This document shows, in pieces, positions 1 through 64,000 of a DNA stretch of 64,000 nucleotides. The notes beneath the pieces are model-generated. The model ran no database searches. It was not told the DNA's origin and saw only the letters and a program-made list of their open reading frames with translations. Within the stretch, counting starts at the first letter, position 1; each line of letters starts with the position of its first letter. The position numbers were made by a program, and so were the translations under genes. Source of the stretch: Promicromonospora sp. AC04 (GTDB taxonomy: Bacteria; Actinomycetota; Actinomycetes; Actinomycetales; Cellulomonadaceae); the NCBI RefSeq assembly GCF_003058225.1, contig NZ_QBUG01000009.1, positions 186,001 through 250,000 on the forward strand, written 5' to 3'.

Positions 1-1
1 T

Positions 2-610
2 GTCCGCCTGCATCTGGACGGCGCGCCGTCCGGCGCGCGATACCTCGACTTCGTGGACCAGCGGACGTTCGGGCACCTGAGCGTCCACGACCTGGTGCCC
101 GACGGCGGCGCACTTCCCGCCGGGCACGGCTCGGACCTGCCGGTGCTGCCGGAACCCGTGGCGCACATCGCCCGTGACCTGCTCGACCCGAGCCTCGACC
201 TGGACGATCTCGTGCGGCGGGTGCGCCGCCGTCGGACCCAGGTGAAGCGGGCGCTCCTGGACCAGACCGTAGTGTCCGGCGTGGGCAACATCTACGCCGA
301 CGAGGCGCTGTGGCGGGCCAAGGTGCACTGGGCCCGGGCGACCGACAAGCTGAGGGCCGCGGACGTGCGCCGCGTGCTGGAGTCGGCGGCCGAGGTCATG
401 CGCGAGGCACTCGCCCAGGGCGGCACGAGCTTCGACGAGCTGTACGTCAACGTGAACGGGCAGTCGGGATACTTCGACCGGTCGCTGGCGGTGTACGGGC
501 GCGAGAACGAGGAGTGCCGGCGCTGCGGCGCACTGGTGCGCCGCGACGCGTTCATGAACCGTTCCTCGTTCAGCTGCCCGGTCTGCCAGCCCCGCCCGCG
601 CGGCCTCTGA
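2..610 (+). CDS. mutM: Fpg/Nei-family DNA glycosylase (5' truncated by window)
   Basis: C-terminal about 200 residues of a formamidopyrimidine-DNA glycosylase-type base excision repair enzyme; the frame is open from base 2, so the catalytic N-terminal proline lies outside. Visible: the DQRTFG strand (family DxRxFG), the helix-two-turn-helix region around [14 protein letters not shown] that contacts the lesion strand, and a C-terminal zinc finger with two CxxC pairs (CRRC and CPVC). The family removes oxidised purines such as 8-oxoguanine and nicks by beta/delta elimination. MutM versus Nei-like cannot be separated without the N-terminus, although the zinc finger and DQRTFG favour MutM. It is followed by a perfect hairpin and a convergent gene. 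Confidence 0.9.
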
Positions 611-641
611 CCGCCGGCTGGGCGTCGGGTCCTCTGATGGC

Positions 642-699
642 CCCAACCGGGGGTTACGAGTCCATCGGCCCGTCGGTGGACTCGTAACCCCCGGTTGGG
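642..699. repeat. Perfect intergenic inverted repeat, 23-bp arms
   Basis: Arms 642-664 and 677-699 are exact reverse complements around a 12-base loop. The repeat lies between the convergent ends of the glycosylase and the hydroxyacid dehydrogenase. There is no T-tract on either side, so it is not a textbook intrinsic terminator, but it could act as a bidirectional terminator or 3'-end stabiliser. It is one of a series of such elements in this window. Confidence 0.85.
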
Positions 700-740
700 C
701 AACCGTCAGCACGTGACAGGTTCGGCCGTCTCGTGCCGTC

Positions 741-1739
741 CTACCGTGCGGTGACGTTGCGGAGCTCGCCGCCGGCGCGCCAGGCCGTCAGCTGCTCGGC
801 CAGGAACCGCGCCGCGCCGCGGGGCCGCCCGCCCGCCACGTGCGGCGTCAGGATCAGGTTCGGCACGTCCCACAGCGGCGAGTCCTCGGGCAGCGGCTCG
901 GTCTCCATGACGTCGAGCGCGGCGCCGGCGAGTCGCCCGGTACGAAGGGCGTCGATGAGCGCCGCCTCGTCCACGGTCGCCCCCCGGCCGACGTTGACGA
1001 AGCGCGCGGCCGGCGGCAGCAGGCTCAGCAGGCGGGCATCAAGGGCGTGCCGGGTCGCGGGCACGGCCGGCAGCAGCGAGACGAGCAGGTCGGTCTCGGC
1101 CAGCAGCGCGTCGAGGCCGCCGGCGTCCACCACGGCGTACCCGGAGCGTTCGCCCGCGCGCGAGGCGACGCCCGTGACCTGCGCGCCGAGCGCGGTCAGC
1201 AGGGGCGCCAGCCGCAGGGCGATCGACCCGAAGCCCCAGATCGTCACGCGCGCGCCGTCGAGCGTGTACTCGGGGCCGGTGACCGGGTCCGCCTGGGCGA
1301 ACGCGATCTCCTTGGCCCAGTGGTGCTCCCGCTGCGCGGCGAGGGAGACGTCGATCCGCCGGACCGTCGCCAGGATCAGGGCCAGGGCGTGCTCGGTGAC
1401 GGTGTCGTCGTGCAGGGACTGGCCGGAGGAGATGACGACGTCGGGCCCGAACCCGGCGCGCAGCGCGACGTCGGGCCCCGCGGACAGGGTCTGCACCCAG
1501 CGCAGCTTCGTGAGCCGGCGGGCGGCGTCGGCGAGCAGCTTGGGCGGGTTGGCCCAGGTGATCAGCGCCTCGGCGTCGGTGTGCTCCTCGGGGACCGGCT
1601 CGTTCATCGTGTAGGCGACGACGGTGTCGGTGCCGCCGGGCCCGAAGGAGGCTCCGGCGTCGGGCAGCAGAGACGGGAAGTCGAGGTCGAACGGCACGTC
1701 CGGTACGAGGATCTTCACGCCGGGGACGTTACCGGACAT
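741..1739 (-). CDS. D-isomer-specific 2-hydroxyacid dehydrogenase
   Basis: 332-residue NAD(P)-dependent dehydrogenase of the phosphoglycerate/glyoxylate/hydroxypyruvate reductase superfamily. The NAD-binding Rossmann motif is GFGSIALRL near the middle. The catalytic triad is visible in order: Arg in VNVGRGATVDE, Glu in METEPLPEDSPLW and His in LTPHVAGG. The ATG at 1739 (MSGNVPG) is chosen because upstream in-frame sequence overlaps the NlpC/P60 gene and looks non-coding; a GTG at 1718 is possible. The stop overlaps nothing and the gene converges on mutM. Substrate cannot be read from sequence; members often reduce glyoxylate, hydroxypyruvate or bulky 2-oxoacids. Confidence 0.88.
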   Translation of the reverse strand: MSGNVPGVKILVPDVPFDLDFPSLLPDAGASFGPGGTDTVVAYTMNEPVPEEHTDAEALITWANPPKLLADAARRLTKLRWVQTLSAGPDVALRAGFGPDVVISSGQSLHDDTVTEHALALILATVRRIDVSLAAQREHHWAKEIAFAQADPVTGPEYTLDGARVTIWGFGSIALRLAPLLTALGAQVTGVASRAGERSGYAVVDAGGLDALLAETDLLVSLLPAVPATRHALDARLLSLLPPAARFVNVGRGATVDEAALIDALRTGRLAGAALDVMETEPLPEDSPLWDVPNLILTPHVAGGRPRGAARFLAEQLTAWRAGGELRNVTAR

Positions 1740-1828
1740 GGCCGGTCCACCGAGCACGGGGTGCGTCGCGCTGCTGGGCGCACACCCCGTGCCCGGGGAC
1801 GGGCAGGTCGGGCCGGCTGGGGGAAGCC

Positions 1829-2752
1829 TCAGCCCGTCACCCGGATGAACACCGGGTTCGTCTGCCACATCTCGGTGTACTGCACCGGGACACCCTCCTG
1901 CTGGGCCTCGACGACCATGCCGTCGCCCGCGTAGAGCGAGACGTGGCCGGACGTCCACACGATGTCGCCCGGCTGGGCGTTCGCGGCGGAGACCTGGTAG
2001 CCGACGGTCGCCATCTCGCTGGAGCTGCGCGGGAGGTCGACGCCGAGCTGGGCGTAGACGTAGTTGATCAGGCCGGAGCAGTCGAAGCCCTCGCTGGGGG
2101 AGGAGCCCCCGTACACGTAGGGGATGCCCACGTACTCGAGGGCGAGGTTGACTGCCTGCTGGCCGAGGTCGGCGGCCTCCGCGGAGGTCTCCGCGGCTGC
2201 GGCGGCTTCCGCCTCCGCTGCGGCCTCGGCTTCCGCTGCGGCCTCGGCCGCGGCCTCGGCGGCTGCGGCAGCCTCCGCTTCGGCCTGTGCCTTGGCCTCG
2301 GCTTCGGCCTTGGCGCGAGCCTCGGCCTCTGCCTTCGCCTTGGCCTCGGCGATGCCGGCCTCGGTCTCGGCGTACGGCGTCACGGACACTCGTCCGCGCT
2401 CGGCCCAGAAGTCGGCGTCCTGGTTGACCTTGACCTTGGTCACGAGGTTCTCGGCCAGGCCTGCACGGGTAGTGGTGTCGACCGTGTTGCTCACCGGTGT
2501 GGCGTTGGCGAGCGTGGCCTGGGTTTGCGTCTCGGCGGGCGCGGTGTGGGCGGTCTGGGTGAAGACCGACGCGAGCATGCCGGACGTGACGACCGCGATG
2601 GCGCCGGTACGGGCGGCATTCTCGGCTGCGGTCTGGGTCAGGGCGGTGAAGGGGGTGAGTGCGGGGCCTTCGGCGCGGTGCCGCCCCCGGTTGCTTGGGC
2701 GGTCTGTCTGGTCGTCCGCCCAGTCGTGGGTGCGGTCGGTGAGTACGGTCAC
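1829..2752 (-). CDS. NlpC/P60 cell-wall hydrolase with long Ala/Glu coiled region
   Basis: 307-residue protein. An N-terminal hydrophobic stretch at about residues 49-66 could act as a signal anchor, residues about 130-195 form an Ala/Glu/Lys-rich, probably coiled or helical linker, and residues 196-307 are an NlpC/P60 cysteine peptidase domain with catalytic Cys225 (FDCSGL) and His270 (GHVSLY). The family cleaves peptide bonds in peptidoglycan stems. The start is GTG at 2752 with GAGGAG seven bases upstream. The long leader carries a c-di-AMP riboswitch, the usual arrangement for actinobacterial wall hydrolases, so expression probably responds to c-di-AMP and osmotic state. Confidence 0.9.
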   Translation of the reverse strand: MTVLTDRTHDWADDQTDRPSNRGRHRAEGPALTPFTALTQTAAENAARTGAIAVVTSGMLASVFTQTAHTAPAETQTQATLANATPVSNTVDTTTRAGLAENLVTKVKVNQDADFWAERGRVSVTPYAETEAGIAEAKAKAEAEARAKAEAEAKAQAEAEAAAAAEAAAEAAAEAEAAAEAEAAAAAETSAEAADLGQQAVNLALEYVGIPYVYGGSSPSEGFDCSGLINYVYAQLGVDLPRSSSEMATVGYQVSAANAQPGDIVWTSGHVSLYAGDGMVVEAQQEGVPVQYTEMWQTNPVFIRVTG

Positions 2753-2767
2753 CAGTGATCTCCTCGG

Positions 2768-2925
2768 ACGCCTACGAAGTGAGCTGTCGGGTTCGGATGG
2801 GGAGAGCGATCACCCGGCCTCACAAGGAGGCTTCACCCCAAGGACACTCGCGTGCCCGGCTTACCTGGTTCCCCCGCCCCTGTCACGACGTAGCTGCTCA
2901 GGTCCGGTGACAGGGCTCGGCGTCC
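2768..2925 (-). promoter_or_regulatory. c-di-AMP riboswitch (ydaO-yuaA type leader)
   Basis: Read on the minus strand, the leader shows the conserved ydaO blocks in order: GACAGGGGCGGGGGAACCA (complement of 2866-2884), then TTGGGGTGAAG (around 2831-2841), then CCCGACAGCTCAC and CGTAGGCG close to 2769-2791. The 3' end is about 15 bases before the start of the NlpC/P60 gene. The class binds c-di-AMP and usually turns expression off when ligand is high. Boundaries are approximate; identification is by motif reading, not covariance scoring. It fills most of the 307-base gap between this gene and the divergent oxidoreductase. Confidence 0.85.
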
Positions 2926-3059
2926 GGACCTGGACCCCGCCGTTGCTGGCGAGGTGTCACGACCGTACCGGCCTTCCGCGTAAAAGTCACGATTGGGTCA
3001 CATACCGTCCTGTGATGGAACGTTCTTGGCAATCGCTGCCCCGTGCCACCATGGCGTGC

Positions 3060-4733
3060 ATGCCTGATTCCACGCGCGCCCGGTACGACGTCGTCATCGT
3101 GGGTGCCGGTCACAACGGCCTCACCGCAGCGGCCTACGCGGCCCGCGGCGGCCGCTCCGTCCTCGTCCTGGAGCGTGCGGACCACGTCGGCGGCGCGGCC
3201 GTCTCGGCCCGGCCCTTCGCCGGCGTGGACGCGCGGCTGTCGCGCTACTCCTACCTCGTCTCGCTCCTGCCGCGCCGGGTGGTCGACGAGCTCGCGCTTC
3301 CGATCACGCTCAAGCGCCGCCGCTTCTCCTCGTACACGCCCGTGGCCGACGGCGGCCTCCTCGTCGACACCCAGGACGACGCCGCCACGCGCGCCTCGTT
3401 CCGCCGCCTCACCGGCTCCGACGCGGACTTCGAGGCCTGGGGCCGCTTCTACGCGATGACCGCGGAGGTGGCCCGCCGTCTGGCGCCCACGCTCACCGAG
3501 CCCCTGCTCCCGCGCTCCGCGGTCCGGGACCTCGTGGCCGACGGCGTGGGCGAGGATGCCTGGCGCGCGCTCTTCGAGGAGCCCCTCGGTGAGGTCCTGC
3601 GCCGCACCTTCGCCGACGACGTCGTGCGCGGCGTCGCCGCCACCGACGGCCTGATCGGCACGTTCGCCGACGTCGACGAGCCGTCCCTGCGGCAGAACCG
3701 CTGCTTCCTCTACCACGTCATCGGCAACGGGACCGGAGACTGGGACGTGCCGGTGGGCGGCATGGGCACAGTCTCGGGCGCCCTGCACGACGCCGCCGTG
3801 GCCGCCGGCGCGACCATCGTCACCTCCGCCACCGTCACCGCAGTGGACCCGGGCGTCTCCGGCGTGGAGGTCGCCTGGACCGACGCCGACGGGCGCACCC
3901 AGGGCGTGACCGCCGGGCACGTGCTCGCGGGGTGCGCGCCGACCGAGCTGGACCGGCTGCTGGCCGGCGCCGGCGGGGGCCGCGGCGTGGGCCTCGGCAG
4001 CGATGTCGGCCGAACCGCCGATCTCGGTGGCGGCCCCGGTCCGGGCACGCCGGACGGTGCGCCGAACGCCGAGGGCGAGCTCCCGGCGTCGTACCCCGAG
4101 GGCGCCCAGCTCAAGGTGAACATGCTGCTGAAGCGCCTGCCCCGGCTGCGTGACGACGTCGACCCCGTCGCCGCGTTCAGCGGGACGCTGCACGTCAACG
4201 AGTCCCTGACCCAGCTCCAGGACGCGTACGCGCAGGCCGCCGCCGGGCGCATCCCCGACCTGCCGCCGAGCGAGATCTACTGCCACACGCTGTCCGACCG
4301 GACGATCCTCGGCCCGTCGCTCGCCTCGACCGAGGCGCAGACCATCACCCTGTTCGGGCTGCACATGCCGACGCGGCTCTTCCGCGCGGACCCCGACGGC
4401 GCCCGCGAGCAGGCCCTGAGGGCCACCCTCGCGTCCCTGAACTCCGTGCTGGCCGAGCCCATCGAGGACGTGCTCGCCCTCGACGCCGACGGCGCGCCCT
4501 GCCTGGAGGTGCGCACCCCCGTCGACCTGGAGGGCGACGTCGGGCTGCCGGGCGGGCACATCTTCCACCGCGACCTGACCTGGCCGTTCGCCGAGTCCGA
4601 CGCCGACGCCGGCCGCTGGGGCGTCGAGACCGACCACCCGCGGGTGCTGCTGGCAGGCGCGGGCGCGCGCCGAGGCGGGGGAGTGAGCGGCATCCCGGGC
4701 CGCGCGGCGGCCATGGCGGTGCTGGCCCGCTAA
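3060..4733 (+). CDS. Phytoene dehydrogenase-like FAD-dependent oxidoreductase
   Basis: 557-residue flavoprotein of the CrtI/amine-oxidase-like NAD(P)/FAD superfamily. The N-terminal dinucleotide-binding motif VVIVGAGHNGLTAAAYAA is followed by the ERADHVGGAA FAD contact; the C-terminus has the usual GAGARRGGGVSGIPG FAD-binding end. There are no other carotenoid genes nearby, so this is more likely one of the widespread uncharacterised desaturase/oxidase relatives than a true phytoene desaturase. ATG at 3060 (MPDST) is chosen; an in-frame ATG at 3051 is equally possible and no clear ribosome binding site separates them. The gene is divergent from the NlpC/P60 unit. Confidence 0.85.
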   Translation: MPDSTRARYDVVIVGAGHNGLTAAAYAARGGRSVLVLERADHVGGAAVSARPFAGVDARLSRYSYLVSLLPRRVVDELALPITLKRRRFSSYTPVADGGLLVDTQDDAATRASFRRLTGSDADFEAWGRFYAMTAEVARRLAPTLTEPLLPRSAVRDLVADGVGEDAWRALFEEPLGEVLRRTFADDVVRGVAATDGLIGTFADVDEPSLRQNRCFLYHVIGNGTGDWDVPVGGMGTVSGALHDAAVAAGATIVTSATVTAVDPGVSGVEVAWTDADGRTQGVTAGHVLAGCAPTELDRLLAGAGGGRGVGLGSDVGRTADLGGGPGPGTPDGAPNAEGELPASYPEGAQLKVNMLLKRLPRLRDDVDPVAAFSGTLHVNESLTQLQDAYAQAAAGRIPDLPPSEIYCHTLSDRTILGPSLASTEAQTITLFGLHMPTRLFRADPDGAREQALRATLASLNSVLAEPIEDVLALDADGAPCLEVRTPVDLEGDVGLPGGHIFHRDLTWPFAESDADAGRWGVETDHPRVLLAGAGARRGGGVSGIPGRAAAMAVLAR

Positions 4734-4749
4734 CCGCGCTCACACCTCC

Positions 4750-4840
4750 GCGAGGTCGGCAGTTCGCACCCTGGAGTCGGCAGTTGGCATCGAGATCGGT
4801 ACAGGCCTGAGCCGACCTCGATGCCAACTGCCGACCTCGC
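4750..4840. repeat. Intergenic inverted repeat with alternative outer arm
   Basis: Main arms 4776-4799 and 4812-4835 match at 23 of 24 positions. A second copy of the arm end at 4750-4764 is exactly complementary to 4826-4840, so two mutually exclusive hairpins can form. The repeat sits between the convergent FAD oxidoreductase and cydC. There is no T-tract. Confidence 0.8.
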
Positions 4841-4853
4841 AGGGGAGCGCCGA

Positions 4854-6953
4854 CTACCAGGAGAGCGTCGGCTCGACGCTTTCCTGGGCAGCCGACCAGG
4901 CGTAGCCCGGGTCGGTGGCGAGCAGGTGCTCGTGACTGCCGCGGGCAGTGACCCTCGCCGGAGCGCCGGGCGCCTGGTGGGCGCCGTCCGCCAGGAGGAG
5001 GACCTCGTCTGCGGCCGCCAGCGGTGTGAGGCGGTGGGTCGCCAGCAGCACGGCCCGGCCGGTCTCGCGGGCGTGGCCGGCGACCGCGCGCACCAGCGCG
5101 TCTGCCGTGTCACCGTCGAGGTGCTCGGCGGGTTCGTCCACGAGCAGCACGCGCGCCGGGGACAGGAACGCCCGGGCGATCAGGAGCCGACGGCGCTCGC
5201 CGCCCGAGACCGCCGCCGCGTCGGTGCCGACCACGGTGTCCAGGCCCTCCGGCAGGGCGGCGAGCCACGCCCCCAGCCCGACGGCGCCGAGGGCGGTCCG
5301 GGCCTCTTCGGGCGTGACGTCACCGCGCGCGACCCGCAGGTTCTCCAGCACAGTGGTGTCGAAGACATGCCCGTCCTCGGCGACGAACAGCGCATCCGGG
5401 CGCGTGGTCGGTAGCTCGTCAGAAGATCGGTGGCCGACCTTCTGCCTTTCTGCCGACCACACCGCGCCGCCCACCGGTGGGATCAGCCCGGCCGCCGTCA
5501 TAAGCAGCGTCGTCTTCCCGACGCCGGACGGCCCGGCCAGCGCGACTACCGACCCCGGCCGCAGCGTGAGGGACACGCCCTCGAGGGCGGTGCGCGGCAG
5601 GCCGTCGGCGTCGGGCCAGCCGGCGGCGACGTCATCGAGCACGAGCAGCGCGCCGCCGTCGGCCCCTGCTGGCCCTGTTGCCCGTGCTGTGGCGGCTGGC
5701 CCTGCTGCCCCCGCTGTGCCTGCTGCCCCCGCTGCCCCCGCTGCCCCCGCTGCCCCCGCTGTCGGTGCTGTGCCTGCTGTGCCCGCTGTGCGTGCTGTGC
5801 CGGCTGGCTCTGCTGCGCCCGCTGCACCGGACGTCCCGGCCGTGCCCGCGCTCGCCGTTCCTGACTCGCCGGAACCCGAGGTCGGTTCGGTGACTCGTGC
5901 GTCTGACACGTGGCCCGACGAGCGCTCCGGCGCGTGTGCGGCCGGAAGATCCTCGCGCAGCAGCGCCAGCAGCCGCCGCGCCGCCTCGCGTGACCGGTGC
6001 AGCTGGACCGCCGCCGCGGGGAGTCCCGCGGTCGCCTCGAACACGGCGAGCGGCGTCAGCACGACAACGGACAGCGCCTCAACGGACAGCGAGCCCGCCA
6101 CCGCCGCCGGGATACCGAGCGCCAGCGCGGCGAGCACCGCGAGTCCCTGGGCCAGCGCCCCCAGGGCGGCGGCGAGCCCGGAGGTGCGGGCGCCGTCGTC
6201 GGCGACGGCGGACAGGCGCGCGTCCGCGCCGTCCAGGTCGGCCAGCCGTGCGTCGAACCGTCCAGCGACGCGCAGCGGCGCCGACTCCTCCAGGATCTCC
6301 AGGGACAGCGCGGTCACCTCGCCGCGCGCGGCGGCCCCTCGCGCCTCGGTCCGGGCCGCCGCACGCGCTGCGAGCCACGGCGTCACGATCCCGGCGAGCG
6401 CCAGGCAGAACGCCAGCGCCACGCCCGCGGCCGGCAGGAGCACGCCCAGCAGGATCACCGAACCGAGCGACGTCACCACCGCGACACCCGCGGGCACTAT
6501 CGCGCGGACCACTACGTCGCCGACGTCGTCGACGTCCTGGCCGATCCGCGCCAGGAGCTCGCCGCGTTTCACCGTGACCGGCCGGTCGTCTGCGGCGAGC
6601 CGCTCGTACAGGTTGGCGCGCAGGGCCGCCATGCCGCGCAGGGCGACGTCGTGCGACGCGAGGCGCTCGCAGTAGCGCAGCACGCCGCGTCCGATCCCGA
6701 ACGCCCGCACCGAGACCACGGCCACCGAGAGCGTGAGCACCGGCGGCATCTGCGACGCCCGCGCGATGAGCCAGGCGGCGACCGCCGCGAGCCCGATCGC
6801 GCAGGCCAGCGCCAGGACGCCGAGCCCGATCGCGGCCGCGACCTTGCCCGGCCGGACCTCCAGCATCGGCAGGATGCGCCGCAGCGGATCGTGGCGCGCG
6901 TCCCGCGCCGAGAGCGTCGAGCGGGCCGAGCCCTGGGCGAGGGAGGCGTTCAT
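4854..6953 (-). CDS. cydC: Thiol reductant ABC exporter subunit CydC
   Basis: 699-residue half-transporter: a six-helix membrane domain (about residues 25-340), a low-complexity Ala/Gly/Thr/Pro linker (about 345-438), and an ATPase domain with Walker A GPSGVGKTTLL (about residue 475), signature SGGERRRLLIARA and Walker B LLVDEPAEHLD. CydDC is known to export cysteine/glutathione to the periplasm and to be needed for bd oxidase assembly. The start overlaps the cydD stop by four bases (ATGA), indicating translational coupling. The linker is encoded by short GC-rich repeats and is longer than the usual CydC linker. Confidence 0.93.
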   Translation of the reverse strand: MNASLAQGSARSTLSARDARHDPLRRILPMLEVRPGKVAAAIGLGVLALACAIGLAAVAAWLIARASQMPPVLTLSVAVVSVRAFGIGRGVLRYCERLASHDVALRGMAALRANLYERLAADDRPVTVKRGELLARIGQDVDDVGDVVVRAIVPAGVAVVTSLGSVILLGVLLPAAGVALAFCLALAGIVTPWLAARAAARTEARGAAARGEVTALSLEILEESAPLRVAGRFDARLADLDGADARLSAVADDGARTSGLAAALGALAQGLAVLAALALGIPAAVAGSLSVEALSVVVLTPLAVFEATAGLPAAAVQLHRSREAARRLLALLREDLPAAHAPERSSGHVSDARVTEPTSGSGESGTASAGTAGTSGAAGAAEPAGTARTAGTAGTAPTAGAAGAAGAAGAAGTAGAAGPAATARATGPAGADGGALLVLDDVAAGWPDADGLPRTALEGVSLTLRPGSVVALAGPSGVGKTTLLMTAAGLIPPVGGAVWSAERQKVGHRSSDELPTTRPDALFVAEDGHVFDTTVLENLRVARGDVTPEEARTALGAVGLGAWLAALPEGLDTVVGTDAAAVSGGERRRLLIARAFLSPARVLLVDEPAEHLDGDTADALVRAVAGHARETGRAVLLATHRLTPLAAADEVLLLADGAHQAPGAPARVTARGSHEHLLATDPGYAWSAAQESVEPTLSW
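5664..5840. repeat. Short-unit GC-rich repeat inside cydC linker
   Basis: A run of degenerate 9-base units (variants of CTGCCCCCG on the plus strand) encodes the Ala-Gly-Thr/Ala-Gly-Ala tripeptide linker of CydC. All visible length changes are multiples of three bases. Such tracts are prone to slippage. Confidence 0.75.
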
Positions 6954-9097
6954 CGTGCCTCCCGATCCGTCACGGGCCCGGTCACGGGTCGGGCGTCAGG
7001 CCGGGCATCAGGTCCGGTCATGGGTCGGGCGTCAGGCCGGGCATCAGGTCCGGTCATGGGTCCGGCGTCAGGCCGGGCAACAGGTCCGGCAACAGGTCCG
7101 GCAGCAGGCCGGGCAACAGTTCCGGTCATGGGTCCGGCGTCAGGCCGGGCAACAGGCCCCGTCACAGGTCCGGCAGCCGATCCGGCAGCAAGCCCGGCGT
7201 CCGGATCCTCTGTCGGACCCGCCGCAGGATCCGGCGCAGCGCGGACGTCGACCACCTGGTCCGCGAGCCCGAGCAGCGACGCCCGGTGCGCGACGACCAG
7301 CACGGTCCGGCCGGCATCACGCCAGGCCCGGACGGTGTCGAGCACCGCCTGCTCACCGCGTGCGTCGAGATGCGCCGTCGGCTCGTCGAGGATCACGAGC
7401 GGCTTGGTCGCGGCGTCGTCGAGCAGGGCGGACGTGAGCGCGACGCGCTGGCGCTGCCCCACGGACAGCCCCACGCCACCCAGCCCGACCCGCGTGTCCC
7501 AGCCCTCGGGCAGCGCCTCGACGACGGCGTCCAACCCAGTAAGCCGCGCCGCCGAGACAAGCGCCCGCTCGGAGTCCGAGTCAGAGTCCGGTTCTGAGAC
7601 ACCGTCCAGCACGACGTCGCGCAGCCGCCCCGGCGGGAGCGTCGGTCGCTGCGGAACCCACGTGAGCCCCGCCCACCAGCCCGCGAGCCCCGCTGCGGAC
7701 ACGTCGGCCAGGTCGTGCAGAGCGCCGTCGTCGAGGGAACCGCGCGGCACCAGCCCGACCCGCCCGGCGTCAGGCGTCAACAGCCCCAGAATCGCCAGCA
7801 CTGCCGTCGACTTGCCCGACCCGCTGGGCCCCCGCAGCGCGACAACCCGCCCACCCCCGGCCTCACCGGTTCCGAGCGATATCCGCGCAGACAGCCCGGC
7901 CGGCGCCAGCACCCCACGCCCACCAGCTCGCACGGACACCCCCTCCAGCACGAGAGCACCGCCAGCCCCATCCATCGGAGGGTTCGCGTCCGCCAAACCC
8001 TCCGACCGGACGGAACCAAGCACCGCGAACGCTTTCGAAGCAGCCGCCACCCCATCGACGGAAGCATGAAACTCGGCCCCGACCCGCCGCAGCGGCAGAT
8101 AAACCTCAGGCGCCAGCACGAGCACAGCGATCGCGGGCTGCAGCAGGATGGCGCCCTCGACGAGCCGCAGCCCCACCCCGACGGCGACGATCGCCACCGA
8201 CAGTGTCGTCAGCAGCTCGAGCACCATCGAGGAGAGGAACGCGATCCGCAGCGTCCCCATCGTGGCCCTGCTGGAGGCCTCGCCCAGCGCGCGCACCCGC
8301 TCGCCCTGCCCGAACGACCGCCCGAAGGCCCGCAGCGTCGGCAGCCCGGCGACCAGGTCGAGCACCTGGGCGCCGAGCCGTTCCACCGTGGCGAGCCGCC
8401 GCTCGGAAGTCCCCGCGGTGAGCCGCCCCACGAGCACCATGAACACGGGTACGAGCGGCAGCGTCACGATCACGATCACCGCTGAGACCCAGTCCAGGCC
8501 GAGCACCACGCAGACGAGCGCGGGCGTGACCAGCGCCGTCAGCACCAGCTGCGGCACATAGCGCACGAGGTACGGCTCGAGCGCGTCGAGCCCGCGCGTC
8601 ACGAGGGTCGCCACCTCGGCCTCCGGGCTCGCGCCCCGTCCATTGCCCGACGCCGGAACATCGGCCCCGCCGCCCGACGCCGAAACACTGGCCCCGCCGC
8701 CCGACGCCGGAACACCGGCCCCGCCGTCCGCCGTCGTCCCACCGGCCCCGCCGCCCCCTGTCGCCAAGCTAGCCCGCGGCCCGCGCAGCGCCCACGCCTC
8801 GACCACCGCGTGCCGCAGCTCGGCGATCGTCCGGGCGGCGGCGCGCAGCGCGTACCGCTCCTGCGCCCAGGCGACGGCGGCCCGCCCTGCGACGACGAGC
8901 GCCAGCCCCGCGAACGACCAGGCCATCGCGGGCCCCGACGTGCCGTCCCCGCTCACCACCGGTGCGAGCAGGGCCGCGATGAGCAGGGCCTGCGCGACGA
9001 TCAGTCCGGCCGCCGCCACGCCGAGCCCGACCGTGAGCGCCACGTACCAGCGGGCCGCGCGGACCTGCTGCAGCAGACGGGGGTCGAGGGGCTTCAT
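6950..9097 (-). CDS. cydD: Thiol reductant ABC exporter subunit CydD
   Basis: 715-residue half-transporter partner of CydC. The membrane domain is interrupted by a Gly/Ala/Ser-rich insert at about residues 109-152. The ATPase domain carries Walker A GPSGSGKSTAVLAI (about residue 420), signature LSVGQRQRVALTSALL and Walker B LVILDEPTAHLD. An unusual tail of about 100 residues (about 617-715) is made of Pro/Asp/Ala/Gly/Arg repeats such as PDARPMTG. The gene lies 34 bases after cydB and overlaps cydC by four bases, the standard cydABDC order. The tail and insert are not needed for the fold and are probably disordered. Confidence 0.93.
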   Translation of the reverse strand: MKPLDPRLLQQVRAARWYVALTVGLGVAAAGLIVAQALLIAALLAPVVSGDGTSGPAMAWSFAGLALVVAGRAAVAWAQERYALRAAARTIAELRHAVVEAWALRGPRASLATGGGGAGGTTADGGAGVPASGGGASVSASGGGADVPASGNGRGASPEAEVATLVTRGLDALEPYLVRYVPQLVLTALVTPALVCVVLGLDWVSAVIVIVTLPLVPVFMVLVGRLTAGTSERRLATVERLGAQVLDLVAGLPTLRAFGRSFGQGERVRALGEASSRATMGTLRIAFLSSMVLELLTTLSVAIVAVGVGLRLVEGAILLQPAIAVLVLAPEVYLPLRRVGAEFHASVDGVAAASKAFAVLGSVRSEGLADANPPMDGAGGALVLEGVSVRAGGRGVLAPAGLSARISLGTGEAGGGRVVALRGPSGSGKSTAVLAILGLLTPDAGRVGLVPRGSLDDGALHDLADVSAAGLAGWWAGLTWVPQRPTLPPGRLRDVVLDGVSEPDSDSDSERALVSAARLTGLDAVVEALPEGWDTRVGLGGVGLSVGQRQRVALTSALLDDAATKPLVILDEPTAHLDARGEQAVLDTVRAWRDAGRTVLVVAHRASLLGLADQVVDVRAAPDPAAGPTEDPDAGLAAGSAAGPVTGPVARPDAGPMTGTVARPAAGPVAGPVARPDAGPMTGPDARPDARPMTGPDARPDARPVTGPVTDREAR
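6984..7200. repeat. Tandem repeats in the cydD 3' end
   Basis: Degenerate tandem array with an 18/36-base periodicity (units built from GGTCCGGTCATGGGTC and GCGTCAGGCCGGGCA on the plus strand). The first two 36-base copies are nearly identical; later copies drift. It is in frame and encodes the repetitive C-terminal tail of CydD. The units are contiguous and coding, so this is not a CRISPR array. Confidence 0.8.
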
Positions 9098-9131
9098 GAC
9101 GCCATGGTCCCGTGCTCGCCCTGAACCTGGT

Positions 9132-10187
9132 TCAGAACGCCGACTCCTTGATCTTCTTCCAGGTCAGCCCTGCCGGAGCGGGGATGTGGTCCACCGTGAG
9201 CCGGCGCCGGAACACCCAGTACGTCCACCCCTGGTACAGGATCACCAGCGGTGTGAGCACCACGGCCACCCAGGTCATGACGGTCAACGTGTACGGGGTC
9301 GACGACGCCTCGGCGATGCTCAGCGAAGGGCCCCCGTCCAGGCCGGGCATGACGTCGGGGTACATGGACCCGAAGATCAGCACCACTGCCGCGATGATCG
9401 TCACGGCGGAGAGCCCGAACGCCCAGCCCTCGCGCCCCACGCGGTTCGTCAGCACGACGCCGACCAGGGCGAGCGCGGCCACCACCACGACGGCCCACGT
9501 CCAGGTGACGGAGAACGCGACCTGCGCCCAGACGGCCCACCCGCCGGCGACCAGCAGGGCCGCGACCGACAGCACGCCGGCGAACCTGCGCGCCCGGGCC
9601 CGGATCTCGCCGTCGGTCTTGAGCGCCACGAACACGGAGCCGTGCAGCAGGAACAGCACGAGCGTCGTCAGGCCGCCGAGCAGCGAGAACGGGTTGATCA
9701 GGGCCCAGAAACCGCCCACGTACTGGTGCGCCTCGTCCAGCTGGACGCCGCGGACCAGGTTGGCGAACGCCACGCCCCACAGCACGGCGGGCACCCAGGA
9801 GCCCACCTGGATCGCGAGGTCGCAGCGGCGCGCCCAGACGGCGTCGGCGATCTTGCCGCGGTACTCGAAGGCGACGCCGCGCACGATGAGCGCGACCAGG
9901 ATGATCAGCAGCGGCAGGTAGAAGCCGGAGAACAGGGTGGCGTACCACTCGGGGAACGCCGCGAAGGTGGCGCCGCCCGCGGTGAGCAGCCACACCTCGT
10001 TGCCGTCCCACACCGGCCCGATGCTGTTCACCAGCACGCGCCGCTCCTTCTCCCGGTGCGCCTTGTCCCCGCGGGGGAGCAGGGACATCAGCATCCCGAC
10101 GCCGAAGTCGAACCCCTCGAGCACGAGGTACCCGGTCCAGAGGACCGCGATGATAAAGAACCACACGAGTGCGAGGTCCACGGTCAC
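9132..10187 (-). CDS. cydB: Cytochrome bd ubiquinol oxidase subunit II
   Basis: 351-residue integral membrane protein with the conserved CydB start (WFFIIAVLWTGYLVLEGFDFGVG), the GPVWDGNEVWL motif and multiple transmembrane helices. It pairs with CydA to form the oxygen-reducing quinol oxidase used at low oxygen. The start is GTG at 10187. It is second in the operon, 49 bases after cydA, separated by a small AGTCTGTGTCT-type direct repeat. The length is typical for the family. Confidence 0.95.
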   Translation of the reverse strand: MTVDLALVWFFIIAVLWTGYLVLEGFDFGVGMLMSLLPRGDKAHREKERRVLVNSIGPVWDGNEVWLLTAGGATFAAFPEWYATLFSGFYLPLLIILVALIVRGVAFEYRGKIADAVWARRCDLAIQVGSWVPAVLWGVAFANLVRGVQLDEAHQYVGGFWALINPFSLLGGLTTLVLFLLHGSVFVALKTDGEIRARARRFAGVLSVAALLVAGGWAVWAQVAFSVTWTWAVVVVAALALVGVVLTNRVGREGWAFGLSAVTIIAAVVLIFGSMYPDVMPGLDGGPSLSIAEASSTPYTLTVMTWVAVVLTPLVILYQGWTYWVFRRRLTVDHIPAPAGLTWKKIKESAF

Positions 10188-10236
10188 GTCCTTGTCTCAG
10201 TCTGTGTCTAGGTCTGTGTCTGAGTCGTTCAGGGGG

Positions 10237-11733
10237 TCAGTAGGCGAACGAGAGCGGCCGGTCGGAGTCGTCGTCCGCGGCCTCGGGCGACTCGTCGCGG
10301 ACCGTCGTGGGCACGCCCTCGATCGCGTACCGGTGCATGAGGCGGTACCAGATCACGGCGAGCGCGCCGTAGAGCAGGGTGAAGACGATCATCGAGGTGA
10401 GCACCATGCCGGGACTCACCACCTCTGAGACGCCGCGCATGGTGAGCAGCCGGATCTGGTCGATGCCCGTGGGGTTCGGGGCCACCACCCAGGGCTGGCG
10501 CCCCATCTCGGTGAAGATCCACCCGAACGACGAGGCGAGGAACGGCGTGGGGATCGCTGCGATCCCGATGCGGGCAAGCCACTTGTTGTCGCTGACCCGG
10601 CCGCCGCGGGTGAACCAGAGGGCGGCCAGGGCGAGCAGCACGGACCCGGCGGCGAACCCGATCATGAGCCGGAAGCTCCAGTAGGTGACGGCGAGGTTCG
10701 GCGTGTACGAGATGGGGTTACCGGCATCGTCGGTCTCGCCGAACCGCTCGGAGTACTGCTCCTGCACGTCGTTGACGCCGGGCAGGAAGCTCTCCGGCCC
10801 GGAGAAGTGGCCGGTGCCGAGGTAGCTGGCCAGGCCGGGCACCTCCAGGATGTGCCGCACGCCCTCGCACGAGTTGGACAGGTCGCCGATCGTGAGGATC
10901 GAGAAGTTCGCCGCCTCCTCGCCCTCGCACAGCGCCTCGGCCGACGCCATCTTTCCCGGCTGCTGCTCGAACATCAGCTTGCCCTGGGCATCGCCCGTCA
11001 GCGCGACGCCGACGCCCGCGACCAGCATGACGACGGTGCCCAGGATCACGGCGGGGCGGTACACGTTCCGGGCCAGCTCGATCGACTCCGCCCGCTTGGT
11101 CCGGGCCAGCCGCACCATCCACCACGCGGCGATCCCGGCCACGAAGGTCCCGGCCGTGAGGAACGCCGCCGCCACCGCGTGCGGGAAGGCCGCCCACAGC
11201 GTGTTGTTGGCGAGGATCACCCAGATGGACTCCATCTCGGCGCGGCCGGTCTCGGGGTTGTACCGGGCGCCGACCGGGTGCTGCATCCACGAGTTGGCGG
11301 CCAGGATGAAGAAGGCCGACAGGTTCACGGCGACGGCGACCGCCCAGATGCAGGCCAGGTGCAGGCGCTTGCTCAGCCGGTCCCAGCCGAAGATCCACAG
11401 GCCGAGGAACGTCGACTCCACGAAGAACGCGGCGAGGGCCTCCATGGCGAGCGGGGCGCCGAACACGTCGCCGACGAACCGGGAGTACTCGCTCCAGTTC
11501 ATCCCGAACTGGAACTCCTGCACGATGCCCGTGACGACGCCGAGCGCGAAGTTGATCAGGAAGAGCTTCCCGAAGAACTTCGTCAGCTTGAGCCACCGCT
11601 CGTTCCCCGTCCGGACCCAGGCCGTCTGCATGATCGCCACCAGGGGCGCGAGCCCGATCGTGAGCGGCACGAAGATGAAGTGATAGACGGTGGTGATGCC
11701 GAACTGCCAGCGTGCCAGGTCGAGAGCTTCCAC
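10237..11733 (-). CDS. cydA: Cytochrome bd ubiquinol oxidase subunit I
   Basis: 498-residue haem-bearing subunit. Visible family features: haem-ligand His18 (TVYHFIF), the conserved His in FPHAVAAAFL, the quinol-loop block GDAQGKLMFEQQPGKMA and the GRQPW motif of the haem pocket. It oxidises quinol and reduces oxygen to water without proton pumping. ATG at 11733 is preceded by an AGGAG ribosome binding site. It is the first gene of cydABDC, with a Rex-type operator about 95 bases upstream, so redox control by NADH/NAD is expected. Confidence 0.96.
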   Translation of the reverse strand: MEALDLARWQFGITTVYHFIFVPLTIGLAPLVAIMQTAWVRTGNERWLKLTKFFGKLFLINFALGVVTGIVQEFQFGMNWSEYSRFVGDVFGAPLAMEALAAFFVESTFLGLWIFGWDRLSKRLHLACIWAVAVAVNLSAFFILAANSWMQHPVGARYNPETGRAEMESIWVILANNTLWAAFPHAVAAAFLTAGTFVAGIAAWWMVRLARTKRAESIELARNVYRPAVILGTVVMLVAGVGVALTGDAQGKLMFEQQPGKMASAEALCEGEEAANFSILTIGDLSNSCEGVRHILEVPGLASYLGTGHFSGPESFLPGVNDVQEQYSERFGETDDAGNPISYTPNLAVTYWSFRLMIGFAAGSVLLALAALWFTRGGRVSDNKWLARIGIAAIPTPFLASSFGWIFTEMGRQPWVVAPNPTGIDQIRLLTMRGVSEVVSPGMVLTSMIVFTLLYGALAVIWYRLMHRYAIEGVPTTVRDESPEAADDDSDRPLSFAY

Positions 11734-11827
11734 TCCGGGCTCCTGTGATGTCTCCGAACGGCTCTGTCCCTCTGGACGCTAGGCCTGATGTGGCAGGTCC
11801 GCGCGTTGTCGCGGGGCGAATCCGTCG

Positions 11828-11847
11828 CTTGTGAATGTCTTCACAAG
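11828..11847. promoter_or_regulatory. Rex operator (ROP) upstream of cydABDC
   Basis: TTGTGAA at 11829-11835 and TTCACAA at 11840-11846 form a perfect inverted repeat with a 4-base spacer, extended to 8-bp arms by flanking C/G. It matches the known Rex consensus TTGTGAAnnnnTTCACAA. Rex is established to repress cyd operons in actinobacteria and release DNA when NADH rises. The site is in the divergent 437-base gap between cydA and rne, nearer cydA. Confidence 0.85.
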
Positions 11848-12155
11848 GCACTGTACACGGATGTTCCCGGACGTTGGACCACGGCTCCGGCTCAGGCAGG
11901 GCAGGCCCGATCTCTTGTGCGATACTGGACGAACCCGCGCAGGCCCACATCCCTGCGCGGCCTGCAGAGTCCAACACTGCCCGCGATCCGCACGCGGTGC
12001 CGCTGTCACGACAGAACGTGGCCGCAGGCGTCCGCGAAGATCGCAGGAACAGGGCCGCAGCCGAGACTTCCGTCCAGGTGTGTCGCTTCGCCGCGATGCA
12101 TCCGCCGGACGACCGACCGCTTGGCGGTCCGCGTGGTGTGGAGCGGACGCCGGCT
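11848..12155. other. Divergent cydA-rne intergenic region, remainder
   Basis: About 300 bases between the Rex site and the rne ribosome binding site. No convincing gene: open frames here are short and run into rne or cydA out of phase. The rne promoter and 5' leader presumably lie here, but I could not pick a confident -10/-35 pair. Confidence 0.5.
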
Positions 12156-12170
12156 ACAGGAGCACCCAAC

Positions 12171-15100
12171 GTGACGCCTTCCAGCACCACCGGTTCGACC
12201 ATCGGGTCACAGGATGATCACGACGCACCTGAGGCGAACGCCCAGGTCACCACTGGTGGGGAGGCTCCGGCGGAATCGACGCCGACCAAGCGCCCGCGTC
12301 GTCGGGCCACCCGGTCCGTCGTCTCGACGGCGGCCGTCGAGCCCATCGTCGTCGGTTCGTCCGACACCTCCGCGGCCCCGGCCGAGGCCCAGCCCGTGAC
12401 CACGGCCGGCACCGCCGCCGTGGCGACCTCCGCGGGCTCCGCCGCCGAGCCGACCGCCAAGCGCCCTCGTCGTCGGGCCACGCGTGGCGTGTCCTCGCCC
12501 ACGGCTCCCGAGCCGGCTGCGGCGCCCGCCACCGAGCCGACGGCGGCCGAGCCGGTCGCCGCCGAGCCCGCCCCGGCGGAGGCGCTCGCGCCGACTGAGA
12601 CGGAAATCACTGCCGACGTCGCCGTCGGCACCGAGCCCGAGGCCACCGTGCCCGAGCCGGTCGACGCGGCCGAGCCTGAGACGACCGAGCCTGAGCCGGC
12701 CGACACGACCGAGCCCGAGGTTGCGGCCGAGGAGCCCGCCCCGCTCGACATCGTGCTCCCGGAGCCCGTGGCGACCGGCGAGGCCCCGGTCCGCGAGGTC
12801 GCGAGCCTCGACGACATCGTCCTCCCCGGCGGCCCGGCGGCGGAGCCCGTCGCGCAGGCCGAGAAGGCCGCGCCGAAGCGCCGCACCCGCAAGAAGGCCG
12901 AGGCGACTGAAGCGGCCGACACCGTGGAGCCGGCCGCCGAGCCCGCCCCCAAGCGCGCCCGGTCGCGCCGCAAGCCCGCCTCGGCCGAGCCGGCCGTGGA
13001 GCCGTTCGCCGAGACGACGCCGGTCGAGGAGGCCCTGGCGGCGTCCGCAGCTGAGGTGTCGGCCGAGGAGGCCCCGGCCGAGCCCGCCTCGAGGACCCGC
13101 GCGCGCCGCGGCCGTCGTCCGGCGGACGAGCCCGCGGAGGCGCCCGCGGCCGAGGCGCCGGCGGCGCCCGCGCAGCCTGCGTCGACCGCCGCGACGACCT
13201 CGGGCACGCGCGTCCCGCGCCTCGCCACGACGGCGCTGCTCTTCCAGGCGCCGGACGAGTCGGCGGCGCGCCGTTCGCGCCGCGCACAGGCTCCCGCCGG
13301 GCCGCCGCGCCCGCAGGACCTGACGCCGCAGTTCGCCCGCCCGATCGCTCGCCCCGTCGAGCCGGTCGCTGCCGAGCCGGCACCCCGGGCCGCCGAGCCC
13401 GTCGCCGAGGCGCCCGCAGAGGCCCGCGCCGAGGCCCAGCCGGAGACCACCGCGGAGCCCCGCACGCGCAGGTCCGGGTCCCGCCGGGCCGTGCGCCGCA
13501 CGGGCCCGAGCGCCGAGCCGGCCGCTCGGCCCAGCGCCGAGGACATCGCGCCGAGCCGCACGCGGACCGACGCGGACGCCGAGCCCACGGGCGACGACGC
13601 CGGCGAGACGCCCCGCGACGCGATCGTCCCGGCGACCCCGCAGTTCGTCGCCGCCGAGCTGAGCGAGGACGACGCGGCCGCCGTGGAAGAGGTCGGCGCG
13701 ATCGAGGACGAGCTGGCCGCCGAGGGCATCGAGCTCGAGGAGCTCGCCCCGGCGGACTTCGAGGAGTACGACGACGAGGAGGTGCGCCCGTCGCGCCGCC
13801 GTCGTCGTCGGGGTGGACGGGGTCGCCGCGGCGGCCGCGCGAACCGGTCGGACGACATGGACGACTCCGCTGACGAGGACCAGGACGACGACTCCGAGGA
13901 GGACGCGCAGGCGTCTGCCGACGAGGAGGAGGGCGACGCCGAGGACGCGGCCCAGGACGCCGAGGGCGAGAGCGACGGTGAGGGCGGCAGCCGCCGTCGT
14001 CGCCGGCGCCGCCGGGGTACCCGGGGCGAGCGTGCCGAGGCCGCCGCCGTCCGGTCGAGCCGGAGCGACTCGGGCCGCAGCGACGAGGTCACCGCGCTCA
14101 AGGGCTCCACGCGCCTCGAGGCGAAGCGTCAGCGTCGCCGCGAGGGTCGCGACCACGGACGGCGCCGCCAGATCATCACCGAGGCCGAGTTCCTGGCCCG
14201 CCGCGAGTCGGTGCAGCGGTCGATGATCGTGCGCGAGAAGGACGGCCGCACGCAGATCGCGGTGCTGGAGGACGGCGTGCTCGTGGAGCACTACGTCTCG
14301 CAGCAGTCGCAGGCGTCGATGGCCGGCAACGTGTACCTGGGCCGCGTGCAGAACGTGCTGCCGTCCATGGAGGCCGCGTTCGTCGACGTCGGCAAGGGCC
14401 GCAACGCCGTGCTGTACGCGGGCGAGGTCAACTGGGACGCGGCCGGTCTTGAGGGCCAGCCGCGCCGGATCGAGCAGGCGCTGAAGTCGGGCGACTCGGT
14501 GCTCGTGCAGGTCACCAAGGACCCGATCGGCCACAAGGGTGCCCGGCTCACGAGCCAGGTCACCCTGGCCGGCCGCTACCTGGTGTTCGTGCCGGGCGGC
14601 GGTATGACCGGCATCAGCCGCAAGCTGCCCGACACCGAGCGGTCGCGCCTGAAGAAGATCCTCCGCGAGGTGGTCCCCGAGGGTGCGGGCGTCATCGTGC
14701 GCACCGCTGCCGAGGGGGCGAGCGAGGACGAGCTGCGCGCCGACGTCGAGCGCCTGCAGGGCCAGTGGGACGCCATCCAGGCCAAGGCCAAGAAGGCGAA
14801 CGCCCCGGCCCTGCTCCAGGGCGAGCCGGACATGGCGATCCGCGTGGTCCGTGACATCTTCAACGACGACTTCTCGTCGCTCGTGGTGCAGGGCGAGGGC
14901 GCGTGGGACGAGATCGCGCACTACGTCGAGGAGCTCGCCCCGGACCTGCGCGAGCGCGTGTCCAAGTGGGCCGAGAACACCGACGTGTTCCACGTGCACC
15001 GCGTGGACGAGCAGCTCGCCAAGGGCATGGACCGCAAGGTCTGGCTGCCTTCCGGCGGCTCGCTGGTCATCGACCGCACCGAGGCCATGACGGTCGTGGA

Positions 15101-15935
15101 CGTCAACACCGGCAAGTTCACCGGTGCGGGCGGCACGCTCGAGGAGACCGTCACGCGGAACAACCTCGAGGCGGCCGAGGAGATCGTGCGCCAGCTCCGG
15201 CTGCGCGACATCGGCGGCATCATCGTCATCGACTTCATCGACATGGTGCTCGAGTCCAACCGTGACCTGGTGCTGCGCCGCCTGGTCGAGTGCCTCGGCC
15301 GGGACCGCACCAAGCACCAGGTGGCGGAGGTGACGTCGCTCGGTCTGGTCCAGATGACGCGCAAGCGTGTGGGCCAGGGCCTCGTGGAGGCGTTCTCCGA
15401 GACGTGCGAGCACTGCAAGGGCCGCGGGTTCATCGTGCACGACGAGCCGATCGAGAAGTCGGGCAACGGTGTGGGTTCAGGCGGCGCTCCGGCGTCGGCC
15501 GAGGAGAGCCCGCGCACGGCGCGTTCGCGCCGCAAGCGCGGCAAGGACGTCAAGGAGAAGTCGGCCCCGCTGCTGGAGCCGGCGGCGCCGGTCGCCAGCC
15601 TGCCCGAGGAGCGTTCCGAGGCCCGCGAGGCCGTCAAGGCCACGCTCGCCACGATCGCGGCCGCGGCGCAGCACGCGCACGAGACGAAGGACGCTTCGGA
15701 GGACGGTCCCGCGTCCCTGGACGAGATCCAGCTGCCCGCCGGGGACTCGGCCGCGGCCGCTCCGTCCGGCTTCGCCGCTTCGTCGACGTCGGGCGGCTCG
15801 CCCGGCTCTCCGGACTCACCCGACTCCACTGACTCGGCGGCGGACGCCGCACGGTCGGCAAGCGATGCGCCGGAGGGGGGCTCCGGCACTGGGCAGCCGG
15901 AACCGCCCAAAGGAGCCGGCGACGAGGTCGCCTAA
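12171..15935 (+). CDS. rne: Ribonuclease E/G
   Basis: 1254-residue endoribonuclease. Residues 1 to about 660 are a low-complexity Ala/Glu/Pro extension with Arg-rich clusters at about 540-565 and 605-620, probably disordered and RNA- or protein-binding. The S1-type domain begins near residue 720 (VYLGRVQNVLPSM); the catalytic region contains VVDVNTGKFTG (about 975-985) with the metal-binding Asp and later DFIDM; the zinc-link is CEHCKGRGF near 1080. It matures rRNA/tRNA and initiates mRNA decay. GTG at 12171 is chosen because ACAGGAG lies eight bases upstream; the frame is open further upstream but looks non-coding. Confidence 0.93.
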   Translation: MTPSSTTGSTIGSQDDHDAPEANAQVTTGGEAPAESTPTKRPRRRATRSVVSTAAVEPIVVGSSDTSAAPAEAQPVTTAGTAAVATSAGSAAEPTAKRPRRRATRGVSSPTAPEPAAAPATEPTAAEPVAAEPAPAEALAPTETEITADVAVGTEPEATVPEPVDAAEPETTEPEPADTTEPEVAAEEPAPLDIVLPEPVATGEAPVREVASLDDIVLPGGPAAEPVAQAEKAAPKRRTRKKAEATEAADTVEPAAEPAPKRARSRRKPASAEPAVEPFAETTPVEEALAASAAEVSAEEAPAEPASRTRARRGRRPADEPAEAPAAEAPAAPAQPASTAATTSGTRVPRLATTALLFQAPDESAARRSRRAQAPAGPPRPQDLTPQFARPIARPVEPVAAEPAPRAAEPVAEAPAEARAEAQPETTAEPRTRRSGSRRAVRRTGPSAEPAARPSAEDIAPSRTRTDADAEPTGDDAGETPRDAIVPATPQFVAAELSEDDAAAVEEVGAIEDELAAEGIELEELAPADFEEYDDEEVRPSRRRRRRGGRGRRGGRANRSDDMDDSADEDQDDDSEEDAQASADEEEGDAEDAAQDAEGESDGEGGSRRRRRRRRGTRGERAEAAAVRSSRSDSGRSDEVTALKGSTRLEAKRQRRREGRDHGRRRQIITEAEFLARRESVQRSMIVREKDGRTQIAVLEDGVLVEHYVSQQSQASMAGNVYLGRVQNVLPSMEAAFVDVGKGRNAVLYAGEVNWDAAGLEGQPRRIEQALKSGDSVLVQVTKDPIGHKGARLTSQVTLAGRYLVFVPGGGMTGISRKLPDTERSRLKKILREVVPEGAGVIVRTAAEGASEDELRADVERLQGQWDAIQAKAKKANAPALLQGEPDMAIRVVRDIFNDDFSSLVVQGEGAWDEIAHYVEELAPDLRERVSKWAENTDVFHVHRVDEQLAKGMDRKVWLPSGGSLVIDRTEAMTVVDVNTGKFTGAGGTLEETVTRNNLEAAEEIVRQLRLRDIGGIIVIDFIDMVLESNRDLVLRRLVECLGRDRTKHQVAEVTSLGLVQMTRKRVGQGLVEAFSETCEHCKGRGFIVHDEPIEKSGNGVGSGGAPASAEESPRTARSRRKRGKDVKEKSAPLLEPAAPVASLPEERSEAREAVKATLATIAAAAQHAHETKDASEDGPASLDEIQLPAGDSAAAAPSGFAASSTSGGSPGSPDSPDSTDSAADAARSASDAPEGGSGTGQPEPPKGAGDEVA

Positions 15936-15983
15936 GCAGAAGGGTTTCTGGGCGCGGCTCCTGGGCCGCTGACCTGATCCCGA

Positions 15984-16021
15984 CGAGGGTCGCCACCGAG
16001 AGGTGGCGGCCCTCGTTTTTT
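15984..16021 (+). terminator. Intrinsic terminator after rne
   Basis: 14-bp arms 15984-15997 and 16002-16015 with one G-U type mismatch and a GAGA loop, followed by six T (16016-16021). It starts about 50 bases after the rne stop. Confidence 0.9.
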
Positions 16022-16132
16022 GCGCCCGGAGCCCTCCTCGCCAAATCTGCTTGCGGGCGGTCGACGTTCTATGGTTCATTAGTCGAGTAACGAACCAACG
16101 AAGTAGATCGCCGGCGATGACTGGAGACCGAG

Positions 16133-17281
16133 ATGACAACGACCGCCGCGAGGCCGACAACCACCCGCCTGGGGTACGTCGACAACCTGCGGATCCTGCT
16201 GACCGTGCTGGTCCTGGCGCACCACAGCGCCGTGACCTACGGCGCGCTCCCGATCTGGTACTGGACCGAGCCGAGCGACAGCCCCTCGGGCATCGCGCTG
16301 ATGCTGTTCGTGATCGTCAACCAGTTCTACTTCATGGGCTTCTTCTTCCTGCTCTCCGGCCTGTTCACCCCCGGGTCGGTGGACCGCAAGGGGCCGGGCG
16401 CCTTCGCCCGGGACCGGCTGATCCGCCTCGGGGTCCCGCTGGTGGCGTTCTGGCTGGTGGCGCGGCCGGTACTGTCGCTTCCGCAGTGGCCGGACCGCAG
16501 GGCGCAGGGGGAGTCGTTCCTGCAGTTCTGGTTCACCGTGGGCGACGTCGGACCGCTGTGGTTCGTCGAGGTGCTCCTGGTGATGTCGCTCGCGTACGCC
16601 GCCTTCCGTGCGCTTCGCGCCCGGTCCGCCGCCCGGACCGAGGTGGCCGACGCCGGGGCGCGCACCGTGGTCGATGCCGAGCCCCGCCCCGTCAGCTTCC
16701 GCACGATCGCCGGGCTCGTGGCGCTGCTGACGGTCGTGTCGTTCCTGTGGCGGCTCGTGGTGCCGACCGGAACCTACTGGACGGCCGTCGGGCTGCCCTC
16801 GCCGGCGTACCTGCCGCAGTACGTGATCCTCTTCGTGGTCGGCCTGCTGGCGACCCGGCGCGGGTGGCTCGCCGCGCTCACCGGGCGGCAGGGCCGGGTG
16901 GCGCTGGTCGTGGCGCTCGTCAGCGTGGGACTGGCGCTCGGAACGGTCGCCCTCGCGACGGCGCCCGGCGCCGGGGCCCTTGCCCTGCTGGGCGCCAGCC
17001 TTGCCGAGAACGTCTTCGCGGTGAGCGCGATCGTCGCGCTGCTGGTGCTGTTCCGGGAGAAGTTCTCCGGTCAGCCCGCGTGGGCGAGGCTCGCCGCGCA
17101 GAACTCGTTCGCGGTGTACGTGATCCACCCGTTGGTGCTGGTCGGCGTCGCGATGCTCTTCGCGCCGCTGGTCGCCCCGGCGGGCGTTAAGTTCCTGATC
17201 CTCATGGTGCTAGCGGTGCCGCTGTGCTGGGGGTTCGCCTACCTGCTGCGACGCATCCCGGGCGTGGCGCGGGTGCTGTAG
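16133..17281 (+). CDS. Acyltransferase 3 family membrane protein (OpgC-like)
   Basis: 382-residue polytopic membrane protein with the family opening YVDNLRILLTVLVLAHHSAV, containing the catalytic His of acyltransferase 3 enzymes, about ten hydrophobic segments and a terminal NSFAVYVIHPLVLV segment. Such enzymes transfer acetyl or succinyl groups onto glycans or lipids at the membrane; this arrangement resembles glucan-modifying OpgC. ATG at 16133 has GGAG six bases upstream. It is monocistronic, after the rne terminator and before a long hairpin. Acceptor unknown. Confidence 0.82.
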   Translation: MTTTAARPTTTRLGYVDNLRILLTVLVLAHHSAVTYGALPIWYWTEPSDSPSGIALMLFVIVNQFYFMGFFFLLSGLFTPGSVDRKGPGAFARDRLIRLGVPLVAFWLVARPVLSLPQWPDRRAQGESFLQFWFTVGDVGPLWFVEVLLVMSLAYAAFRALRARSAARTEVADAGARTVVDAEPRPVSFRTIAGLVALLTVVSFLWRLVVPTGTYWTAVGLPSPAYLPQYVILFVVGLLATRRGWLAALTGRQGRVALVVALVSVGLALGTVALATAPGAGALALLGASLAENVFAVSAIVALLVLFREKFSGQPAWARLAAQNSFAVYVIHPLVLVGVAMLFAPLVAPAGVKFLILMVLAVPLCWGFAYLLRRIPGVARVL

Positions 17282-17298
17282 CACGCGGGTCAGGCGAT

Positions 17299-17370
17299 GT
17301 CCGCTTCCACCAAGCACTTGGGCATGCTCCCGGACCGGAAAGCATGCCCAAGTGCTTGGTGGAAAAGGAC
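17299..17370. repeat. Long inverted repeat, shared-core family copy 1
   Basis: Arms 17299-17328 and 17341-17370 match at 28 of 30 positions around a 12-base loop. The arm begins GTCCGCTTCCACCAAGCA, the core shared with elements at 38606 and 58379. It sits between two plus-strand genes (acyltransferase and GNAT). No T-tract follows. Confidence 0.88.
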
Positions 17371-17406
17371 TTCCGGCGGGACCGGGGCTCGGCGAGGATC
17401 AGGCGC

Positions 17407-18093
17407 GTGACATCCGAGACTTACGCCCGCTCCGTGACTCCCGGCGGAATGGTCGTGACCCTCCGCGGCTGGACCGGTCCTGACCTCGACGCCTATCGCG
17501 CATGGTTGCGCCCCGAGCACGACTGGCATCGTTGGGACGGCCCCTACTACCCGGTCCCGACCGGCGAGCAAGCCGATGTCCTGGTCGCGAAGCTGGCCCG
17601 GAGCAACGATCTGACGTGGCCGACGACAGCAGCTCCGACGTCGGGGCCTGCCGCGCCGGCGTCCGCCGCACCGCCGGACGCGCCGACGTCAGATCCCGAG
17701 AGCCTGCCGCCCGGCCGGCTCGTCGTCGACGTCGGTGGCGAGCTGGTCGGGACCGTCGCCTGGTACTGGGAGTCGCGCGAGACGGAATGGGCCCGCTTGG
17801 GCGTCACCGTGTACGACCCGGCGGAACGCGGCCGGGGGATCGGGCGTGCGGCTCTGTCCCTGTGGACGTCGTTCCTGTTCCAGCGCACGCCGTGGGTGCG
17901 GCTGGACTTCGCTACATGGTCCGGCAACCGGGCGATGCTCGGTGTCGGCCGGGCACTGGGCTTCGTGGAGGAGGCGCGGTTCCGGCAGGCCAGGGTCGTC
18001 GACGGCGTCCGCCACGACTCGGTGGTCATGGGTGTGCTGCGGGACGAGTGGCGCGAGCTGCCGGGGCGTCGGCCGGGCTACAGCCCGGCGTAG
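17407..18093 (+). CDS. GNAT family N-acetyltransferase
   Basis: 228-residue acetyltransferase of the RimJ/RimL-like group. The acetyl-CoA binding motif is seen in ERGRGIGRAALSLW, preceded by a beta-bulge strand (TEWARLGVTVYD) and followed by GNRAMLGVGRALGFVEEARFRQ, typical of this group. A Pro/Ala-rich insert of about 25 residues lies mid-protein (about 75-100). GTG at 17407 is favoured because upstream in-frame sequence is the palindrome; an ATG at 17449 is the alternative. The 3' end overlaps the convergent hydrolase by 16 bases. Substrate unknown. Confidence 0.85.
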   Translation: MTSETYARSVTPGGMVVTLRGWTGPDLDAYRAWLRPEHDWHRWDGPYYPVPTGEQADVLVAKLARSNDLTWPTTAAPTSGPAAPASAAPPDAPTSDPESLPPGRLVVDVGGELVGTVAWYWESRETEWARLGVTVYDPAERGRGIGRAALSLWTSFLFQRTPWVRLDFATWSGNRAMLGVGRALGFVEEARFRQARVVDGVRHDSVVMGVLRDEWRELPGRRPGYSPA

Positions 18094-18728
18094 AAGTCGG
18101 CGATGGTCCGGGAGAAGAGCTCCGGAAACTGTTGGTTCCACGGGTGGCCGGCGCGCGGGATCATGCGGAGCTCGGCGTTCGGGATCGTCGCGGCGAGCTC
18201 CCGGGCCGGCGCGATGTTGGCGAGGTCGCGGCTGCCGCACAGCACGAGGGTCGGCGCCTGGATGCTCGCCAGCCCGTCGCGGAAGTTCACGTCCGCGATC
18301 ACCTCGAGGGCGCCGAGCCACTGCGCCTTGGTCATCGCCATGCCCGCGGCGGTGCTCTCCGGCAGCATCCGGACGATGGCGCGCTGGATCAGCATGAGGG
18401 CGGGCGGCGGGCGCACCTGGCTGCCCGAGAGCACGAGGGAGGCGACCCGCTCGGGAAAGTCGAGCGCGAGCTGGGTGGCCGTCATCGCGCCGAGCGACAG
18501 CCCGCAGACATGAGCGCGTTCGACGCCGTGCTCGTCGAGCAGGTCGCGCAGGGAGCGCGTCGCACCCGCGAACGTGAACCTGCCGGGCGTCGCCGCCTGG
18601 TCGAGCCCGGGGATGTCCGGGGCCAGGCCGGTGAGCCCGGCGGGCAGCGCGCTCAGCTGCGCCTCCCACGGATCGGCGCCGGCGCCCAGCCCGGGCAGGA
18701 ACAGCACGGTATCGACGTCGGTGTCCAT
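18078..18728 (-). CDS. Alpha/beta hydrolase
   Basis: 216-residue alpha/beta hydrolase fold protein. Nucleophile elbow CGLSLGAM with Ser, an early oxyanion strand LFLPGLGAGADPW, a probable Asp acid in LVLCGSRDLANIAP and a C-terminal His in RAGHPWNQQFP. It resembles the 3-oxoadipate enol-lactonase/haloperoxidase-like group of small esterases. ATG at 18728 (MDTDVDT) is chosen; upstream in-frame sequence overlaps tdk. It is divergent from thymidine kinase (52 bases apart) and overlaps the GNAT 3' end. Confidence 0.85.
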   Translation of the reverse strand: MDTDVDTVLFLPGLGAGADPWEAQLSALPAGLTGLAPDIPGLDQAATPGRFTFAGATRSLRDLLDEHGVERAHVCGLSLGAMTATQLALDFPERVASLVLSGSQVRPPPALMLIQRAIVRMLPESTAAGMAMTKAQWLGALEVIADVNFRDGLASIQAPTLVLCGSRDLANIAPARELAATIPNAELRMIPRAGHPWNQQFPELFSRTIADFYAGL

Positions 18729-18780
18729 GCCGATCAACTTAGCGGGGCCGGTCAAGCTGACGAATGCTTGACTGGATCCT

Positions 18781-19437
18781 ATGAAAGACGGCCTGGGCGC
18801 TGGGCGCCTCGAGGTGATCGCCGGTCCCATGTTCGCGGGCAAGTCCGAGGAGCTGCTGCGGCGGGTGCGCCGCGCCCGGATCGCGCGGCGCGGTGTGCTG
18901 CTGGTGAACCATGCCCTGGACACCCGGCGGGGGACCGGCCGCGTCACGTCGCACTCGGGGGCGGGCCTGCCGTCGCACGCGGTGTCGGACGCCGCGGAGA
19001 TCCCCGCCCTGCTCGACGCCGACCCCGCAACCGACCCCGCAACCGACGCCGAGACCGTCACCGAGACCGAGCTCGTCGCCATCGACGAGGCTCAGTTCTT
19101 CGGCGTCGGCCTCGTGCCCGTGGTCTCGGAGCTCGCGGACCGCGGTCTCGTGGTGGTCGTCGCGGGGCTGTCGGTCACGTTCGACGGGCAGCCCTTCGCG
19201 CCCCTGCCCGAGCTCATGGCGCTCGCCGAGTCCGTTGAGAAGCTCACCGCGGTGTGCTCCGTCTGCGGCGCGGACGCCGCGTTCCACGCCCGGGTGCCGG
19301 GAGCGCCGTCGGCGTCGGACCCCATCCCCGCCGAGCCCACCCACCCCGGCGACGCGCTCGTGCCGGTCGCGGCGCACGTGGGTGGGTCGGAGTCGTACGA
19401 GGCGCGCTGCCGCAGGCACAACGCCCCCACTCGCTGA
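18781..19437 (+). CDS. tdk: Thymidine kinase, type II
   Basis: 218-residue cytosolic enzyme phosphorylating thymidine with ATP in the salvage pathway. P-loop GPMFAGKS (residues about 16-23), Walker B DEAQFF, a zinc site with CSVC and a second half ending in YEARCRRH, and the lasso region between. Two short Ala/Asp/Thr and Ala/Pro-rich inserts (about 80-95 and 175-190) lengthen it slightly against the usual 190-200 residues. The start is ATG; it is divergent from the hydrolase and convergent with the desaturase. Confidence 0.95.
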   Translation: MKDGLGAGRLEVIAGPMFAGKSEELLRRVRRARIARRGVLLVNHALDTRRGTGRVTSHSGAGLPSHAVSDAAEIPALLDADPATDPATDAETVTETELVAIDEAQFFGVGLVPVVSELADRGLVVVVAGLSVTFDGQPFAPLPELMALAESVEKLTAVCSVCGADAAFHARVPGAPSASDPIPAEPTHPGDALVPVAAHVGGSESYEARCRRHNAPTR

Positions 19438-19439
19438 GT

Positions 19440-19487
19440 GCTGGCCATCTGTCGGGTCAGGTGCTGCCGGCCCGACAAATAGCCAGC
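19440..19487. repeat. Intergenic inverted repeat, 17-bp arms
   Basis: Arms 19440-19456 and 19471-19487 match at 15 of 17 positions; both mismatches can form G-U pairs in RNA on one strand. It starts three bases after the tdk stop and ends 17 bases before the stop of the convergent desaturase. Confidence 0.75.
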
Positions 19488-19503
19488 TCTCGGCGAGGCC
19501 GGC

Positions 19504-20613
19504 TCAGACCTTGCGCATCAGCTTGTACTGCGGGCAGTCGAACGGGTCGCGCGCGGCGAGCCCCACCCGGTTGAGGTAGTTGACGACGATCAGGTACGAC
19601 TGGGCCAGGCTCGTCTCGGTGTAGGGGATACCGAGGTTCGCGCAGTGCTCCCGGACGATCTCGGCGGTCCGGATGAGGTGGGGGCGCGGCATGCTCGGGA
19701 ACAGGTGGTGCTCGATCTGGAAGTTGAGCCCGCCCATGAGGATGTTCATGAACCACCCGCCGCGGATGTTCCGCGAGGTCAGGACCTGCTTGGACAGGAA
19801 GTCGATGCGGCTGTCCGCGGGGATGATCGCCATGCCCTTGTGGTTGGGCGCGAACGACGCACCCATGTAGACGCCGAACACGGCCATCTGCACGCCGAAG
19901 AACGCGAAGGCCAGCCCGGGCGGCAGTGCCCAGAACAGGATCGCGATGTAGGCGGAGAGCCGGACCGTGATGATGACGAGCTCGCGGATGCGAGCCCGCA
20001 GGGTCTCGGGCGGCCCCTGGAACAGCGAGCGGATCGACGTGACGTGCAGGTTCAGGCCCTCGAGCGTGAGCAGGGGGAAGAACAGCCAGCCCTGGTACCG
20101 GTTGATCCACCGCTTGAGCCCGCGGTTCTGCCGGACGCCGTCCTCGGTGAACGCGATCGTGTCGTTCGCGATGTCCGGGTCCTTGTCGACCTTGTTCGGG
20201 TTGGCGTGGTGCCGGGTGTGCTTGTTCATCCACCACGAGTAGCTGATGCCGACCACCGCGTTGGCGAGGAGGCGGCCCACGCGGTCGTTGCGCGGCCCGG
20301 ACTCGAAGACCTGGCGGTGCGACGCCTCGTGCGCCACGAACGCGAACTGCGTCAGCACCAGGCCGAGCGCCCCGGCCATCAGGAGCTGGAGCCAGGAGTC
20401 GCCCAGCAGTACGAACCCGGTGACGATCCCGCCGAACGCGACAGTGAGCGCGGCGAGGGTCCAGGCGTAGTAGTGGTGAGCCCGGTGGAGCAGCCCTGCG
20501 TCGCGCACGGTACGTGCCAGCGACGAGTAGGTGCTGGTCACCGGCTCGGCGTCGGGATCGCGGGGCTTGGTCGGGCGGAAGCCGTCGCGAACGATAGGGG
20601 CAGCTTGGGCCAT
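19504..20613 (-). CDS. Membrane fatty acid desaturase
   Basis: 369-residue acyl-lipid desaturase with the three histidine boxes of the di-iron family: HEASH, HTRHH and QIEHH, plus hydrophobic pairs between them. The QIEHH box and length fit the front-end/delta-9-like group common in actinobacteria. It introduces a double bond into membrane lipid acyl chains using oxygen and an electron donor not encoded nearby. ATG at 20613 has GAGGA upstream. Regioselectivity cannot be read from sequence. Confidence 0.93.
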   Translation of the reverse strand: MAQAAPIVRDGFRPTKPRDPDAEPVTSTYSSLARTVRDAGLLHRAHHYYAWTLAALTVAFGGIVTGFVLLGDSWLQLLMAGALGLVLTQFAFVAHEASHRQVFESGPRNDRVGRLLANAVVGISYSWWMNKHTRHHANPNKVDKDPDIANDTIAFTEDGVRQNRGLKRWINRYQGWLFFPLLTLEGLNLHVTSIRSLFQGPPETLRARIRELVIITVRLSAYIAILFWALPPGLAFAFFGVQMAVFGVYMGASFAPNHKGMAIIPADSRIDFLSKQVLTSRNIRGGWFMNILMGGLNFQIEHHLFPSMPRPHLIRTAEIVREHCANLGIPYTETSLAQSYLIVVNYLNRVGLAARDPFDCPQYKLMRKV

Positions 20614-20809
20614 GTGGTCCTCACATGCTCGGGTTCGACTTCCCAGCCGTGGAGTTGGACGGTTCGCCCATCATGCAGATGGCCCCGAGCCTACGGGACC
20701 GTAGGTTACGGCCGCGAGGGGCAGTTGTGGATGCCTCGCGAAGGGTTCTAGACGGGGTGTTGACCTGAACCTGCCATTAGTGGGTCAGCCTGATTGCACT
20801 GACCCGGCG

Positions 20810-21400
20810 TCAGTCCTCGACGAGCGGCACGAAGCGGTAGCCGCCGTGGTCGGTTGCGCGGGTGCGCCCGTCCGGGAGGCGCTCGATCAGCAGCAGCGTC
20901 GTCCGGACGGGGATGACCATGCGGCCGCCGATCCCGACCTGGTTCACCAGCGCGCGCGGCAGCGCGGCGGCCGACGCCGACACCAGGATCCGGTCCCAGC
21001 CGTTCTTCCGCGGGTAGCCGAGCACCCCGGGCGCCGCATGCACGAGCGTCGCCCAGCCCATCCCGGTGCGCTCGACGTTGCCGGCGCCCCACTCGGCGAG
21101 CCGGCTGTCGCGTTCGACGCCGAGCACCCAGCCCTGCGGCCCTGTCAGGTAGGCGAGCAGCGCCGTCGTCCAGCCGGAGCCCGCGCCGACGTCGAGCACG
21201 CGGGCGCCCAGCGGGACGCGCAGCAGGCGCAGCATGGCGGCGACGGTGGCGGGCTGCGAGGACGTCTGGCCGCGCCCGATCGGCAGCGGCTGGTCCTGGC
21301 CCGCGAAGGGACGCTGGGAGCGCGGCAGGAAGTCGCGGCGGGGTATGGCGCGCATCGCCCGGGCGATGTCGTCGTGTTCGACCGCTGGTTCGGAGACCAT
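20810..21400 (-). CDS. Protein-L-isoaspartate O-methyltransferase-like
   Basis: 196-residue SAM-dependent methyltransferase of the PCMT family: family N-terminus PRRDFLP, substrate motif QTSSQPATVAAML, SAM motif I VLDVGAGSGWTTALL and motif II VLGVERD. It lacks a long C-terminal extension and is slightly shorter than classical PCMT, so repair of isoaspartyl protein is likely but a small-molecule role is possible. ATG at 21400. A short GGGTCAG/CTGACCC hairpin at about 20782-20805 overlaps its 3' end. Confidence 0.85.
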   Translation of the reverse strand: MVSEPAVEHDDIARAMRAIPRRDFLPRSQRPFAGQDQPLPIGRGQTSSQPATVAAMLRLLRVPLGARVLDVGAGSGWTTALLAYLTGPQGWVLGVERDSRLAEWGAGNVERTGMGWATLVHAAPGVLGYPRKNGWDRILVSASAAALPRALVNQVGIGGRMVIPVRTTLLLIERLPDGRTRATDHGGYRFVPLVED

Positions 21401-21542
21401 CAGGTATCACCTGAGCCCAGGGTAGGCACAGGCGGGTCGCGGTCGCCAAGTGCCTGACGGCGGCAGGGTGCCGGATGAGGACTGCAGAGGTGAGCGGCAG
21501 GGGCGAGCTGCGGATGGTGGCCAAGGCCACGTGGTCACCGGT
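21401..21542. other. Intergenic stretch between methyltransferase and rplU promoter
   Basis: About 140 bases upstream of both genes with no open frame worth calling; it presumably carries the methyltransferase promoter, which I could not define. Confidence 0.4.
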
Positions 21543-21571
21543 TTGAACCCCTGGAGGGCATCGCGTAACCT
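21543..21571 (+). promoter_or_regulatory. Sigma-70-type promoter of rplU-rpmA
   Basis: TTGAAC at 21543-21548 and TAACCT at 21566-21571 with an ideal 17-base spacer. It predicts an L21 leader of about 130 bases. This is the clearest housekeeping promoter in the window. Confidence 0.7.
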
Positions 21572-21711
21572 TGTGCTTCGGTGTGCTGTCTTGCGCACCC
21601 GTCCTGCGTGCCCATGGCGCATCGCACTCGACCGCCGCGGCGGAGCGAGTCACAGCAAAGCCGGTGAATTCCGTCGTGCGCGCACGCCAAGACTAGAGAG
21701 ATGAGTTGAAC

Positions 21712-22020
21712 GTGGTGTACGCGATCGTCAAGGCTGGTGGCCGCCAGGAGAAGGTGTCCGTCGGGACCATCGTCGTCATGGACCGTGTCCAGGCGACTGC
21801 CGGTGAGACCGTTGAGCTCCCGGCCCTCCTGCTCGTGGACGGGGAGAAGGTGACCACCGACGCGAAGAAGCTGGCGAAGGTCAAGGTCACCGCTGAGGTC
21901 GTGCGGGACGAGAAGGGTCCCAAGATCACGATCCTCAAGTACAAGAACAAGACCGGTTACCGCAAGCGCCAGGGCCACCGCCAGTCGCTGACCCGCCTCA
22001 AGGTCACCGGCATCAAGTGA
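21712..22020 (+). CDS. rplU: 50S ribosomal protein L21
   Basis: 102-residue large-subunit protein; [15 protein letters not shown] start, [21 protein letters not shown] and the terminal LKVTGI typical of L21, which binds 23S rRNA. GTG at 21712 gives the usual actinobacterial N-terminus; a TTG at 21706 and a GTG at 21715 are in frame. It is first in the conserved rplU-rpmA-obg group. Confidence 0.95.
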
Positions 22021-22109
22021 CTTCCGCTGCGGGCCTCCTCTGACCGAGTGAGCCCGCGCGTGATCCCGATACTTCTTCTTCTACTTCGTCCCGAAAGACA
22101 GGTCCTGAG

Positions 22110-22367
22110 ATGGCACACAAGAAGGGCGCGAGCTCCTCGCGCAACGGTCGTGACTCCAACGCCCAGCGCCTCGGCGTGAAGCGCTTCGGTGGCCAGGTCG
22201 TGAAGGCCGGCGAGATCATCGTCCGCCAGCGCGGCACCCACTTCCACCCCGGCATCAACGTGGGCCGCGGCAAGGACGACACGCTGTTCGCCCTCACCCC
22301 CGGCGCCGTTCAGTTCGGTGCGCGTCGTGGCCGCAAGGTCATCGACATCGTGACAGTCGAGGCCTGA
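22110..22367 (+). CDS. rpmA: 50S ribosomal protein L27
   Basis: 85 residues, with the diagnostic start [20 protein letters not shown] and [10 protein letters not shown]. The N-terminus reaches the peptidyl transferase centre; the Ala-His-Lys start shows no cleaved leader peptide of the Firmicutes type. It is 89 bases after rplU and followed by a strong terminator. Confidence 0.97.
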
Positions 22368-22383
22368 GTACCGGCTTCCGCGT

Positions 22384-22424
22384 AAGGGGGCGCACCGGTG
22401 ACGGTGCGCCCCCTTCGTCTTTTT
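22384..22424 (+). terminator. Intrinsic terminator after rpmA
   Basis: Perfect 14-bp stem (22384-22397 with 22402-22415), GTGA loop, then a T-rich tail ending TTTTT at 22420-22424. It separates rplU-rpmA from obg. Confidence 0.92.
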
Positions 22425-22479
22425 CCGAGCGGCTCGCACCGAGCAGCTCTGCCTGAGCAGTACTTGAGAGGATCGAGAC

Positions 22480-23997
22480 ATGGCCAGCTTCGTAGACCGA
22501 GTGGTTCTACACGCCGCCGGCGGTAACGGCGGGAACGGCTGCGCCTCGATCCGCCGCGAGAAGTTCAAGCCCCTCGCGGGGCCGGACGGCGGCAACGGCG
22601 GCGACGGCGGCACGGTGAAGCTGGTCGTCGACGCGAACACCACCACCCTGCTGGAGTACCACCACTCGCCGCACCGGCGAGCGACGTCGGGCACCCAGGG
22701 GATGGGCGACGACCGGGACGGCGCCAAGGGCGGCGACCTGGTCCTGAAGGTGCCGGACGGCACCGTCGTGAAGGACCTCGACGGCAACGTCCTGGTCGAC
22801 CTCGTGGGTGACGGCGCCGAGTACGTCGTCGCGGCGGGCGGCAAGGGCGGCCTGGGCAACCGGGCGCTGTCGTCGCCGAAGCGCAAGGCCCCGGGCTTCG
22901 CGCTGCTCGGCGAGGAGGGCGAGACCGCCGACATCGAGCTCGAGGTCAAGACGATCGCCGACGTCGCGCTCGTGGGCTTCCCGAGCGCCGGCAAGTCGTC
23001 GCTGATCGCCGCCATCTCCGCCGCGCGGCCGAAGATCGCGGACTACCCGTTCACGACCCTGGTGCCGAACCTCGGCGTCGTGCAGGCCGGCCAGTCGCGG
23101 TTCACCGTCGCGGACGTGCCGGGCCTGATCCCGGGCGCGAGCGAGGGCAAGGGCCTGGGCCTGGAGTTCCTGCGGCACATCGAGCGGACGGCGATGATCG
23201 TGCACGTGCTGGACTGCGCCACGCTGGAGCCGGGCCGCGACCCGATCAGCGACCTCGACGTGATCGAGGCCGAGCTCGCCAGCTACTCCGGGGACATCGG
23301 CATCACGGGCGGCCGCGTGCCGCTGGGCGAGCGCCCCCGGCTCGTGGTGCTCAACAAGATCGACGTGCCCGAGGCGCGCGAGCTCGCCGACTTCGTGAAG
23401 GCCGACCTGGAGGCGCGCGGGCTGCGCGTCTTCGAGATCTCCACCGCGTCCCACGAGGGCCTGCGCGAGCTGAAGTTCGCCCTGGCCGAGGTCGTCGAGA
23501 AGGCCCGCGCCGACGCGCCCCCGCCGGAGCCCGCACCGATCGTGCTGCGCCCGCGCGCCGTGAACGAGTCGAAGTTCACCGTGCGCCGGCTGGGCGGCGA
23601 GACCGACTACTGGTTCGAGGTACGCGGCACCAAGCCGGAGCGCTGGGTGCGCCAGACCGACTTCAGCAACGACGAGGCCGTCGGCTTCCTCGCGGACCGG
23701 CTCGCGAAGCTCGGCGTCGAGGACGGGCTGTTCAAGGCCGGCGCCGTCGCGGGCGACGAGGTGCGCATCGGCGACCCGAACAACGCCGTCGTCTTCGACT
23801 GGGAGCCCACGCTGCAGACCGGTCCGGAGCTGCTCGGCGGCCGCGGCACCGACCTGCGGCTCGACCAGAACGAGCGGCCCACGCGCGGCGACAAGCGCCG
23901 CGAGTTCACCGAGCGCATGGACGCCAAGACCGAGGCCCGGCGCGAGCTGTGGACCGAGCGCGAGGCCGGCCACTGGACCGACCCGGACACCGACTGA
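22480..23997 (+). CDS. obg: GTPase Obg/CgtA
   Basis: 505-residue ribosome-associated GTPase. The glycine-rich Obg fold is at residues 1-160 ([16 protein letters not shown]), the G domain has G1 [11 protein letters not shown]3 DVPGLIPGA and G4 NKID, and there is a C-terminal OCT domain (about 350-430) plus a charged tail. Required for 50S assembly and growth/stress control. ATG with AGAGGA upstream. It lies in the conserved rplU-rpmA-obg-proB order. Confidence 0.96.
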
Positions 23998-24000
23998 CCA

Positions 24001-24165
24001 GTCCGCCGAAGTAGGGCGAGACAAAACCAGGGCGAGATGTCCACGATGTCGTGAGACTTCACAGAACCAGGGCGAGAAAGAACTGCAGCGAGCCACGGTT
24101 CTATCTCGCCTTGGTTCTCGCCCTGGTTCTACTTCGCCAGGTTCTACTTCGCTCTGGTTCTCGAC
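24001..24165. repeat. Cluster of iterated AGAACCAGGGCGAGA words forming nested hairpins
   Basis: At least six copies of a 10-16 base word occur between obg and proB, two or three direct (about 24011-24020, 24023-24038, 24063-24078) and four inverted (about 24103-24118, 24115-24130, 24131-24145, 24148-24163). Exact 16-bp arms: 24063-24078 with 24115-24130. Several alternative stems can form. No T-tract. The gap of about 230 bases has no gene. Confidence 0.8.
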
Positions 24166-24231
24166 ACTGTGCGGGTCCCGGAGCGTGAAATGACCGCGCG
24201 GTTCGGGCGGCAGTACGGAGAGGATGAGGGT

Positions 24232-25428
24232 GTGAACTCCCTCGACCCCTCGGTGAACCCCCACGACGCCCCGGACCTCCAGGACCGCCCGGACGCCCAG
24301 GCCGTCCCGGGCCCCCGGTCCGCGATCGCCACCGCCCGGCGCGTGGTGGTCAAGATCGGCTCGTCGTCGCTCACCGGCCCGGACGGGCACCTCGACGTCG
24401 GCGCGCTGCGCGGGGTGGTCGAGGTGCTGGCCGCCCGGCAGGCCGCGGGAGCCCAGGTCGTGCTGGTCACCTCGGGCGCCGTCTCGGCGGGCATCGGCCC
24501 GCTCGGGCTGGGCACCAGGCCGCGGGACCTCGCCACGATGCAGGCAGCGGCCTCCGTGGGCCAGGGGCAGCTCGTGGGCCGGTACCAGGAGGAGTTCGCG
24601 GCGTTCGGCATCCAGATCGGGCAGATCCTGCTCACGGCCGAGGACACCGTCCGCCGCGCCCGCTACCGCAACGCGCAGCGCGCGCTGGACCGCCTGCTGG
24701 CGCTCGGGGTCGTGCCGGTCATCAACGAGAACGACGCCGTCACCACCGACGAGCTGAAGTTCGGCGACAACGACCGCCTCGCAGCGCTCGTGTCGCACCT
24801 GGTGCGCGCGGACGCCCTGCTGCTCCTGACCGACGTCGACGGCCTGCACGACGCCCCGCCGTCACGCCCCGGCGCCCGTCGCATCCCGCTGGTCGAGGAC
24901 CTCGCGGAGATCTCGGGCGTCGAGGTGACCGCACGCGGCAGCGCCGTCGGGACAGGCGGCATGGTCACCAAGCTGGAGTCGGTGCGGATCGCGACCGGCG
25001 CCGGCGTCCCCGCCGTCCTCACGCTCACCGCCAACGCGGCCGCCGCGCTCGCCGGGGACGACGTCGGCACGTTCTTCACGGCGACCGGCCGCCGCACGTC
25101 GGCGCGCCGGCTGTGGATCGCGCACGCCGCCCGCACGGAGGGCCGCCTCCACCTGGACGACGGCGCCGCGCGCGCCGTCCTCGGCGGCCGAGCGTCCCTG
25201 CTGCCCGCCGGGATCACCAGGGCCGAGGGCCAGTTCGACGCGGGCGACCCGGTCGAGCTCGTCGCGCCGGACGGCGCCGTGGTCGCCCGGGGGCTCGTCG
25301 CCTTCGACGCGAGCGACCTCCCCGCGCTGATCGGACGCTCCACCTACGCGCTGCGCGAGGAGCTGGGGGAGGGGTACGACCGCGTGGTCGTGCACCGGGA
25401 CGACCTGGTGCTGGAGCCCGGCCGATGA
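24232..25428 (+). CDS. proB: Glutamate 5-kinase
   Basis: 398-residue first enzyme of proline biosynthesis (ATP + glutamate to glutamyl-5-phosphate). Amino-acid kinase domain with VVVKIGSSSLT, VTSGAVSAGI, PVINENDAV, FGDNDRLAALV and GTGGMVTKLES, then a C-terminal PUA domain from about residue 300. GTG at 24232 is chosen for the GGAGAGGATGAGGG run just upstream; an ATG at 24190 is in frame. A low-complexity N-terminus of about 25 residues precedes the kinase. Confidence 0.95.
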   Translation: MNSLDPSVNPHDAPDLQDRPDAQAVPGPRSAIATARRVVVKIGSSSLTGPDGHLDVGALRGVVEVLAARQAAGAQVVLVTSGAVSAGIGPLGLGTRPRDLATMQAAASVGQGQLVGRYQEEFAAFGIQIGQILLTAEDTVRRARYRNAQRALDRLLALGVVPVINENDAVTTDELKFGDNDRLAALVSHLVRADALLLLTDVDGLHDAPPSRPGARRIPLVEDLAEISGVEVTARGSAVGTGGMVTKLESVRIATGAGVPAVLTLTANAAAALAGDDVGTFFTATGRRTSARRLWIAHAARTEGRLHLDDGAARAVLGGRASLLPAGITRAEGQFDAGDPVELVAPDGAVVARGLVAFDASDLPALIGRSTYALREELGEGYDRVVVHRDDLVLEPGR

Positions 25429-25466
25429 GGCTGACCGGCCTGGTTGCACTGATCTGACCCTGACTT

Positions 25467-25522
25467 CGGTCCTTTGCCTCGAGATCGGTCCATCGGTTGA
25501 CCGATCTCGAGGCAACGGACCG
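25467..25522. repeat. Intergenic inverted repeat, 24-bp arms
   Basis: Arms 25467-25490 and 25499-25522 match at 23 of 24 positions with an 8-base loop, between proB and proA on the same strand. No T-tract. Confidence 0.85.
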
Positions 25523-25595
25523 ATCTCGCCGAGTTCGGTCCGTCGCCGCGCGTCCGCACCCCGGAATCGCCCTCGGTTTCCACCCTCGCCCGACG

Positions 25596-25610
25596 TACTC
25601 TCGGAGCATG
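25596..25610 (+). promoter_or_regulatory. Probable leaderless promoter of proA
   Basis: TACTCT (25596-25601, TANNNT-type -10) ends six bases before the ATG at 25608. No usable Shine-Dalgarno is present (the only GGAG is one base from the ATG), so transcription probably starts at or next to the start codon, a common actinobacterial arrangement. No clear -35. Confidence 0.45.
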
Positions 25611-26954
25611 ACGATCGTGAGCCAGGACAAGGCGGCACCTACCGGAGGCGAGAGCGCCGGGGCGGCCACGCCGCCGCCGTCGGGCACCGGAGACGTCACC
25701 ACCGCGGTGCGCGACGTGGCCCGGCGGGCCAAGGTCGCCTCGCGCACCCTGGCCACGGCGAACCGCATGACCAAGGACGCCGCCCTCGGCGCCGTCGCGG
25801 ACGCGCTGGTGGCGGCCACGGACAAGATCGTGGCCGCCAACGCCGAGGACCTGGAGCGGGGCCGCGCCAGCGGGATGTCCGACGGGCTGCTGGACCGGCT
25901 CGCCCTGACCCCCGAGCGGATCGGGCAGATCGCGGACGCGCTGCGCGACGTCTCGGGGCTGCCCGACCCGGTCGGCGAGGTGGTGCGCGGGCAGACCCTG
26001 CCGAACGGCCTGCGCCTGCGCCAGGTGCGCGTCCCGATGGGCGTGGTCGGCATGATCTACGAGGCCCGCCCCAACGTGACCGTCGACGCCGCGGGCCTGG
26101 CCCTGAAGTCCGGCAACGCGGTGATCCTGCGCGGGGGCAGCGCGGCGGCGTCGTCCAACGCGGTGATCGTCGCGGTGATGCAGGGCGCGCTGGAGACGCG
26201 GGGCCTGCCCGCCGACCTGGTCCAGTCGATCGACGCCTACGGCCGCGAAGGCGGTGTGGCGCTCATGCGCGCTCGCGGCCTGGTGGACGTGCTCATCCCG
26301 CGCGGCGGCGCCGACCTCATCCAGACCGTCGTGCGCGAGTCCCTGGTGCCCGTCATCGAGACGGGCGTGGGCAACGTGCACGTCTACGTGGACGCGACGG
26401 CCGACGTCGACATGGCCGTGGCGATCGTGATGAACGCCAAGACCCAGCGGGTCGGCGTCTGCAACGCCGCCGAGACGCTGCTCGTCCACGAGGACGCCGC
26501 CCCGGCCTTCCTCCCGGCGGCGCTCGCCGCGCTGTCCGACGCCGGCGTGGTGCTGCACGGGGACCCGGCAGCGATGTCCTTTGCCCCCGACGGCGCCGAC
26601 ATGGTTCCCGCCACGGACGAGGACTGGGCAACGGAGTACCTGGCGCTGGAGCTCGGGGTGCGGGTGGTGCCGTCGCTCGACGAGGCGATCGAGCACATCC
26701 GCACCTGGTCCTCCGGGCACACCGAGGCGATCGTGACGCGGGACATCGCCGCGGCGGACCGGTTCGTCGCGGAGGTGGACTCGGCGGCCGTGATGGTGAA
26801 CGCGTCGACCCGGTTCACCGACGGCGGCGAGCTCGGCCTGGGTGCCGAGATCGGCATATCCACGCAAAAGCTGCATGCGCGCGGCCCCATGGGACTGACC
26901 GAGCTCACGACCACCAAGTGGGTCGTAACGGGTGACGGGCACGTCAAGCCATGA
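25608..26954 (+). CDS. proA: Glutamate-5-semialdehyde dehydrogenase (gamma-glutamyl phosphate reductase)
   Basis: 448-residue second enzyme of proline synthesis, reducing glutamyl-5-phosphate with NADPH. Aldehyde-dehydrogenase-like fold; [29 protein letters not shown] and the catalytic cysteine in [11 protein letters not shown]; terminal [17 protein letters not shown] and [11 protein letters not shown]. It follows proB after a hairpin, so it may be transcribed separately from a leaderless start. A Gly/Ala/Pro-rich N-terminus of about 25 residues precedes the conserved part. Confidence 0.96.
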
Positions 26955-27080
26955 GGGCGTGTTGGCGTCCCGGAGACCTCCCCAGGATCTCCTTGCGACC
27001 CAGTGTCGCGGTGTACTCGCCGCAATTCGTCCGTGAGAGACTAAAGCCCACCTGAGCACGTCCGACTGGGAGGAACCCCC

Positions 27081-27233
27081 GTGCTGCACAATGCCGTTCT
27101 GGCCGCCGAGGCCGCTTCGGAGCACGTCAACGAGCCGATCGCGCCGATCGTGCTCGGCCTGATCGCCTTCGGTGCGCTCGTGGCCGCCCTGCTCGTGACG
27201 TACGCGTTCCGCAACGTCGGCAACCGGCACTGA
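27081..27233 (+). CDS. Small single-span membrane protein upstream of nadD
   Basis: 50-residue open frame: a short amphipathic N-terminus with Glu/His, a hydrophobic helix at about residues 22-42 (IVLGLIAFGALVAALLVTYA), then a short basic end FRNVGNRH. GTG at 27081 has GGGAGG seven bases upstream; the stop is 45 bases before nadD. Good ribosome site, sensible composition and position suggest a real gene, but I do not recognise a function. Possibly cotranscribed with nadD. Confidence 0.7.
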   Translation: MLHNAVLAAEAASEHVNEPIAPIVLGLIAFGALVAALLVTYAFRNVGNRH

Positions 27234-27277
27234 TCCACCAGACGGGAGCCTGACGACCAGATGAGCGCACCCACCGT

Positions 27278-27892
27278 ATGAGTGCCCCCACTGGGACCAG
27301 GCCGCGCATCGGAGTGATGGGCGGCACGTTCGATCCCATCCACCACGGTCACCTCGTGGCCGCGAGCGAGGCGGTCGCGCAGCTGGAGCTGGACGAGGTC
27401 GTCTTCGTCCCCACGGGTCGGCCGGGATTCAAGCAGCAGCAGCGGGTCACCCCGGCGGAGCACCGCTATCTCATGACGGTGATCGCCACGGCGTCGAACC
27501 CGCGGTTCACGGTGAGCCGCGTCGATATCGACCGGGCGGGCCTCACCTACACGGTGGACACCCTCCGCGATCTGCGCGCTCAACGCCCGGAGGCGGACCT
27601 CTATTTCATCTCGGGAGCAGATGCCATCCAGCAGATTCTTCGGTGGAAGGATGCCGAGAAGCTCTGGGACATGGCACACTTCGTCGCTGTCACACGGCCT
27701 GGGCACATGCTCACCGTGGACGGGCTTCCTCGGGACGGTGTGACGACGCTCGAGGTTCCTGCGCTAGCTATCTCCTCGACCGACTGTCGTCGTCGGGCCG
27801 AGGAGGGTTTGCCGGTCTGGTATCTGGTGCCTGACGGCGTGGTCCAGTACATCGCCAAGCACGGACTGTATCGAGGTCTTCACGATGAGTGA
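27278..27892 (+). CDS. nadD: Nicotinate-nucleotide adenylyltransferase
   Basis: 204-residue enzyme joining nicotinate mononucleotide and ATP to make deamido-NAD. Nucleotidyltransferase motif [11 protein letters not shown] near the N-terminus, the [15 protein letters not shown] substrate block and C-terminal [10 protein letters not shown] (family ISSTxxR). The 3' end overlaps the next gene by eight bases, implying coupling. It stands before rsfS as in many actinobacteria. Confidence 0.95.
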
Positions 27893-29057
27893 CAACAAGG
27901 GTCGTCCCATGACGCGCCGCGAGATCCGCGAGCGTGAGGCTGCTGCTGCGGCCGCCGCTGCCGGCGGTGGCAGCGGTGCCAGCGGTGGCGGGTACCCGCC
28001 CCAGGGCGGGCAGCCGCCGCAGCCTCCGCACCGCGGCGCGCCCGCGCCCGAGGGCGGCTGGTCGCCGAACCCTCCCGTCGCCCGCCCCCCGCAGGCGACG
28101 GGTGGCTCGCGCGGTGTGGACGCGACCGGTCGGCTCACGCCGGTGCAGCAGCCTGGTGGTAACCCGCCGCCCTACGGGCAGGGCGGGCCCGGCCAGGGCC
28201 GGCCGGGCGCTCCGTCCGGTCCGGGCGCCCCCGGCGGCCACGGTGGCGCCCCGGGTGGTCCCGGCCAGCAGGGCGGACCGCCCAGCCCGTTCGGCTCCCG
28301 TTCGTCCGCCGCGCCCGTGGCGCCCGCCCCCCAGCAGGGCCGGTCCGGGCGGTTCGCGCCGAGTGCGCCCCAGGCCCCCGGCGGTCCCGGCAGGCCCGGT
28401 GACCCCGGTCAGACGTCGCAGTGGGGTGCCGCCGCACCCGCCCCGACCCAGCCGCCGCCGTCGCCGTTCGGCACCCGCCCCGGTGCCCCGGGTCCTGGCG
28501 TTCCGGGACCCGGCGCGCCTGGCGGCCTCGGCCAGCAGCGCCCGGGTGCCCCGGGCCGCCCGGCCGGTGCCCCGCCCAGCGGTGCGGTGTCGGGCAGCGC
28601 GCCCGCCCTCCCGTGGGAGGCAAGTACCCAGGTGGCCCCGCAGTCCTTGCCGCCTGGCGGCGCGCCCGCGGCTCCCGGTTCCCCGTTCCCCGGACGCCCC
28701 GGACCTGGCGGTCCGGCCGGGCCCGGTGGTCCCGGTGGCCCCAGCAGCGGCCCGATGGGCGGCCCCGGCCAGCAGCGCCCCGGCGCTCCGGGCCAGTTCC
28801 CTGCTGGCCCGGTCGCACCGTCCCGTGCCTCCCGCCGCGAGGTGGAGGAGGAGTGGGACGAGGAGGAGGACGAGGGTCCGCAGTACACCTGGCTGCACTA
28901 CATCATCCTGGTGGTCGTGGCGTTCGTGCTGGGTCTCCTGATCTGGAAGCTCGTGCTCCAGGGCGACCAGGGCTACCCCGATACGGACCAGGCCGCGGCT
29001 CTGCTGGGCACTCTGTCGGGCGGGTTGCCCGGCTTCATGGGAGGTGGTGCGGCATGA
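27885..29057 (+). CDS. Pro/Gly-rich membrane protein between nadD and rsfS
   Basis: 390 residues. It starts with [15 protein letters not shown]-type charged/Ala sequence, then about 280 residues dominated by Gly, Pro, Ala and Gln (low complexity, probably disordered), an acidic stretch ([14 protein letters not shown]-like at about 323-334) and one transmembrane helix ([20 protein letters not shown] at about 340-360) followed by a 30-residue tail. Many actinobacteria carry an LCP/LytR-type wall ligase at this position; no LCP domain is visible here. It overlaps nadD by 8 bases and rsfS by 4. Function unknown; a membrane-tethered disordered scaffold is inference. Confidence 0.8.
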
Positions 29058-29494
29058 CGGCGACAGAGCGCGCGACAGAGCTCGCGATCATCGCTGCGCG
29101 GGCAGCGAGCGACATCAAGGCGCAGGAGATCATCGCGCTCGACGTGAGCGAGCAGCTCGTCCTCACCGACGTCTTCCTCATCGCGTCCGGCGCGAGCGAG
29201 CGTCAGGTCTCCGCGATCGTCGACGCCGTCGAGGAGGCGCTCTTCAAGGAGGGCGTCAAGCCGATCCGGCGAGAGGGCAAGTCCGAGGCACGCTGGGTGC
29301 TGATCGACTTCGGCGACATCGTCGTGCACGTGCAGCACGCCGAGGACCGCACCTACTACGCGCTCGAGCGACTGTGGAAGGACTGCCCGGCGATCCCGCT
29401 CCCCGAGGACGCACGCGGCGGCGGCGACGCCACCGAGTACCGCGATCCCGACGACGGCGGCGCGATCCACCTCGCCGGGGACGCGCGCCGGTGA
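29054..29494 (+). CDS. rsfS: Ribosomal silencing factor RsfS
   Basis: 146 residues, RsfS/Iojap family; binds L14 and blocks subunit joining in starvation. Conserved ALDVSEQLVLTDVFLIASG, GKSEARWVLIDFGDIVVHV and YYALERLWKDCP. The start ATG overlaps the previous stop (ATGA) with GGGAGGTGG upstream; the end overlaps the phosphatase start (GTGA). A C-terminal extension of about 25 residues is Asp/Gly-rich. Confidence 0.95.
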   Translation: MTATERATELAIIAARAASDIKAQEIIALDVSEQLVLTDVFLIASGASERQVSAIVDAVEEALFKEGVKPIRREGKSEARWVLIDFGDIVVHVQHAEDRTYYALERLWKDCPAIPLPEDARGGGDATEYRDPDDGGAIHLAGDARR

Positions 29495-30156
29495 CGGCGG
29501 GAACGGTCGTCCTCCTGCGCCACGCGCGCACGGCGTACAACGCGGGCCTGCGACTGCAGGGGCAGATCGACATCCCGCTCGACGAGGTCGGCCGCTGGCA
29601 GGCGGAGCAGGGCGCGACGGCCCTCGCGGCGTCGCACAAGGCATCCCTCGTGGTGGCCAGCGACCTGCAGCGCGCCCGGGACACAGCCGCCGCGTACGCG
29701 CGGCACCTGAGCCTGGACGTCGTGACCGACGCCGGGCTGCGCGAGCGGTCCTTCGGCGGCTGGGAGGGTCTGACCGACGCCGAGATCGCCGAGCGCTGGC
29801 CGGAGGAGCACGCGGTCTGGCGCAGCGGCGGAGAGCCTGCGGCGGCGGGCGTCGAGTCCAAGGGCGTCGTCGCGCGGCGCATGGCGGAGGCCGTGCTGCG
29901 GCACGCCGACACCCTGAGCCAGGGGGAGACGCTCGTGGTGGTGTCGCACGGGTCGGCGATCACGCAGGGGATCACGCGTCTGCTGGGTCTGGACCCCGTG
30001 GCGTGGCGCGGGCTGCACGGCCTGCACAACGTGCACTGGTCGCACCTGCACGCCTCCGCGCCGGGGGCGACGCCGGCGTGGCGGCTCGTGGCACACAACG
30101 TGGGTGCCGGATACCCGCTCGACACGTGGCAGTCGGGACCGGAGTCCAGGCCCTGA
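29491..30156 (+). CDS. Histidine phosphatase family protein (phosphoglycerate mutase-like)
   Basis: 221 residues. Catalytic RHARTAYN at the N-terminus (RHG motif in RHA form), Glu in RERSFGGWEGL and the second His in VVVSHGSAITQGI. Branch-1 histidine phosphatase similar to the actinobacterial phosphatase commonly placed after rsfS; substrate may be a sugar or nucleotide phosphate. GTG at 29491 overlaps the rsfS stop by four bases. Confidence 0.9.
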   Translation: MTAGTVVLLRHARTAYNAGLRLQGQIDIPLDEVGRWQAEQGATALAASHKASLVVASDLQRARDTAAAYARHLSLDVVTDAGLRERSFGGWEGLTDAEIAERWPEEHAVWRSGGEPAAAGVESKGVVARRMAEAVLRHADTLSQGETLVVVSHGSAITQGITRLLGLDPVAWRGLHGLHNVHWSHLHASAPGATPAWRLVAHNVGAGYPLDTWQSGPESRP

Positions 30157-30225
30157 CGATCGGCTGCCCGGCCGGGTAACTGGCCAGGTGCTGGGCGGCG
30201 TGATGGAACGCACGCCGGTTTTGAT

Positions 30226-30254
30226 TTGGTCCCTGGCGTCGGTCTGCATAGACT
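30226..30254 (+). promoter_or_regulatory. Promoter of first tRNA-Ala
   Basis: TTGGTC (30226-30231), 17-base spacer, TAGACT (30249-30254), about 40 bases before the tRNA. The second tRNA copy has the same -35 hexamer and a shared CGACGCTCGCCC block after the -10. Confidence 0.55.
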
Positions 30255-30295
30255 AACGACGCTCGCCCGGCCTGCTGGCTGGGGGAGACCATTTC

Positions 30296-30368
30296 GGGGC
30301 TGTGGCGCAGCTGGTAGCGCACCTGCATGGCATGCAGGGGGTCGGGGGTTCGAGTCCCCCCAGCTCCA
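30296..30368 (+). tRNA. tRNA-Ala, anticodon GGC (copy 1)
   Basis: Full cloverleaf: acceptor GGGGCTG paired with CAGCTCC, anticodon stem CCTGC/GCAGG around loop ATGGCAT (anticodon GGC), T-loop GGTTCGAGTCC, discriminator A. The 3' CCA is not fully encoded (CCG follows). Sequence is identical to copy 2 over the whole gene. Confidence 0.97.
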
Positions 30369-30392
30369 CCGAAGTTGAGCAGGCCGAAAGTT

Positions 30393-30418
30393 GCCCCACC
30401 TGATGGTGGGGCTTTTTT
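30393..30418 (+). terminator. Intrinsic terminator after tRNA-Ala copy 1
   Basis: Perfect 8-bp stem GCCCCACC/GGTGGGGC with TGAT loop and six T (30413-30418). Confidence 0.92.
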
Positions 30419-30442
30419 CGTGCCCGGGTCCGGTCCGGCCGC

Positions 30443-30623
30443 TCACGGCACGTACAGCTTCACCAGCCCTCGAAGCGGGCGCCAGATCACGGTCGCCGTC
30501 AACCAGACCAGGGGCTCACGCAGGGCCCGGCCGCTCAGGATGCGGCCTTCGCGCTCGTCTCGCTCGAGTTCTGCGGTGACCCGGCCCCGGACGGGACGCC
30601 AGGTCGCTGATACCGGCGCGAGG
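30443..30623 (-). other. Possible coding fragment beside tRNA-Ala
   Basis: The minus-strand frame ending at 30443 gives a protein-like end (about the last 45 residues: charged, then LREPLVWLTATVIWRPLRGLVKL), but no good start lies before it enters the next gene out of frame. It could be a small gene with an unusual start or a remnant. Otherwise nothing is seen between the terminator and 30624. Confidence 0.25.
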
Positions 30624-31142
30624 TCAGGGGCTGTGGAAGAAGCTCGCGTTGATGGCCTCGTGGACGGCGTCGGGATCAACTGGCCTATCGGGTTCGTCCC
30701 AGAACCGGAGCAGGGACACGAGGATGGGCATGATGCGCCGCCACGTCCGCGCGTCCATGACGCCGTAGAGGTCGCCCAAGCCGGGACCGAGCTCGTCGAG
30801 CACCTCCATGGATCCGGTGTGGAAGGCGAGCTCGACGCACAGGTCGCTGCACGGGCCGGCCTCGTCCCCGGTGCCCCAGCGCAGGGTGCCGTCGACCATC
30901 TGCCACAGGTCGTATCGCGTGGCCCGTTCCGGGTCGAGCTCTCGATGGTCGAGGCCTACGAGATCGCGCCAGTGCGGGTCGGTCGCGAGGAAGTCATGCA
31001 GCTGGGCCATCCCGCGGAAGAGCCACACCCGGCCGTCGACAGCCGGAAACTCCATGTGTTCCACCCGCAGGTAGCGATCCAGCTGGCGGAGAGTGAAGCC
31101 GGAGCCCATGCCGGGCAGGTCGATACGCACGAGTTCGGGCAC
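30624..31142 (-). CDS. Hypothetical protein between the two tRNA-Ala genes
   Basis: 172 residues, soluble, Asp/Leu/Trp-rich, with no signal peptide or transmembrane helix. Starts MPELVRIDLPGMGSGFTLRQLDRYLR (shown in part); no recognised motif. Start is GTG at 31142 with no clear ribosome site; codon use is consistent with a real gene. It lies in the segment flanked by duplicated tRNAs, opposite to sod. Function unknown. Confidence 0.65.
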   Translation of the reverse strand: MPELVRIDLPGMGSGFTLRQLDRYLRVEHMEFPAVDGRVWLFRGMAQLHDFLATDPHWRDLVGLDHRELDPERATRYDLWQMVDGTLRWGTGDEAGPCSDLCVELAFHTGSMEVLDELGPGLGDLYGVMDARTWRRIMPILVSLLRFWDEPDRPVDPDAVHEAINASFFHSP

Positions 31143-31234
31143 CCGCGAAGTCTGGTCGGATCAGCAGGTGCGCACAAGGCGCGCCGCGGACGGCGGCGCC
31201 CGCCCCGTGTGTCGACGATCACCGTGGCGGCTCG

Positions 31235-31265
31235 TTGACCTCAACCGCAGTTGAGGTTCTAGCGT
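31235..31265 (+). promoter_or_regulatory. MerR/SoxR-type promoter-operator of superoxide dismutase
   Basis: TTGACC (31235-31240) and TAGCGT (31260-31265) are separated by 19 bases, the over-long spacer typical of MerR-family promoters. The spacer holds a perfect inverted repeat ACCTCAAC (31238-31245)/GTTGAGGT (31250-31257), close to the known SoxR site CCTCAAg..cTTGAGG. Prediction: activation by a SoxR-like redox sensor. No such regulator is encoded in the window. Confidence 0.7.
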
Positions 31266-31293
31266 CGGAAGCATTCGACGAGAGGACGAGGAA

Positions 31294-31920
31294 ATGCCCG
31301 TCTACACCCTGCCTGACCTGCCCTACGACTACGCGGCGCTCGAGCCGCACATCAGCGGGCGGATCATGGAGCTGCACCACGACAAGCACCACGCCGCGTA
31401 CGTGGCCGGCGCCAACGCCGCGCTCGACGCGCTGGCCCAGGCCCGCGAGACCGGCGACCTCGCCGCAGTGAACCTGCACGAGAAGAACCTCGCGTTCAAC
31501 CTGGGCGGGCACACCAACCACACGGTGTTCTGGCACAACCTCTCGCCCGACGGCGGCGGCGAGCCGGACGGCGAGCTCGCGGCGGCGATCATCGACCAGT
31601 TCGGCAGCTTCGCGGCGTTCAAGGCGCACTTCGCGGCGGTGGCCACCGGCATCCAGGGCTCCGGGTGGGCAGTGCTCGGCTGGGACAGCATCGGCGGGCG
31701 GCTGCTGGTGTTCCAGCTGTTCGACCAGCAGGCGAACGTGCCGCTGGGCGTCACCCCGCTGCTGATGCTCGACATGTGGGAGCACGCGTTCTACCTGGAC
31801 TACCTCAACGTCAAGGCCGACTACGTCAAGGCGTTCTGGAACCTGGCCAACTGGTCCGACGTCGCCGGGCGCCTCGACCGGGCACGCGCGGCCACCGGGA
31901 GTCTCATCACGGCGGCGTGA
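31294..31920 (+). CDS. sodA: Superoxide dismutase (Fe/Mn family)
   Basis: 208-residue cytosolic enzyme disproportionating superoxide. Metal ligands are recognisable: His in MELHHDKHH, His in NHTVFWHNL, Asp and His in [12 protein letters not shown]. The pattern [10 protein letters not shown] and GSGWAVL fits the Mn/cambialistic group. ATG with GAGGACGAGGAA upstream. It is monocistronic behind a MerR-type promoter. Confidence 0.95.
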
Positions 31921-31971
31921 CCGCTGAGGAGTCCGCCCTGGTCGGCGGCGTCGCGCGGCCGGCTGGCCGCT

Positions 31972-32001
31972 TTGGTCCGACGGGCCGAATTGGTCTAGGC
32001 T
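31972..32001 (+). promoter_or_regulatory. Promoter of second tRNA-Ala
   Basis: TTGGTC (31972-31977), 18-base spacer, TAGGCT (31996-32001), 33 bases before the tRNA. Confidence 0.5.
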
Positions 32002-32034
32002 TGCGACGCTCGCCCACCAGGGCGAACACCTGTT

Positions 32035-32107
32035 GGGGCTGTGGCGCAGCTGGTAGCGCACCTGCATGGCATGCAGGGGGTCGGGGGTTCGAGTCCCCCC
32101 AGCTCCA
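32035..32107 (+). tRNA. tRNA-Ala, anticodon GGC (copy 2)
   Basis: Identical to copy 1 through all 73 bases; here the CCA end is encoded (32108-32110). A weak GAGGCCCC/GGGGCCTC hairpin (32154-32186) follows and may terminate transcription. Confidence 0.97.
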
Positions 32108-32153
32108 CCAATTCGATTCTCACAAATTACATACGCGCACGAACTCCTCTTTC

Positions 32154-32189
32154 GAGGCCCCGACCAGGTTTCCTGGGTGGGGCCTCTTT
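32154..32189 (+). terminator. Weak hairpin terminator after tRNA-Ala copy 2
   Basis: 8-bp perfect stem (32154-32161 with 32179-32186), 17-base loop and only three T after it. Confidence 0.45.
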
Positions 32190-32227
32190 GGCGTTCAGGG
32201 CGCGGATCCACTAGAAGAAGGCGGGAC

Positions 32228-32779
32228 ATGGACGAGCTGCTGATTGAGTTCTGTCGAACCGGGACACTGGGGCCGCTGGTCCTGGGCATGTCCCCGGACG
32301 ACGTCGTCGAACGGATCGGAGAGCCGCGCAGGATCAAGAGCGGGCAGGGCGACGACTGCTTCCAGTTCTACCGCTACTCTCCGCTCGAGCTCACGATGAG
32401 ATGTTTCATCAGGGAGCCCAAGATCCGCCGTGGTGCTGCGCGCGACACCGCGCTGGCCTCCATCACGATCGAACTCCGTGGTGATGAACCGCTGGTCCTT
32501 CCCGAGGTCATCGCCGACCGGCCCATAGCTGCCCCACCGCTGCGGCTGGTGGACGCGCACCGCATCCTCGCCGACCGCGGCGTCGAGATGGTTCGCGATC
32601 CCGACATCGACCAGATGCTGAAGCGGCCCCTCGACGAGGCGCGCGTCCTGGTGGTCAGCGATGCTGACGGGTTCGTGGACGAGATCTCTGCCAGGTGGCG
32701 GCCCTGGCCCGGCGGCTGGTTCTACTCCGAGGAGAACGAGACGGGCTTTTGGGTGACCGGGGGGCCGCCGTCGGCGTAG
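32228..32779 (+). CDS. Hypothetical soluble protein
   Basis: 183 residues. An N-terminal LGMSPDDVVERIGEP motif resembles the GMxxxEVxxxLGxP turn of small SmpA-like or immunity-like modules; the rest is alpha/beta with several Trp at the end (RWRPWPGGWFY). ATG at 32228 with AAGGCGGG upstream; upstream in-frame sequence is the tRNA. No signal peptide. Function unknown; 12 bases before the next gene, so probably cotranscribed. Confidence 0.75.
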   Translation: MDELLIEFCRTGTLGPLVLGMSPDDVVERIGEPRRIKSGQGDDCFQFYRYSPLELTMRCFIREPKIRRGAARDTALASITIELRGDEPLVLPEVIADRPIAAPPLRLVDAHRILADRGVEMVRDPDIDQMLKRPLDEARVLVVSDADGFVDEISARWRPWPGGWFYSEENETGFWVTGGPPSA

Positions 32780-32791
32780 TGTGAACGACCG

Positions 32792-33418
32792 ATGTCAGAG
32801 AAGACTGATTTCAAGAAGAGCCTCGACGCCTACCAGGCGAAGGTGGGCCGGTTCCGGATCGTCGATGTCCCTGACCTGCAATACCTCATGGTCGACGGGC
32901 ACGGGGACCCGAACACCTCGCCGGCCTTCACCGAAGCGGTCGAAGCGCTCTACCCGGTGGCCTACACGCTGAAGTTCGCGAGCAAGCGGGAGCTCGGCCG
33001 CGACTACGTCGTCATGCCGCTGGAGGGGCTGTGGTGGGCCGAGGACATGGCCTCCTTCACCGCCGCACGCGACAAGTCGCGCTGGGACTGGACGCTGATG
33101 ATCATGCTGCCGGACTGGATCGACCGGGAGATGTTCGCCGCTGCCGTCGAGCAGGTCCGGGGGAAGAGTAACCCGGCTCGGCTCGGCGACGTCCGCCTGG
33201 AGACGCTGTCCGAGGGGCGCTGCGTGCAGACGCTGCACGTCGGCTCCTTCGACTCGGAGGCGGAAGTGCTCGCGCGGATGCACGACGAGTTCATCCCCGA
33301 CAACGGGCTCAGCAGGGTCGGCAGGCACCACGAGATCTACCTCAGCGACTTCCGCAAGACTGCGCCCGAGAAGCAGCGCACGATTCTCCGGCAGCCGGTC
33401 AGCGCCTCCGCCGGGTAG
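32792..33418 (+). CDS. GyrI-like domain protein
   Basis: 208 residues matching the GyrI-like small-molecule-binding group (COG4832-type): opening FRIVDVPDLQYLMVDGHGDPNT, central DYVVMPLEGLWWAEDM, LMIMLPDWI, and ending RHHEIYLSDFRKTAPEKQRTILRQP. The family binds small ligands; no DNA-binding domain is attached. ATG at 32792. Exact role unknown. Confidence 0.85.
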   Translation: MSEKTDFKKSLDAYQAKVGRFRIVDVPDLQYLMVDGHGDPNTSPAFTEAVEALYPVAYTLKFASKRELGRDYVVMPLEGLWWAEDMASFTAARDKSRWDWTLMIMLPDWIDREMFAAAVEQVRGKSNPARLGDVRLETLSEGRCVQTLHVGSFDSEAEVLARMHDEFIPDNGLSRVGRHHEIYLSDFRKTAPEKQRTILRQPVSASAG

Positions 33419-33437
33419 CACGGCGCCCAGCAGCGGC

Positions 33438-34316
33438 TCACCGCGCGGTTCCGACGGCGTCGGCCACCGCCAGCACGGCCGCTCGTGTCGGTGCGTGGAC
33501 CCGTACCTCGATCCTGTGCACGAGCCGCGGAGCGGCGAGCGGCACGATCGCGAGGCCGGCGGGCGCGCCGGTGGTTGCGGGTGCGGCGTGCAGCCCGTGG
33601 CCCGCGCGGACCAGGGCCGCGACGGTTTCCGCCGAGGTCCCGGTGTAGGTGGCGCCGCGCCGCAGGCGGAGCCGGGCGGCGGAGGAGAGGTCCGACGTCG
33701 AGCAGGCGGTGCCGGACGTGTCCAGCCACCGCGCGTCGGTGAGGGTCGCCAGGTCGAGCCCTTCCCGCCCCGCCAGCGGGTGGTCGGCCGGGAGGAGCGC
33801 CCCGACCGGCGCCTCAGCCACGACTCTGACGACCAGGTCCGGGCCGGATCCGGGCAACGGGTCGCCCGGCGCGGCGATCCCGTCGACGACGGCGACGTCC
33901 GCCCGCCCGGACGTGAGGGCGGCGGCCGCCGCGGCGGCGTCGTCCACGACGACGGCGGCGAGCCGGCCGGTCACCGGGACGAGGTGCTCCGTGCCGGGCG
34001 TGACCGCCACGGATACTGGCGCGTTCGCGTCCCGGCCCGTCACCCGGGCGACCGCGGCTCGCGCGGCCTGCTCGTGCGCCAGGATCTGCCGGGCGTGCCG
34101 GAGGAACTCCCGGCCGGCCGGCGTCGGGGCGACCGTCGGACGCCGGGTGAGCAGCGGGGTCCCCGCCGTCTTCTCGAGGCCGGCGATGTGCTGGGAGACG
34201 GCGGACTGGGTGAAGCCCAGGCTCCTGGCGGCGCGGGAGAACGAACCGGTCTCGACGACGGTGGCCAGGCTGAGCAGGGCGCGGGTGTCCACGGGGCCAG
34301 TATCTCCCTGGCCCAT
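33438..34316 (-). CDS. LysR family transcriptional regulator
   Basis: 292 residues. N-terminal winged helix (ALLSLATVVETGSFSRAARSLGFTQSAVSQHIAGLEK, shown as the HTH region) and a C-terminal periplasmic-binding-protein-like effector domain. ATG at 34316 has AGGA six bases upstream; GTG at 34292 (MDTRALL) is an alternative nearer the family start. It is divergent by 70 bases from the amidotransferase gene, which it probably controls along with itself. Effector unknown. Confidence 0.9.
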   Translation of the reverse strand: MGQGDTGPVDTRALLSLATVVETGSFSRAARSLGFTQSAVSQHIAGLEKTAGTPLLTRRPTVAPTPAGREFLRHARQILAHEQAARAAVARVTGRDANAPVSVAVTPGTEHLVPVTGRLAAVVVDDAAAAAAALTSGRADVAVVDGIAAPGDPLPGSGPDLVVRVVAEAPVGALLPADHPLAGREGLDLATLTDARWLDTSGTACSTSDLSSAARLRLRRGATYTGTSAETVAALVRAGHGLHAAPATTGAPAGLAIVPLAAPRLVHRIEVRVHAPTRAAVLAVADAVGTAR

Positions 34317-34386
34317 CAGAGATCCTGATCCCGGCATCGGTATTCATCGTTGGACGTGATGCGCCGCCCGGCCACAGCATGGGCGC

Positions 34387-35184
34387 ATGAATCCCACCCG
34401 CATCGCACTGATCGGGGACCGCTCGACGGCGGTCCGTGCCCACGAACGGATCCCGCAGATCGCCTCCCGGTACGACGACGTCGACCTGCACTGGCTCCCG
34501 ACCGCGGAGCTCGTGCCCGCCGAGGTGACCGCGTTCGACGGCGTCTGGGTGGTCCCCGGCTCCCCGTACGCCGACGAGGCCCGCGTCGTCGACGCGATCC
34601 ACGCTGCCCGGACGGGCGGCGCGCCGCTGCTCGGTACCTGCGGCGGCTACCAGCACATGGTCCTGGAGTTCGCGCGCAACGTGGTTGGTGTCGCGGCGCG
34701 GCATGCCGAGAGCCCGGTCGCAGGCGAGGCGGGCGCTCATGAGGCGGGCGATGGCGACGCGGGTGGTGCCCCGGCGTCGACCGCGCTCATCACCGAGCTG
34801 GCGTGCTCGCTCAAGGGCCGCAGCGGGCAGGTCGACGTGGTGCCGGGGAGCAGGGCCGCGGCAGCCCTCGGCGAGCGGAGCTTCGAGCGCTTCCACTGCT
34901 CCTTCGGGCTCACCGCAGCCGACGCCGAACCCCTGGTTGCGGCCGGGCTGGTGCTGTCGGGAACGAGCCCCGAGGGTGAGCCCCGCGTGGTCGAGCTGCC
35001 CGGGGACGCGTTCTGGCTGGGCACCGCCTTCCAGCCCGAGCTCGCCGACGCGCAGCCGCACGCCGTCGTCGACGGGTTCGTCACCGCGGCCCGGGGGCGG
35101 GCGCGGCGGCGCCTGGCGGAGCGCCTCGCCGAGAGCCCCGCCGCAGGCGTTGGCGCAGGCCTTGGCGCGACGGCCGGCCGTTGA
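34387..35184 (+). CDS. CTP synthase-like class I glutamine amidotransferase
   Basis: 265 residues resembling only the glutaminase half of CTP synthase: RIALIGDRSTAVRAHERIP, VVPGSPYADEARVVDAI, the nucleophile elbow GTCGGYQHMVLEFARNV (Cys), and a late FQPEL block in the position of the HPE triad. There is no synthetase domain in the window. A short Ala/Gly/Glu insert lies at about 113-130. Stand-alone homologues occur near regulators, with an unknown amination partner. The stop overlaps the next start (TTGA). Confidence 0.83.
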   Translation: MNPTRIALIGDRSTAVRAHERIPQIASRYDDVDLHWLPTAELVPAEVTAFDGVWVVPGSPYADEARVVDAIHAARTGGAPLLGTCGGYQHMVLEFARNVVGVAARHAESPVAGEAGAHEAGDGDAGGAPASTALITELACSLKGRSGQVDVVPGSRAAAALGERSFERFHCSFGLTAADAEPLVAAGLVLSGTSPEGEPRVVELPGDAFWLGTAFQPELADAQPHAVVDGFVTAARGRARRRLAERLAESPAAGVGAGLGATAGR

Positions 35185-35741
35185 GGTACGTGACGGTGCC
35201 CGGGTACGGCGGTTCCGGGGCCGACCACTGGCAGACGCACTGGGAGCGCGAGCTGCCGGCCACCAGGTTCCGGCCCGCTTCCTGGGACGAGGCCGACGCC
35301 CAGGACTGGGCCGACGCCCTGACCCGCGCCGTGGAAGACGAGGAGGGTCCGGCGGTGCTCGTGGCGCACAGCCTCGGCTGCCTCGCGGCCGCCTCATGGC
35401 TCGCCGAGCAGGGTCCGGGCGAGGTGGTCGGCGCGCTGCTCGTTGCGGTCCCTGACCCAGCGGGTCCGGCGTTCCCGGCCTCCGCTACGGCGGGCGGCTT
35501 CCGGGTCGTCCGATGTCGGCTGCCGGTCCCGGTCACCGTCGTCGTCTCGGACGACGACCCGTACGCATCCGCGGACTGGACCCGAGGGCTGGCCGCCGCG
35601 TGGGGAGCCGAGGTGGTCGGGATCGGCGCGGCCGGTCACGTGAACGGCGCGAGCGGCCTCGGTGCCTGGCCCGCGGGGCGGAAGATCCTGCGGCGGGTCA
35701 GCCCCGCAGCTCCTCCACGGCGGCGCCCGGCTGCTCGGTGA
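35181..35741 (+). CDS. RBBP9/YdeN-type alpha/beta hydrolase
   Basis: 186 residues: MRYVTVPGYGGSGADHWQTH opening, nucleophile VAHSLGCLAA (Ser), Asp in VVSDDDPYAS and His in GAAGHVNGASGLGAW, all typical of the DUF1234/RBBP9 serine hydrolase family. TTG at 35181 overlaps the previous stop, implying coupling with the amidotransferase; GTG at 35190 is possible. The last about 15 residues (PAAPPRRRPAAR) are read through the 3' end of the convergent XRE gene (overlap 44 bases). Confidence 0.85.
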   Translation: MRYVTVPGYGGSGADHWQTHWERELPATRFRPASWDEADAQDWADALTRAVEDEEGPAVLVAHSLGCLAAASWLAEQGPGEVVGALLVAVPDPAGPAFPASATAGGFRVVRCRLPVPVTVVVSDDDPYASADWTRGLAAAWGAEVVGIGAAGHVNGASGLGAWPAGRKILRRVSPAAPPRRRPAAR

Positions 35742-36603
35742 GCTCCGCCGCGTCCTGCGTGGCGGCCCAGGAGGCGAGCAGCGCCAGGCTGTCCGCGGCC
35801 GGTGAGCCGGCGGACGCCGTGTAGACGTTGAGCACCAGGCCGGGCTCGGACGGCAGCTCCATCGACTCGAAGTTCAGGTCGAGCCGGCCGACCACGGGGT
35901 GCCGCAGGCGCTTCTGGCCGCTGCGGTGCAGCCGCACGTCGTGCGACGCCCACCGCTCGCGAAACAGCTCGCTCTGCGTCGACAGCTCGCCGATCAGCGC
36001 GATCAGGTCCGGGTCGTGCGGATTGCGCCCGGCCTCGATCCGGAGGTAGGACGCTGAGTCCTTCGCGACGGTCTCCCAGTTCACGAAGAAGTCCCGGGCG
36101 GCCGGATCCAGGTAGACGAACCGGGTGGTGTTCGCCGGGCGCCGCGGGTCGGCGAGGATCGGCGCGTACAGGGCCCGGCCGAGGCGGTTCATCGCGACGA
36201 TGTCGTGCCGGCCGTTGCGCACCCACGCGGGCGCGTCGCTGATCGCGTCGAGCACCTGCTGGACGGCGGGGCGCACGGAGGTAGGGGCCCGCCGACGTCG
36301 CACGCGGCTCGATCCCGCCGTGCGGGCGAGCGTGAAGAGGTGCTCGCGCTCGGCCTCGTCCAGCTGCAGCGCCCCGACCAGGGCGTCCAGCACGCCGTCG
36401 GAGGCGCCGGACAGGTTCCCGCGCTCCATCCGCACGTAGTAGTCGACCGAGACCCCCGCCAGCATCGCGACCTCCTCGCGACGCAGGCCCTTGACCCGGC
36501 GGTTGCCGCCGTAGGCGGGCAGCCCAGCCTGTTCCGGTGTGATGCGCGCCCGCCGCGAGCTGAGGAACTCGCGGACCTCGGCGCGATGGTCGATCTGTCC
36601 CAT
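35698..36603 (-). CDS. XRE-family regulator with MmyB-like ligand domain
   Basis: 301 residues. Helix-turn-helix near residues 12-75 (VKGLRREEVAMLAGVSVDYYVRMERG) followed by the MmyB-like C-terminal domain (WVRNGRHDIVAMNRLGRALY, ARDFFVNWETVAKD, FRERWASHDVR). ATG at 36603. It is divergent from an MFS transporter (about 120 bases), a common arrangement in which the regulator controls the adjacent transporter and redox genes. Confidence 0.92.
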   Translation of the reverse strand: MGQIDHRAEVREFLSSRRARITPEQAGLPAYGGNRRVKGLRREEVAMLAGVSVDYYVRMERGNLSGASDGVLDALVGALQLDEAEREHLFTLARTAGSSRVRRRRAPTSVRPAVQQVLDAISDAPAWVRNGRHDIVAMNRLGRALYAPILADPRRPANTTRFVYLDPAARDFFVNWETVAKDSASYLRIEAGRNPHDPDLIALIGELSTQSELFRERWASHDVRLHRSGQKRLRHPVVGRLDLNFESMELPSEPGLVLNVYTASAGSPAADSLALLASWAATQDAAELTEQPGAAVEELRG

Positions 36604-36723
36604 GCACCCACGGTAAGCCGGGCCGCGCCGCCGTGGGAGGCACTGGCGTTACCCGGAACGGCCGTGACTCCCCGGCGCGCGCGAAGCCGAGTTTGCTGGA
36701 GGTACCGCACCGAGAGAGGCATC

Positions 36724-38178
36724 ATGCACCCCACGCAGGCCACGGCAGCGCCCCACGCGAGCAGTCCCGCCAGCCCTTCCACGAGCAACCCCACCGGCAC
36801 GACGGCGATCCTCGCCGTCATCCTCATCAGCTACTTCATGATCCTGCTCGACAACTCCGTGATCTTCACCGGCCTGCCGAGCATCCGCGCCGACCTCGAC
36901 CTGGACCCCGCCACGCTCTCCTGGGTGCAGGACGCCTACACCCTCGTCTTCGGCGGACTCCTCCTGCTCGGCGCCCGCGCCGGCGACCTCCTGGGCCGAC
37001 GCCGCCTGTTCATCGCCGGGCTGGCGGTCTTCGGAGCCGCATCGCTCCTCATCGGGCTCGCGCCCACCGGCTGGTGGATGGTCGCCGCCCGCGCCCTGCA
37101 GGGGATCGGCGCCGCCGTCGTCGCCCCGACGTCGCTGGCGCTGATCACCGCACACTTCGAAGGACCTGCCCGCGCCAAGGCCGTGGCCTGGTACAGCGCG
37201 ACCGCCGGCATCGGCGCCAGCCTCGGGCTGGTGGTCGGCGGGGCGCTCGCGGACTGGGTGTCCTGGCGGGCGGCCTTCCTCGTCAACGTGCCGATCGCGG
37301 TGGCGATGATCATCGCGGCCCCGCGCGTCCTCGCCGAGACCGAGCGGCGCACCGGCCGGTTCGACGTCGGCGGCGCGGCCGGCGCGACGCTCGGCATGGG
37401 CGCTCTCGTCTTCGGGATCATCGAGTCGGGGGAGCGCGGCTGGGCGTCGCCGGTGACCGTGGGCGCGCTGGTGACAGGGGTGGTGCTGCTGGCCCTCCTC
37501 GTCGTGCACGAGTCGCGGACGGCGCACCCGATCATGCCCCTGCGCCTCTTCCGCAGCCGGGAGCGCAGTGGCGCGTACGCCGCACGCCTGCTCTACCTCG
37601 GCGCGATGATCGGGTTCTTCTACTTCACCACCCAGTACCTCCAGGACGCACTCGGCTTCAGCCCGCTGCAGGCGGGCCTCGGGTTCTTCCCGATGACGCT
37701 CGTCAACTTCGCCGTGGCGCTCGCTGTCCCGAGGCTGATGCGCCGGATCCCCGGCGCCGCGCTGCTGGCGGTGGGGATGGCGCTTACGCTCGTCGGCATG
37801 GCCTGGCTGAGCCGAGTCGACGCCGGCGACACCTACCTTGCGGCGGTCGCCCTCCCGATGCTGCTCATCGGCGCCGGCCAGGGCCTCGCCTTCGCCCCGC
37901 TGACGAACTCGGGCATCGCGGGCGTCGCACCCGAGGACGCCGGTGCGGCCTCCGGCCTCGTCAACACCGCCCACCAGCTCGGCATGGCGCTCGGCCTCGG
38001 CATCCTCGTCGCGGTCTCGGCGAACGCCGGCGCCGGGAGCTCCGACGTCGTCGCGCAGACCTCCGCGCACGTCAGCGCGGCCCTGACCGGTGCAACCGTC
38101 CTGGTGGCGCTCGCGCTCGTCGTCGTGCTGGCGGTCGTCCTGCCCGCCCGGCGCCCGGCTTCCACAACCAACCGATAG
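36724..38178 (+). CDS. MFS transporter, DHA2 (14-helix) drug/proton antiporter type
   Basis: 484 residues with about 14 hydrophobic segments. Motif A-like GARAGDLLGRRRLF, motif C region GIGASLGLVVGGALADWVSWR, start SYFMILLDNSVIFTGLPSI, as in EmrB/QacA exporters. ATG at 36724 with GAGAGG upstream. It is followed 12 bases later by a DUF2255 gene. Substrate unknown; probably controlled by the divergent XRE regulator. Confidence 0.9.
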   Translation: MHPTQATAAPHASSPASPSTSNPTGTTAILAVILISYFMILLDNSVIFTGLPSIRADLDLDPATLSWVQDAYTLVFGGLLLLGARAGDLLGRRRLFIAGLAVFGAASLLIGLAPTGWWMVAARALQGIGAAVVAPTSLALITAHFEGPARAKAVAWYSATAGIGASLGLVVGGALADWVSWRAAFLVNVPIAVAMIIAAPRVLAETERRTGRFDVGGAAGATLGMGALVFGIIESGERGWASPVTVGALVTGVVLLALLVVHESRTAHPIMPLRLFRSRERSGAYAARLLYLGAMIGFFYFTTQYLQDALGFSPLQAGLGFFPMTLVNFAVALAVPRLMRRIPGAALLAVGMALTLVGMAWLSRVDAGDTYLAAVALPMLLIGAGQGLAFAPLTNSGIAGVAPEDAGAASGLVNTAHQLGMALGLGILVAVSANAGAGSSDVVAQTSAHVSAALTGATVLVALALVVVLAVVLPARRPASTTNR

Positions 38179-38190
38179 GAGAGACGCATC

Positions 38191-38568
38191 ATGAGTACCT
38201 GGACAGAGGACGAGCTGAGCCGCGTCGGAGACGCGCGCGAGCTCCAGGTCGCCTCCGAGCGACCCGACGGAACGCTCCGCCCGTACGTGGTCATCTGGCA
38301 CGTCCGGGTGGGCGACGCGATCTACGTCCGCTCCGCGCACGGCCCCGAGAACGGCTGGTTCCGGCGGGCCCAGGCGGCCGGCATCGGGCGGATCAGCTCG
38401 GGCGGCGTCGAGAAGGACGTGCGGTTCGAGGCCGCGGAGCCCGAGCGGGCGGACGACGTCGACGCGACCTACCACGCGAAGTACGACCGGTTCGGGCCGG
38501 GGCCTGTCGGCGCCGTGACCGGGCCGAACGCGCACGAGACGACGCTGCGCGTGGTGCCGCGCGACTGA
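38191..38568 (+). CDS. DUF2255 family protein
   Basis: 125 residues, WTEDELSRVGDARELQVASE start, YVVIWHVRVGDAIYVRSAHG and DATYHAKYDRFG: matches the DUF2255 family, which has a split-barrel-like look of F420/FMN proteins. Twelve bases after the MFS gene, likely same operon. Biochemical role unknown. Confidence 0.85.
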   Translation: MSTWTEDELSRVGDARELQVASERPDGTLRPYVVIWHVRVGDAIYVRSAHGPENGWFRRAQAAGIGRISSGGVEKDVRFEAAEPERADDVDATYHAKYDRFGPGPVGAVTGPNAHETTLRVVPRD

Positions 38569-38605
38569 CCGGCCGGTCCGCTCAAGACGGCACCGGGGCC
38601 ACGGA

Positions 38606-38683
38606 AAGGTCCGCTTCGACCAAGCAGTTGGGCCTGAAACTCACGTGAGTTTCAGGCCCAACTGCTTGGTCGAAGCGGACCTT
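38606..38683. repeat. 78-base perfect palindrome, shared-core family copy 2
   Basis: 39-bp arms (38606-38644 and 38645-38683) are exact complements with no loop bases (centre CACGTG). Arm core GTCCGCTTCGACCAAGCA is shared with copies at 17299 and 58379. It lies between the convergent DUF2255 and decarboxylase genes. No T-tract. Confidence 0.93.
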
Positions 38684-38707
38684 GGGCGTGGTCGGCTCGC
38701 CAGAGGT

Positions 38708-39457
38708 CTACTTCGGCGGGGCGACCTCGTCGATCGCGGCCAGCGCGTTGAGCGTGCGCGGGTAGCCGATGTACGGCACGAGCTGCGTGGCGACGTCGAT
38801 CAGCAGACCGCGGTCGTTGCCGACGTTGAGGTTGGCCCCGACGTGCCCCTTGACCTGCGGGTCGCAGCCGCCGAGGGACACCAGCATCGCGAACGTCAGC
38901 AGCTCCCGGGTCGGCACGTCGATGCCCGAGCGCGTCAGGTGGTCGCCGAAGCAGTTCGCCGAGAGCAGCCGCTGGATGTGGGCGGTGTCGTCGGGTGCGG
39001 ACGCGTAGAGCGCCTCGACCTTCGCCGCGCCGGCGATCTCGCGCTGGACGGCCAGCCCTTTCTCCGCGCGGGTCTCGGGGGTCGTCGTCGACCGGCCCGG
39101 CAGCGGCAGGCCGACCCCGTGCTCGGTCAGCACGTCGTTGGTCGCGCGCAGGAAGGCGAGGGTCTTGGCCGCGCCCACGTAGGGGACGGCCTGGTAGACG
39201 ATCTCTTTGACCTCGGTGGGCGTGACGCCGGCGGCCAGCGCCGCGCCGACGGCGGGCCGGTACTCCGCCTCGGCCTGGCACGCGATCAGCGCGGCGAGCT
39301 GGACCATGAACCGGGTCCGCTCGTCGAGGTCGGAGCCGCGCAGCACCTCGTCGGTGGCGAAGGACCCGAAGTAGTCGACGAGCTCCGGGTCCGTGGCGGC
39401 GAGCGCGGCGAGCTGCTCGGCGACAAGCGTGCGGGAATGGTCGTGCGAGGAAGTCAT
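38708..39457 (-). CDS. Carboxymuconolactone decarboxylase family protein, two-domain
   Basis: 249 residues with two CMD-like halves: first ERTRFMVQLAALIACQAEAEYR, EVKEIVYQAVPYVGAAKTLAFL; second TRELLTFAMLVSLGGCDPQVKGH and QLVPYIGYPRTLNAL. The family includes AhpD-like peroxidases and lactone decarboxylases; a CxxC pair is not present. ATG at 39457 gives good spacing from AAAGGA; the adjacent ATG at 39460 is possible. It is transcribed after the aldo/keto reductase. Confidence 0.88.
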   Translation of the reverse strand: MTSSHDHSRTLVAEQLAALAATDPELVDYFGSFATDEVLRGSDLDERTRFMVQLAALIACQAEAEYRPAVGAALAAGVTPTEVKEIVYQAVPYVGAAKTLAFLRATNDVLTEHGVGLPLPGRSTTTPETRAEKGLAVQREIAGAAKVEALYASAPDDTAHIQRLLSANCFGDHLTRSGIDVPTRELLTFAMLVSLGGCDPQVKGHVGANLNVGNDRGLLIDVATQLVPYIGYPRTLNALAAIDEVAPPK

Positions 39458-39497
39458 CATGGTTCCTTTCGGGACGGCGGCGCCGCCGTCAGCCTGA

Positions 39498-39557
39498 ATC
39501 GACCATGCGGTTGCTGCGAGACCCGGTGTCGGGTTCGGCAGCAACCGCATGGTCGAT
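39498..39557. repeat. Intergenic inverted repeat, 20-bp arms with inner stem
   Basis: Perfect arms 39498-39517 and 39538-39557 enclose a second 5-bp stem (39521-39525 with 39530-39534). It lies between the two minus-strand genes aldo/keto reductase and decarboxylase, twelve bases after the reductase stop. Confidence 0.85.
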
Positions 39558-39569
39558 CGGGGTATGGCC

Positions 39570-40451
39570 TCAGGCCTCGGGGATCTTGAACCCGGCCGTG
39601 TCGAGGGTCAGGGAGGCCGGCTCGGGGCCGCGTCGCACGGCCTTGTCGAGGCCGTCGATGGCGCTCAGCTCGGCATCGGTGAGCTCGAAGTCGAAGACGT
39701 CGAAGTTCTCCTCGATCCGATGCGGCGTCACCGACTTGGGGATGGCCGACCGGCCCTCCTGCAGGTGCCAGCGCAGCATCACCTGGGCCGCCGTCTTGCC
39801 GTGAGTCTTGGCGATGCCCGCGATAGTGGGGTCGTCGAGCGTGCTGCCGCCCTCGCCCTCGCGGTAGAAGGTGATGCCGCCGATCGGGGACCAGGCCTGC
39901 GAGAGGATGCCGTGCTCGGCGTCCGCGGCCAGCACGTCGCGCTGGGCGAAGTACGGGTGGATCTCGATCTGGTTCACCGCCGGCACCACCGACGTCGCGT
40001 CGAGGAGCTTGTCGAGGTCCTCCCGCATGAAGTTGCTGACGCCGATCGCGCGGACCTTGCCGTCGGCGAGCAGCTGCTCCAGCGCCCGGTATGCCTCGAT
40101 CGTGAGGTCGAAGCGCGTGGGCAGCGGCTGGTGCAGGATCAGCAGGTCGAGCTGGTCGACGCCGAGCTTGCCCGCGGACTTCTCGAACGCGTGCAGCGTG
40201 GCGTCGTAGCCGTAGTCGCTGATCCAGACCTTGGTCTCGATGAAGATCTCGGACCGGTCGAGCCCGGAGCGGCGGATCGCCTCGCCCACCTCGCGCTCGT
40301 TGCCGTAGGCGGCGGCCGTGTCGATGTGGCGGTAGCCGGTCCGCAGCGCGGCCTCTACCGCGGTCACGGTCTCGTCGGGCGGCGTCTGGAAGACGCCGAA
40401 GCCCAGGCCGGGCAGCTCGACGCCGTTGTTCAGGGTCAGGTTCGTGTTCAT
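39570..40451 (-). CDS. Aldo/keto reductase (AKR5-like)
   Basis: 293 residues. Catalytic tetrad visible: Asp and Tyr in IDTAAAYGNEREVG, Lys in ETKVW, His in LILHQPL; NADPH-binding end IPKSVTPHRIEEN. Resembles 2,5-diketo-D-gluconate reductase-type enzymes with broad carbonyl substrates. ATG at 40451 has an AGGAGGAGA site. It belongs to a redox gene cluster with decarboxylase, cupin and Atu4866-type genes. Confidence 0.93.
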   Translation of the reverse strand: MNTNLTLNNGVELPGLGFGVFQTPPDETVTAVEAALRTGYRHIDTAAAYGNEREVGEAIRRSGLDRSEIFIETKVWISDYGYDATLHAFEKSAGKLGVDQLDLLILHQPLPTRFDLTIEAYRALEQLLADGKVRAIGVSNFMREDLDKLLDATSVVPAVNQIEIHPYFAQRDVLAADAEHGILSQAWSPIGGITFYREGEGGSTLDDPTIAGIAKTHGKTAAQVMLRWHLQEGRSAIPKSVTPHRIEENFDVFDFELTDAELSAIDGLDKAVRRGPEPASLTLDTAGFKIPEA

Positions 40452-40566
40452 GTGTCTCTCCTCCTGTGAACCATGTAAACCCCGGGCCGCCACTTGAGGG
40501 AGGGTCTGGCGTTACCGGTCACGGCAGGGCGTGCCTCCTGTGCCGACGTGTGCCTAGTGTCGAACC

Positions 40567-40968
40567 ATGGACATCGACCCCCGCACCCCGACGACCAAGA
40601 ACCCGCCCGAGCTGTTCACCGGCGACGTCTGGCTGGACCCGATCGCGGCTCCTCGCACCGAGGGCCAGCGCATGACCGTCGCCATGGTGCGGTTCGCGCC
40701 GGGCGCCCGCACGGCGTGGCACTCGCACGCGCTCGGCCAGACGCTGCGCGTGACCCAGGGCGTCGCCTGGATGCAGTCGCGTGGGGGCGACCGGGTCGAG
40801 CTGCACGCCGGCCAGACCGCCTACTGCCCGCCGGGCGTCGAGCACTGGCACGGCGCGGCACCGGACAGCTTCATGGAGCACCTGGCCATGCTCGACAACG
40901 CCGACGACCCGGCCACGACGACCACCTGGCTGGAGCACGTCACCGACGAGGAGTACCGCGCGGTCTAG
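40567..40968 (+). CDS. Cupin domain protein
   Basis: 133-residue single cupin barrel. Metal-binding motif 1 PGARTAWHSHALGQTLRVTQG (two His, Gln and a later residue) and motif 2 CPPGVEHWHGAAP. Similar to small quercetinase/hydroxynitrile-lyase-like cupins found beside decarboxylase and AKR genes. It is divergent from the aldo/keto reductase and overlaps the 3' end of the Atu4866-type gene by four bases. Substrate unknown. Confidence 0.88.
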   Translation: MDIDPRTPTTKNPPELFTGDVWLDPIAAPRTEGQRMTVAMVRFAPGARTAWHSHALGQTLRVTQGVAWMQSRGGDRVELHAGQTAYCPPGVEHWHGAAPDSFMEHLAMLDNADDPATTTTWLEHVTDEEYRAV

Positions 40969-41621
40969 CGGCGCAGCACGAACCCGGCGTGGTGCAGCAC
41001 GCCGTCCACGAACTCGCCGAAGGCCCAGAAGCCCTGGTCGTCCAGGTACGTGATGCGGTCCTCGTCGAGCCAGAACCGCCCCGTGTACGCGTTCCGGCGG
41101 CCGCTGCGGGTCTCGCTGTACCGGCCGTCGGCCGTCAGGTGCTGTTCCATTGCCTTGCCCAGGTCGACCCAGGTGCCGAGCCGCGGGTCGCCCGGCGCGG
41201 TCCCGGCGCTGCCCGCCGGGCGGGTCGGCGATCCGCGCCACGCCACGACGGTGCCCCCGACGAGCACGGCGAGCAGGTCGCGCGGCGGCACCACGAGCAT
41301 CCGGGTGATGCGTGACTCGTCCACCTGGCCGTGCACCGCCGCCAGCGTCGCGGCGTTGCCGGGCACGAGGTCGTAGGCGCTCCGGCCGGCCGGCGGCCGC
41401 GCCCGGAGCGCGCTCTCGACCTGCAGCGGGACGAGGGTCGTCCCCGATGCGTCGACCACCAGCGCGCCGTCGGGGTACGGCGGCCGCTGTGGCCCGACGT
41501 GGGTCAGGATCCCGTCGTCCGCCCACAGCTCGGAGACGGCGGTGCGCGACGGCGAGACCCGCACGGTCGCGTCCGTGAACACGATGGTCTGCGGCTGCCC
41601 GACGGCGGTTGAGTCGCTCAT
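40965..41621 (-). CDS. Amidohydrolase-start domain fused to Atu4866-like domain
   Basis: 218 residues in two parts. Residues 1 to about 75 look like the composite first domain of an amidohydrolase (IVFTDATVRVSP, VVDASGTTLVPL) without the metal-binding HxH barrel; residues about 145-218 match the small Atu4866 beta-barrel domain (WVDLGKAMEQHLTADGRY, NAYTGRFWLDEDRITYLDD, FGEFVDGVLHHAGFVLRR). ATG at 41621 is chosen. Biochemical role unknown; homologues occur in the same redox cluster. Could be a truncated hydrolase fused to the domain. Confidence 0.78.
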   Translation of the reverse strand: MSDSTAVGQPQTIVFTDATVRVSPSRTAVSELWADDGILTHVGPQRPPYPDGALVVDASGTTLVPLQVESALRARPPAGRSAYDLVPGNAATLAAVHGQVDESRITRMLVVPPRDLLAVLVGGTVVAWRGSPTRPAGSAGTAPGDPRLGTWVDLGKAMEQHLTADGRYSETRSGRRNAYTGRFWLDEDRITYLDDQGFWAFGEFVDGVLHHAGFVLRR

Positions 41622-41742
41622 GTGCCAACTCTCCGCGTCTCGGCGTCGGCCGGGAAGGGTGCGGTTCTCCTGGGTGCGCGACGGCCACCATGATGTCCGG
41701 TCCACCTTGGGTGCGGCGTCGGTCGGTCTACGTCACCGCGGC

Positions 41743-42345
41743 CTAGGCCTCGACCATGCGATCCAGGAGCCGGTCGAGGAGGTTGTCGGCGCGATCCTCG
41801 GCACCGATGTCGACGAGGAGGGTCTGGGACAGCCCGGCGGCGCTCGCCACGATCAGCTCCGCGTCCAGGTCGGCCGCGCGCCGCGCGGAAGCCGTCGCGC
41901 CCGTGCGGACCCGTCGAAGCTGTTCCGCGATCGTCTTGATGAGGAATTGCGGCGCGCCCAGCGTGTCCTCCGCGCCGACGTCGGATGCCGTGAGCACGGC
42001 CGCGTGGAAGGCGTTGAGGACGATGGCGTCCTGCCGCCGCGCGGCGTCCGCCGGGAGCAGCTCCGTGAGGATCGCGCGGATCACGTCGCGCGGCGCGGGA
42101 TCGGCGCCGAGCGTGCCGAGGCGGCGGGTGAACCGCGTGCCGGCGTCGGCCACCACCGCCTGGTGTGTGGCGAGCAGGAACTTCCGCTTGGTGCCGAAGT
42201 AGTACTGGACGAGGCGCACCGAGATGCCCGCCTCGGCGGCGACCGACTGGAAGGTCGCTGCCGCCAGGCCGTCGCGGGCGATGACCCGTCGTGCGGCGCC
42301 CGTGATCTGCGCTCGCCGCTGATCGTGGTCGGCCAGTCGTGGCAT
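41743..42345 (-). CDS. TetR family transcriptional regulator
   Basis: 200 residues. N-terminal HTH (ITGAARRVIARDGLAAATF, then VAAEAGISVRLVQYYFGTKRKF in part) and a BetI-like all-helical ligand domain. ATG at 42345. It is divergent by about 100 bases from an alpha/beta hydrolase, the likely target. Ligand unknown. Confidence 0.92.
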   Translation of the reverse strand: MPRLADHDQRRAQITGAARRVIARDGLAAATFQSVAAEAGISVRLVQYYFGTKRKFLLATHQAVVADAGTRFTRRLGTLGADPAPRDVIRAILTELLPADAARRQDAIVLNAFHAAVLTASDVGAEDTLGAPQFLIKTIAEQLRRVRTGATASARRAADLDAELIVASAAGLSQTLLVDIGAEDRADNLLDRLLDRMVEA

Positions 42346-42403
42346 CCGGTCCTGCCCTCTCGTCGCGCGGCCGGTCCGGTCGCCTTAGTGGTACGTGCAC
42401 ACC

Positions 42404-42415
42404 ATCATAAGTGAT
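42404..42415. promoter_or_regulatory. Candidate TetR operator
   Basis: ATCA-TAAG-TGAT inverted repeat in the TetR/hydrolase divergent gap, flanked by further partly symmetric bases (ACC before, ACGGT after). Imperfect and chosen by position. Confidence 0.3.
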
Positions 42416-42446
42416 ACGGTCATACCAACAAGGCGACGGAGGTGCC

Positions 42447-43334
42447 ATGACCAGGATCGGACGGTTCAAGAGCGACGCCGCGCGAGAGACGTACCTGCGC
42501 GCCTACGCCGCGCTGGAGGAGCTCTGGCCGCTGCCGTCGACGCAGGTCGACGTCCCGACCAGGTTCGGTTCGACGCATGTCCGCCGGTCCGGCTCTGGCG
42601 ACGGGGTGCCGCTCGTGCTGCTGCACGGGTTCGGCGGCAACGGCCTGTACTGGCACGACGTGGTCGAGGGCCTGGCCCGGGGCCGTGTCGTGTATGCCCT
42701 GGACACCGTCGGGTCGGCGGGGCGCAGCGTGCAGACCGCTCCGCTGAGCGGCGACGCCGACTACGGCGCCTGGTTCTCCGAGGTGCTGGACGGGCTCGGC
42801 CTGGACCGCGTCCATGTGCTGGGGGAGTCGCAGGGCGCCTGGCACGCGACCCTGGTGGCGCTGCACGCGGCGGACCGCGTGGCGAGCGTGTCCCTGATCG
42901 AGCCCAATGGGGTGGTCGCCAGGATCCCGGTCCGGGCCCTGCTGAAGATGCTCACGTTCGGGGCGAACCCGACGGACGAGGGCTGGCGCAAGATGGCCGA
43001 GTGGCTGACCCCGGGCGTCACCATGACCGACGTCGAGTGGGCGTGCATGAAGGCCGCGCAGGGTTACCGGACCGCGGCCGGATGGGCGCGGCCGCTCAAG
43101 GACGCCGAGCTGGAGTCGATAGCCCCGCCGCTGCTGGCGATCTACGGCGCGGAGTCCGTGCTCTCCGACCCACCGGTGGCAAGCCGACGGCTCGCCGAGC
43201 ACCTCCCGGACGCCGAGATCGAGACCTTCCCGGGTGTCGGGCACGGCCTGCGGGGCCAGATCCCGGACCAGGTCACGGCACGGACCGTGAAGTTCATGGC
43301 GCGGCACGACGAGGCAGTGCGACCCGGCCGATGA
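42447..43334 (+). CDS. Alpha/beta hydrolase
   Basis: 295 residues. Oxyanion HGFGGNGLYWHDVV, nucleophile GESQGAW (Ser), probable acid Glu or Asp in YGAESVLSDP, His in GVGHGLRGQIP. Similar to carboxylesterase YbfK/YvaM-type hydrolases. ATG at 42447 with GGAGG six bases upstream. Likely repressed by the divergent TetR. Substrate unknown. Confidence 0.87.
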   Translation: MTRIGRFKSDAARETYLRAYAALEELWPLPSTQVDVPTRFGSTHVRRSGSGDGVPLVLLHGFGGNGLYWHDVVEGLARGRVVYALDTVGSAGRSVQTAPLSGDADYGAWFSEVLDGLGLDRVHVLGESQGAWHATLVALHAADRVASVSLIEPNGVVARIPVRALLKMLTFGANPTDEGWRKMAEWLTPGVTMTDVEWACMKAAQGYRTAAGWARPLKDAELESIAPPLLAIYGAESVLSDPPVASRRLAEHLPDAEIETFPGVGHGLRGQIPDQVTARTVKFMARHDEAVRPGR

Positions 43335-43420
43335 GTTTTCTCCGGGTGCCGTCGACAGGGATGCTTCGCGGGCAGCGGGGCCTGACGGATCGCGCGGATC
43401 ACGGAGCTCGCGGCGCGGCA

Positions 43421-43461
43421 CGACGACGGCCCGCCCGCTGAGCGCGGCCGGGCCGTCGTCG
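43421..43461. repeat. Intergenic inverted repeat, 13-bp arms
   Basis: Perfect arms 43421-43433 and 43449-43461 between convergent hydrolase and FAD oxidase genes. The 90 bases before it hold no gene. Confidence 0.75.
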
Positions 43462-43472
43462 GGCCGCCCTGG

Positions 43473-44861
43473 CTACATGCCCGAGGAGCGGCGGACGTCG
43501 AGCGCGAACAGGCCGTCCGGGTCGACCCGCTTGCGGATCTCGTCGACCCGCGCCTCGACGTCGTCCGCGAAGGTCCGGCGCGGCGTGCTCGGCTCCTCGA
43601 CAAAGGTCGGCGCCGTGCGGTTCGTCGTGTACGGCCGGAGCGTGGCCCGGATCCGGAGCAGGTCCAGGCGTGCCTGCGCAGTGCCCTCCAGGCTCACGGC
43701 GAGGCCGACGTTGAACGCGAGCAGCTCTGCGTCGATGCCGCTGAAGGCGCCGGCTCCCGGGGGCGTCTCGGCGAACGCGCCGCCGAGCTGGCGCAGCTCC
43801 GCGGCGATCAGCCCGCTCCCGGAGCCGGGTCCGGCCGCCGCGTACCAGCGGTCGATCGTGTCGTCGTCGATCCCCGCGAGGGCGAACGCGTCGCTCGTGT
43901 AGGGGATGGGCTCCTCAGGGTCGGCGTGCGTCCGCACGGCGTCGGTGACCGGGCCGACGTGCCAGGTGTCGACGAGCGGTGTGACCAGGGAGGACAGCGG
44001 CTCGGCCAGCGCGCGGCGGATGTCCCCGGCGTTCTCCGGTGCGTCGTCGTCCAGCATGATCGAGCCGTCGATCGCGAGGATCTGCCGGCCGCGGAACGGC
44101 TCGGGCGTCTCCGGCGCGTCCGGCGCGTTGAGGAGTCGCAGCGAGGTGGTCACGGCGCGGGGCGCGGTCGCCGCCCAGGTGGCCCACGCCCGGGCGACGG
44201 GCGCGGCGTCCGTCGCGTCCCAGGCGATCATCCCGGTCAGGACCCTGTGCATCGGGATCATCCGCAGCTCGACCAGCAGCACGACGCCGAAGCCGCCGCC
44301 GCCACCGCGCAGCGCCCAGAAGAGATCGGGATCGTTGGTCTCGTCCACGGTGACGATGCCGCCGTCGGCCTGGACGAGGGTGATGGAGACCACGCTGTTC
44401 GCGGCGACGCCGACCTTGCGGCCGTAGAAGCTCATGCCGCCGCCCAGCAGGTAGCCGATCGCGCCGACGGTCGGGCTGGAGCCGTGCGGGACGGCGTAGC
44501 CGTGCTCCGCGGCGGCCCGCACGACGTCGTCCCACCGGGCGCCGGCCGGGATCTGGACGATGCCGCGGTCCGGGTTCACCCGGACCGGCTGGTCCAGGAC
44601 GGTACGGAGCACGTGGACCCGGTCCGCGACCGGCCCCAGCATGCCGGTGGAGTGCCCGGTCGAGACCGGGACGACCCGTGCCCCGGCGGAGTCGGCGGCG
44701 AGGACCGCGTTCTGGACGTCGGCGACCGTCCGCGCGGTGGTCGCGCCCAGGGGCCGCAGCGGGGCGGCAAGGTTGAAGCTGATCGCGGCCTCGTCGTAGC
44801 CGGGGTCGCCGGGGCCGGCGAACGCGTCGTACGACCGGATGGTGCTGGTGCTCGAATTCAT
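43473..44861 (-). CDS. FAD-linked oxidase with BBE-type C-terminus
   Basis: 462 residues, PCMH/VAO-type flavoprotein: PLGATTARTVADVQNAVLAA, flavin-attachment His region PVSTGHSTGM, GAIGYLLGGGMSFYGRKVG, ALRGGGGGFGVV, and a berberine-bridge-like end (RVDEIRKRVDPDGLF). Oxidises alcohols or carbohydrates in related enzymes; the cysteine of bicovalent members is not evident. ATG at 44861. No ribosome site, but TAGCGT lies seven bases upstream, so a leaderless transcript is possible. Confidence 0.9.
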   Translation of the reverse strand: MNSSTSTIRSYDAFAGPGDPGYDEAAISFNLAAPLRPLGATTARTVADVQNAVLAADSAGARVVPVSTGHSTGMLGPVADRVHVLRTVLDQPVRVNPDRGIVQIPAGARWDDVVRAAAEHGYAVPHGSSPTVGAIGYLLGGGMSFYGRKVGVAANSVVSITLVQADGGIVTVDETNDPDLFWALRGGGGGFGVVLLVELRMIPMHRVLTGMIAWDATDAAPVARAWATWAATAPRAVTTSLRLLNAPDAPETPEPFRGRQILAIDGSIMLDDDAPENAGDIRRALAEPLSSLVTPLVDTWHVGPVTDAVRTHADPEEPIPYTSDAFALAGIDDDTIDRWYAAAGPGSGSGLIAAELRQLGGAFAETPPGAGAFSGIDAELLAFNVGLAVSLEGTAQARLDLLRIRATLRPYTTNRTAPTFVEEPSTPRRTFADDVEARVDEIRKRVDPDGLFALDVRRSSGM

Positions 44862-45021
44862 GGCGCCGACGCTAGGGAGCCCCGGCCGCCGCGTCGTCGG
44901 GGGAGCCACGTACGGCACCACGTATCCGTCCCGGACGGGGTACCTGGGGCAGTCGGCACGGGACCCTCGCGGATCGGGACCGAGACGTATCGCGGGCGGG
45001 TCCGGGCGCTCCCTTGTCGTT

Positions 45022-46617
45022 GTGTATGCATCGATCACCGACCGTGCAGTGCTCGACGACAACGCAGTGACCGACGACGTGATGCCCGGAGACGACGTGA
45101 CGCCCGACCTGGCCCCGATCGAGGAGCGGTTCGCCAGCGGCGACCTCTCGGGCGCGCTGGCCGGGCTGACCCGGCTCGACCTGACCACCATGCCGGTGCA
45201 GCTCTTCGACCGGGCACTTCCCCTGCTCCTGATGTCGGCAATGGTGGTCAAGGGCGAGACGCGGGCGCGCCGGATCCTCGACGACGTGGCACGCGCCCGC
45301 GGCGACGCCGACCCGGTGGTGGCCGCCATCCTGAAGACCTACCGGGCCGAGGCCTGTGACGCCCCCGACGCGGCCGAGCGCCTCGCCGGCGAGGCGCTGG
45401 CCGAGCTGCGCACGCTCGACGCGGCACCCGTGACCCGGCACCGGGCCCTGACGGCGCTCATCAACGTCCGGGTCGACAAGGGCCTCGGGTTCGACGAGGA
45501 TGCCTGCCAGGAGGCTGAGGCCCTTGAACCCGGCCTCGCGCTGGTGGCCTCGGTGGACAGCGCTGAGGCGCAGCGCGGCCTGCTCAGCTATCAGGTCGGC
45601 GACATCGACACCTCCCGGACCTCGCTCCGCTCGCTCTACGACGAGGCGGTCGCGGACGGCCACTTCATGATCGCCGGCCTGTACGCCACCCACCGGGCGA
45701 TGACCGAGCTGTACGCGGGCCGCCCCCACGCGGCCCGCGAGTACCTGGACGAGGGCGAGCGGCTCGGCGCAATGCCGCACCCGCCGACGCCGGCGGTGGT
45801 CCGCGCCCGAGGCCTTCTCGCCGTCCAGGAACGCGATGAGGGAGCGTTGCGCGCGCTGCTCGCCGAGCCGACCTTCCACGGGTCGGAGGAGCACGGCGCG
45901 TTCGGCCGGGCAGCGCTGATCGGGGTGGCGGCCGCCCGGCGTGAGGAGTGGCTGGAGGCGAACGAGCAGCTCCGCCGGGCGGAGGCGCTCGCCGACTCGC
46001 TCGGGCTGCACGAGCCCGGCCGGCGGCTGTGGCTGGACTTCCCGCTCGCGCAGTCCTACGTGGCGCTCGGTCTCCGGGAGGAGGCGAGAGCCGTGGTCGA
46101 GCGGCTGAGCACCATGTCGGGCGGACGCCGTCCGCTGCTGGACGGCGTCGTCGCCCGGATCAACGGGCTGCTCGCAGCACCGGAGGACCCCGTGCGGGCG
46201 CTCGAGCTCCTGGAGGAGTCGGTGGCGATCCTGTCCGGTGCGGGCCTGCCCGACCAGCTCGTGCTGTCGCTGATCGAGCTGGGGCGCCAGCGGCGTGCGT
46301 GCGGCCGGTACGCCGAGGCCCGGCGCGCCCTCCAGCGGGCCGACCTGGTCGCCGCGCAGTCGTCGGACCGGTCTCTTTCGGCCGTGGCGCGGCGCGTGCT
46401 GGACGGCTCCTCGCTGGACGCGCTGCTCGAACCGCTGACCGAGCGCGAGCGGGAGGTCGCGCTCGCGGCGGCCGACGGCGACAGCAACCGGGTGATCGCG
46501 CGTGCCGCCTTCACGAGCGTCCGCACCGTCGAGACGCAGCTCTCGTCGATCTATCGCAAGCTCGCGATCTCGTCGCGCCACCAGCTCACCGCGCTGGTCG
46601 CGGCCGCGCGGCGCTGA
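45022..46617 (+). CDS. LuxR-type regulator without an N-terminal ATPase
   Basis: 531 residues. The C-terminal LuxR/GerE HTH spans about 465-528 (LTEREREVALAAADGDSNRVIA, VRTVETQLSSIYRKLAISSRHQL in part). The long N-terminus is Ala/Leu/Glu helical repeats resembling tetratricopeptide arrays; no P-loop is seen, unlike MalT/LAL regulators. GTG at 45022 is a tentative start; ATG at 45082 or an earlier one at 44839 are possible. It is divergent from the FAD oxidase and probably controls it. Confidence 0.85.
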   Translation: MYASITDRAVLDDNAVTDDVMPGDDVTPDLAPIEERFASGDLSGALAGLTRLDLTTMPVQLFDRALPLLLMSAMVVKGETRARRILDDVARARGDADPVVAAILKTYRAEACDAPDAAERLAGEALAELRTLDAAPVTRHRALTALINVRVDKGLGFDEDACQEAEALEPGLALVASVDSAEAQRGLLSYQVGDIDTSRTSLRSLYDEAVADGHFMIAGLYATHRAMTELYAGRPHAAREYLDEGERLGAMPHPPTPAVVRARGLLAVQERDEGALRALLAEPTFHGSEEHGAFGRAALIGVAAARREEWLEANEQLRRAEALADSLGLHEPGRRLWLDFPLAQSYVALGLREEARAVVERLSTMSGGRRPLLDGVVARINGLLAAPEDPVRALELLEESVAILSGAGLPDQLVLSLIELGRQRRACGRYAEARRALQRADLVAAQSSDRSLSAVARRVLDGSSLDALLEPLTEREREVALAAADGDSNRVIARAAFTSVRTVETQLSSIYRKLAISSRHQLTALVAAARR

Positions 46618-46628
46618 CGCGAGCTATT

Positions 46629-46683
46629 TGAGAATCGTTCTCATCTCTGGTTCACTCTCCCTCGGTAACGAGAATGATTGTCA
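46629..46683. promoter_or_regulatory. Two Zur-like boxes upstream of aztD
   Basis: TGAGAATCGTTCTCA (46629-46643) has perfect 6-bp arms; CGAGAATGATTGTCA (46669-46683) differs by one base from the actinobacterial Zur pattern TGAnAATGATTnTCA. Centres are 40 bases apart. The adjacent zinc-chaperone gene supports zinc-responsive repression. No zur gene in the window. Confidence 0.7.
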
Positions 46684-46690
46684 TTCTAAG

Positions 46691-46723
46691 AGGAAGGAGC
46701 GGGCGGCCCCGACGGGGCCGCCC
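46691..46723 (+). promoter_or_regulatory. Ribosome site separated from aztD start by a perfect hairpin
   Basis: Strong AGGAAGGAG (46691-46699) lies 32 bases before the ATG at 46732. Between them 46701-46710 and 46714-46723 form a perfect 10-bp GC stem with a GAC loop. If the stem folds, the effective spacing becomes about nine bases. Confidence 0.6.
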
Positions 46724-46731
46724 GACCAACG

Positions 46732-48000
46732 ATGAGAAGTCACACCACTCGCACGGCCGCAGGCCTCGGCGCTGCGCTGTCCCTCGTCCTGCTCAGCGCT
46801 TGTGCGGCCGAGGGCGGTCCCGCCTCCGGCTCGGCCTCGGAGTCCGGGACAGATGCGCAGGAGGCACCGGATGCCACCGAGGTCCAGTCGCGCACGCCGC
46901 GCGTCGCCGTCACGTACGACGGCGGCATCCTGGTCCTGGACGCGATGAGCCTCGAACCCGTCGGCGACATCAAGCTGGAGGGCTTCAACCGGCTCAACCC
47001 CGCCGGCGACGAACGGCACCTGATGGTCTCGACGGGGGGCGAGTTCCGCGCCCTCGACCTGGGCACCTGGGCCGAGGCGCACGGCGACCACGCCCACTAC
47101 TGGACGGCCGAGCCCACGCTCACCGGCACCGCCTACGACGCCGTGGAGCCCGGTCACGTCGTCGTGCACGAGGGCCGCACCGCGCTGTTCGACGACGGCA
47201 CCGGCCTGGTGCGCGTCATCGACTCGGAGCACGTGGCCGACGCCGACGCGGCGGCCCGCGAGCACACGACGCCGTCGGCCCATCACGGCGTGGCCGTCGA
47301 GCTGAGCGACGACACGCTGGTGGTGTCCGAGGGCACCGAGGAGGCGCGCACGGGAATCCGGGTGCTCGACGGCGACGACGAGGAGATCGCCTCCTCCGAC
47401 GACTGCCCCGGGGTGCACGGGGAGGCCGTGGCCGCCGACGAGGCGGTGGTGATCGGCTGCGAGGACGGTGCGGTGGTCTATGCGGACGGCAAGATCACCA
47501 AGGTCGACGCGCCCGACGCGTACGGCCGCATCGGCAACCAGGCAGGCACCGAGGCGTCGCCGGTCGTGCTGGGCGACTACAAGACGGACGAGGACGCCGA
47601 GCTGGAGCGGCCCACGCGGGTCTCGCTGATCGACACGCGTGACGGGGGGCTCGAGCTGGTCGACCTGCCGTCGTCGTACACGTTCCGGTCGCTCGCCCGG
47701 GGCGACGACGGCGAGGCACTCGTGCTCGGCACGGACGGCCAGGTGCACGTGATCGACCCCGGGTCGGCGAAGCTGACGAAGTCGATCCCGGTGATCGACG
47801 AGTGGACCGAGCCCGTCGAGTGGCAGGACCCGCGCCCAGCGATCCTCGCCCTCGACGGCTCCGTGTACGTCACCGACCCGGCGACGGACTCGATCCACGC
47901 GATCGACGTCGAGACGGGCGAGGTGTGGAAGTCGGCCGAGCTCGGCGTCACGCCGAACGAGCTGAACGGAGTGCTGGGCACCGAGCCCCACACGCACTGA
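46732..48000 (+). CDS. aztD: Zinc metallochaperone AztD-like lipoprotein
   Basis: 422 residues. Lipoprotein signal with lipobox LLSAC (Cys about residue 24), then a probable beta-propeller (repeated GxVxVxD strands, for example VTYDGGILVLDAMSL and GQVHVIDPGSA) and a His-rich loop EAHGDHAHYW that fits AztD zinc binding. AztD is known to deliver zinc to the AztC solute-binding protein; aztABC genes are absent here, so this copy is detached. Upstream Zur-like boxes support the zinc link. It is convergent with epoxide hydrolase. Confidence 0.85.
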   Translation: MRSHTTRTAAGLGAALSLVLLSACAAEGGPASGSASESGTDAQEAPDATEVQSRTPRVAVTYDGGILVLDAMSLEPVGDIKLEGFNRLNPAGDERHLMVSTGGEFRALDLGTWAEAHGDHAHYWTAEPTLTGTAYDAVEPGHVVVHEGRTALFDDGTGLVRVIDSEHVADADAAAREHTTPSAHHGVAVELSDDTLVVSEGTEEARTGIRVLDGDDEEIASSDDCPGVHGEAVAADEAVVIGCEDGAVVYADGKITKVDAPDAYGRIGNQAGTEASPVVLGDYKTDEDAELERPTRVSLIDTRDGGLELVDLPSSYTFRSLARGDDGEALVLGTDGQVHVIDPGSAKLTKSIPVIDEWTEPVEWQDPRPAILALDGSVYVTDPATDSIHAIDVETGEVWKSAELGVTPNELNGVLGTEPHTH

Positions 48001-48047
48001 CGCCGGCTTCGCTGGTCTCGCCGGAGGGTTCGATAGCGCACGTGCAG

Positions 48048-48085
48048 ATGCCGGTCACCGACCCCGCGGGGTCGGTGACCGGCAT
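48048..48085. repeat. 38-base perfect palindrome
   Basis: 19-bp arms with no loop (centre GACCCCGCGGGGTC) between the convergent aztD and epoxide hydrolase genes. Confidence 0.85.
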
Positions 48086-48123
48086 GCTGGAGGTGGTCGA
48101 GGGGCAGCGCGGCTGACCGCCGG

Positions 48124-49287
48124 CTACTGCTGGGCGAAGAACGTCCGCAGGTCCTGGACCACCAGCTCCGGGACCTCCAGGGCCGCGAAGTGGCCGCCCT
48201 TCGGGAACTCGGACCAGTGCTCGATGCGGGCGTTGTCGCGTTCGGCGAGGGACCGGATGGTCTGGAAGTCGTCGGCGAAGACGGCGACGCCGATCCGGCC
48301 CGTGCTCACCACGGGCTCCGCGCCGGTGCGCAGCTCGGTGTAGTGGTAGCGCACCGAGGTGGCCGACGTGTTGGTGAGCCAGTACAGGCTGACCTGGGCG
48401 AGCACCTGGTCGAGGGCGACCAGGCTGGTGCCGTTGCCGAAGTTCTCGAACAGCTCGCTGTAGGCGAGCTGGCCCACCGGCGAGTCGCTGAGCCCCGCGG
48501 CCACGGTCTGGGGCCGGGAGCCGTTCATCGTGTTGTACCCGCCGACGCTCTGGAACCACTGCATGTGCGCCAGGGCGGCGAACTCCTTGGGGCCGAACCC
48601 GTCCATCTCGCCCTCCGCCCCCGACGGGAAGGAGAAGAGCTGGAGCAGGTGCGCGCCGAGGAAGCCCTCGGGGTCCAGCACGGCGAGCTCGCGCCCGATC
48701 AGCGTGCCGGCGTCGCTGCCGTGCGTGCCGTACGACTCGTAACCGAGCCGGCGCATCAGGGTGTCCCAGGTGCGGGCGACGCGGGCCATGGTCCAGCTGC
48801 CGCCGTCGGCGGGCTCGCTCAGCGGGGTGCTGAAGCCGAAGCCGGGGATCGACGGGACGACGACGTGGAAGGCGTCCTCCGCGCGGCCGCCGTGCGCGAC
48901 CGGGTCGGTGAGCGGGCCGATCATGTCGAGGAAGTCCAGGAACGAGCCCGGATAGGTGTGGGTCAGGACCAGGGCGCGCGCGCCCGGCTCGGCCGAACGG
49001 ACGTGGAGGAAGTGCACGGTCTGGCCGTCGATCTCGGTCAGGAACTGCGGGAACGTGTTGGCCCGCTCCTCGACCGCGCGCCAGTCGAAGCCGGTGCGCC
49101 AGCGGTCGACGGCGTTGCGCAGGTAGGACTCGGGGGTCCCGTAGTCCCAGGAGTCGCCGGGCGCGGCCGGGGCGAAGCGGGTGCGGGCGAGCCGCTCCTG
49201 CAGGTCGTCGAGGTCCGCCTGCGGGATCTCGACGCGGAACGGGCGGATGTCGGAGGTGGTGGCTGAGGTGTTCTTCGTGGTGTCCAT
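48124..49287 (-). CDS. Epoxide hydrolase (EPHX1-like)
   Basis: 387 residues: N-terminal EHN domain (FRVEIPQADLDDLQERLARTRF), alpha/beta hydrolase core with the HTYPGS oxyanion block, nucleophile Asp in THGSDAGTLIG, lid Tyr residues and catalytic His in FPKGGHFAALEVPE. Opens epoxides via a covalent ester. ATG at 49287. It is divergent by 89 bases from a WYL regulator, its probable repressor or activator. Confidence 0.93.
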   Translation of the reverse strand: MDTTKNTSATTSDIRPFRVEIPQADLDDLQERLARTRFAPAAPGDSWDYGTPESYLRNAVDRWRTGFDWRAVEERANTFPQFLTEIDGQTVHFLHVRSAEPGARALVLTHTYPGSFLDFLDMIGPLTDPVAHGGRAEDAFHVVVPSIPGFGFSTPLSEPADGGSWTMARVARTWDTLMRRLGYESYGTHGSDAGTLIGRELAVLDPEGFLGAHLLQLFSFPSGAEGEMDGFGPKEFAALAHMQWFQSVGGYNTMNGSRPQTVAAGLSDSPVGQLAYSELFENFGNGTSLVALDQVLAQVSLYWLTNTSATSVRYHYTELRTGAEPVVSTGRIGVAVFADDFQTIRSLAERDNARIEHWSEFPKGGHFAALEVPELVVQDLRTFFAQQ

Positions 49288-49376
49288 GTCTCCGACACTA
49301 CGAGGGATTCAGGAACGGTTCTTTCCTCTATTCTGAGCGAGTCCCAAGAACTTTCAGAGTTGCGTGAGGAGCCGCG

Positions 49377-50366
49377 ATGAGTACGACGGCGGGGCGGCTG
49401 CTCGCCCTCCTGGGCCTGCTGCAGTCCCGCGCCGAGTGGACCGGGCCGGAGCTCGCGGCGCGGCTCGACGTCACCGACCGCACGGTGCGCAACGACGTCG
49501 CCCGCCTGCGCGAGCTGGGGTATCCGGTCGACGGCGTCCGCGGGCCGGGCGGGCGGTACCGGCTCGGCGTCGGCGGCAAGCTGCCCCCGCTGGTGCTCGA
49601 CGACGAGGAGGCCGTGGCCATCGCCGTCGGGTTGCGCTCCGCCAGCGCCGTGGCGGGCATCGAGGAGAGCAGCGCCCGCGCGCTGGGCAAGCTGGAGTAC
49701 GTCCTGCCCGACCGGCTGCGGCGGCAGGTCGCCGCGCTGCGCTCCGCCACGAGCGCCGGGCCGGCGAACACGAACAGCAACGTCGAGGACCCCGCCGTCG
49801 ACCCGGCCCTGCTCACCGAGCTGGCCGCCGCCATCCGCGACCACCAGGGGCTGCGCTGCTGGTACCGCGAGGAGCCGCGGGAGGTGGAGCCGGTCCGGCT
49901 CGTGGCCTGGCAGCGCAGGTGGTACCTCGTGGGGCGGGACGTCGGCTCGGGTCGGTGGCAGCCGTTCCGCGTGGACTGGCTGGAGCTGCGCACACCCGGC
50001 GGACGGCGGTTCGTGCCCACCGAGCCGCCGTTCGACCTGACCGAGTTCGTGGTACGCGAGGTGGCGCGGACGGGCTGGGCGGTGCACGCCAGGATCGTCG
50101 TGCACGCGCCGGCCGAGGAGGTGCTCGCGCGCATCAACCCGGCCGTGGGGACCGTCGAGCCGCGGGACGACGCCACGAGCGTGCTCGTCACCGGCGGGGA
50201 CAGCATCGAGACAGTGGCCGTGTGGATCGGGATGCTCGGGCTCGACTTCACGGTGCGGGAGCCGCAGGGCCTGGTGGACCACCTGGCGGCGCTGTCCCGG
50301 CGGTACGCGGCGGCGGTCCGTGACGACCTGACCGGCTCCGGATGGTCGAGCACCAGCAACGGATAG
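49377..50366 (+). CDS. WYL-domain transcriptional regulator
   Basis: 329 residues: N-terminal winged HTH of the DeoR/HTH_11 type (RLLALLGLLQSRAEWTGPEL, LDVTDRTVRNDVARLRELGY in part), a WYL domain (about 140-235; YREEPREVEPVRLVAWQRRWYLVG) and a WCX-type C-terminus. YafY/PafC group. ATG at 49377. An AGGAA...TTCCT repeat at 49311-49327 is a weak operator candidate in the divergent gap. Confidence 0.92.
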   Translation: MSTTAGRLLALLGLLQSRAEWTGPELAARLDVTDRTVRNDVARLRELGYPVDGVRGPGGRYRLGVGGKLPPLVLDDEEAVAIAVGLRSASAVAGIEESSARALGKLEYVLPDRLRRQVAALRSATSAGPANTNSNVEDPAVDPALLTELAAAIRDHQGLRCWYREEPREVEPVRLVAWQRRWYLVGRDVGSGRWQPFRVDWLELRTPGGRRFVPTEPPFDLTEFVVREVARTGWAVHARIVVHAPAEEVLARINPAVGTVEPRDDATSVLVTGGDSIETVAVWIGMLGLDFTVREPQGLVDHLAALSRRYAAAVRDDLTGSGWSSTSNG

Positions 50367-50464
50367 CCCATCTGTACCAGGGTTCACAGAGGGCCTTCAT
50401 GAAGAGTGATGGCACCATTTTCCCAGGTCCCGGGTGTTCCGGTCCTGATGGAGGGGGAATGTTG

Positions 50465-52045
50465 ATGAGAAGAGCGTCTGCGCTTCTCGCGGTGATCTCG
50501 TTGATGGCCTCGATGCTGGGGCTGGTTGTCGGGGTGGCCGCGCCTGCGTCCGCCGCGGCACGTGACGGGGTCTGCGACATCGGCGAGTTCTGTTACTACT
50601 ACAACAGCGACAACGCGGGGTCGATCTCGGACTTCGCCGGTTCGGTCAGCGACTACGCCACCACGCAGCCGTCGTGCTACGACTTCAAGGGTGCGGGCGC
50701 CGGCCAGGGCGAGTGCATCAAGAACAACGCGGCTTCGGTGTGGAACCGGACCGGCGAGACGGTCCGCGTCTACTACAACACCGGCTACGGCGGCGAGTAC
50801 CAGAACATCGGCCCGGGATACAAGGGCCAACTCAACGAGGAGCTGTACAACAACAACGCCTCGCACCAGTTCGTCGGGACCGAGGGCACCGACAGCGGTG
50901 CACGCAGCGGTACCTGCGAGAGCGGCGAGTTCTGCTACTACTACAACAGCGGCAACGCGGGATCCATCTCGGACTTCACCGAGTCCGCCGGCAGCTACGG
51001 CGACGCGCAGCCGACTTGCTACGACTACAAGGGTGCGGGCGCCGGCCAGGGCGAGTGCATCAAGAACAACGCGGCCTCGGTGTGGAACCGGTCCACCAAG
51101 ACGGTCCGCGTCTACTACAACAGCAACTACGCGGGCACCTACCAGGACGTCGCGCCGGGCTTCAAGGGCCAGCTCAACAGCACGCTCTACAACAACAACA
51201 ACGCCTCGCACCAGTTCGTGGGCGCCACCGTTCCCGGCAGCGGCTCCCGCAGCGGCACCTGCGAGAGCGGCGAGCTCTGCTACTACTACAACAGCGGCAA
51301 CGCGGGGTCCATCTCGGACTTCACCGACTCGGTCGGTGACTACGGCACCTCGCAGCCGTCGTGCTACGACTTCAAGGGTGCGGGCGCAGGCCAGGGCGAG
51401 TGCATCAAGAACAACGCCGCGTCGGTGTGGAACCGGTCCAGCAAGACGGTCTGCGTCTACTTCAACAGCTACTACGGCGGTTCCTCGCAGGCCGTCGCGG
51501 CGGGTTTCAAGGGTCAGCTGAACGGCACGCTGAACAACAACAACGCCTCCCACAGGTTCATCACGGGCACCGAGTGCCCTGTCTCCGAAGGCGGTGGTGG
51601 GGACACCAGTGGTGACTACGCGCAGAAGGTCGAGCGGGTCATCCAGTTCGCCCTGTCGCAGACGGGCCAGGGTCTGACTTATTCGTGGGGCGGCGGCAAC
51701 AAGTACGGCCCGACCTACGGCATCTGCTGCAGCCCCGGAGGCCTCGACGACAGTGTCCGGTTCGGCTTCGACTGCTCCGGCCTGACGCAGTACGCGTTCT
51801 GGCAGGGCGCGGGCCTCGACATCGGTACGACCAGCCGTGCCCAGGTCAGCACGGGCACGCGCGTCTCGATGAGCAACCTACAGCGCGGTGACCTGATCAT
51901 GTGGGGCGGCTACCCGTACACGCACCACGTCGCGATATACCTAGGAAACGGCCAGTTGGTAGAGGCGAATGTACCCCGCACCTCGACCAGCGTGCACGTG
52001 AAAGACGTGTACGGAGGTGACTTCGGAGTCCGGGTAAGCATGTGA
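50465..52045 (+). CDS. Secreted protein: three I36-like repeats plus NlpC/P60 peptidase
   Basis: 526 residues. Signal peptide (1 to about 33, cleavage after APASAA). Three tandem repeats of about 115 residues start near residues 37, 151 and 266; each has CxxGE(F/L)CYYYNS, SCYDFKGAGAGQGECIKNN-type and VWNR blocks with four cysteines, resembling peptidase-inhibitor family I36 (beta/gamma-crystallin-like) modules. Residues about 384-526 form an NlpC/P60 domain with Cys437 (FDCSGL) and His in YTHHVAIYLG. ATG at 50465 gives the best spacing from GGAGGGGG. The third repeat has VCVYF where others have VRVYY (an extra Cys). Confidence 0.88.
   Translation: MRRASALLAVISLMASMLGLVVGVAAPASAAARDGVCDIGEFCYYYNSDNAGSISDFAGSVSDYATTQPSCYDFKGAGAGQGECIKNNAASVWNRTGETVRVYYNTGYGGEYQNIGPGYKGQLNEELYNNNASHQFVGTEGTDSGARSGTCESGEFCYYYNSGNAGSISDFTESAGSYGDAQPTCYDYKGAGAGQGECIKNNAASVWNRSTKTVRVYYNSNYAGTYQDVAPGFKGQLNSTLYNNNNASHQFVGATVPGSGSRSGTCESGELCYYYNSGNAGSISDFTDSVGDYGTSQPSCYDFKGAGAGQGECIKNNAASVWNRSSKTVCVYFNSYYGGSSQAVAAGFKGQLNGTLNNNNASHRFITGTECPVSEGGGGDTSGDYAQKVERVIQFALSQTGQGLTYSWGGGNKYGPTYGICCSPGGLDDSVRFGFDCSGLTQYAFWQGAGLDIGTTSRAQVSTGTRVSMSNLQRGDLIMWGGYPYTHHVAIYLGNGQLVEANVPRTSTSVHVKDVYGGDFGVRVSM
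50573..51575. repeat. Three tandem coding repeats of about 342-345 bases
   Basis: Copies start at 50573, 50915 and 51260. Long stretches, such as the segment encoding the GAGAGQGECIKNNAASVWNR region, are nearly identical at DNA level, indicating recent duplication or gene conversion. Confidence 0.85.
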
Positions 52046-52066
52046 TCCTGGTAGGCATGTGAGATC

Positions 52067-52106
52067 GGCACGGTCCGGCCACCGAACTCGGTGGCAGGAC
52101 CGTGCC
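52067..52106. terminator. Long hairpin after the NlpC/P60 gene
   Basis: Outer arms 52067-52076/52097-52106 and inner arms 52078-52085/52088-52095 are perfect with one mismatch between them and a 2-base loop. It starts 21 bases after the stop; no T-tract. Confidence 0.65.
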
Positions 52107-52369
52107 ATCGCCGGTCAAGGCGTCGTCGGCCACGATTGTCGCGAGCGACGTCTTGGTGCCCACGGGTGCGGAGGAACGGCCCGATTTCGTCTTCTGCACA
52201 TGACTGCGGGATCCCGGTCGCGGTCGTTTGTGGTTGGCGCGGGCAAAGTCGCTGCGCTTGCGCCGAGGAGTACTTGACTGATGGCGCCGTCCGTGGCGCG
52301 CGAACATCTGGCAACGGTGTGATCTGGCTTGCGCTCAACGAGTAGCCGATCCCGTTTCGAGCATCGTGA

Positions 52370-52396
52370 GGCCGTGACCAGCTGCTGGTCACGGCC
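52370..52396. repeat. Perfect 12-bp hairpin
   Basis: GGCCGTGACCAG with CTGGTCACGGCC around CTG, followed by TTACTG. Possible terminator or remnant. Confidence 0.6.
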
Positions 52397-52451
52397 TTAC
52401 TGCGCTGTGCGCGCCGGTCGCCCGCGCTGCTTCCGGGCGTGGACGTGACTC

Positions 52452-52490
52452 TGCTCATCTGTGACCATCGTCGTGCTCATCTGTTAATCT
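52452..52490 (+). promoter_or_regulatory. mtlK promoter with two SorC-type half sites
   Basis: TGCTCATCTGT occurs at 52452-52462 and 52474-52484, 22 bases apart; TAATCT at 52485-52490 fits a -10. The same TGCTCATCTG word occurs inverted upstream of the ABC operon (55131-55141), next to the SorC gene, so one regulator probably binds both. Confidence 0.55.
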
Positions 52491-52533
52491 GGCCGCCGGT
52501 TCAACGGAGTCTGAAGGGCGGCGGAGGAGCACG

Positions 52534-54030
<1,497 letters not shown>

Positions 54031-54032
54031 CC

Positions 54033-54101
54033 CTTGGTTGTGGGCGCGACCGTTGCGACGACGTGTCCGTCATAGGCGCAACGATCGCGCCCACAACCAA
54101 G
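54033..54101. repeat. Intergenic inverted repeat, 25-bp arms
   Basis: Arms 54033-54057 and 54077-54101 match at 24 of 25 positions, starting two bases after the dehydrogenase stop and reaching the stop of the convergent SorC gene. Confidence 0.88.
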
Positions 54102-55034
54102 CTAGGCGGGGGTGAGGGACTCCAGGGCCGTGGCCGCGGCGTCGTCCATCACCAGGGTGTCGGCGATGCCGCCGTGTACCGCGGCCGCCAGGCCGGGCGC
54201 GACGGCGGAGCCGTAGCCGATGGCGATGACCCGGGGCGTGGCGGCGAGCTGTTCGAGCGTCACGCCCACCACGCGGTCGTCGAGGCTCGTCCGGACGGGG
54301 CGGCCTTCGGCGTCGAACAGGCGGCCGGAGCACTCGGCGATGGCGCCCGCCTCGGTGGCCGCCCGCTGCTCCTCCGCGCTGATCTGCGGGTACACGGTGG
54401 ACGTGCGCTCCGACCAGTGGCCGATGGCGACGATGGCGACGTCCAGGTGGTCGGCCCGGGCCAGCGCGTCGGCGATCTCCGGCTGACGGCGCATGCCCGC
54501 GGCGGTGGCGGCGTCGGCCACCAGGAGCGGGGACCAGACGGGCCACGTGCGCACGCCCGGCATCTGCGCGAACGTATTGATCAGCCCGAGCGAGTTGCCG
54601 CTGCCCTCGACGGGCAGGGCCCCGACGAGCTGGACGACGTCGCAGTGGGGGAGCGGCCCGATGTGCCGAACCGCGGCCTCGACCGTGCGCGACCACGACA
54701 CGCCGACCGTCGCGCCCTCGGTGATGTGCTCGCGCGCCGCGAGGGCGAGCTCGACGGCGACCTTCTCCCGGGTGGCCGTGGGGTCCTGGCCGCTGGCGGC
54801 GATGAGGATCTCGCGCGCGCCGAGCCGGGCGGCGAGGCGGGCGCCACGCTCGCCGTCGACCCGGGGCGGGGTGATCTCGATACGGACTACGCCCTGGTCA
54901 CGGGCCTGCGTGAGCAGCCGCGCGACCTGGAAGCGGGAGATGCCGCGGTCGCGGGCGATCTCCACCTTGGACTTGCCGTCGAGGTAGTAGTCGGTGCTCA
55001 CCTCGACCATGAGGTTCGAGTCGTTCTGGGTCAC
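54102..55034 (-). CDS. SorC/DeoR-family sugar-binding regulator
   Basis: 310 residues. N-terminal HTH (YYLDGKSKVEIARDRGISRF) and a C-terminal phosphosugar-binding domain (GATVGVSWSRTVEAAVRHI, VQLVGALPVEGSGNS, VVGVTLEQLAATPRVIAIGY). GTG at 55034 has AAGGA five bases upstream; upstream in-frame sequence would run under the ABC operon and is rejected. Divergent from the ABC genes and convergent with the dehydrogenase: likely controls both. Confidence 0.92.
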   Translation of the reverse strand: MTQNDSNLMVEVSTDYYLDGKSKVEIARDRGISRFQVARLLTQARDQGVVRIEITPPRVDGERGARLAARLGAREILIAASGQDPTATREKVAVELALAAREHITEGATVGVSWSRTVEAAVRHIGPLPHCDVVQLVGALPVEGSGNSLGLINTFAQMPGVRTWPVWSPLLVADAATAAGMRRQPEIADALARADHLDVAIVAIGHWSERTSTVYPQISAEEQRAATEAGAIAECSGRLFDAEGRPVRTSLDDRVVGVTLEQLAATPRVIAIGYGSAVAPGLAAAVHGGIADTLVMDDAAATALESLTPA

Positions 55035-55095
55035 CTGCGTCCTTACTCCCGCAGGCGGCGGCGGGAACTGTCGAGCGACTATTGAGCGGGGGGCC

Positions 55096-55141
55096 TTGCT
55101 CACCTGAGCATACCCAACTACTCTGCGGATGCAGATGAGCA
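55096..55141 (+). promoter_or_regulatory. Polyol ABC operon promoter with SorC operator
   Basis: TTGCTC (55096-55101), 17-base spacer, TACTCT (55119-55124). The palindrome TGCTCACCTGAGCA (55097-55110) overlaps the -35, and TGCTCATCTGC lies inverted at 55131-55141. Placement suits control by the divergent SorC regulator. Confidence 0.6.
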
Positions 55142-55196
55142 AACAAGAATTCTCAAATGAGCGCGGCGTGGATGCTGCGCCGAGGAGAGGACGAGG

Positions 55197-56573
55197 ATGT
55201 TCCGACCTCCGAGGGGTACTTCGGTGAGAGCGACGCTGGCTGCCGCGACGGCCGCCGTCGCGCTGGCGCTCTCCGGCTGTGCCGGGGCGGGCGCCGTTGG
55301 CGGTGGTGACGGCGAGCAGATCGTCGTGGCGATCGTGTCCAACCCGCAGATGCAGGACGCGATCTCGTTGCAGGACGAGTTCAAGGCCGCCCACCCCGGC
55401 GTGGACGTGCGGTTCGTGTCGCTGCCCGAGAACGAGGCGCGCGCCAAGATCACCGCGTCCGTGGCCACCGGCGGCGGGGAGTTCGACGTCGTCATGATCT
55501 CCAACTACGAGACGCCCATGTGGGCCGAGAACGGCTGGATCGAGGACCTGCAGCCGTACATCGACGCCACCGACGGGTACGACGCCGATGACTTCGTGCC
55601 CAGCGTCCGCGAGTCGCTCTCCTACGACGGCGACATGTACTCCGTGCCGTTCTACGGGGAGTCGTCGTTCCTGGCCTACCGCACCGACCTGTTCGAGGAG
55701 GCCGGGCTCGAGATGCCCGCCAACCCGACGTGGGACGAGGTGCGGGAGCTGGCCGCCGAGCTGAACGCCCCGGAGGAGGACTTCTCCGGCATCTGCCTGC
55801 GCGGCCTGGCCGGCTGGGGCGAGGACATGGCCCCCATCACGACAGTGATGAACACGTACGGCGGCGGCTGGTTCGACGAGGACTGGAACGCGACGCTCGA
55901 CTCCCCGGAGAGCCGCGAGGCCATCGAGACGTACATCGACACCCTGCAGTCCTACGGGCAGCCGGGCGCGGCGACGTCGGGCTTCGGCGACTGCCTCACC
56001 CGCTTCGCCCAGGGCCAGTCGGCCATGTGGTACGACGCGACCTCCATGGTCTCGTCCGTCGAGGACCCCGCGTCGTCGACCGTTGCGGGCAAGGTGGGCT
56101 ACGTGCCCGCACCCGTCGCGGAGACCGAGTCGGCCGGCTGGCTCTACAGCTGGTCGCTGGCCATCCCGTCCACGAGCGAGCACAAGGACGCCGCCTGGGA
56201 CTTCGTGTCCTGGATGACCGACAAGGACTACATCAAGCTCGTGGGCGAGGAGATCGGCTGGGAGCGGGTGCCGCCCGGTAGCCGGCTGTCCACCTACGAG
56301 ATCCCCGAGTACGCCGAGGTGTCCCAGGCCTACGCGGACGCGACCCTCGAGTCGATGAACGGGGCCACCCAGGAGTCCGCGATGACCCACGAGGTGCCCT
56401 ACCCGGGCATCCAGTTCGTCGGGATACCCGAGTTCCAGGACCTCGGCACCCGCGTCGGCCAGCAGATGTCCGCCGCGATCGCCGGCCAGGTGTCCGTGGA
56501 CGAGGCCATCGCACAGTCCCAGCGCTACGCCGACACCGTGGCCCAGACCTACCGGGCAGAGGAGGGGCAATGA
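55197..56573 (+). CDS. Sugar/polyol ABC transporter substrate-binding lipoprotein
   Basis: 458 residues, cluster B (MalE-like) binding protein. Signal with lipobox LSGC (Cys about 27), VVAIVSNPQMQDAISLQDEF, GEFDVVMISNYETPMWAENGW in part, SVPFYGESSFLAYRTDLFEE in part. Resembles SmoE/mannitol-sorbitol binding proteins. ATG at 55197 with AGGAGAGGACGAGG. First gene of a three-gene importer; next gene overlaps by four bases. Confidence 0.92.
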   Translation: MFRPPRGTSVRATLAAATAAVALALSGCAGAGAVGGGDGEQIVVAIVSNPQMQDAISLQDEFKAAHPGVDVRFVSLPENEARAKITASVATGGGEFDVVMISNYETPMWAENGWIEDLQPYIDATDGYDADDFVPSVRESLSYDGDMYSVPFYGESSFLAYRTDLFEEAGLEMPANPTWDEVRELAAELNAPEEDFSGICLRGLAGWGEDMAPITTVMNTYGGGWFDEDWNATLDSPESREAIETYIDTLQSYGQPGAATSGFGDCLTRFAQGQSAMWYDATSMVSSVEDPASSTVAGKVGYVPAPVAETESAGWLYSWSLAIPSTSEHKDAAWDFVSWMTDKDYIKLVGEEIGWERVPPGSRLSTYEIPEYAEVSQAYADATLESMNGATQESAMTHEVPYPGIQFVGIPEFQDLGTRVGQQMSAAIAGQVSVDEAIAQSQRYADTVAQTYRAEEGQ

Positions 56574-57517
56574 GCACCTCGACAATCGACCGGCTCGAAG
56601 GCTCACGCCGGGCGGCCCGCAAGGCGGCGTCCGAGCGTGCGGTGAGCAAGGCCGAGGGGTGGCGCCGCCGCGGCCCGCTGCTCCCCGCCCTGATCTTCAC
56701 CATCATCGTCACGCAGCTGCCGTTCCTCGTGACGATCTGGTACTCCCTGCGCTCGCAGAACCTGCTGCGGCCCGGCGAGGACATGTTCGTGGGACTGTCC
56801 AACTACGTGGACATCGCGCAGGACTCGACGTTCCGCCAGACCGCCTGGAACTCGGTGGTGATCACCCTCGGCTGCGTGCTGGTGGCGATGATCCTCGGGA
56901 TCGTGCTCGCGCTGCTCCTGGACCGGCCGTTCTTCGGGCGCAGCGTGGCCCGCACCATGCTCATCACGCCGTTCCTCGTGATGCCGGTGGCGACGTCGGT
57001 GCTGTGGTCCATCGCGCTGCTGAACCCGACGTACGGCCTGTTCAACTGGGCGCTCGGCCTGTTCGGCATCGAGGCGGTCGACTGGACGTCGACCTATCCG
57101 ATCATCGCGATCCTGATGGCCCTGGTGTGGCAGTGGACGCCGTTCATGATGCTGCTCGTGCTCGCCGGGCTGCAGGCCCAGCCGAAGGACGTGCTGGAGG
57201 CGGCGTCCGTCGACGGCGCGGGGCCGTGGCGCACCTTCCAGTCGATCACGCTGCCGCACCTGCGGCGGTACATCGAGCTGGGCGTGCTGCTCGGGATCAT
57301 CTACGTGGTCAACACGTTCGACCAGATCTACCTCATGACGGCGGGCGGCCCCGGTACCGCCAGTGCCAACCTGCCGTTCTACATCTACCAGCGCGCCTTC
57401 CTCGGGTTCGACATCGGGCAGGCCGCCGCCATGGGCGTCGTCGTCGTGATCGCCACGATCATCGTGGCCTCCGCCGCGCTGCGCCTCATCTTCCGCAGCT
57501 TCGAGGTCAAGGAGTGA
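56570..57517 (+). CDS. Carbohydrate ABC transporter permease (MalF-like)
   Basis: 315 residues, six predicted helices, with the ATPase-coupling EAA loop EAASVDGAGPWRTFQSITLP. It starts in the binding-protein stop (ATGA) and is followed two bases later by the second permease. Confidence 0.93.
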   Translation: MSTSTIDRLEGSRRAARKAASERAVSKAEGWRRRGPLLPALIFTIIVTQLPFLVTIWYSLRSQNLLRPGEDMFVGLSNYVDIAQDSTFRQTAWNSVVITLGCVLVAMILGIVLALLLDRPFFGRSVARTMLITPFLVMPVATSVLWSIALLNPTYGLFNWALGLFGIEAVDWTSTYPIIAILMALVWQWTPFMMLLVLAGLQAQPKDVLEAASVDGAGPWRTFQSITLPHLRRYIELGVLLGIIYVVNTFDQIYLMTAGGPGTASANLPFYIYQRAFLGFDIGQAAAMGVVVVIATIIVASAALRLIFRSFEVKE

Positions 57518-57519
57518 GC

Positions 57520-58356
57520 ATGTCCGACGTGACGCGCGCGTACCGCCGTCGAACCACCGGTGGCGTGCTGACCACGCTGACCTGGTTGCTGGCGCTCGCC
57601 TTCTTCTTCCCGGTGGCCTGGATGGCGGCCACGGCGTTCAAGCAGGAGAGCCAGGCGGCGTCCGACCCGCCGACGTGGTTCTTCACGCCGACGCTCGACC
57701 AGTTCCGCGCGGTGATCGAGGGCGGGTCCGCGGCCTACGTGGGCAACTCCGCGATCGCCACCGGGGTCTCCACCGTGCTGGTGCTGCTCCTCGGGATCCC
57801 GGCGGCGTACGCGCTGTCGATCCGGCCGGTGGAGAAGGTCAGCGACGTGCTGTTCTTCTTCATCTCCACCAAGATGCTGCCGGTCGTGGCCGTCATCGTG
57901 CCGATCTACGTGGTGGCCGGGCAGCTCAAGGTGCTCGACAACATCTGGACCCTGGTGGTCCTGTACACGGCGATGAACCTGCCGATCGCGGTGTGGATGA
58001 TGCGGTCGTTCTTCCTGGAGGTGCCCGGCGAGGTGCTGGAGGCGGCGTCCGTCGACGGCGCCGGGCTGATGCGGACCCTGCGCTCCGTGCTCATCCCGAT
58101 GGTGGCGCCCGGCATCGCGGCGACCGCGCTGATCTGCGTGATCTTCGCGTGGAACGAGTTCTTCTTCGCGCTCAACCTCACGGCGTCGCGCGCGGCGACC
58201 GTGCCGGTGCTCATCGTGTCGACGATGACGAGCGAGGGCCTGTTCCTGGCCCGGCTGTGCGCGGCGGCGCTGCTCGCCTCGCTCCCCGTGATCATCGCGG
58301 GCTGGGTGGCGCAGAAGCAGCTGGTGCGCGGGCTGTCGATGGGCGCGATCAAGTAG
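57520..58356 (+). CDS. Carbohydrate ABC transporter permease (MalG-like)
   Basis: 278 residues, six helices, EAA loop EAASVDGAGLMRTLRSVLIP, terminal LVRGLSMGAIK typical of MalG-type permeases. ATG at 57520 with AAGGAG upstream. No ATPase gene follows; actinobacterial importers of this type often share a distant MsiK-like ATPase. Confidence 0.93.
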   Translation: MSDVTRAYRRRTTGGVLTTLTWLLALAFFFPVAWMAATAFKQESQAASDPPTWFFTPTLDQFRAVIEGGSAAYVGNSAIATGVSTVLVLLLGIPAAYALSIRPVEKVSDVLFFFISTKMLPVVAVIVPIYVVAGQLKVLDNIWTLVVLYTAMNLPIAVWMMRSFFLEVPGEVLEAASVDGAGLMRTLRSVLIPMVAPGIAATALICVIFAWNEFFFALNLTASRAATVPVLIVSTMTSEGLFLARLCAAALLASLPVIIAGWVAQKQLVRGLSMGAIK

Positions 58357-58378
58357 GGGTCGCGCCCCGGATCTGGAA

Positions 58379-58450
58379 GTCCGCTTCTACCAAGCAGTTA
58401 GGCCTGCAAACCTTGAGGTTTGCAGGCCTAACTGCTTGGTAGAAGCGGAC
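58379..58450. repeat. 72-base perfect inverted repeat, shared-core family copy 3
   Basis: 35-bp arms (58379-58413 and 58416-58450) are exact complements around a TG loop. Arm core GTCCGCTTCTACCAAGCA is shared with copies at 17299 and 38606. It lies after the permease, before endonuclease I. The 279-base gap holds no other gene. Confidence 0.93.
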
Positions 58451-58635
58451 CTCGCTGGTGTCCCTGTGGCGTGACTGCTCGGATGGTTGGGGTGGGTCCA
58501 GGCAAAGTGGGTGATGTCGGTAGATTTCACCCAATGTTTACTGATGGCATGACAGGCCACGGTCGTGGCATGGAAGTGTGGACGGCGCACCGTTGCCCGC
58601 AGGGGGCTGCGGGCCGACTCACACGGAGGTCGACG

Positions 58636-59460
58636 ATGCGCACAAGTCTCGGACGGGCTTGGGGGAGCGGACTGTCCGCACTCGTGGTTGCTGCCGGGGT
58701 GCTGGCGGCACCGGGAGCGGTCGCACAGGACGTCGCGGTGCAGGACGGCGGGGCCCTGGTCGCCGCGGACATCCCGGCCGGCTACTACGACAGCGCGGCG
58801 GGCCTGACGGGTGAGGCGCTGAAGTCCGAGCTGAACGACATCATCAGCGACAGCGACCAGCTCTCCTACAGCCAGGTGTGGACGGCGCTGATGGCCACCG
58901 ACGAGGACCCCAACAACTCCAGCAACGTGATCCTCCTGTACGGCGGGCAGTCGCGCTCCAAGAGCCTCAACGGCGGCGACGTCGGCGACTGGAACCGCGA
59001 GCACGTGTGGGCCCAGTCGCACGGCGACTTCGGCACGTCGGCCGGCCCCGGCACCGACCTGCACCACCTGCGCCCCGAGGACGTGCAGGTCAACAGCATC
59101 CGCGGCAACAAGGACTTCGACAACGGCGGCAGCGCCGTCAGCGGCGCGCCGGGCAGCTTCACCGACTCGAACTCCTTCGAACCGCGTGACGCGGTCAAGG
59201 GCGACGTCGCGCGCATGATCCTCTACATGGCGGTGCGCTACGAGGGCGAGGACAGCTTCGCCGACCTGGAGCCCAACGACACCGCCGGCAACGGCTCGGT
59301 CCCGTTCCACGGCAGGCTCTCGGTGCTGCTGGCCTGGAACAACGAGGACCCGGTGTCCGCGTCCGAGGCTGACCGGAACGACATCATCTACGAGGACTAC
59401 CAGCACAACCGGAACCCGTTCATCGACCACCCGGAGTGGGCGGACGCCATCTGGGGCTGA
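58636..59460 (+). CDS. Secreted endonuclease I family nuclease
   Basis: 274 residues. Signal peptide (1 to about 32, AAPGAVAQ). Endonuclease I core: DWNREHVWAQSHG, TDLHHLRPEDVQVNSIRGN and DNGG, the metal-finger His/Asn set of Vvn/EndA and BsnI enzymes; later VKGDVARMILYMAVRYEG and the terminal NRNPFIDHPEW. Degrades extracellular DNA/RNA. ATG at 58636 with GGAGG seven bases upstream; earlier in-frame codons are rejected. Confidence 0.92.
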   Translation: MRTSLGRAWGSGLSALVVAAGVLAAPGAVAQDVAVQDGGALVAADIPAGYYDSAAGLTGEALKSELNDIISDSDQLSYSQVWTALMATDEDPNNSSNVILLYGGQSRSKSLNGGDVGDWNREHVWAQSHGDFGTSAGPGTDLHHLRPEDVQVNSIRGNKDFDNGGSAVSGAPGSFTDSNSFEPRDAVKGDVARMILYMAVRYEGEDSFADLEPNDTAGNGSVPFHGRLSVLLAWNNEDPVSASEADRNDIIYEDYQHNRNPFIDHPEWADAIWG

Positions 59461-59477
59461 AGCTCAGCCGGTTGACG

Positions 59478-59517
59478 ACCGGGCGTACCCGGGCTCACGA
59501 GCCTGGGTACGCCCGGT
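59478..59517. terminator. Inverted repeat after endonuclease gene
   Basis: 17-bp arms 59478-59494 and 59501-59517 with one mismatch, 6-base loop, 17 bases after the stop. No T-tract beyond TCTG. Confidence 0.6.
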
Positions 59518-59615
59518 CTGCTTCACGCGAGCAGCATCAGCTCACCCGACCACCTATAGCCGCATCCGGGCGGGCTCCCTACCCTGGAGAGAGAACCGAG
59601 GGCCGGAGGGTCACC

Positions 59616-60122
59616 GTGTCGAACGAGCTGAAGTCAGTACCGCGGGTTCCGCCGCGCTGGTTCATCCATCTCGCGTGGCGGGTTCACCGGCGGCTGTACC
59701 GCCTCACCGGCGGGCGGTTCGGCCTCCGCCGCCCCAGGGGGCACAAGTGGGGAATGATGCGCCTGACCACCACCGGGCGTCGCACCGGGTGCGAGCACAG
59801 CGTGATCCTCGGCTACCTGGAGGACGGACCGGACCTCGTCACCCTCGCGATGAACGGCTGGGCCGACGGCGAACCCTCCTGGTGGCTCAACCTGCAGACA
59901 CATCCCGAGGCCGAGGCGGACCTCGTCGACGGGCCCCGCACGGTTCGGGCGCGCGGCGCGCACGGCGACGAGCGCACACGCCTGTGGGCCAGGTGGCGTG
60001 AGCTCGACGCGCACCTGGACGCCTTCGCCACGCTCCGGTCGACCGAGACGGCGGTCGTCATCCTCGAGCCGTGGCCCGAGCCCGCGGCGTCGCCCACGGA
60101 CTCGGACGCAGAGGCGTCATAG
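59616..60122 (+). CDS. Deazaflavin-dependent nitroreductase-like protein (Ddn family)
   Basis: 168 residues, split-barrel DUF385/Ddn group: LTTTGRRTGCEHSVILGYLE, LAMNGWADGEPSWWLNLQTHPEAE in part and VRARGA. Relatives bind F420. GTG at 59616 has GGAGGG five bases upstream. It overlaps the convergent anti-sigma gene by six bases. Confidence 0.87.
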   Translation: MSNELKSVPRVPPRWFIHLAWRVHRRLYRLTGGRFGLRRPRGHKWGMMRLTTTGRRTGCEHSVILGYLEDGPDLVTLAMNGWADGEPSWWLNLQTHPEAEADLVDGPRTVRARGAHGDERTRLWARWRELDAHLDAFATLRSTETAVVILEPWPEPAASPTDSDAEAS

Positions 60123-60956
60123 CGTCGCCGACGCCAGCGCCTCCTCGTGCCCGTCGAGCGTGATCTCGATCCGGTCCATGTCCGTCAGCAGCACCGCCGA
60201 CGAGGCGTCCAGCCCCGACGTCGTACCGCCCGACCACGTCCACGTCGCCGCGACCGTACGCCCGCCGTCCCGGCCCACGACCACGAGCTCGTACTTGATC
60301 GGCTCCGGCGGCGTGTAACCGGCGTCGGATGGCTGCTGCCCGGGCATGGGCGGGTAATGGCAGCTCCACTCGAGCTTCGTCCCCCAGTCCGTGGGCGTGG
60401 CCACCACCTCCGCGCGCATGTCCGCCTCGCCCACGGGCTTCAGCTCGATCGTCCGGGCAGCGGCCACGGTGACCGACGGCGGGGGCGTGCCCGCACCGTC
60501 CGGCGCGCCGAAGAAACCGCCGCCGGCGAGTGCCGAACCACCGACCGCCCCGGCGACCACCAGGGCGCTCGCGGCCACGGCGCCCAGCGCCCGCCGTCGG
60601 AACCGGGACCTGCGCGCCGCGCGGGCGAGGCTCGCGAGCGGGATCACCTGAGCCGGTCCGGTACCGGGGTCGCCGTCGGGGCCGGCGCCGAACGGGGCCG
60701 GCGCGCCGCCGTCGGACAGGTCGGGGATGCCCGGTGCGTCCGCGACGAGCGCCTCCGCGTGCGCGGGGGTGAGCGTGCTGAGCAGGCCCGGCAGGCCGGC
60801 GAGCTCGGCCACCGCGGCGCGGCATGCGTCGCACTCGGCCAGGTGCCGCTCGTAGGCGCGACGGTCGCTCGGGCTCAGGGCGCCGAGCACGTACGCCGCG
60901 TCCCACTCGGCGAACCGGTCGCCGCTGCCGTGTCCTGGATCTGCCGCGGGGATCAT
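60117..60956 (-). CDS. Anti-sigma factor (RskA-like, zinc-binding)
   Basis: 279 residues: cytoplasmic zinc anti-sigma domain with HxxxCxxC (RHLAECDACRAA), one transmembrane helix (ALGAVAASALVVAGAVGGSALAGG in part, about 125-150), and an extracytoplasmic domain. Sequesters the preceding ECF sigma factor; release is likely by regulated proteolysis. The start overlaps the sigma stop by four bases (ATGA). Confidence 0.92.
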   Translation of the reverse strand: MIPAADPGHGSGDRFAEWDAAYVLGALSPSDRRAYERHLAECDACRAAVAELAGLPGLLSTLTPAHAEALVADAPGIPDLSDGGAPAPFGAGPDGDPGTGPAQVIPLASLARAARRSRFRRRALGAVAASALVVAGAVGGSALAGGGFFGAPDGAGTPPPSVTVAAARTIELKPVGEADMRAEVVATPTDWGTKLEWSCHYPPMPGQQPSDAGYTPPEPIKYELVVVGRDGGRTVAATWTWSGGTTSGLDASSAVLLTDMDRIEITLDGHEEALASATL

Positions 60957-61456
60957 GACGTGACTCCTTTCTCCTGCAGCGCCAGCCGCAGCGCACGCAG
61001 CCCGTAGTGCAGGCGCGACTTCACCGTCCCGGCCGGGACACCCAGCTCGGTCGCGAGCTCCGCCACCGAGCGGCCGCCGTAGTAGGCGCCCACGACGACC
61101 GCCCGGTGCGCCGGTGAGAGCGACACCAGCGCGTCGGCGACGAGCCACGAGTCGAGCACGGCCTGGGTGGTGTCGCGCTCCTCGCGGTCGGGGAGGTGAC
61201 CGGTGGCCCGCTCGCGGGTGCGGCGGGCGCTGCGGAGATGGTCGACCGTGAGGTTCCGCGCGACCGTGAACAGCCAGGCGCGCACGGACTCCTCGGAGCG
61301 CTCGAGCACCTCGGGGTGCCGCCACGCGCGCAGCAGGGTCTCCTGCACGACGTCGCGCGCCTCCTCCTCGTCGCCCGTGCGGCGCACGACGTACCGGTAC
61401 AGCGCACCGGCGTGCGTGTCGTGCACCGCCTCGAGGAGCTCATCCTCTGCGCCCAC
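60953..61456 (-). CDS. ECF sigma factor (SigK-like)
   Basis: 167 residues: region 2 (YRYVVRRTGDEEEARDVVQETLLRAW in part) and region 4 (LSPAHRAVVVGAYYGGRSV, ELGVPAGTVKSRLHYGLRAL). GTG at 61456 with AGGAGAGGAA upstream. Paired with an RskA-like anti-sigma and preceded by yceI, so it probably controls this operon. Regulon otherwise unknown. Confidence 0.93.
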   Translation of the reverse strand: MGAEDELLEAVHDTHAGALYRYVVRRTGDEEEARDVVQETLLRAWRHPEVLERSEESVRAWLFTVARNLTVDHLRSARRTRERATGHLPDREERDTTQAVLDSWLVADALVSLSPAHRAVVVGAYYGGRSVAELATELGVPAGTVKSRLHYGLRALRLALQEKGVTS

Positions 61457-61511
61457 GAGCAGTTCCTCTCCTGGTCACGGTCGTCGCTTGCGTCGTCGTA
61501 CTGAGTGGTTG

Positions 61512-62195
61512 CTACTGTCCCGGCTGCAGCTGCAGCGAGAACTCGATGCTGCCAGCATCCTCCACCGTCACGAAGCCCAGGTCCGGAGCTTCGACGCCGA
61601 AGTCGGCGAACGTGATCGGCACGCTGCCGATGACCTGCACGGGGTCGCCGCTGGTGGCGTCTCCAGCGACCTCGGCCTCGACGGTGGCGGGCTGGGTGAC
61701 GCCGTGGATCGTGAGGTCGCCGGTCAGCTCGACCGCCGTCGCGCCCTCCTCGATCGTCGCCGGCTCGGTGAGCTCGAAGGTGGCCGTGGGGAACTCGCCG
61801 GCCTGCATCGCCTGGTCCCGGAAGTAGGCGTCGCGGGCGGTCTCGTCGGTCGCCACGCTGGCGACGTCCACCTCGATGTCGGCCACGGTGATCGAGCCGT
61901 CCGCGACGGTCACCGAACCGGTGACCTCCTCGGTGCGGCCGGTGACCGTCACGTCGTTGCCCTGCAGCACCTCGTCGACGCGGTACCCCGCGAACGAGCC
62001 GTCGCTCACGGTCCAGGTGCCCGCCGCGGCATCGGCGTCGGGCAGGGGTTCCGCCGACGTCGCCAGCGTGGGCTCCTCCGCCGCGGCGTCGTTCGCCCAG
62101 TCCGCGTACAGGCCCGGCCCGAAGATCGCCGCCGCCGCACCGACCACGACCACAGCCGCACCGACGCCTACCGCCACCTTGGTTCCTCTGCGCAC
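61512..62195 (-). CDS. YceI-family secreted/membrane protein
   Basis: 227 residues: N-terminal anchor or signal (KVAVGVGAAVVVVGAAAAIFG), then a YceI lipocalin-like barrel (GTWTVSDGSFAGYRVDEVL, TGDLTIHGVTQPATVEAEV, GSIEFSLQLQPG). Family binds isoprenoid-like lipids. GTG at 62195 with GAGAGGGGCGGA upstream. First gene of the sigma/anti-sigma operon, 55 bases before sigma. Confidence 0.9.
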   Translation of the reverse strand: MRRGTKVAVGVGAAVVVVGAAAAIFGPGLYADWANDAAAEEPTLATSAEPLPDADAAAGTWTVSDGSFAGYRVDEVLQGNDVTVTGRTEEVTGSVTVADGSITVADIEVDVASVATDETARDAYFRDQAMQAGEFPTATFELTEPATIEEGATAVELTGDLTIHGVTQPATVEAEVAGDATSGDPVQVIGSVPITFADFGVEAPDLGFVTVEDAGSIEFSLQLQPGQ

Positions 62196-62247
62196 GTTCC
62201 GCCCCTCTCGTTCGCAGGCCGACCGGATATCGACCTCTGCCCCACAC

Positions 62248-62273
62248 GACGGGTGAAGGTGCGGGTCGGTTCA
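62248..62273 (-). promoter_or_regulatory. Candidate ECF sigma promoter of yceI-sigma operon
   Basis: On the minus strand TGAACC (complement of 62268-62273), 16-base spacer, CGTC (complement of 62248-62251), matching the general ECF pattern GGAAC-n16-CGTC. Would give autoregulation. Confidence 0.5.
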
Positions 62274-62510
62274 ATCGAGCTCAAAAGTCGTGGACCGAGA
62301 GTTCTGGGGCGAGTATTGGCGATACGTTCGGCCGGGAGTGTCGCGAGGCCGCGGGCCTGAACCGGCCATCGTTTCGCAGGGCGAAGGCCGCGCGGGGTGA
62401 AACGGACGTCGGACGCCGCGGGGTCGTGGCACCATCGACGCAGGCCGCGTGCACCCCGGCCTCGGGCGACGACGCCTTCGGCTGCGGGTGGCAGCGGCAC
62501 GTGACGCAGA
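62274..62510. other. Gap between yceI and secreted protein gene
   Basis: About 240 bases with no gene or hairpin I can support. The promoter of the downstream plus-strand gene should lie here; none could be fixed. Confidence 0.4.
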
Positions 62511-62524
62511 GCGCTGGAGGCATC

Positions 62525-63787
62525 ATGCGTCGATCTGCAGCCGTGATCATCGCGCTGGGCGCCCTCATGACGGGTCTGGTCGCGCCGCCGGCGTCGGCCG
62601 CGCCGGGAGACCCGGCGCCCGGCTGGGCCGGCAGCTCCACGGCGACGCCGCGGGACCTCGCGGTCTCCGGTTCGGGCCGGGCGTTCACCGTAGGCCTGCC
62701 GAGAACCGCGGCCCAGGGCCAGTCGTCCTACGGGCACGTCCTGGGCAACGACTGGTCAGAGGTGTTCGTGCCTCCCCGTTCCCAGGGCGGCGTGGTCGCC
62801 GGTCCCGGCGACTACGCGGTAGCCGTGATCGGGAACGTGTCCCGCGTGTTCGACGGGGCCACCTGGAGCGATCCCGTCACCGTCACCGCGGACATCCAGC
62901 GGTCGAAGGTCGTGGGCAACACCGACGGTGATGCCGCCATGCTGTGGAACGCCGCCGGTGGAGCGCCCTACCTGAGCCGACTGGTCCGCGGCGGCTCCTG
63001 GGAGACGAGCCGGGTGACGGGCACGGGGGCCGGGGTCCTCAGGGACGTAGCGATCAACGACGCCGGCAAGATCACCGTGGTCTGGGCCGTACCGAGCGGG
63101 ACGACGTCGGAGATCCGGAGGTCGGTACTGCAGCCGGCGTCGACCACCTGGACCACCGCGCGGCGCGTCGGCACCGTCGACGACCCGAGGCCGAACCTCT
63201 CGATCGTCACCGACGGGCAGGGACGAGAGACTCTGATCGCAGGCAACAAGCTCTGGCGGCAGGCCACCAGCACGCAGATGCCGGCCTTCCAGTTCCGCAC
63301 CAGTGTGCGGGCCAAGCTCGCCGCGGGCGAGACCGGCACCCGCCTGGTCTGGGCCACGAAGGCCGACGGGCAGTACGAGATCCATACCCGGCACGCCGAG
63401 GGGCAGGTCTGGAGGTCGCAGAGGCTGGTGTGGTCGTACCCCGTCCCCTCGGACCTGGACTGCGACAAAGGCATCGAGTTCGGAGTCGGCATGGTCCCCG
63501 CCGGACGCTCCTACATCGCCGTCGGCATCCAGCGTATCGAGCTTGCCGGCGACGCAGTTCTCGAGTGCGACGGGCAAGACATCGCCGACTTCCTGACCGT
63601 GAGCCCGTCCAACAACGTCCTGAATCTGAGCGACCTGGGCAGCTACGCCTTGGGCGGGCCGTTCCAGGTCTCGGCGGGGACTGCCGGGCCCGTCGCGCTG
63701 GAGTACGGGATCGGTCCCGTGCTCGGAGAAGATCCCGAAGAGATTCCCGTCGACGGTTACCGGGTCATCCGGTTCTTCACCCGCTGA
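62525..63787 (+). CDS. Secreted protein of unknown function (tandem paralogue 1)
   Basis: 420 residues. Signal peptide MRRSAAVIIALGALMTGLVA-type with cleavage near ASAA (about 28). The mature part is beta-rich with repeated Trp/Gly strands (RDLAVSGSGRAFTVGLPRT, FDGATWSDPVTVTA, RGGSWETSRVTG), suggesting a propeller-like fold; no catalytic motif recognised. Two cysteines late (DLDCDKG, ECDGQD). ATG at 62525 with GGAGG upstream. The next gene is a close paralogue. Confidence 0.8.
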   Translation: MRRSAAVIIALGALMTGLVAPPASAAPGDPAPGWAGSSTATPRDLAVSGSGRAFTVGLPRTAAQGQSSYGHVLGNDWSEVFVPPRSQGGVVAGPGDYAVAVIGNVSRVFDGATWSDPVTVTADIQRSKVVGNTDGDAAMLWNAAGGAPYLSRLVRGGSWETSRVTGTGAGVLRDVAINDAGKITVVWAVPSGTTSEIRRSVLQPASTTWTTARRVGTVDDPRPNLSIVTDGQGRETLIAGNKLWRQATSTQMPAFQFRTSVRAKLAAGETGTRLVWATKADGQYEIHTRHAEGQVWRSQRLVWSYPVPSDLDCDKGIEFGVGMVPAGRSYIAVGIQRIELAGDAVLECDGQDIADFLTVSPSNNVLNLSDLGSYALGGPFQVSAGTAGPVALEYGIGPVLGEDPEEIPVDGYRVIRFFTR

Positions 63788-63816
63788 CTTCACCTACGCC
63801 CGCCCCAGGAGACATC

Positions 63817-64000
63817 ATGCGTCGATCTGCAGCCGTGGCCATCGTGGTAGGTGTTCTTGTCGCCGGTCTGGCTGCGCCGTCGGCGTCGGCCGCGCCGGGT
63901 GACCCGGCGCCGACCTGGCCCGTCCGCTACGCCATGGCCCCGCGCGATGCGGCCGTCGCCGGGTCCGGCCGGGTGTTCGAGGTCGGGCTGCCCAGGACCG
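63817..64000 (+). CDS. Secreted protein paralogue 2 (3' truncated by window)
   Basis: First 61 residues only. Near-identical signal peptide MRRSAAVAIVVGVLVAGL and the same mature start (APGDPAPTW, PRDAAVAGSGRVFEVGLPRT) as the preceding gene. AGGAGA site before ATG at 63817. It begins 29 bases after the previous stop: tandem duplication, probably cotranscribed. Confidence 0.85.
   Translation, partial: MRRSAAVAIVVGVLVAGLAAPSASAAPGDPAPTWPVRYAMAPRDAAVAGSGRVFEVGLPRT

Follow-up and report, generated by a model that had tools for sequence, protein, structure and literature searches.

Hairpins of a genus-wide, terminator-like family at gene ends in Promicromonospora

Repeated stem-loops at gene ends are an already known kind of element. 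In surveys of 40 genomes, repeated stem-loops, some forming families, were concentrated 3' of genes and between convergent ones (PMC1590033, PMC2267715). The hairpins described here resemble the stem-loop families treated in the relevant passages of these surveys in being repeated at gene ends and in forming, in part, families, but their arms are longer and several families coexist, differing even at one orthologous site; Promicromonospora is not named in those passages. Streptomyces intrinsic terminators mapped by Term-seq carry 3–4 U in the first 10 nt, according to the sections that describe them (PMC12207403). The Promicromonospora hairpins are likewise long, stable and U-poor, with covariation around a hairpin consensus, but, unlike the Streptomyces terminators as presented there, their arm sequence is common to dozens of unrelated genes. 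One repeated sequence also forms many stems in the DNA-uptake-sequence terminators of Neisseria and Pasteurellaceae; the uptake word, in the part of that study concerned with it (PMC1852404), is approximately 9–11 nt long and present in about 1000 or more copies, compared to a Promicromonospora arm of approximately 28 nt or longer. Repetitive extragenic palindromes (REPs) are 20–40 bp long and usually exceed 100 copies, as the pertinent passages report (PMC2817692, PMC3116915). Like the hairpins studied here, they are dispersed palindromes near 3' ends, with lineage-specific sequence and occasional clusters (PMC3733652, in its sections on REP placement); unlike REPs as characterized in these sections, the Promicromonospora hairpins have neither a RAYT transposase nor a GTAG/CGTC tag, measure about 72 nt and number in the tens. 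In the literature searched, we found no description of this family or of families interchanging between species where orthologous genes end.

We analysed a 64,000-nt stretch of the genome of the soil actinobacterium Promicromonospora sp. AC04 (hereafter, the window), in which a first-pass annotation had noted three dispersed palindromes. All three lie where it placed them and top the window's list of inverted repeats by length (39 nt with 100 per cent, 38 nt with 97 per cent and 33 nt with 91 per cent complementarity; Table 1). Inverted-repeat scores in the window begin with 39, 35, 24 and 23, and 16 of them reach at least 14, whereas among 20 first-order Markov windows of 64 kb each the best score was 14, attained in three, with the rest below 14. 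The common arm GTCCGCTTCnACCAAGCA, followed by nTTnGGCnTG, is present in the three copies, and their variable arm bases are matched by complementary bases on the opposite arm, both as claimed. The outer right arm of copy 1 (GAAAAGGAC) is imperfectly paired. Copy 1 begins 17 nt past the stop codon of an acyltransferase gene (16133–17281, plus strand) and is followed by a GNAT gene (17449–18093, plus strand); copy 3 begins 22 nt past the stop codon of a transport permease gene (57520–58356, plus strand) and is followed by an endonuclease I gene (58738–59460, plus strand); copy 2 occupies the convergent spacer between a DUF2255 gene (38191–38568, plus strand) and a CMD-family gene (38708–39457, minus strand). 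The neighbouring genes are unrelated, as the annotation held, yet the three hairpins are alike in position, each lying at a gene's 3' end. The exact arm motif has 19 strand matches, corresponding to 12 loci, in the 6.85-Mb genome, where its reversed control has none. A DNA-uptake-sequence terminator was rejected as a candidate: instead of a short word with many unpaired copies, we found paired hairpins at all 12 motif loci.

Table 1. Hairpins located in the window.
Feature	Coordinates	Strand	Basis or context
Hairpin copy 1	17296..17373	.	Inverted-repeat listing, covariance model, gene calls
Hairpin copy 2	38606..38683	.	Perfect 39-bp palindrome, loop-free
Hairpin copy 3	58376..58453	.	Inverted-repeat listing, covariance model, gene calls
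Second-family hairpin (GACCATGCGGTTGCT)	39498..39557	.	3' of minus-strand gene 39570-40451; relatives L079, L080
Third-family hairpin (TCGAGATCGGT)	4776..4835	.	Between convergent genes
Third-family hairpin	25466..25523	.	3' of gene 24190-25428 (plus strand)
Fourth-family hairpin	54033..54101	.	Between convergent genes; three members in own-genome stretches

A covariance model built from 12 copies and searched against the same genome at E ≤ 1 returned 80 strand rows, or 41 places; 150 of the 3626 candidates were scored, so that weak copies were missed. Two of the 41 matches (C3:93939 and C10:14847) belong to another hairpin family, and a strict scan allowing lengths of 70–74 nt kept 35 copies, one of which (L064 6403) lies outside the 41. 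The model also matched all 12 other Promicromonospora genomes and 6 of 24 genomes from other genera of the bacterial family, where several matches are weak or represent different hairpin types, and none of the 22 genomes from other bacterial families. The annotation had proposed a dispersed hairpin family, to be sought with a covariance model in the genome and its relatives and to be given up if no further copies turned up; further copies turned up in both, and the genus-wide family of terminator-like hairpins is real. A pattern representing two subfamilies found 39 stretches in named genomes, all of them Promicromonospora (P. kroppenstedtii, P. sukumoe, sp. MEB111 and P. thailandica). There were no matches to the two-arm pattern in viral contigs, to the first version of the pattern in genome contigs, or to copy 2 in blastn searches of plasmid and phage collections. 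A subfamily with the GTCCGCTTCGAGAAC arm is common to the Promicromonospora sp. AC04 genome (L070, L072, L076) and to another genus (G014, L041), and the hairpin family therefore either predates the genus or was transferred. Among the matches listed, genome G005 has clusters of two to four family hairpins spaced by approximately 90–280 nt (L168, L160, L159, L173, L163), and in L159 and L160 these alternate with another hairpin type bearing the TGTGTTGCTC arm. Two further G005 stretches with a family hairpin lie in repeated DNA at approximately 3.69–3.72 Mb of C1: L171 repeats itself in inverted orientation over 19 kb (99.85 per cent), and L172 repeats 8.1 kb of L171.

The element is a near-palindrome (GTCCGC...GCGGAC) of near-constant length, 71–72 nt: all 35 strictly scanned copies measure 72 nt, 34 of 40 copies in G005 measure 71 nt and the other six 72 nt, and in G010 the corresponding numbers are 28 and 2 of 30. 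Across the 35 copies, 92.2 per cent of cells are paired, 22 of 30 pairs have changed on both arms, and the covariation score is 0.355, compared to a shuffled mean of 0.134 (reached in 0 of 500 shuffles) and to 0.040–0.079 with partners slid; these copies were picked partly for pairing, which favours the figures. In many copies the tip is unpaired and the stem still pairs, and the median fold energy is −57 kcal/mol. Within a lineage, the arms are nearly fixed, beyond the needs of pairing.

With respect to genes called by a codon-usage-based finder, the 41 places comprise 22 tandem, 18 convergent and 1 divergent spacer. The expectation from spacer length, with a background drawn from stretches selected for hairpins, is 53 per cent tandem, 19 per cent convergent and 28 per cent divergent, so that convergent spacers are in excess (P = 2e-4) and divergent ones in deficit (P = 2e-5). 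Relatives show 28 convergent, 27 tandem, 0 divergent and 4 edge positions at 59 loci, a number that includes places counted twice and five loci of other genera. In a set of 149 copies deduplicated by sequence, 62 are convergent, 80 tandem and 5 divergent, and the 2 with one neighbour were excluded from the orientation tests, as were copies too near a locus end from the flank tests. Among 185 stop-to-stem distances (kept between −60 and 400 nt), the median is 32 nt and 76 per cent fall within 60 nt. Position alone is not decisive, because REPs too sit in convergent and tandem spacers close to 3' ends, as the passages on their placement state (PMC3733652).

A hairpin that acts as RNA would be expected to tolerate wobble pairs in its transcribed strand and to carry a U-rich tail there but not on the opposite strand. 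At tandem sites, T occupies 27 per cent of positions +4 to +9, compared to 13 per cent for A at the mirror positions, and with one copy per locus the U-tail is significant in G000, the Promicromonospora sp. AC04 genome (P = 0.023), in G005 (P = 0.0095), in G010 (P = 0.015) and in the rest (P = 0.015), four sets that overlap in orthologous sites and so are only partly independent. The flanks are symmetric at convergent sites, and spacers without the family contain A at 0.149 and T at 0.161. The median U count in the first 10 nt is 4, part of which falls in an AAGG/CCTT extension of the stem. Other hairpins of these genomes have a weaker tail (T 137 vs. A 97 of 684; P = 0.005). Wobble is also skewed: tandem sites have 77 G-U and 42 A-C (P = 0.0017), and convergent sites 43 and 32, which is not a significant difference. 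With one copy per locus, the G-U:A-C counts are uneven (19:8, 11:7, 14:4 and 25:17), and of 71 copies G-U exceeds A-C in 28, with the reverse in 15 (P = 0.066). The U-tail is the firmer signal of the two. Of the options that the annotation had offered, a structured RNA is thus backed by position after stop codons, a weak but one-sided U-tail and a modest G-U excess in the transcribed sense.

Taken together with the Streptomyces-like U count, these features lead us to consider it likely, as a reading of sequence features, that this dispersed family, found throughout the genus, consists of long and very stable terminators of the intrinsic type. RNA polymerase leaving a gene would transcribe the palindrome, a stem of approximately 28–39 bp would form, and this stem, with the short U-rich stretch behind it, would end the transcript and cap its 3' end. 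In a convergent spacer, one palindrome would serve both strands; we infer both this two-sidedness and the termination activity. Matched arm changes would persist through selection against broken-stem transcripts and through template switching that copies one arm onto the other and flips the loop. Some observations sit awkwardly with the terminator reading: 5 of the 149 copies lie between divergent genes, terminators do not need a fixed arm sequence, yet the arms are nearly fixed within a lineage, and the G-U excess is uneven among sets while REPs share such positions.

Many copies were inherited in place, since 18 of the 29 stretches from G005 have flanking genes in common with a hairpin stretch of G010. 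Hairpin sequence nevertheless tends to track lineage. In six of eight comparisons of copies from the Promicromonospora sp. AC04 genome with orthologs in G005, G009 and G010, orthologs do not exceed non-orthologs in likeness (within 0.03); ortholog arms at L061 and in the two comparisons at L049 are 0.62–0.66 identical, compared to 0.63–0.67 for non-orthologs and 0.77–0.91 within a genome. The exception is L050, for which both comparisons show the subfamily kept across species (0.77 vs. 0.68–0.71 for non-orthologs). In the common subfamily, only one of nine one-to-one pairs between G005 and G010 beats its best non-ortholog, in a comparison that favours non-orthologs because these were taken in the better of two orientations and orthologs in one fixed orientation; when both are allowed, ortholog loops are more alike. 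The likeness of non-orthologs in G005 and G010 could reflect constraint plus saturation at free positions. A tenth pair, of another subfamily (L180/L209), scores 0.90, compared to 0.54 for the non-ortholog. This site-specific likeness at L050 and L180/L209, together with the Promicromonospora sp. AC04 copy at L064, which belongs to the subfamily common in G005 and G010, argues against simple concerted evolution. The pair of L058 with L165/L210 was set aside, as its hairpins lie on opposite sides of the common gene.

Individual sites differ in what they hold. At the copy-3 site, 6 of 12 genomes have the family (whole in G000 and G009, with new outer arms in G010 and G005, as a core in G002 and diverged in G003), two have other hairpins, and four have none of such kind. 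Among 13 genomes at the copy-1 site, G000 and G004 have the family, G012 and G009 have diverged forms whose 3' flank is the same, G001 has a TCGAGATCGGT-type hairpin that is a relative of the one at 25466..25523 in the window, and G010 and G006 have another hairpin, also found at the copy-3 site of G008; no family member was seen there in the remaining six. At the convergent site L201, G010 has the studied family, whereas the G005 hairpin there is of a different dispersed family that also occurs in the Promicromonospora sp. AC04 genome. The CMD gene adjoining copy 2 has a DNA match in only 1 of 13 genomes, which suggests that copy 2 arrived within its own lineage, alone or with its neighbours. 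A gene between two family hairpins (L049 in G000, L208 in G010) is flipped in G005 (L179), possibly through an inversion between hairpins.

Across 98 orthologous loop pairs of one subfamily, which are not independent, the mean score is 8.86, compared to 6.95 for non-orthologs (P = 9e-5). Scores of at least 13 occur in 22 of the 98, approximately twice the non-ortholog rate of 11.8 per cent, so that about half of the 22 could be due to chance; 11 are direct and 11 inverted. At one orthologous site with partly alignable flanks in four species, G005 has AGCGATTGGG, G006 has AGTCGTCGGG and G009 has AGTCCTTGGG, each arm-matched; the G010 arms are mismatched, and the loop between them reads as the G006 loop in exact reverse complement. 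From RNA genes, matched changes of several bases, together with loop inversions, have been proposed as marks of template switching (PMC8794818, in the portions that deal with such marks). The matched arms and the flipped loop are as expected from template switching during replication; we infer this mechanism from the pattern, because recombination between arms flips loops likewise.

The annotation's other option was a REP- or MITE-like element. In this reading, the hairpin would be a mobile palindrome moved by a transposase that acts on the folded strand, with effects on transcript ends secondary and build-up behind genes explained by insertion being tolerated there. Dozens of near-identical copies with unrelated flanks, a lineage-specific consensus, the hairpin clusters of G005 and the location of copy 2 beside a rarely shared gene would all fit such mobility. 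Against this option, PF01797 (IS200-type transposases and RAYT, the type that the annotation had suggested seeking elsewhere in the genome) matched 0 of 13 genomes in a search whose control matched in 5 of 14, although RAYT has been lost in some REP-bearing species, as noted in passages of PMC3733652. A GTAG tag near the end occurs in 4 of 149 copies (9.1 expected by chance) and a CGTC tag in 14 of 149 (44.4 expected), and flanking direct repeats of at least 4 nt were found in 0–4 of 148–149 copies at any of nine boundaries, indicating no target duplication. A search for empty sites in sister strains, likewise suggested, found no clean one. One apparent insertion into a conserved spacer was rejected: G010 has a family hairpin at L196 (3945–4170) and G005 a short spacer at L234, but G006 has a phosphotransferase-family gene there (L257), so that the pair yields no insertion boundaries. 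The family also misses the REP size and number, with about 72 nt and 41 own-genome matches among the 150 of 3626 candidates scored. Inheritance in place of many copies and a tail on one side only, unexpected if the element is symmetric, further make a mobile palindrome unlikely. The hairpins are REP-like in look, fail those REP-defining tests that were run and, as far as sequence can indicate, are terminator-like in action.

A hairpin at the RNA 3' end might alternatively protect or process mRNA, as an exonuclease barrier or a double-strand RNase site, or bind a protein that reads the arms, with termination occurring elsewhere. This would account for arm positions that are nearly fixed within a lineage beyond pairing needs, but a U-tail is a requirement of intrinsic terminators, and unrelated families take the same positions, even at one orthologous site, so that arm sequence is not required there; we regard this explanation as improbable. 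A further alternative is a purely DNA-level element, such as a cruciform or protein-binding palindrome (for example, in chromosome organisation) kept palindromic by template switching alone and with no RNA role. Loop-free perfect palindromes such as copy 2 and the inversion of loops are compatible with it, but the U-tail and the excess of G-U are oriented with the upstream gene and divergent spacers are avoided, and we give it very little credence.

Returning to the terminator reading, we tentatively suggest, without considering it probable, that gene ends in this genus draw on a pool of several interchangeable, dispersed palindrome families, so that an orthologous end may bear one family in one species and another in the next. 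Within each lineage, dozens of loci would be homogenised to a single consensus on both arms, and copies would multiply with no transposase of their own; template switching would maintain the match between arms and invert loops, and ectopic copying from one palindrome to another would spread the sequence. If so, these terminators, instead of having evolved site by site, would make up a repeat family that is homogenised. If the interchange holds, terminators of high-GC bacteria could be copied as units, and dispersed palindromes could multiply without RAYT. For the origin and upkeep of long, perfectly paired RNA stems, template switching has been put forward on the basis of RNA genes in the relevant portions of PMC8794818; each genome studied here has dozens of hairpins, many of them at sites orthologous between related species, and their matched arms and inverted loops make that proposal testable, so that the family offers material for studying the spread and continued pairing of long hairpins. 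Strong covariation among dispersed copies alone does not imply a riboswitch or a small RNA.

The fetched stretches of three genomes (1.135 Mb) contain 249 strong hairpins, which single-linkage clustering of this sample, biased towards the studied family, placed in groups of at most 94, 23, 20, 17, 14 and 7 members, with 38 lacking a relative; several of the groups with two members represent orthologs from two species. Five hairpins (L234 13244, L196 1974, L231 4450, L205 7632 and L051 2037), all between convergent genes, have arms made of repeated units of approximately 15 nt of the GCGAAGTAGAAC type. The annotation could not match its palindromes to a named family, and this holds at the Rfam gathering score: in seven sources including the window (115,706 bases), there was no match of the hairpins to any family, and only two tRNAs and a c-di-AMP riboswitch were found. 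The riboswitch (RF00379) lies at 2754–2905 of the window on the minus strand, upstream of a minus-strand gene (1829–2752), and the two tRNA genes (30296–30368 and 32035–32107) are approximately 1.7 kb apart and have equal Rfam scores.
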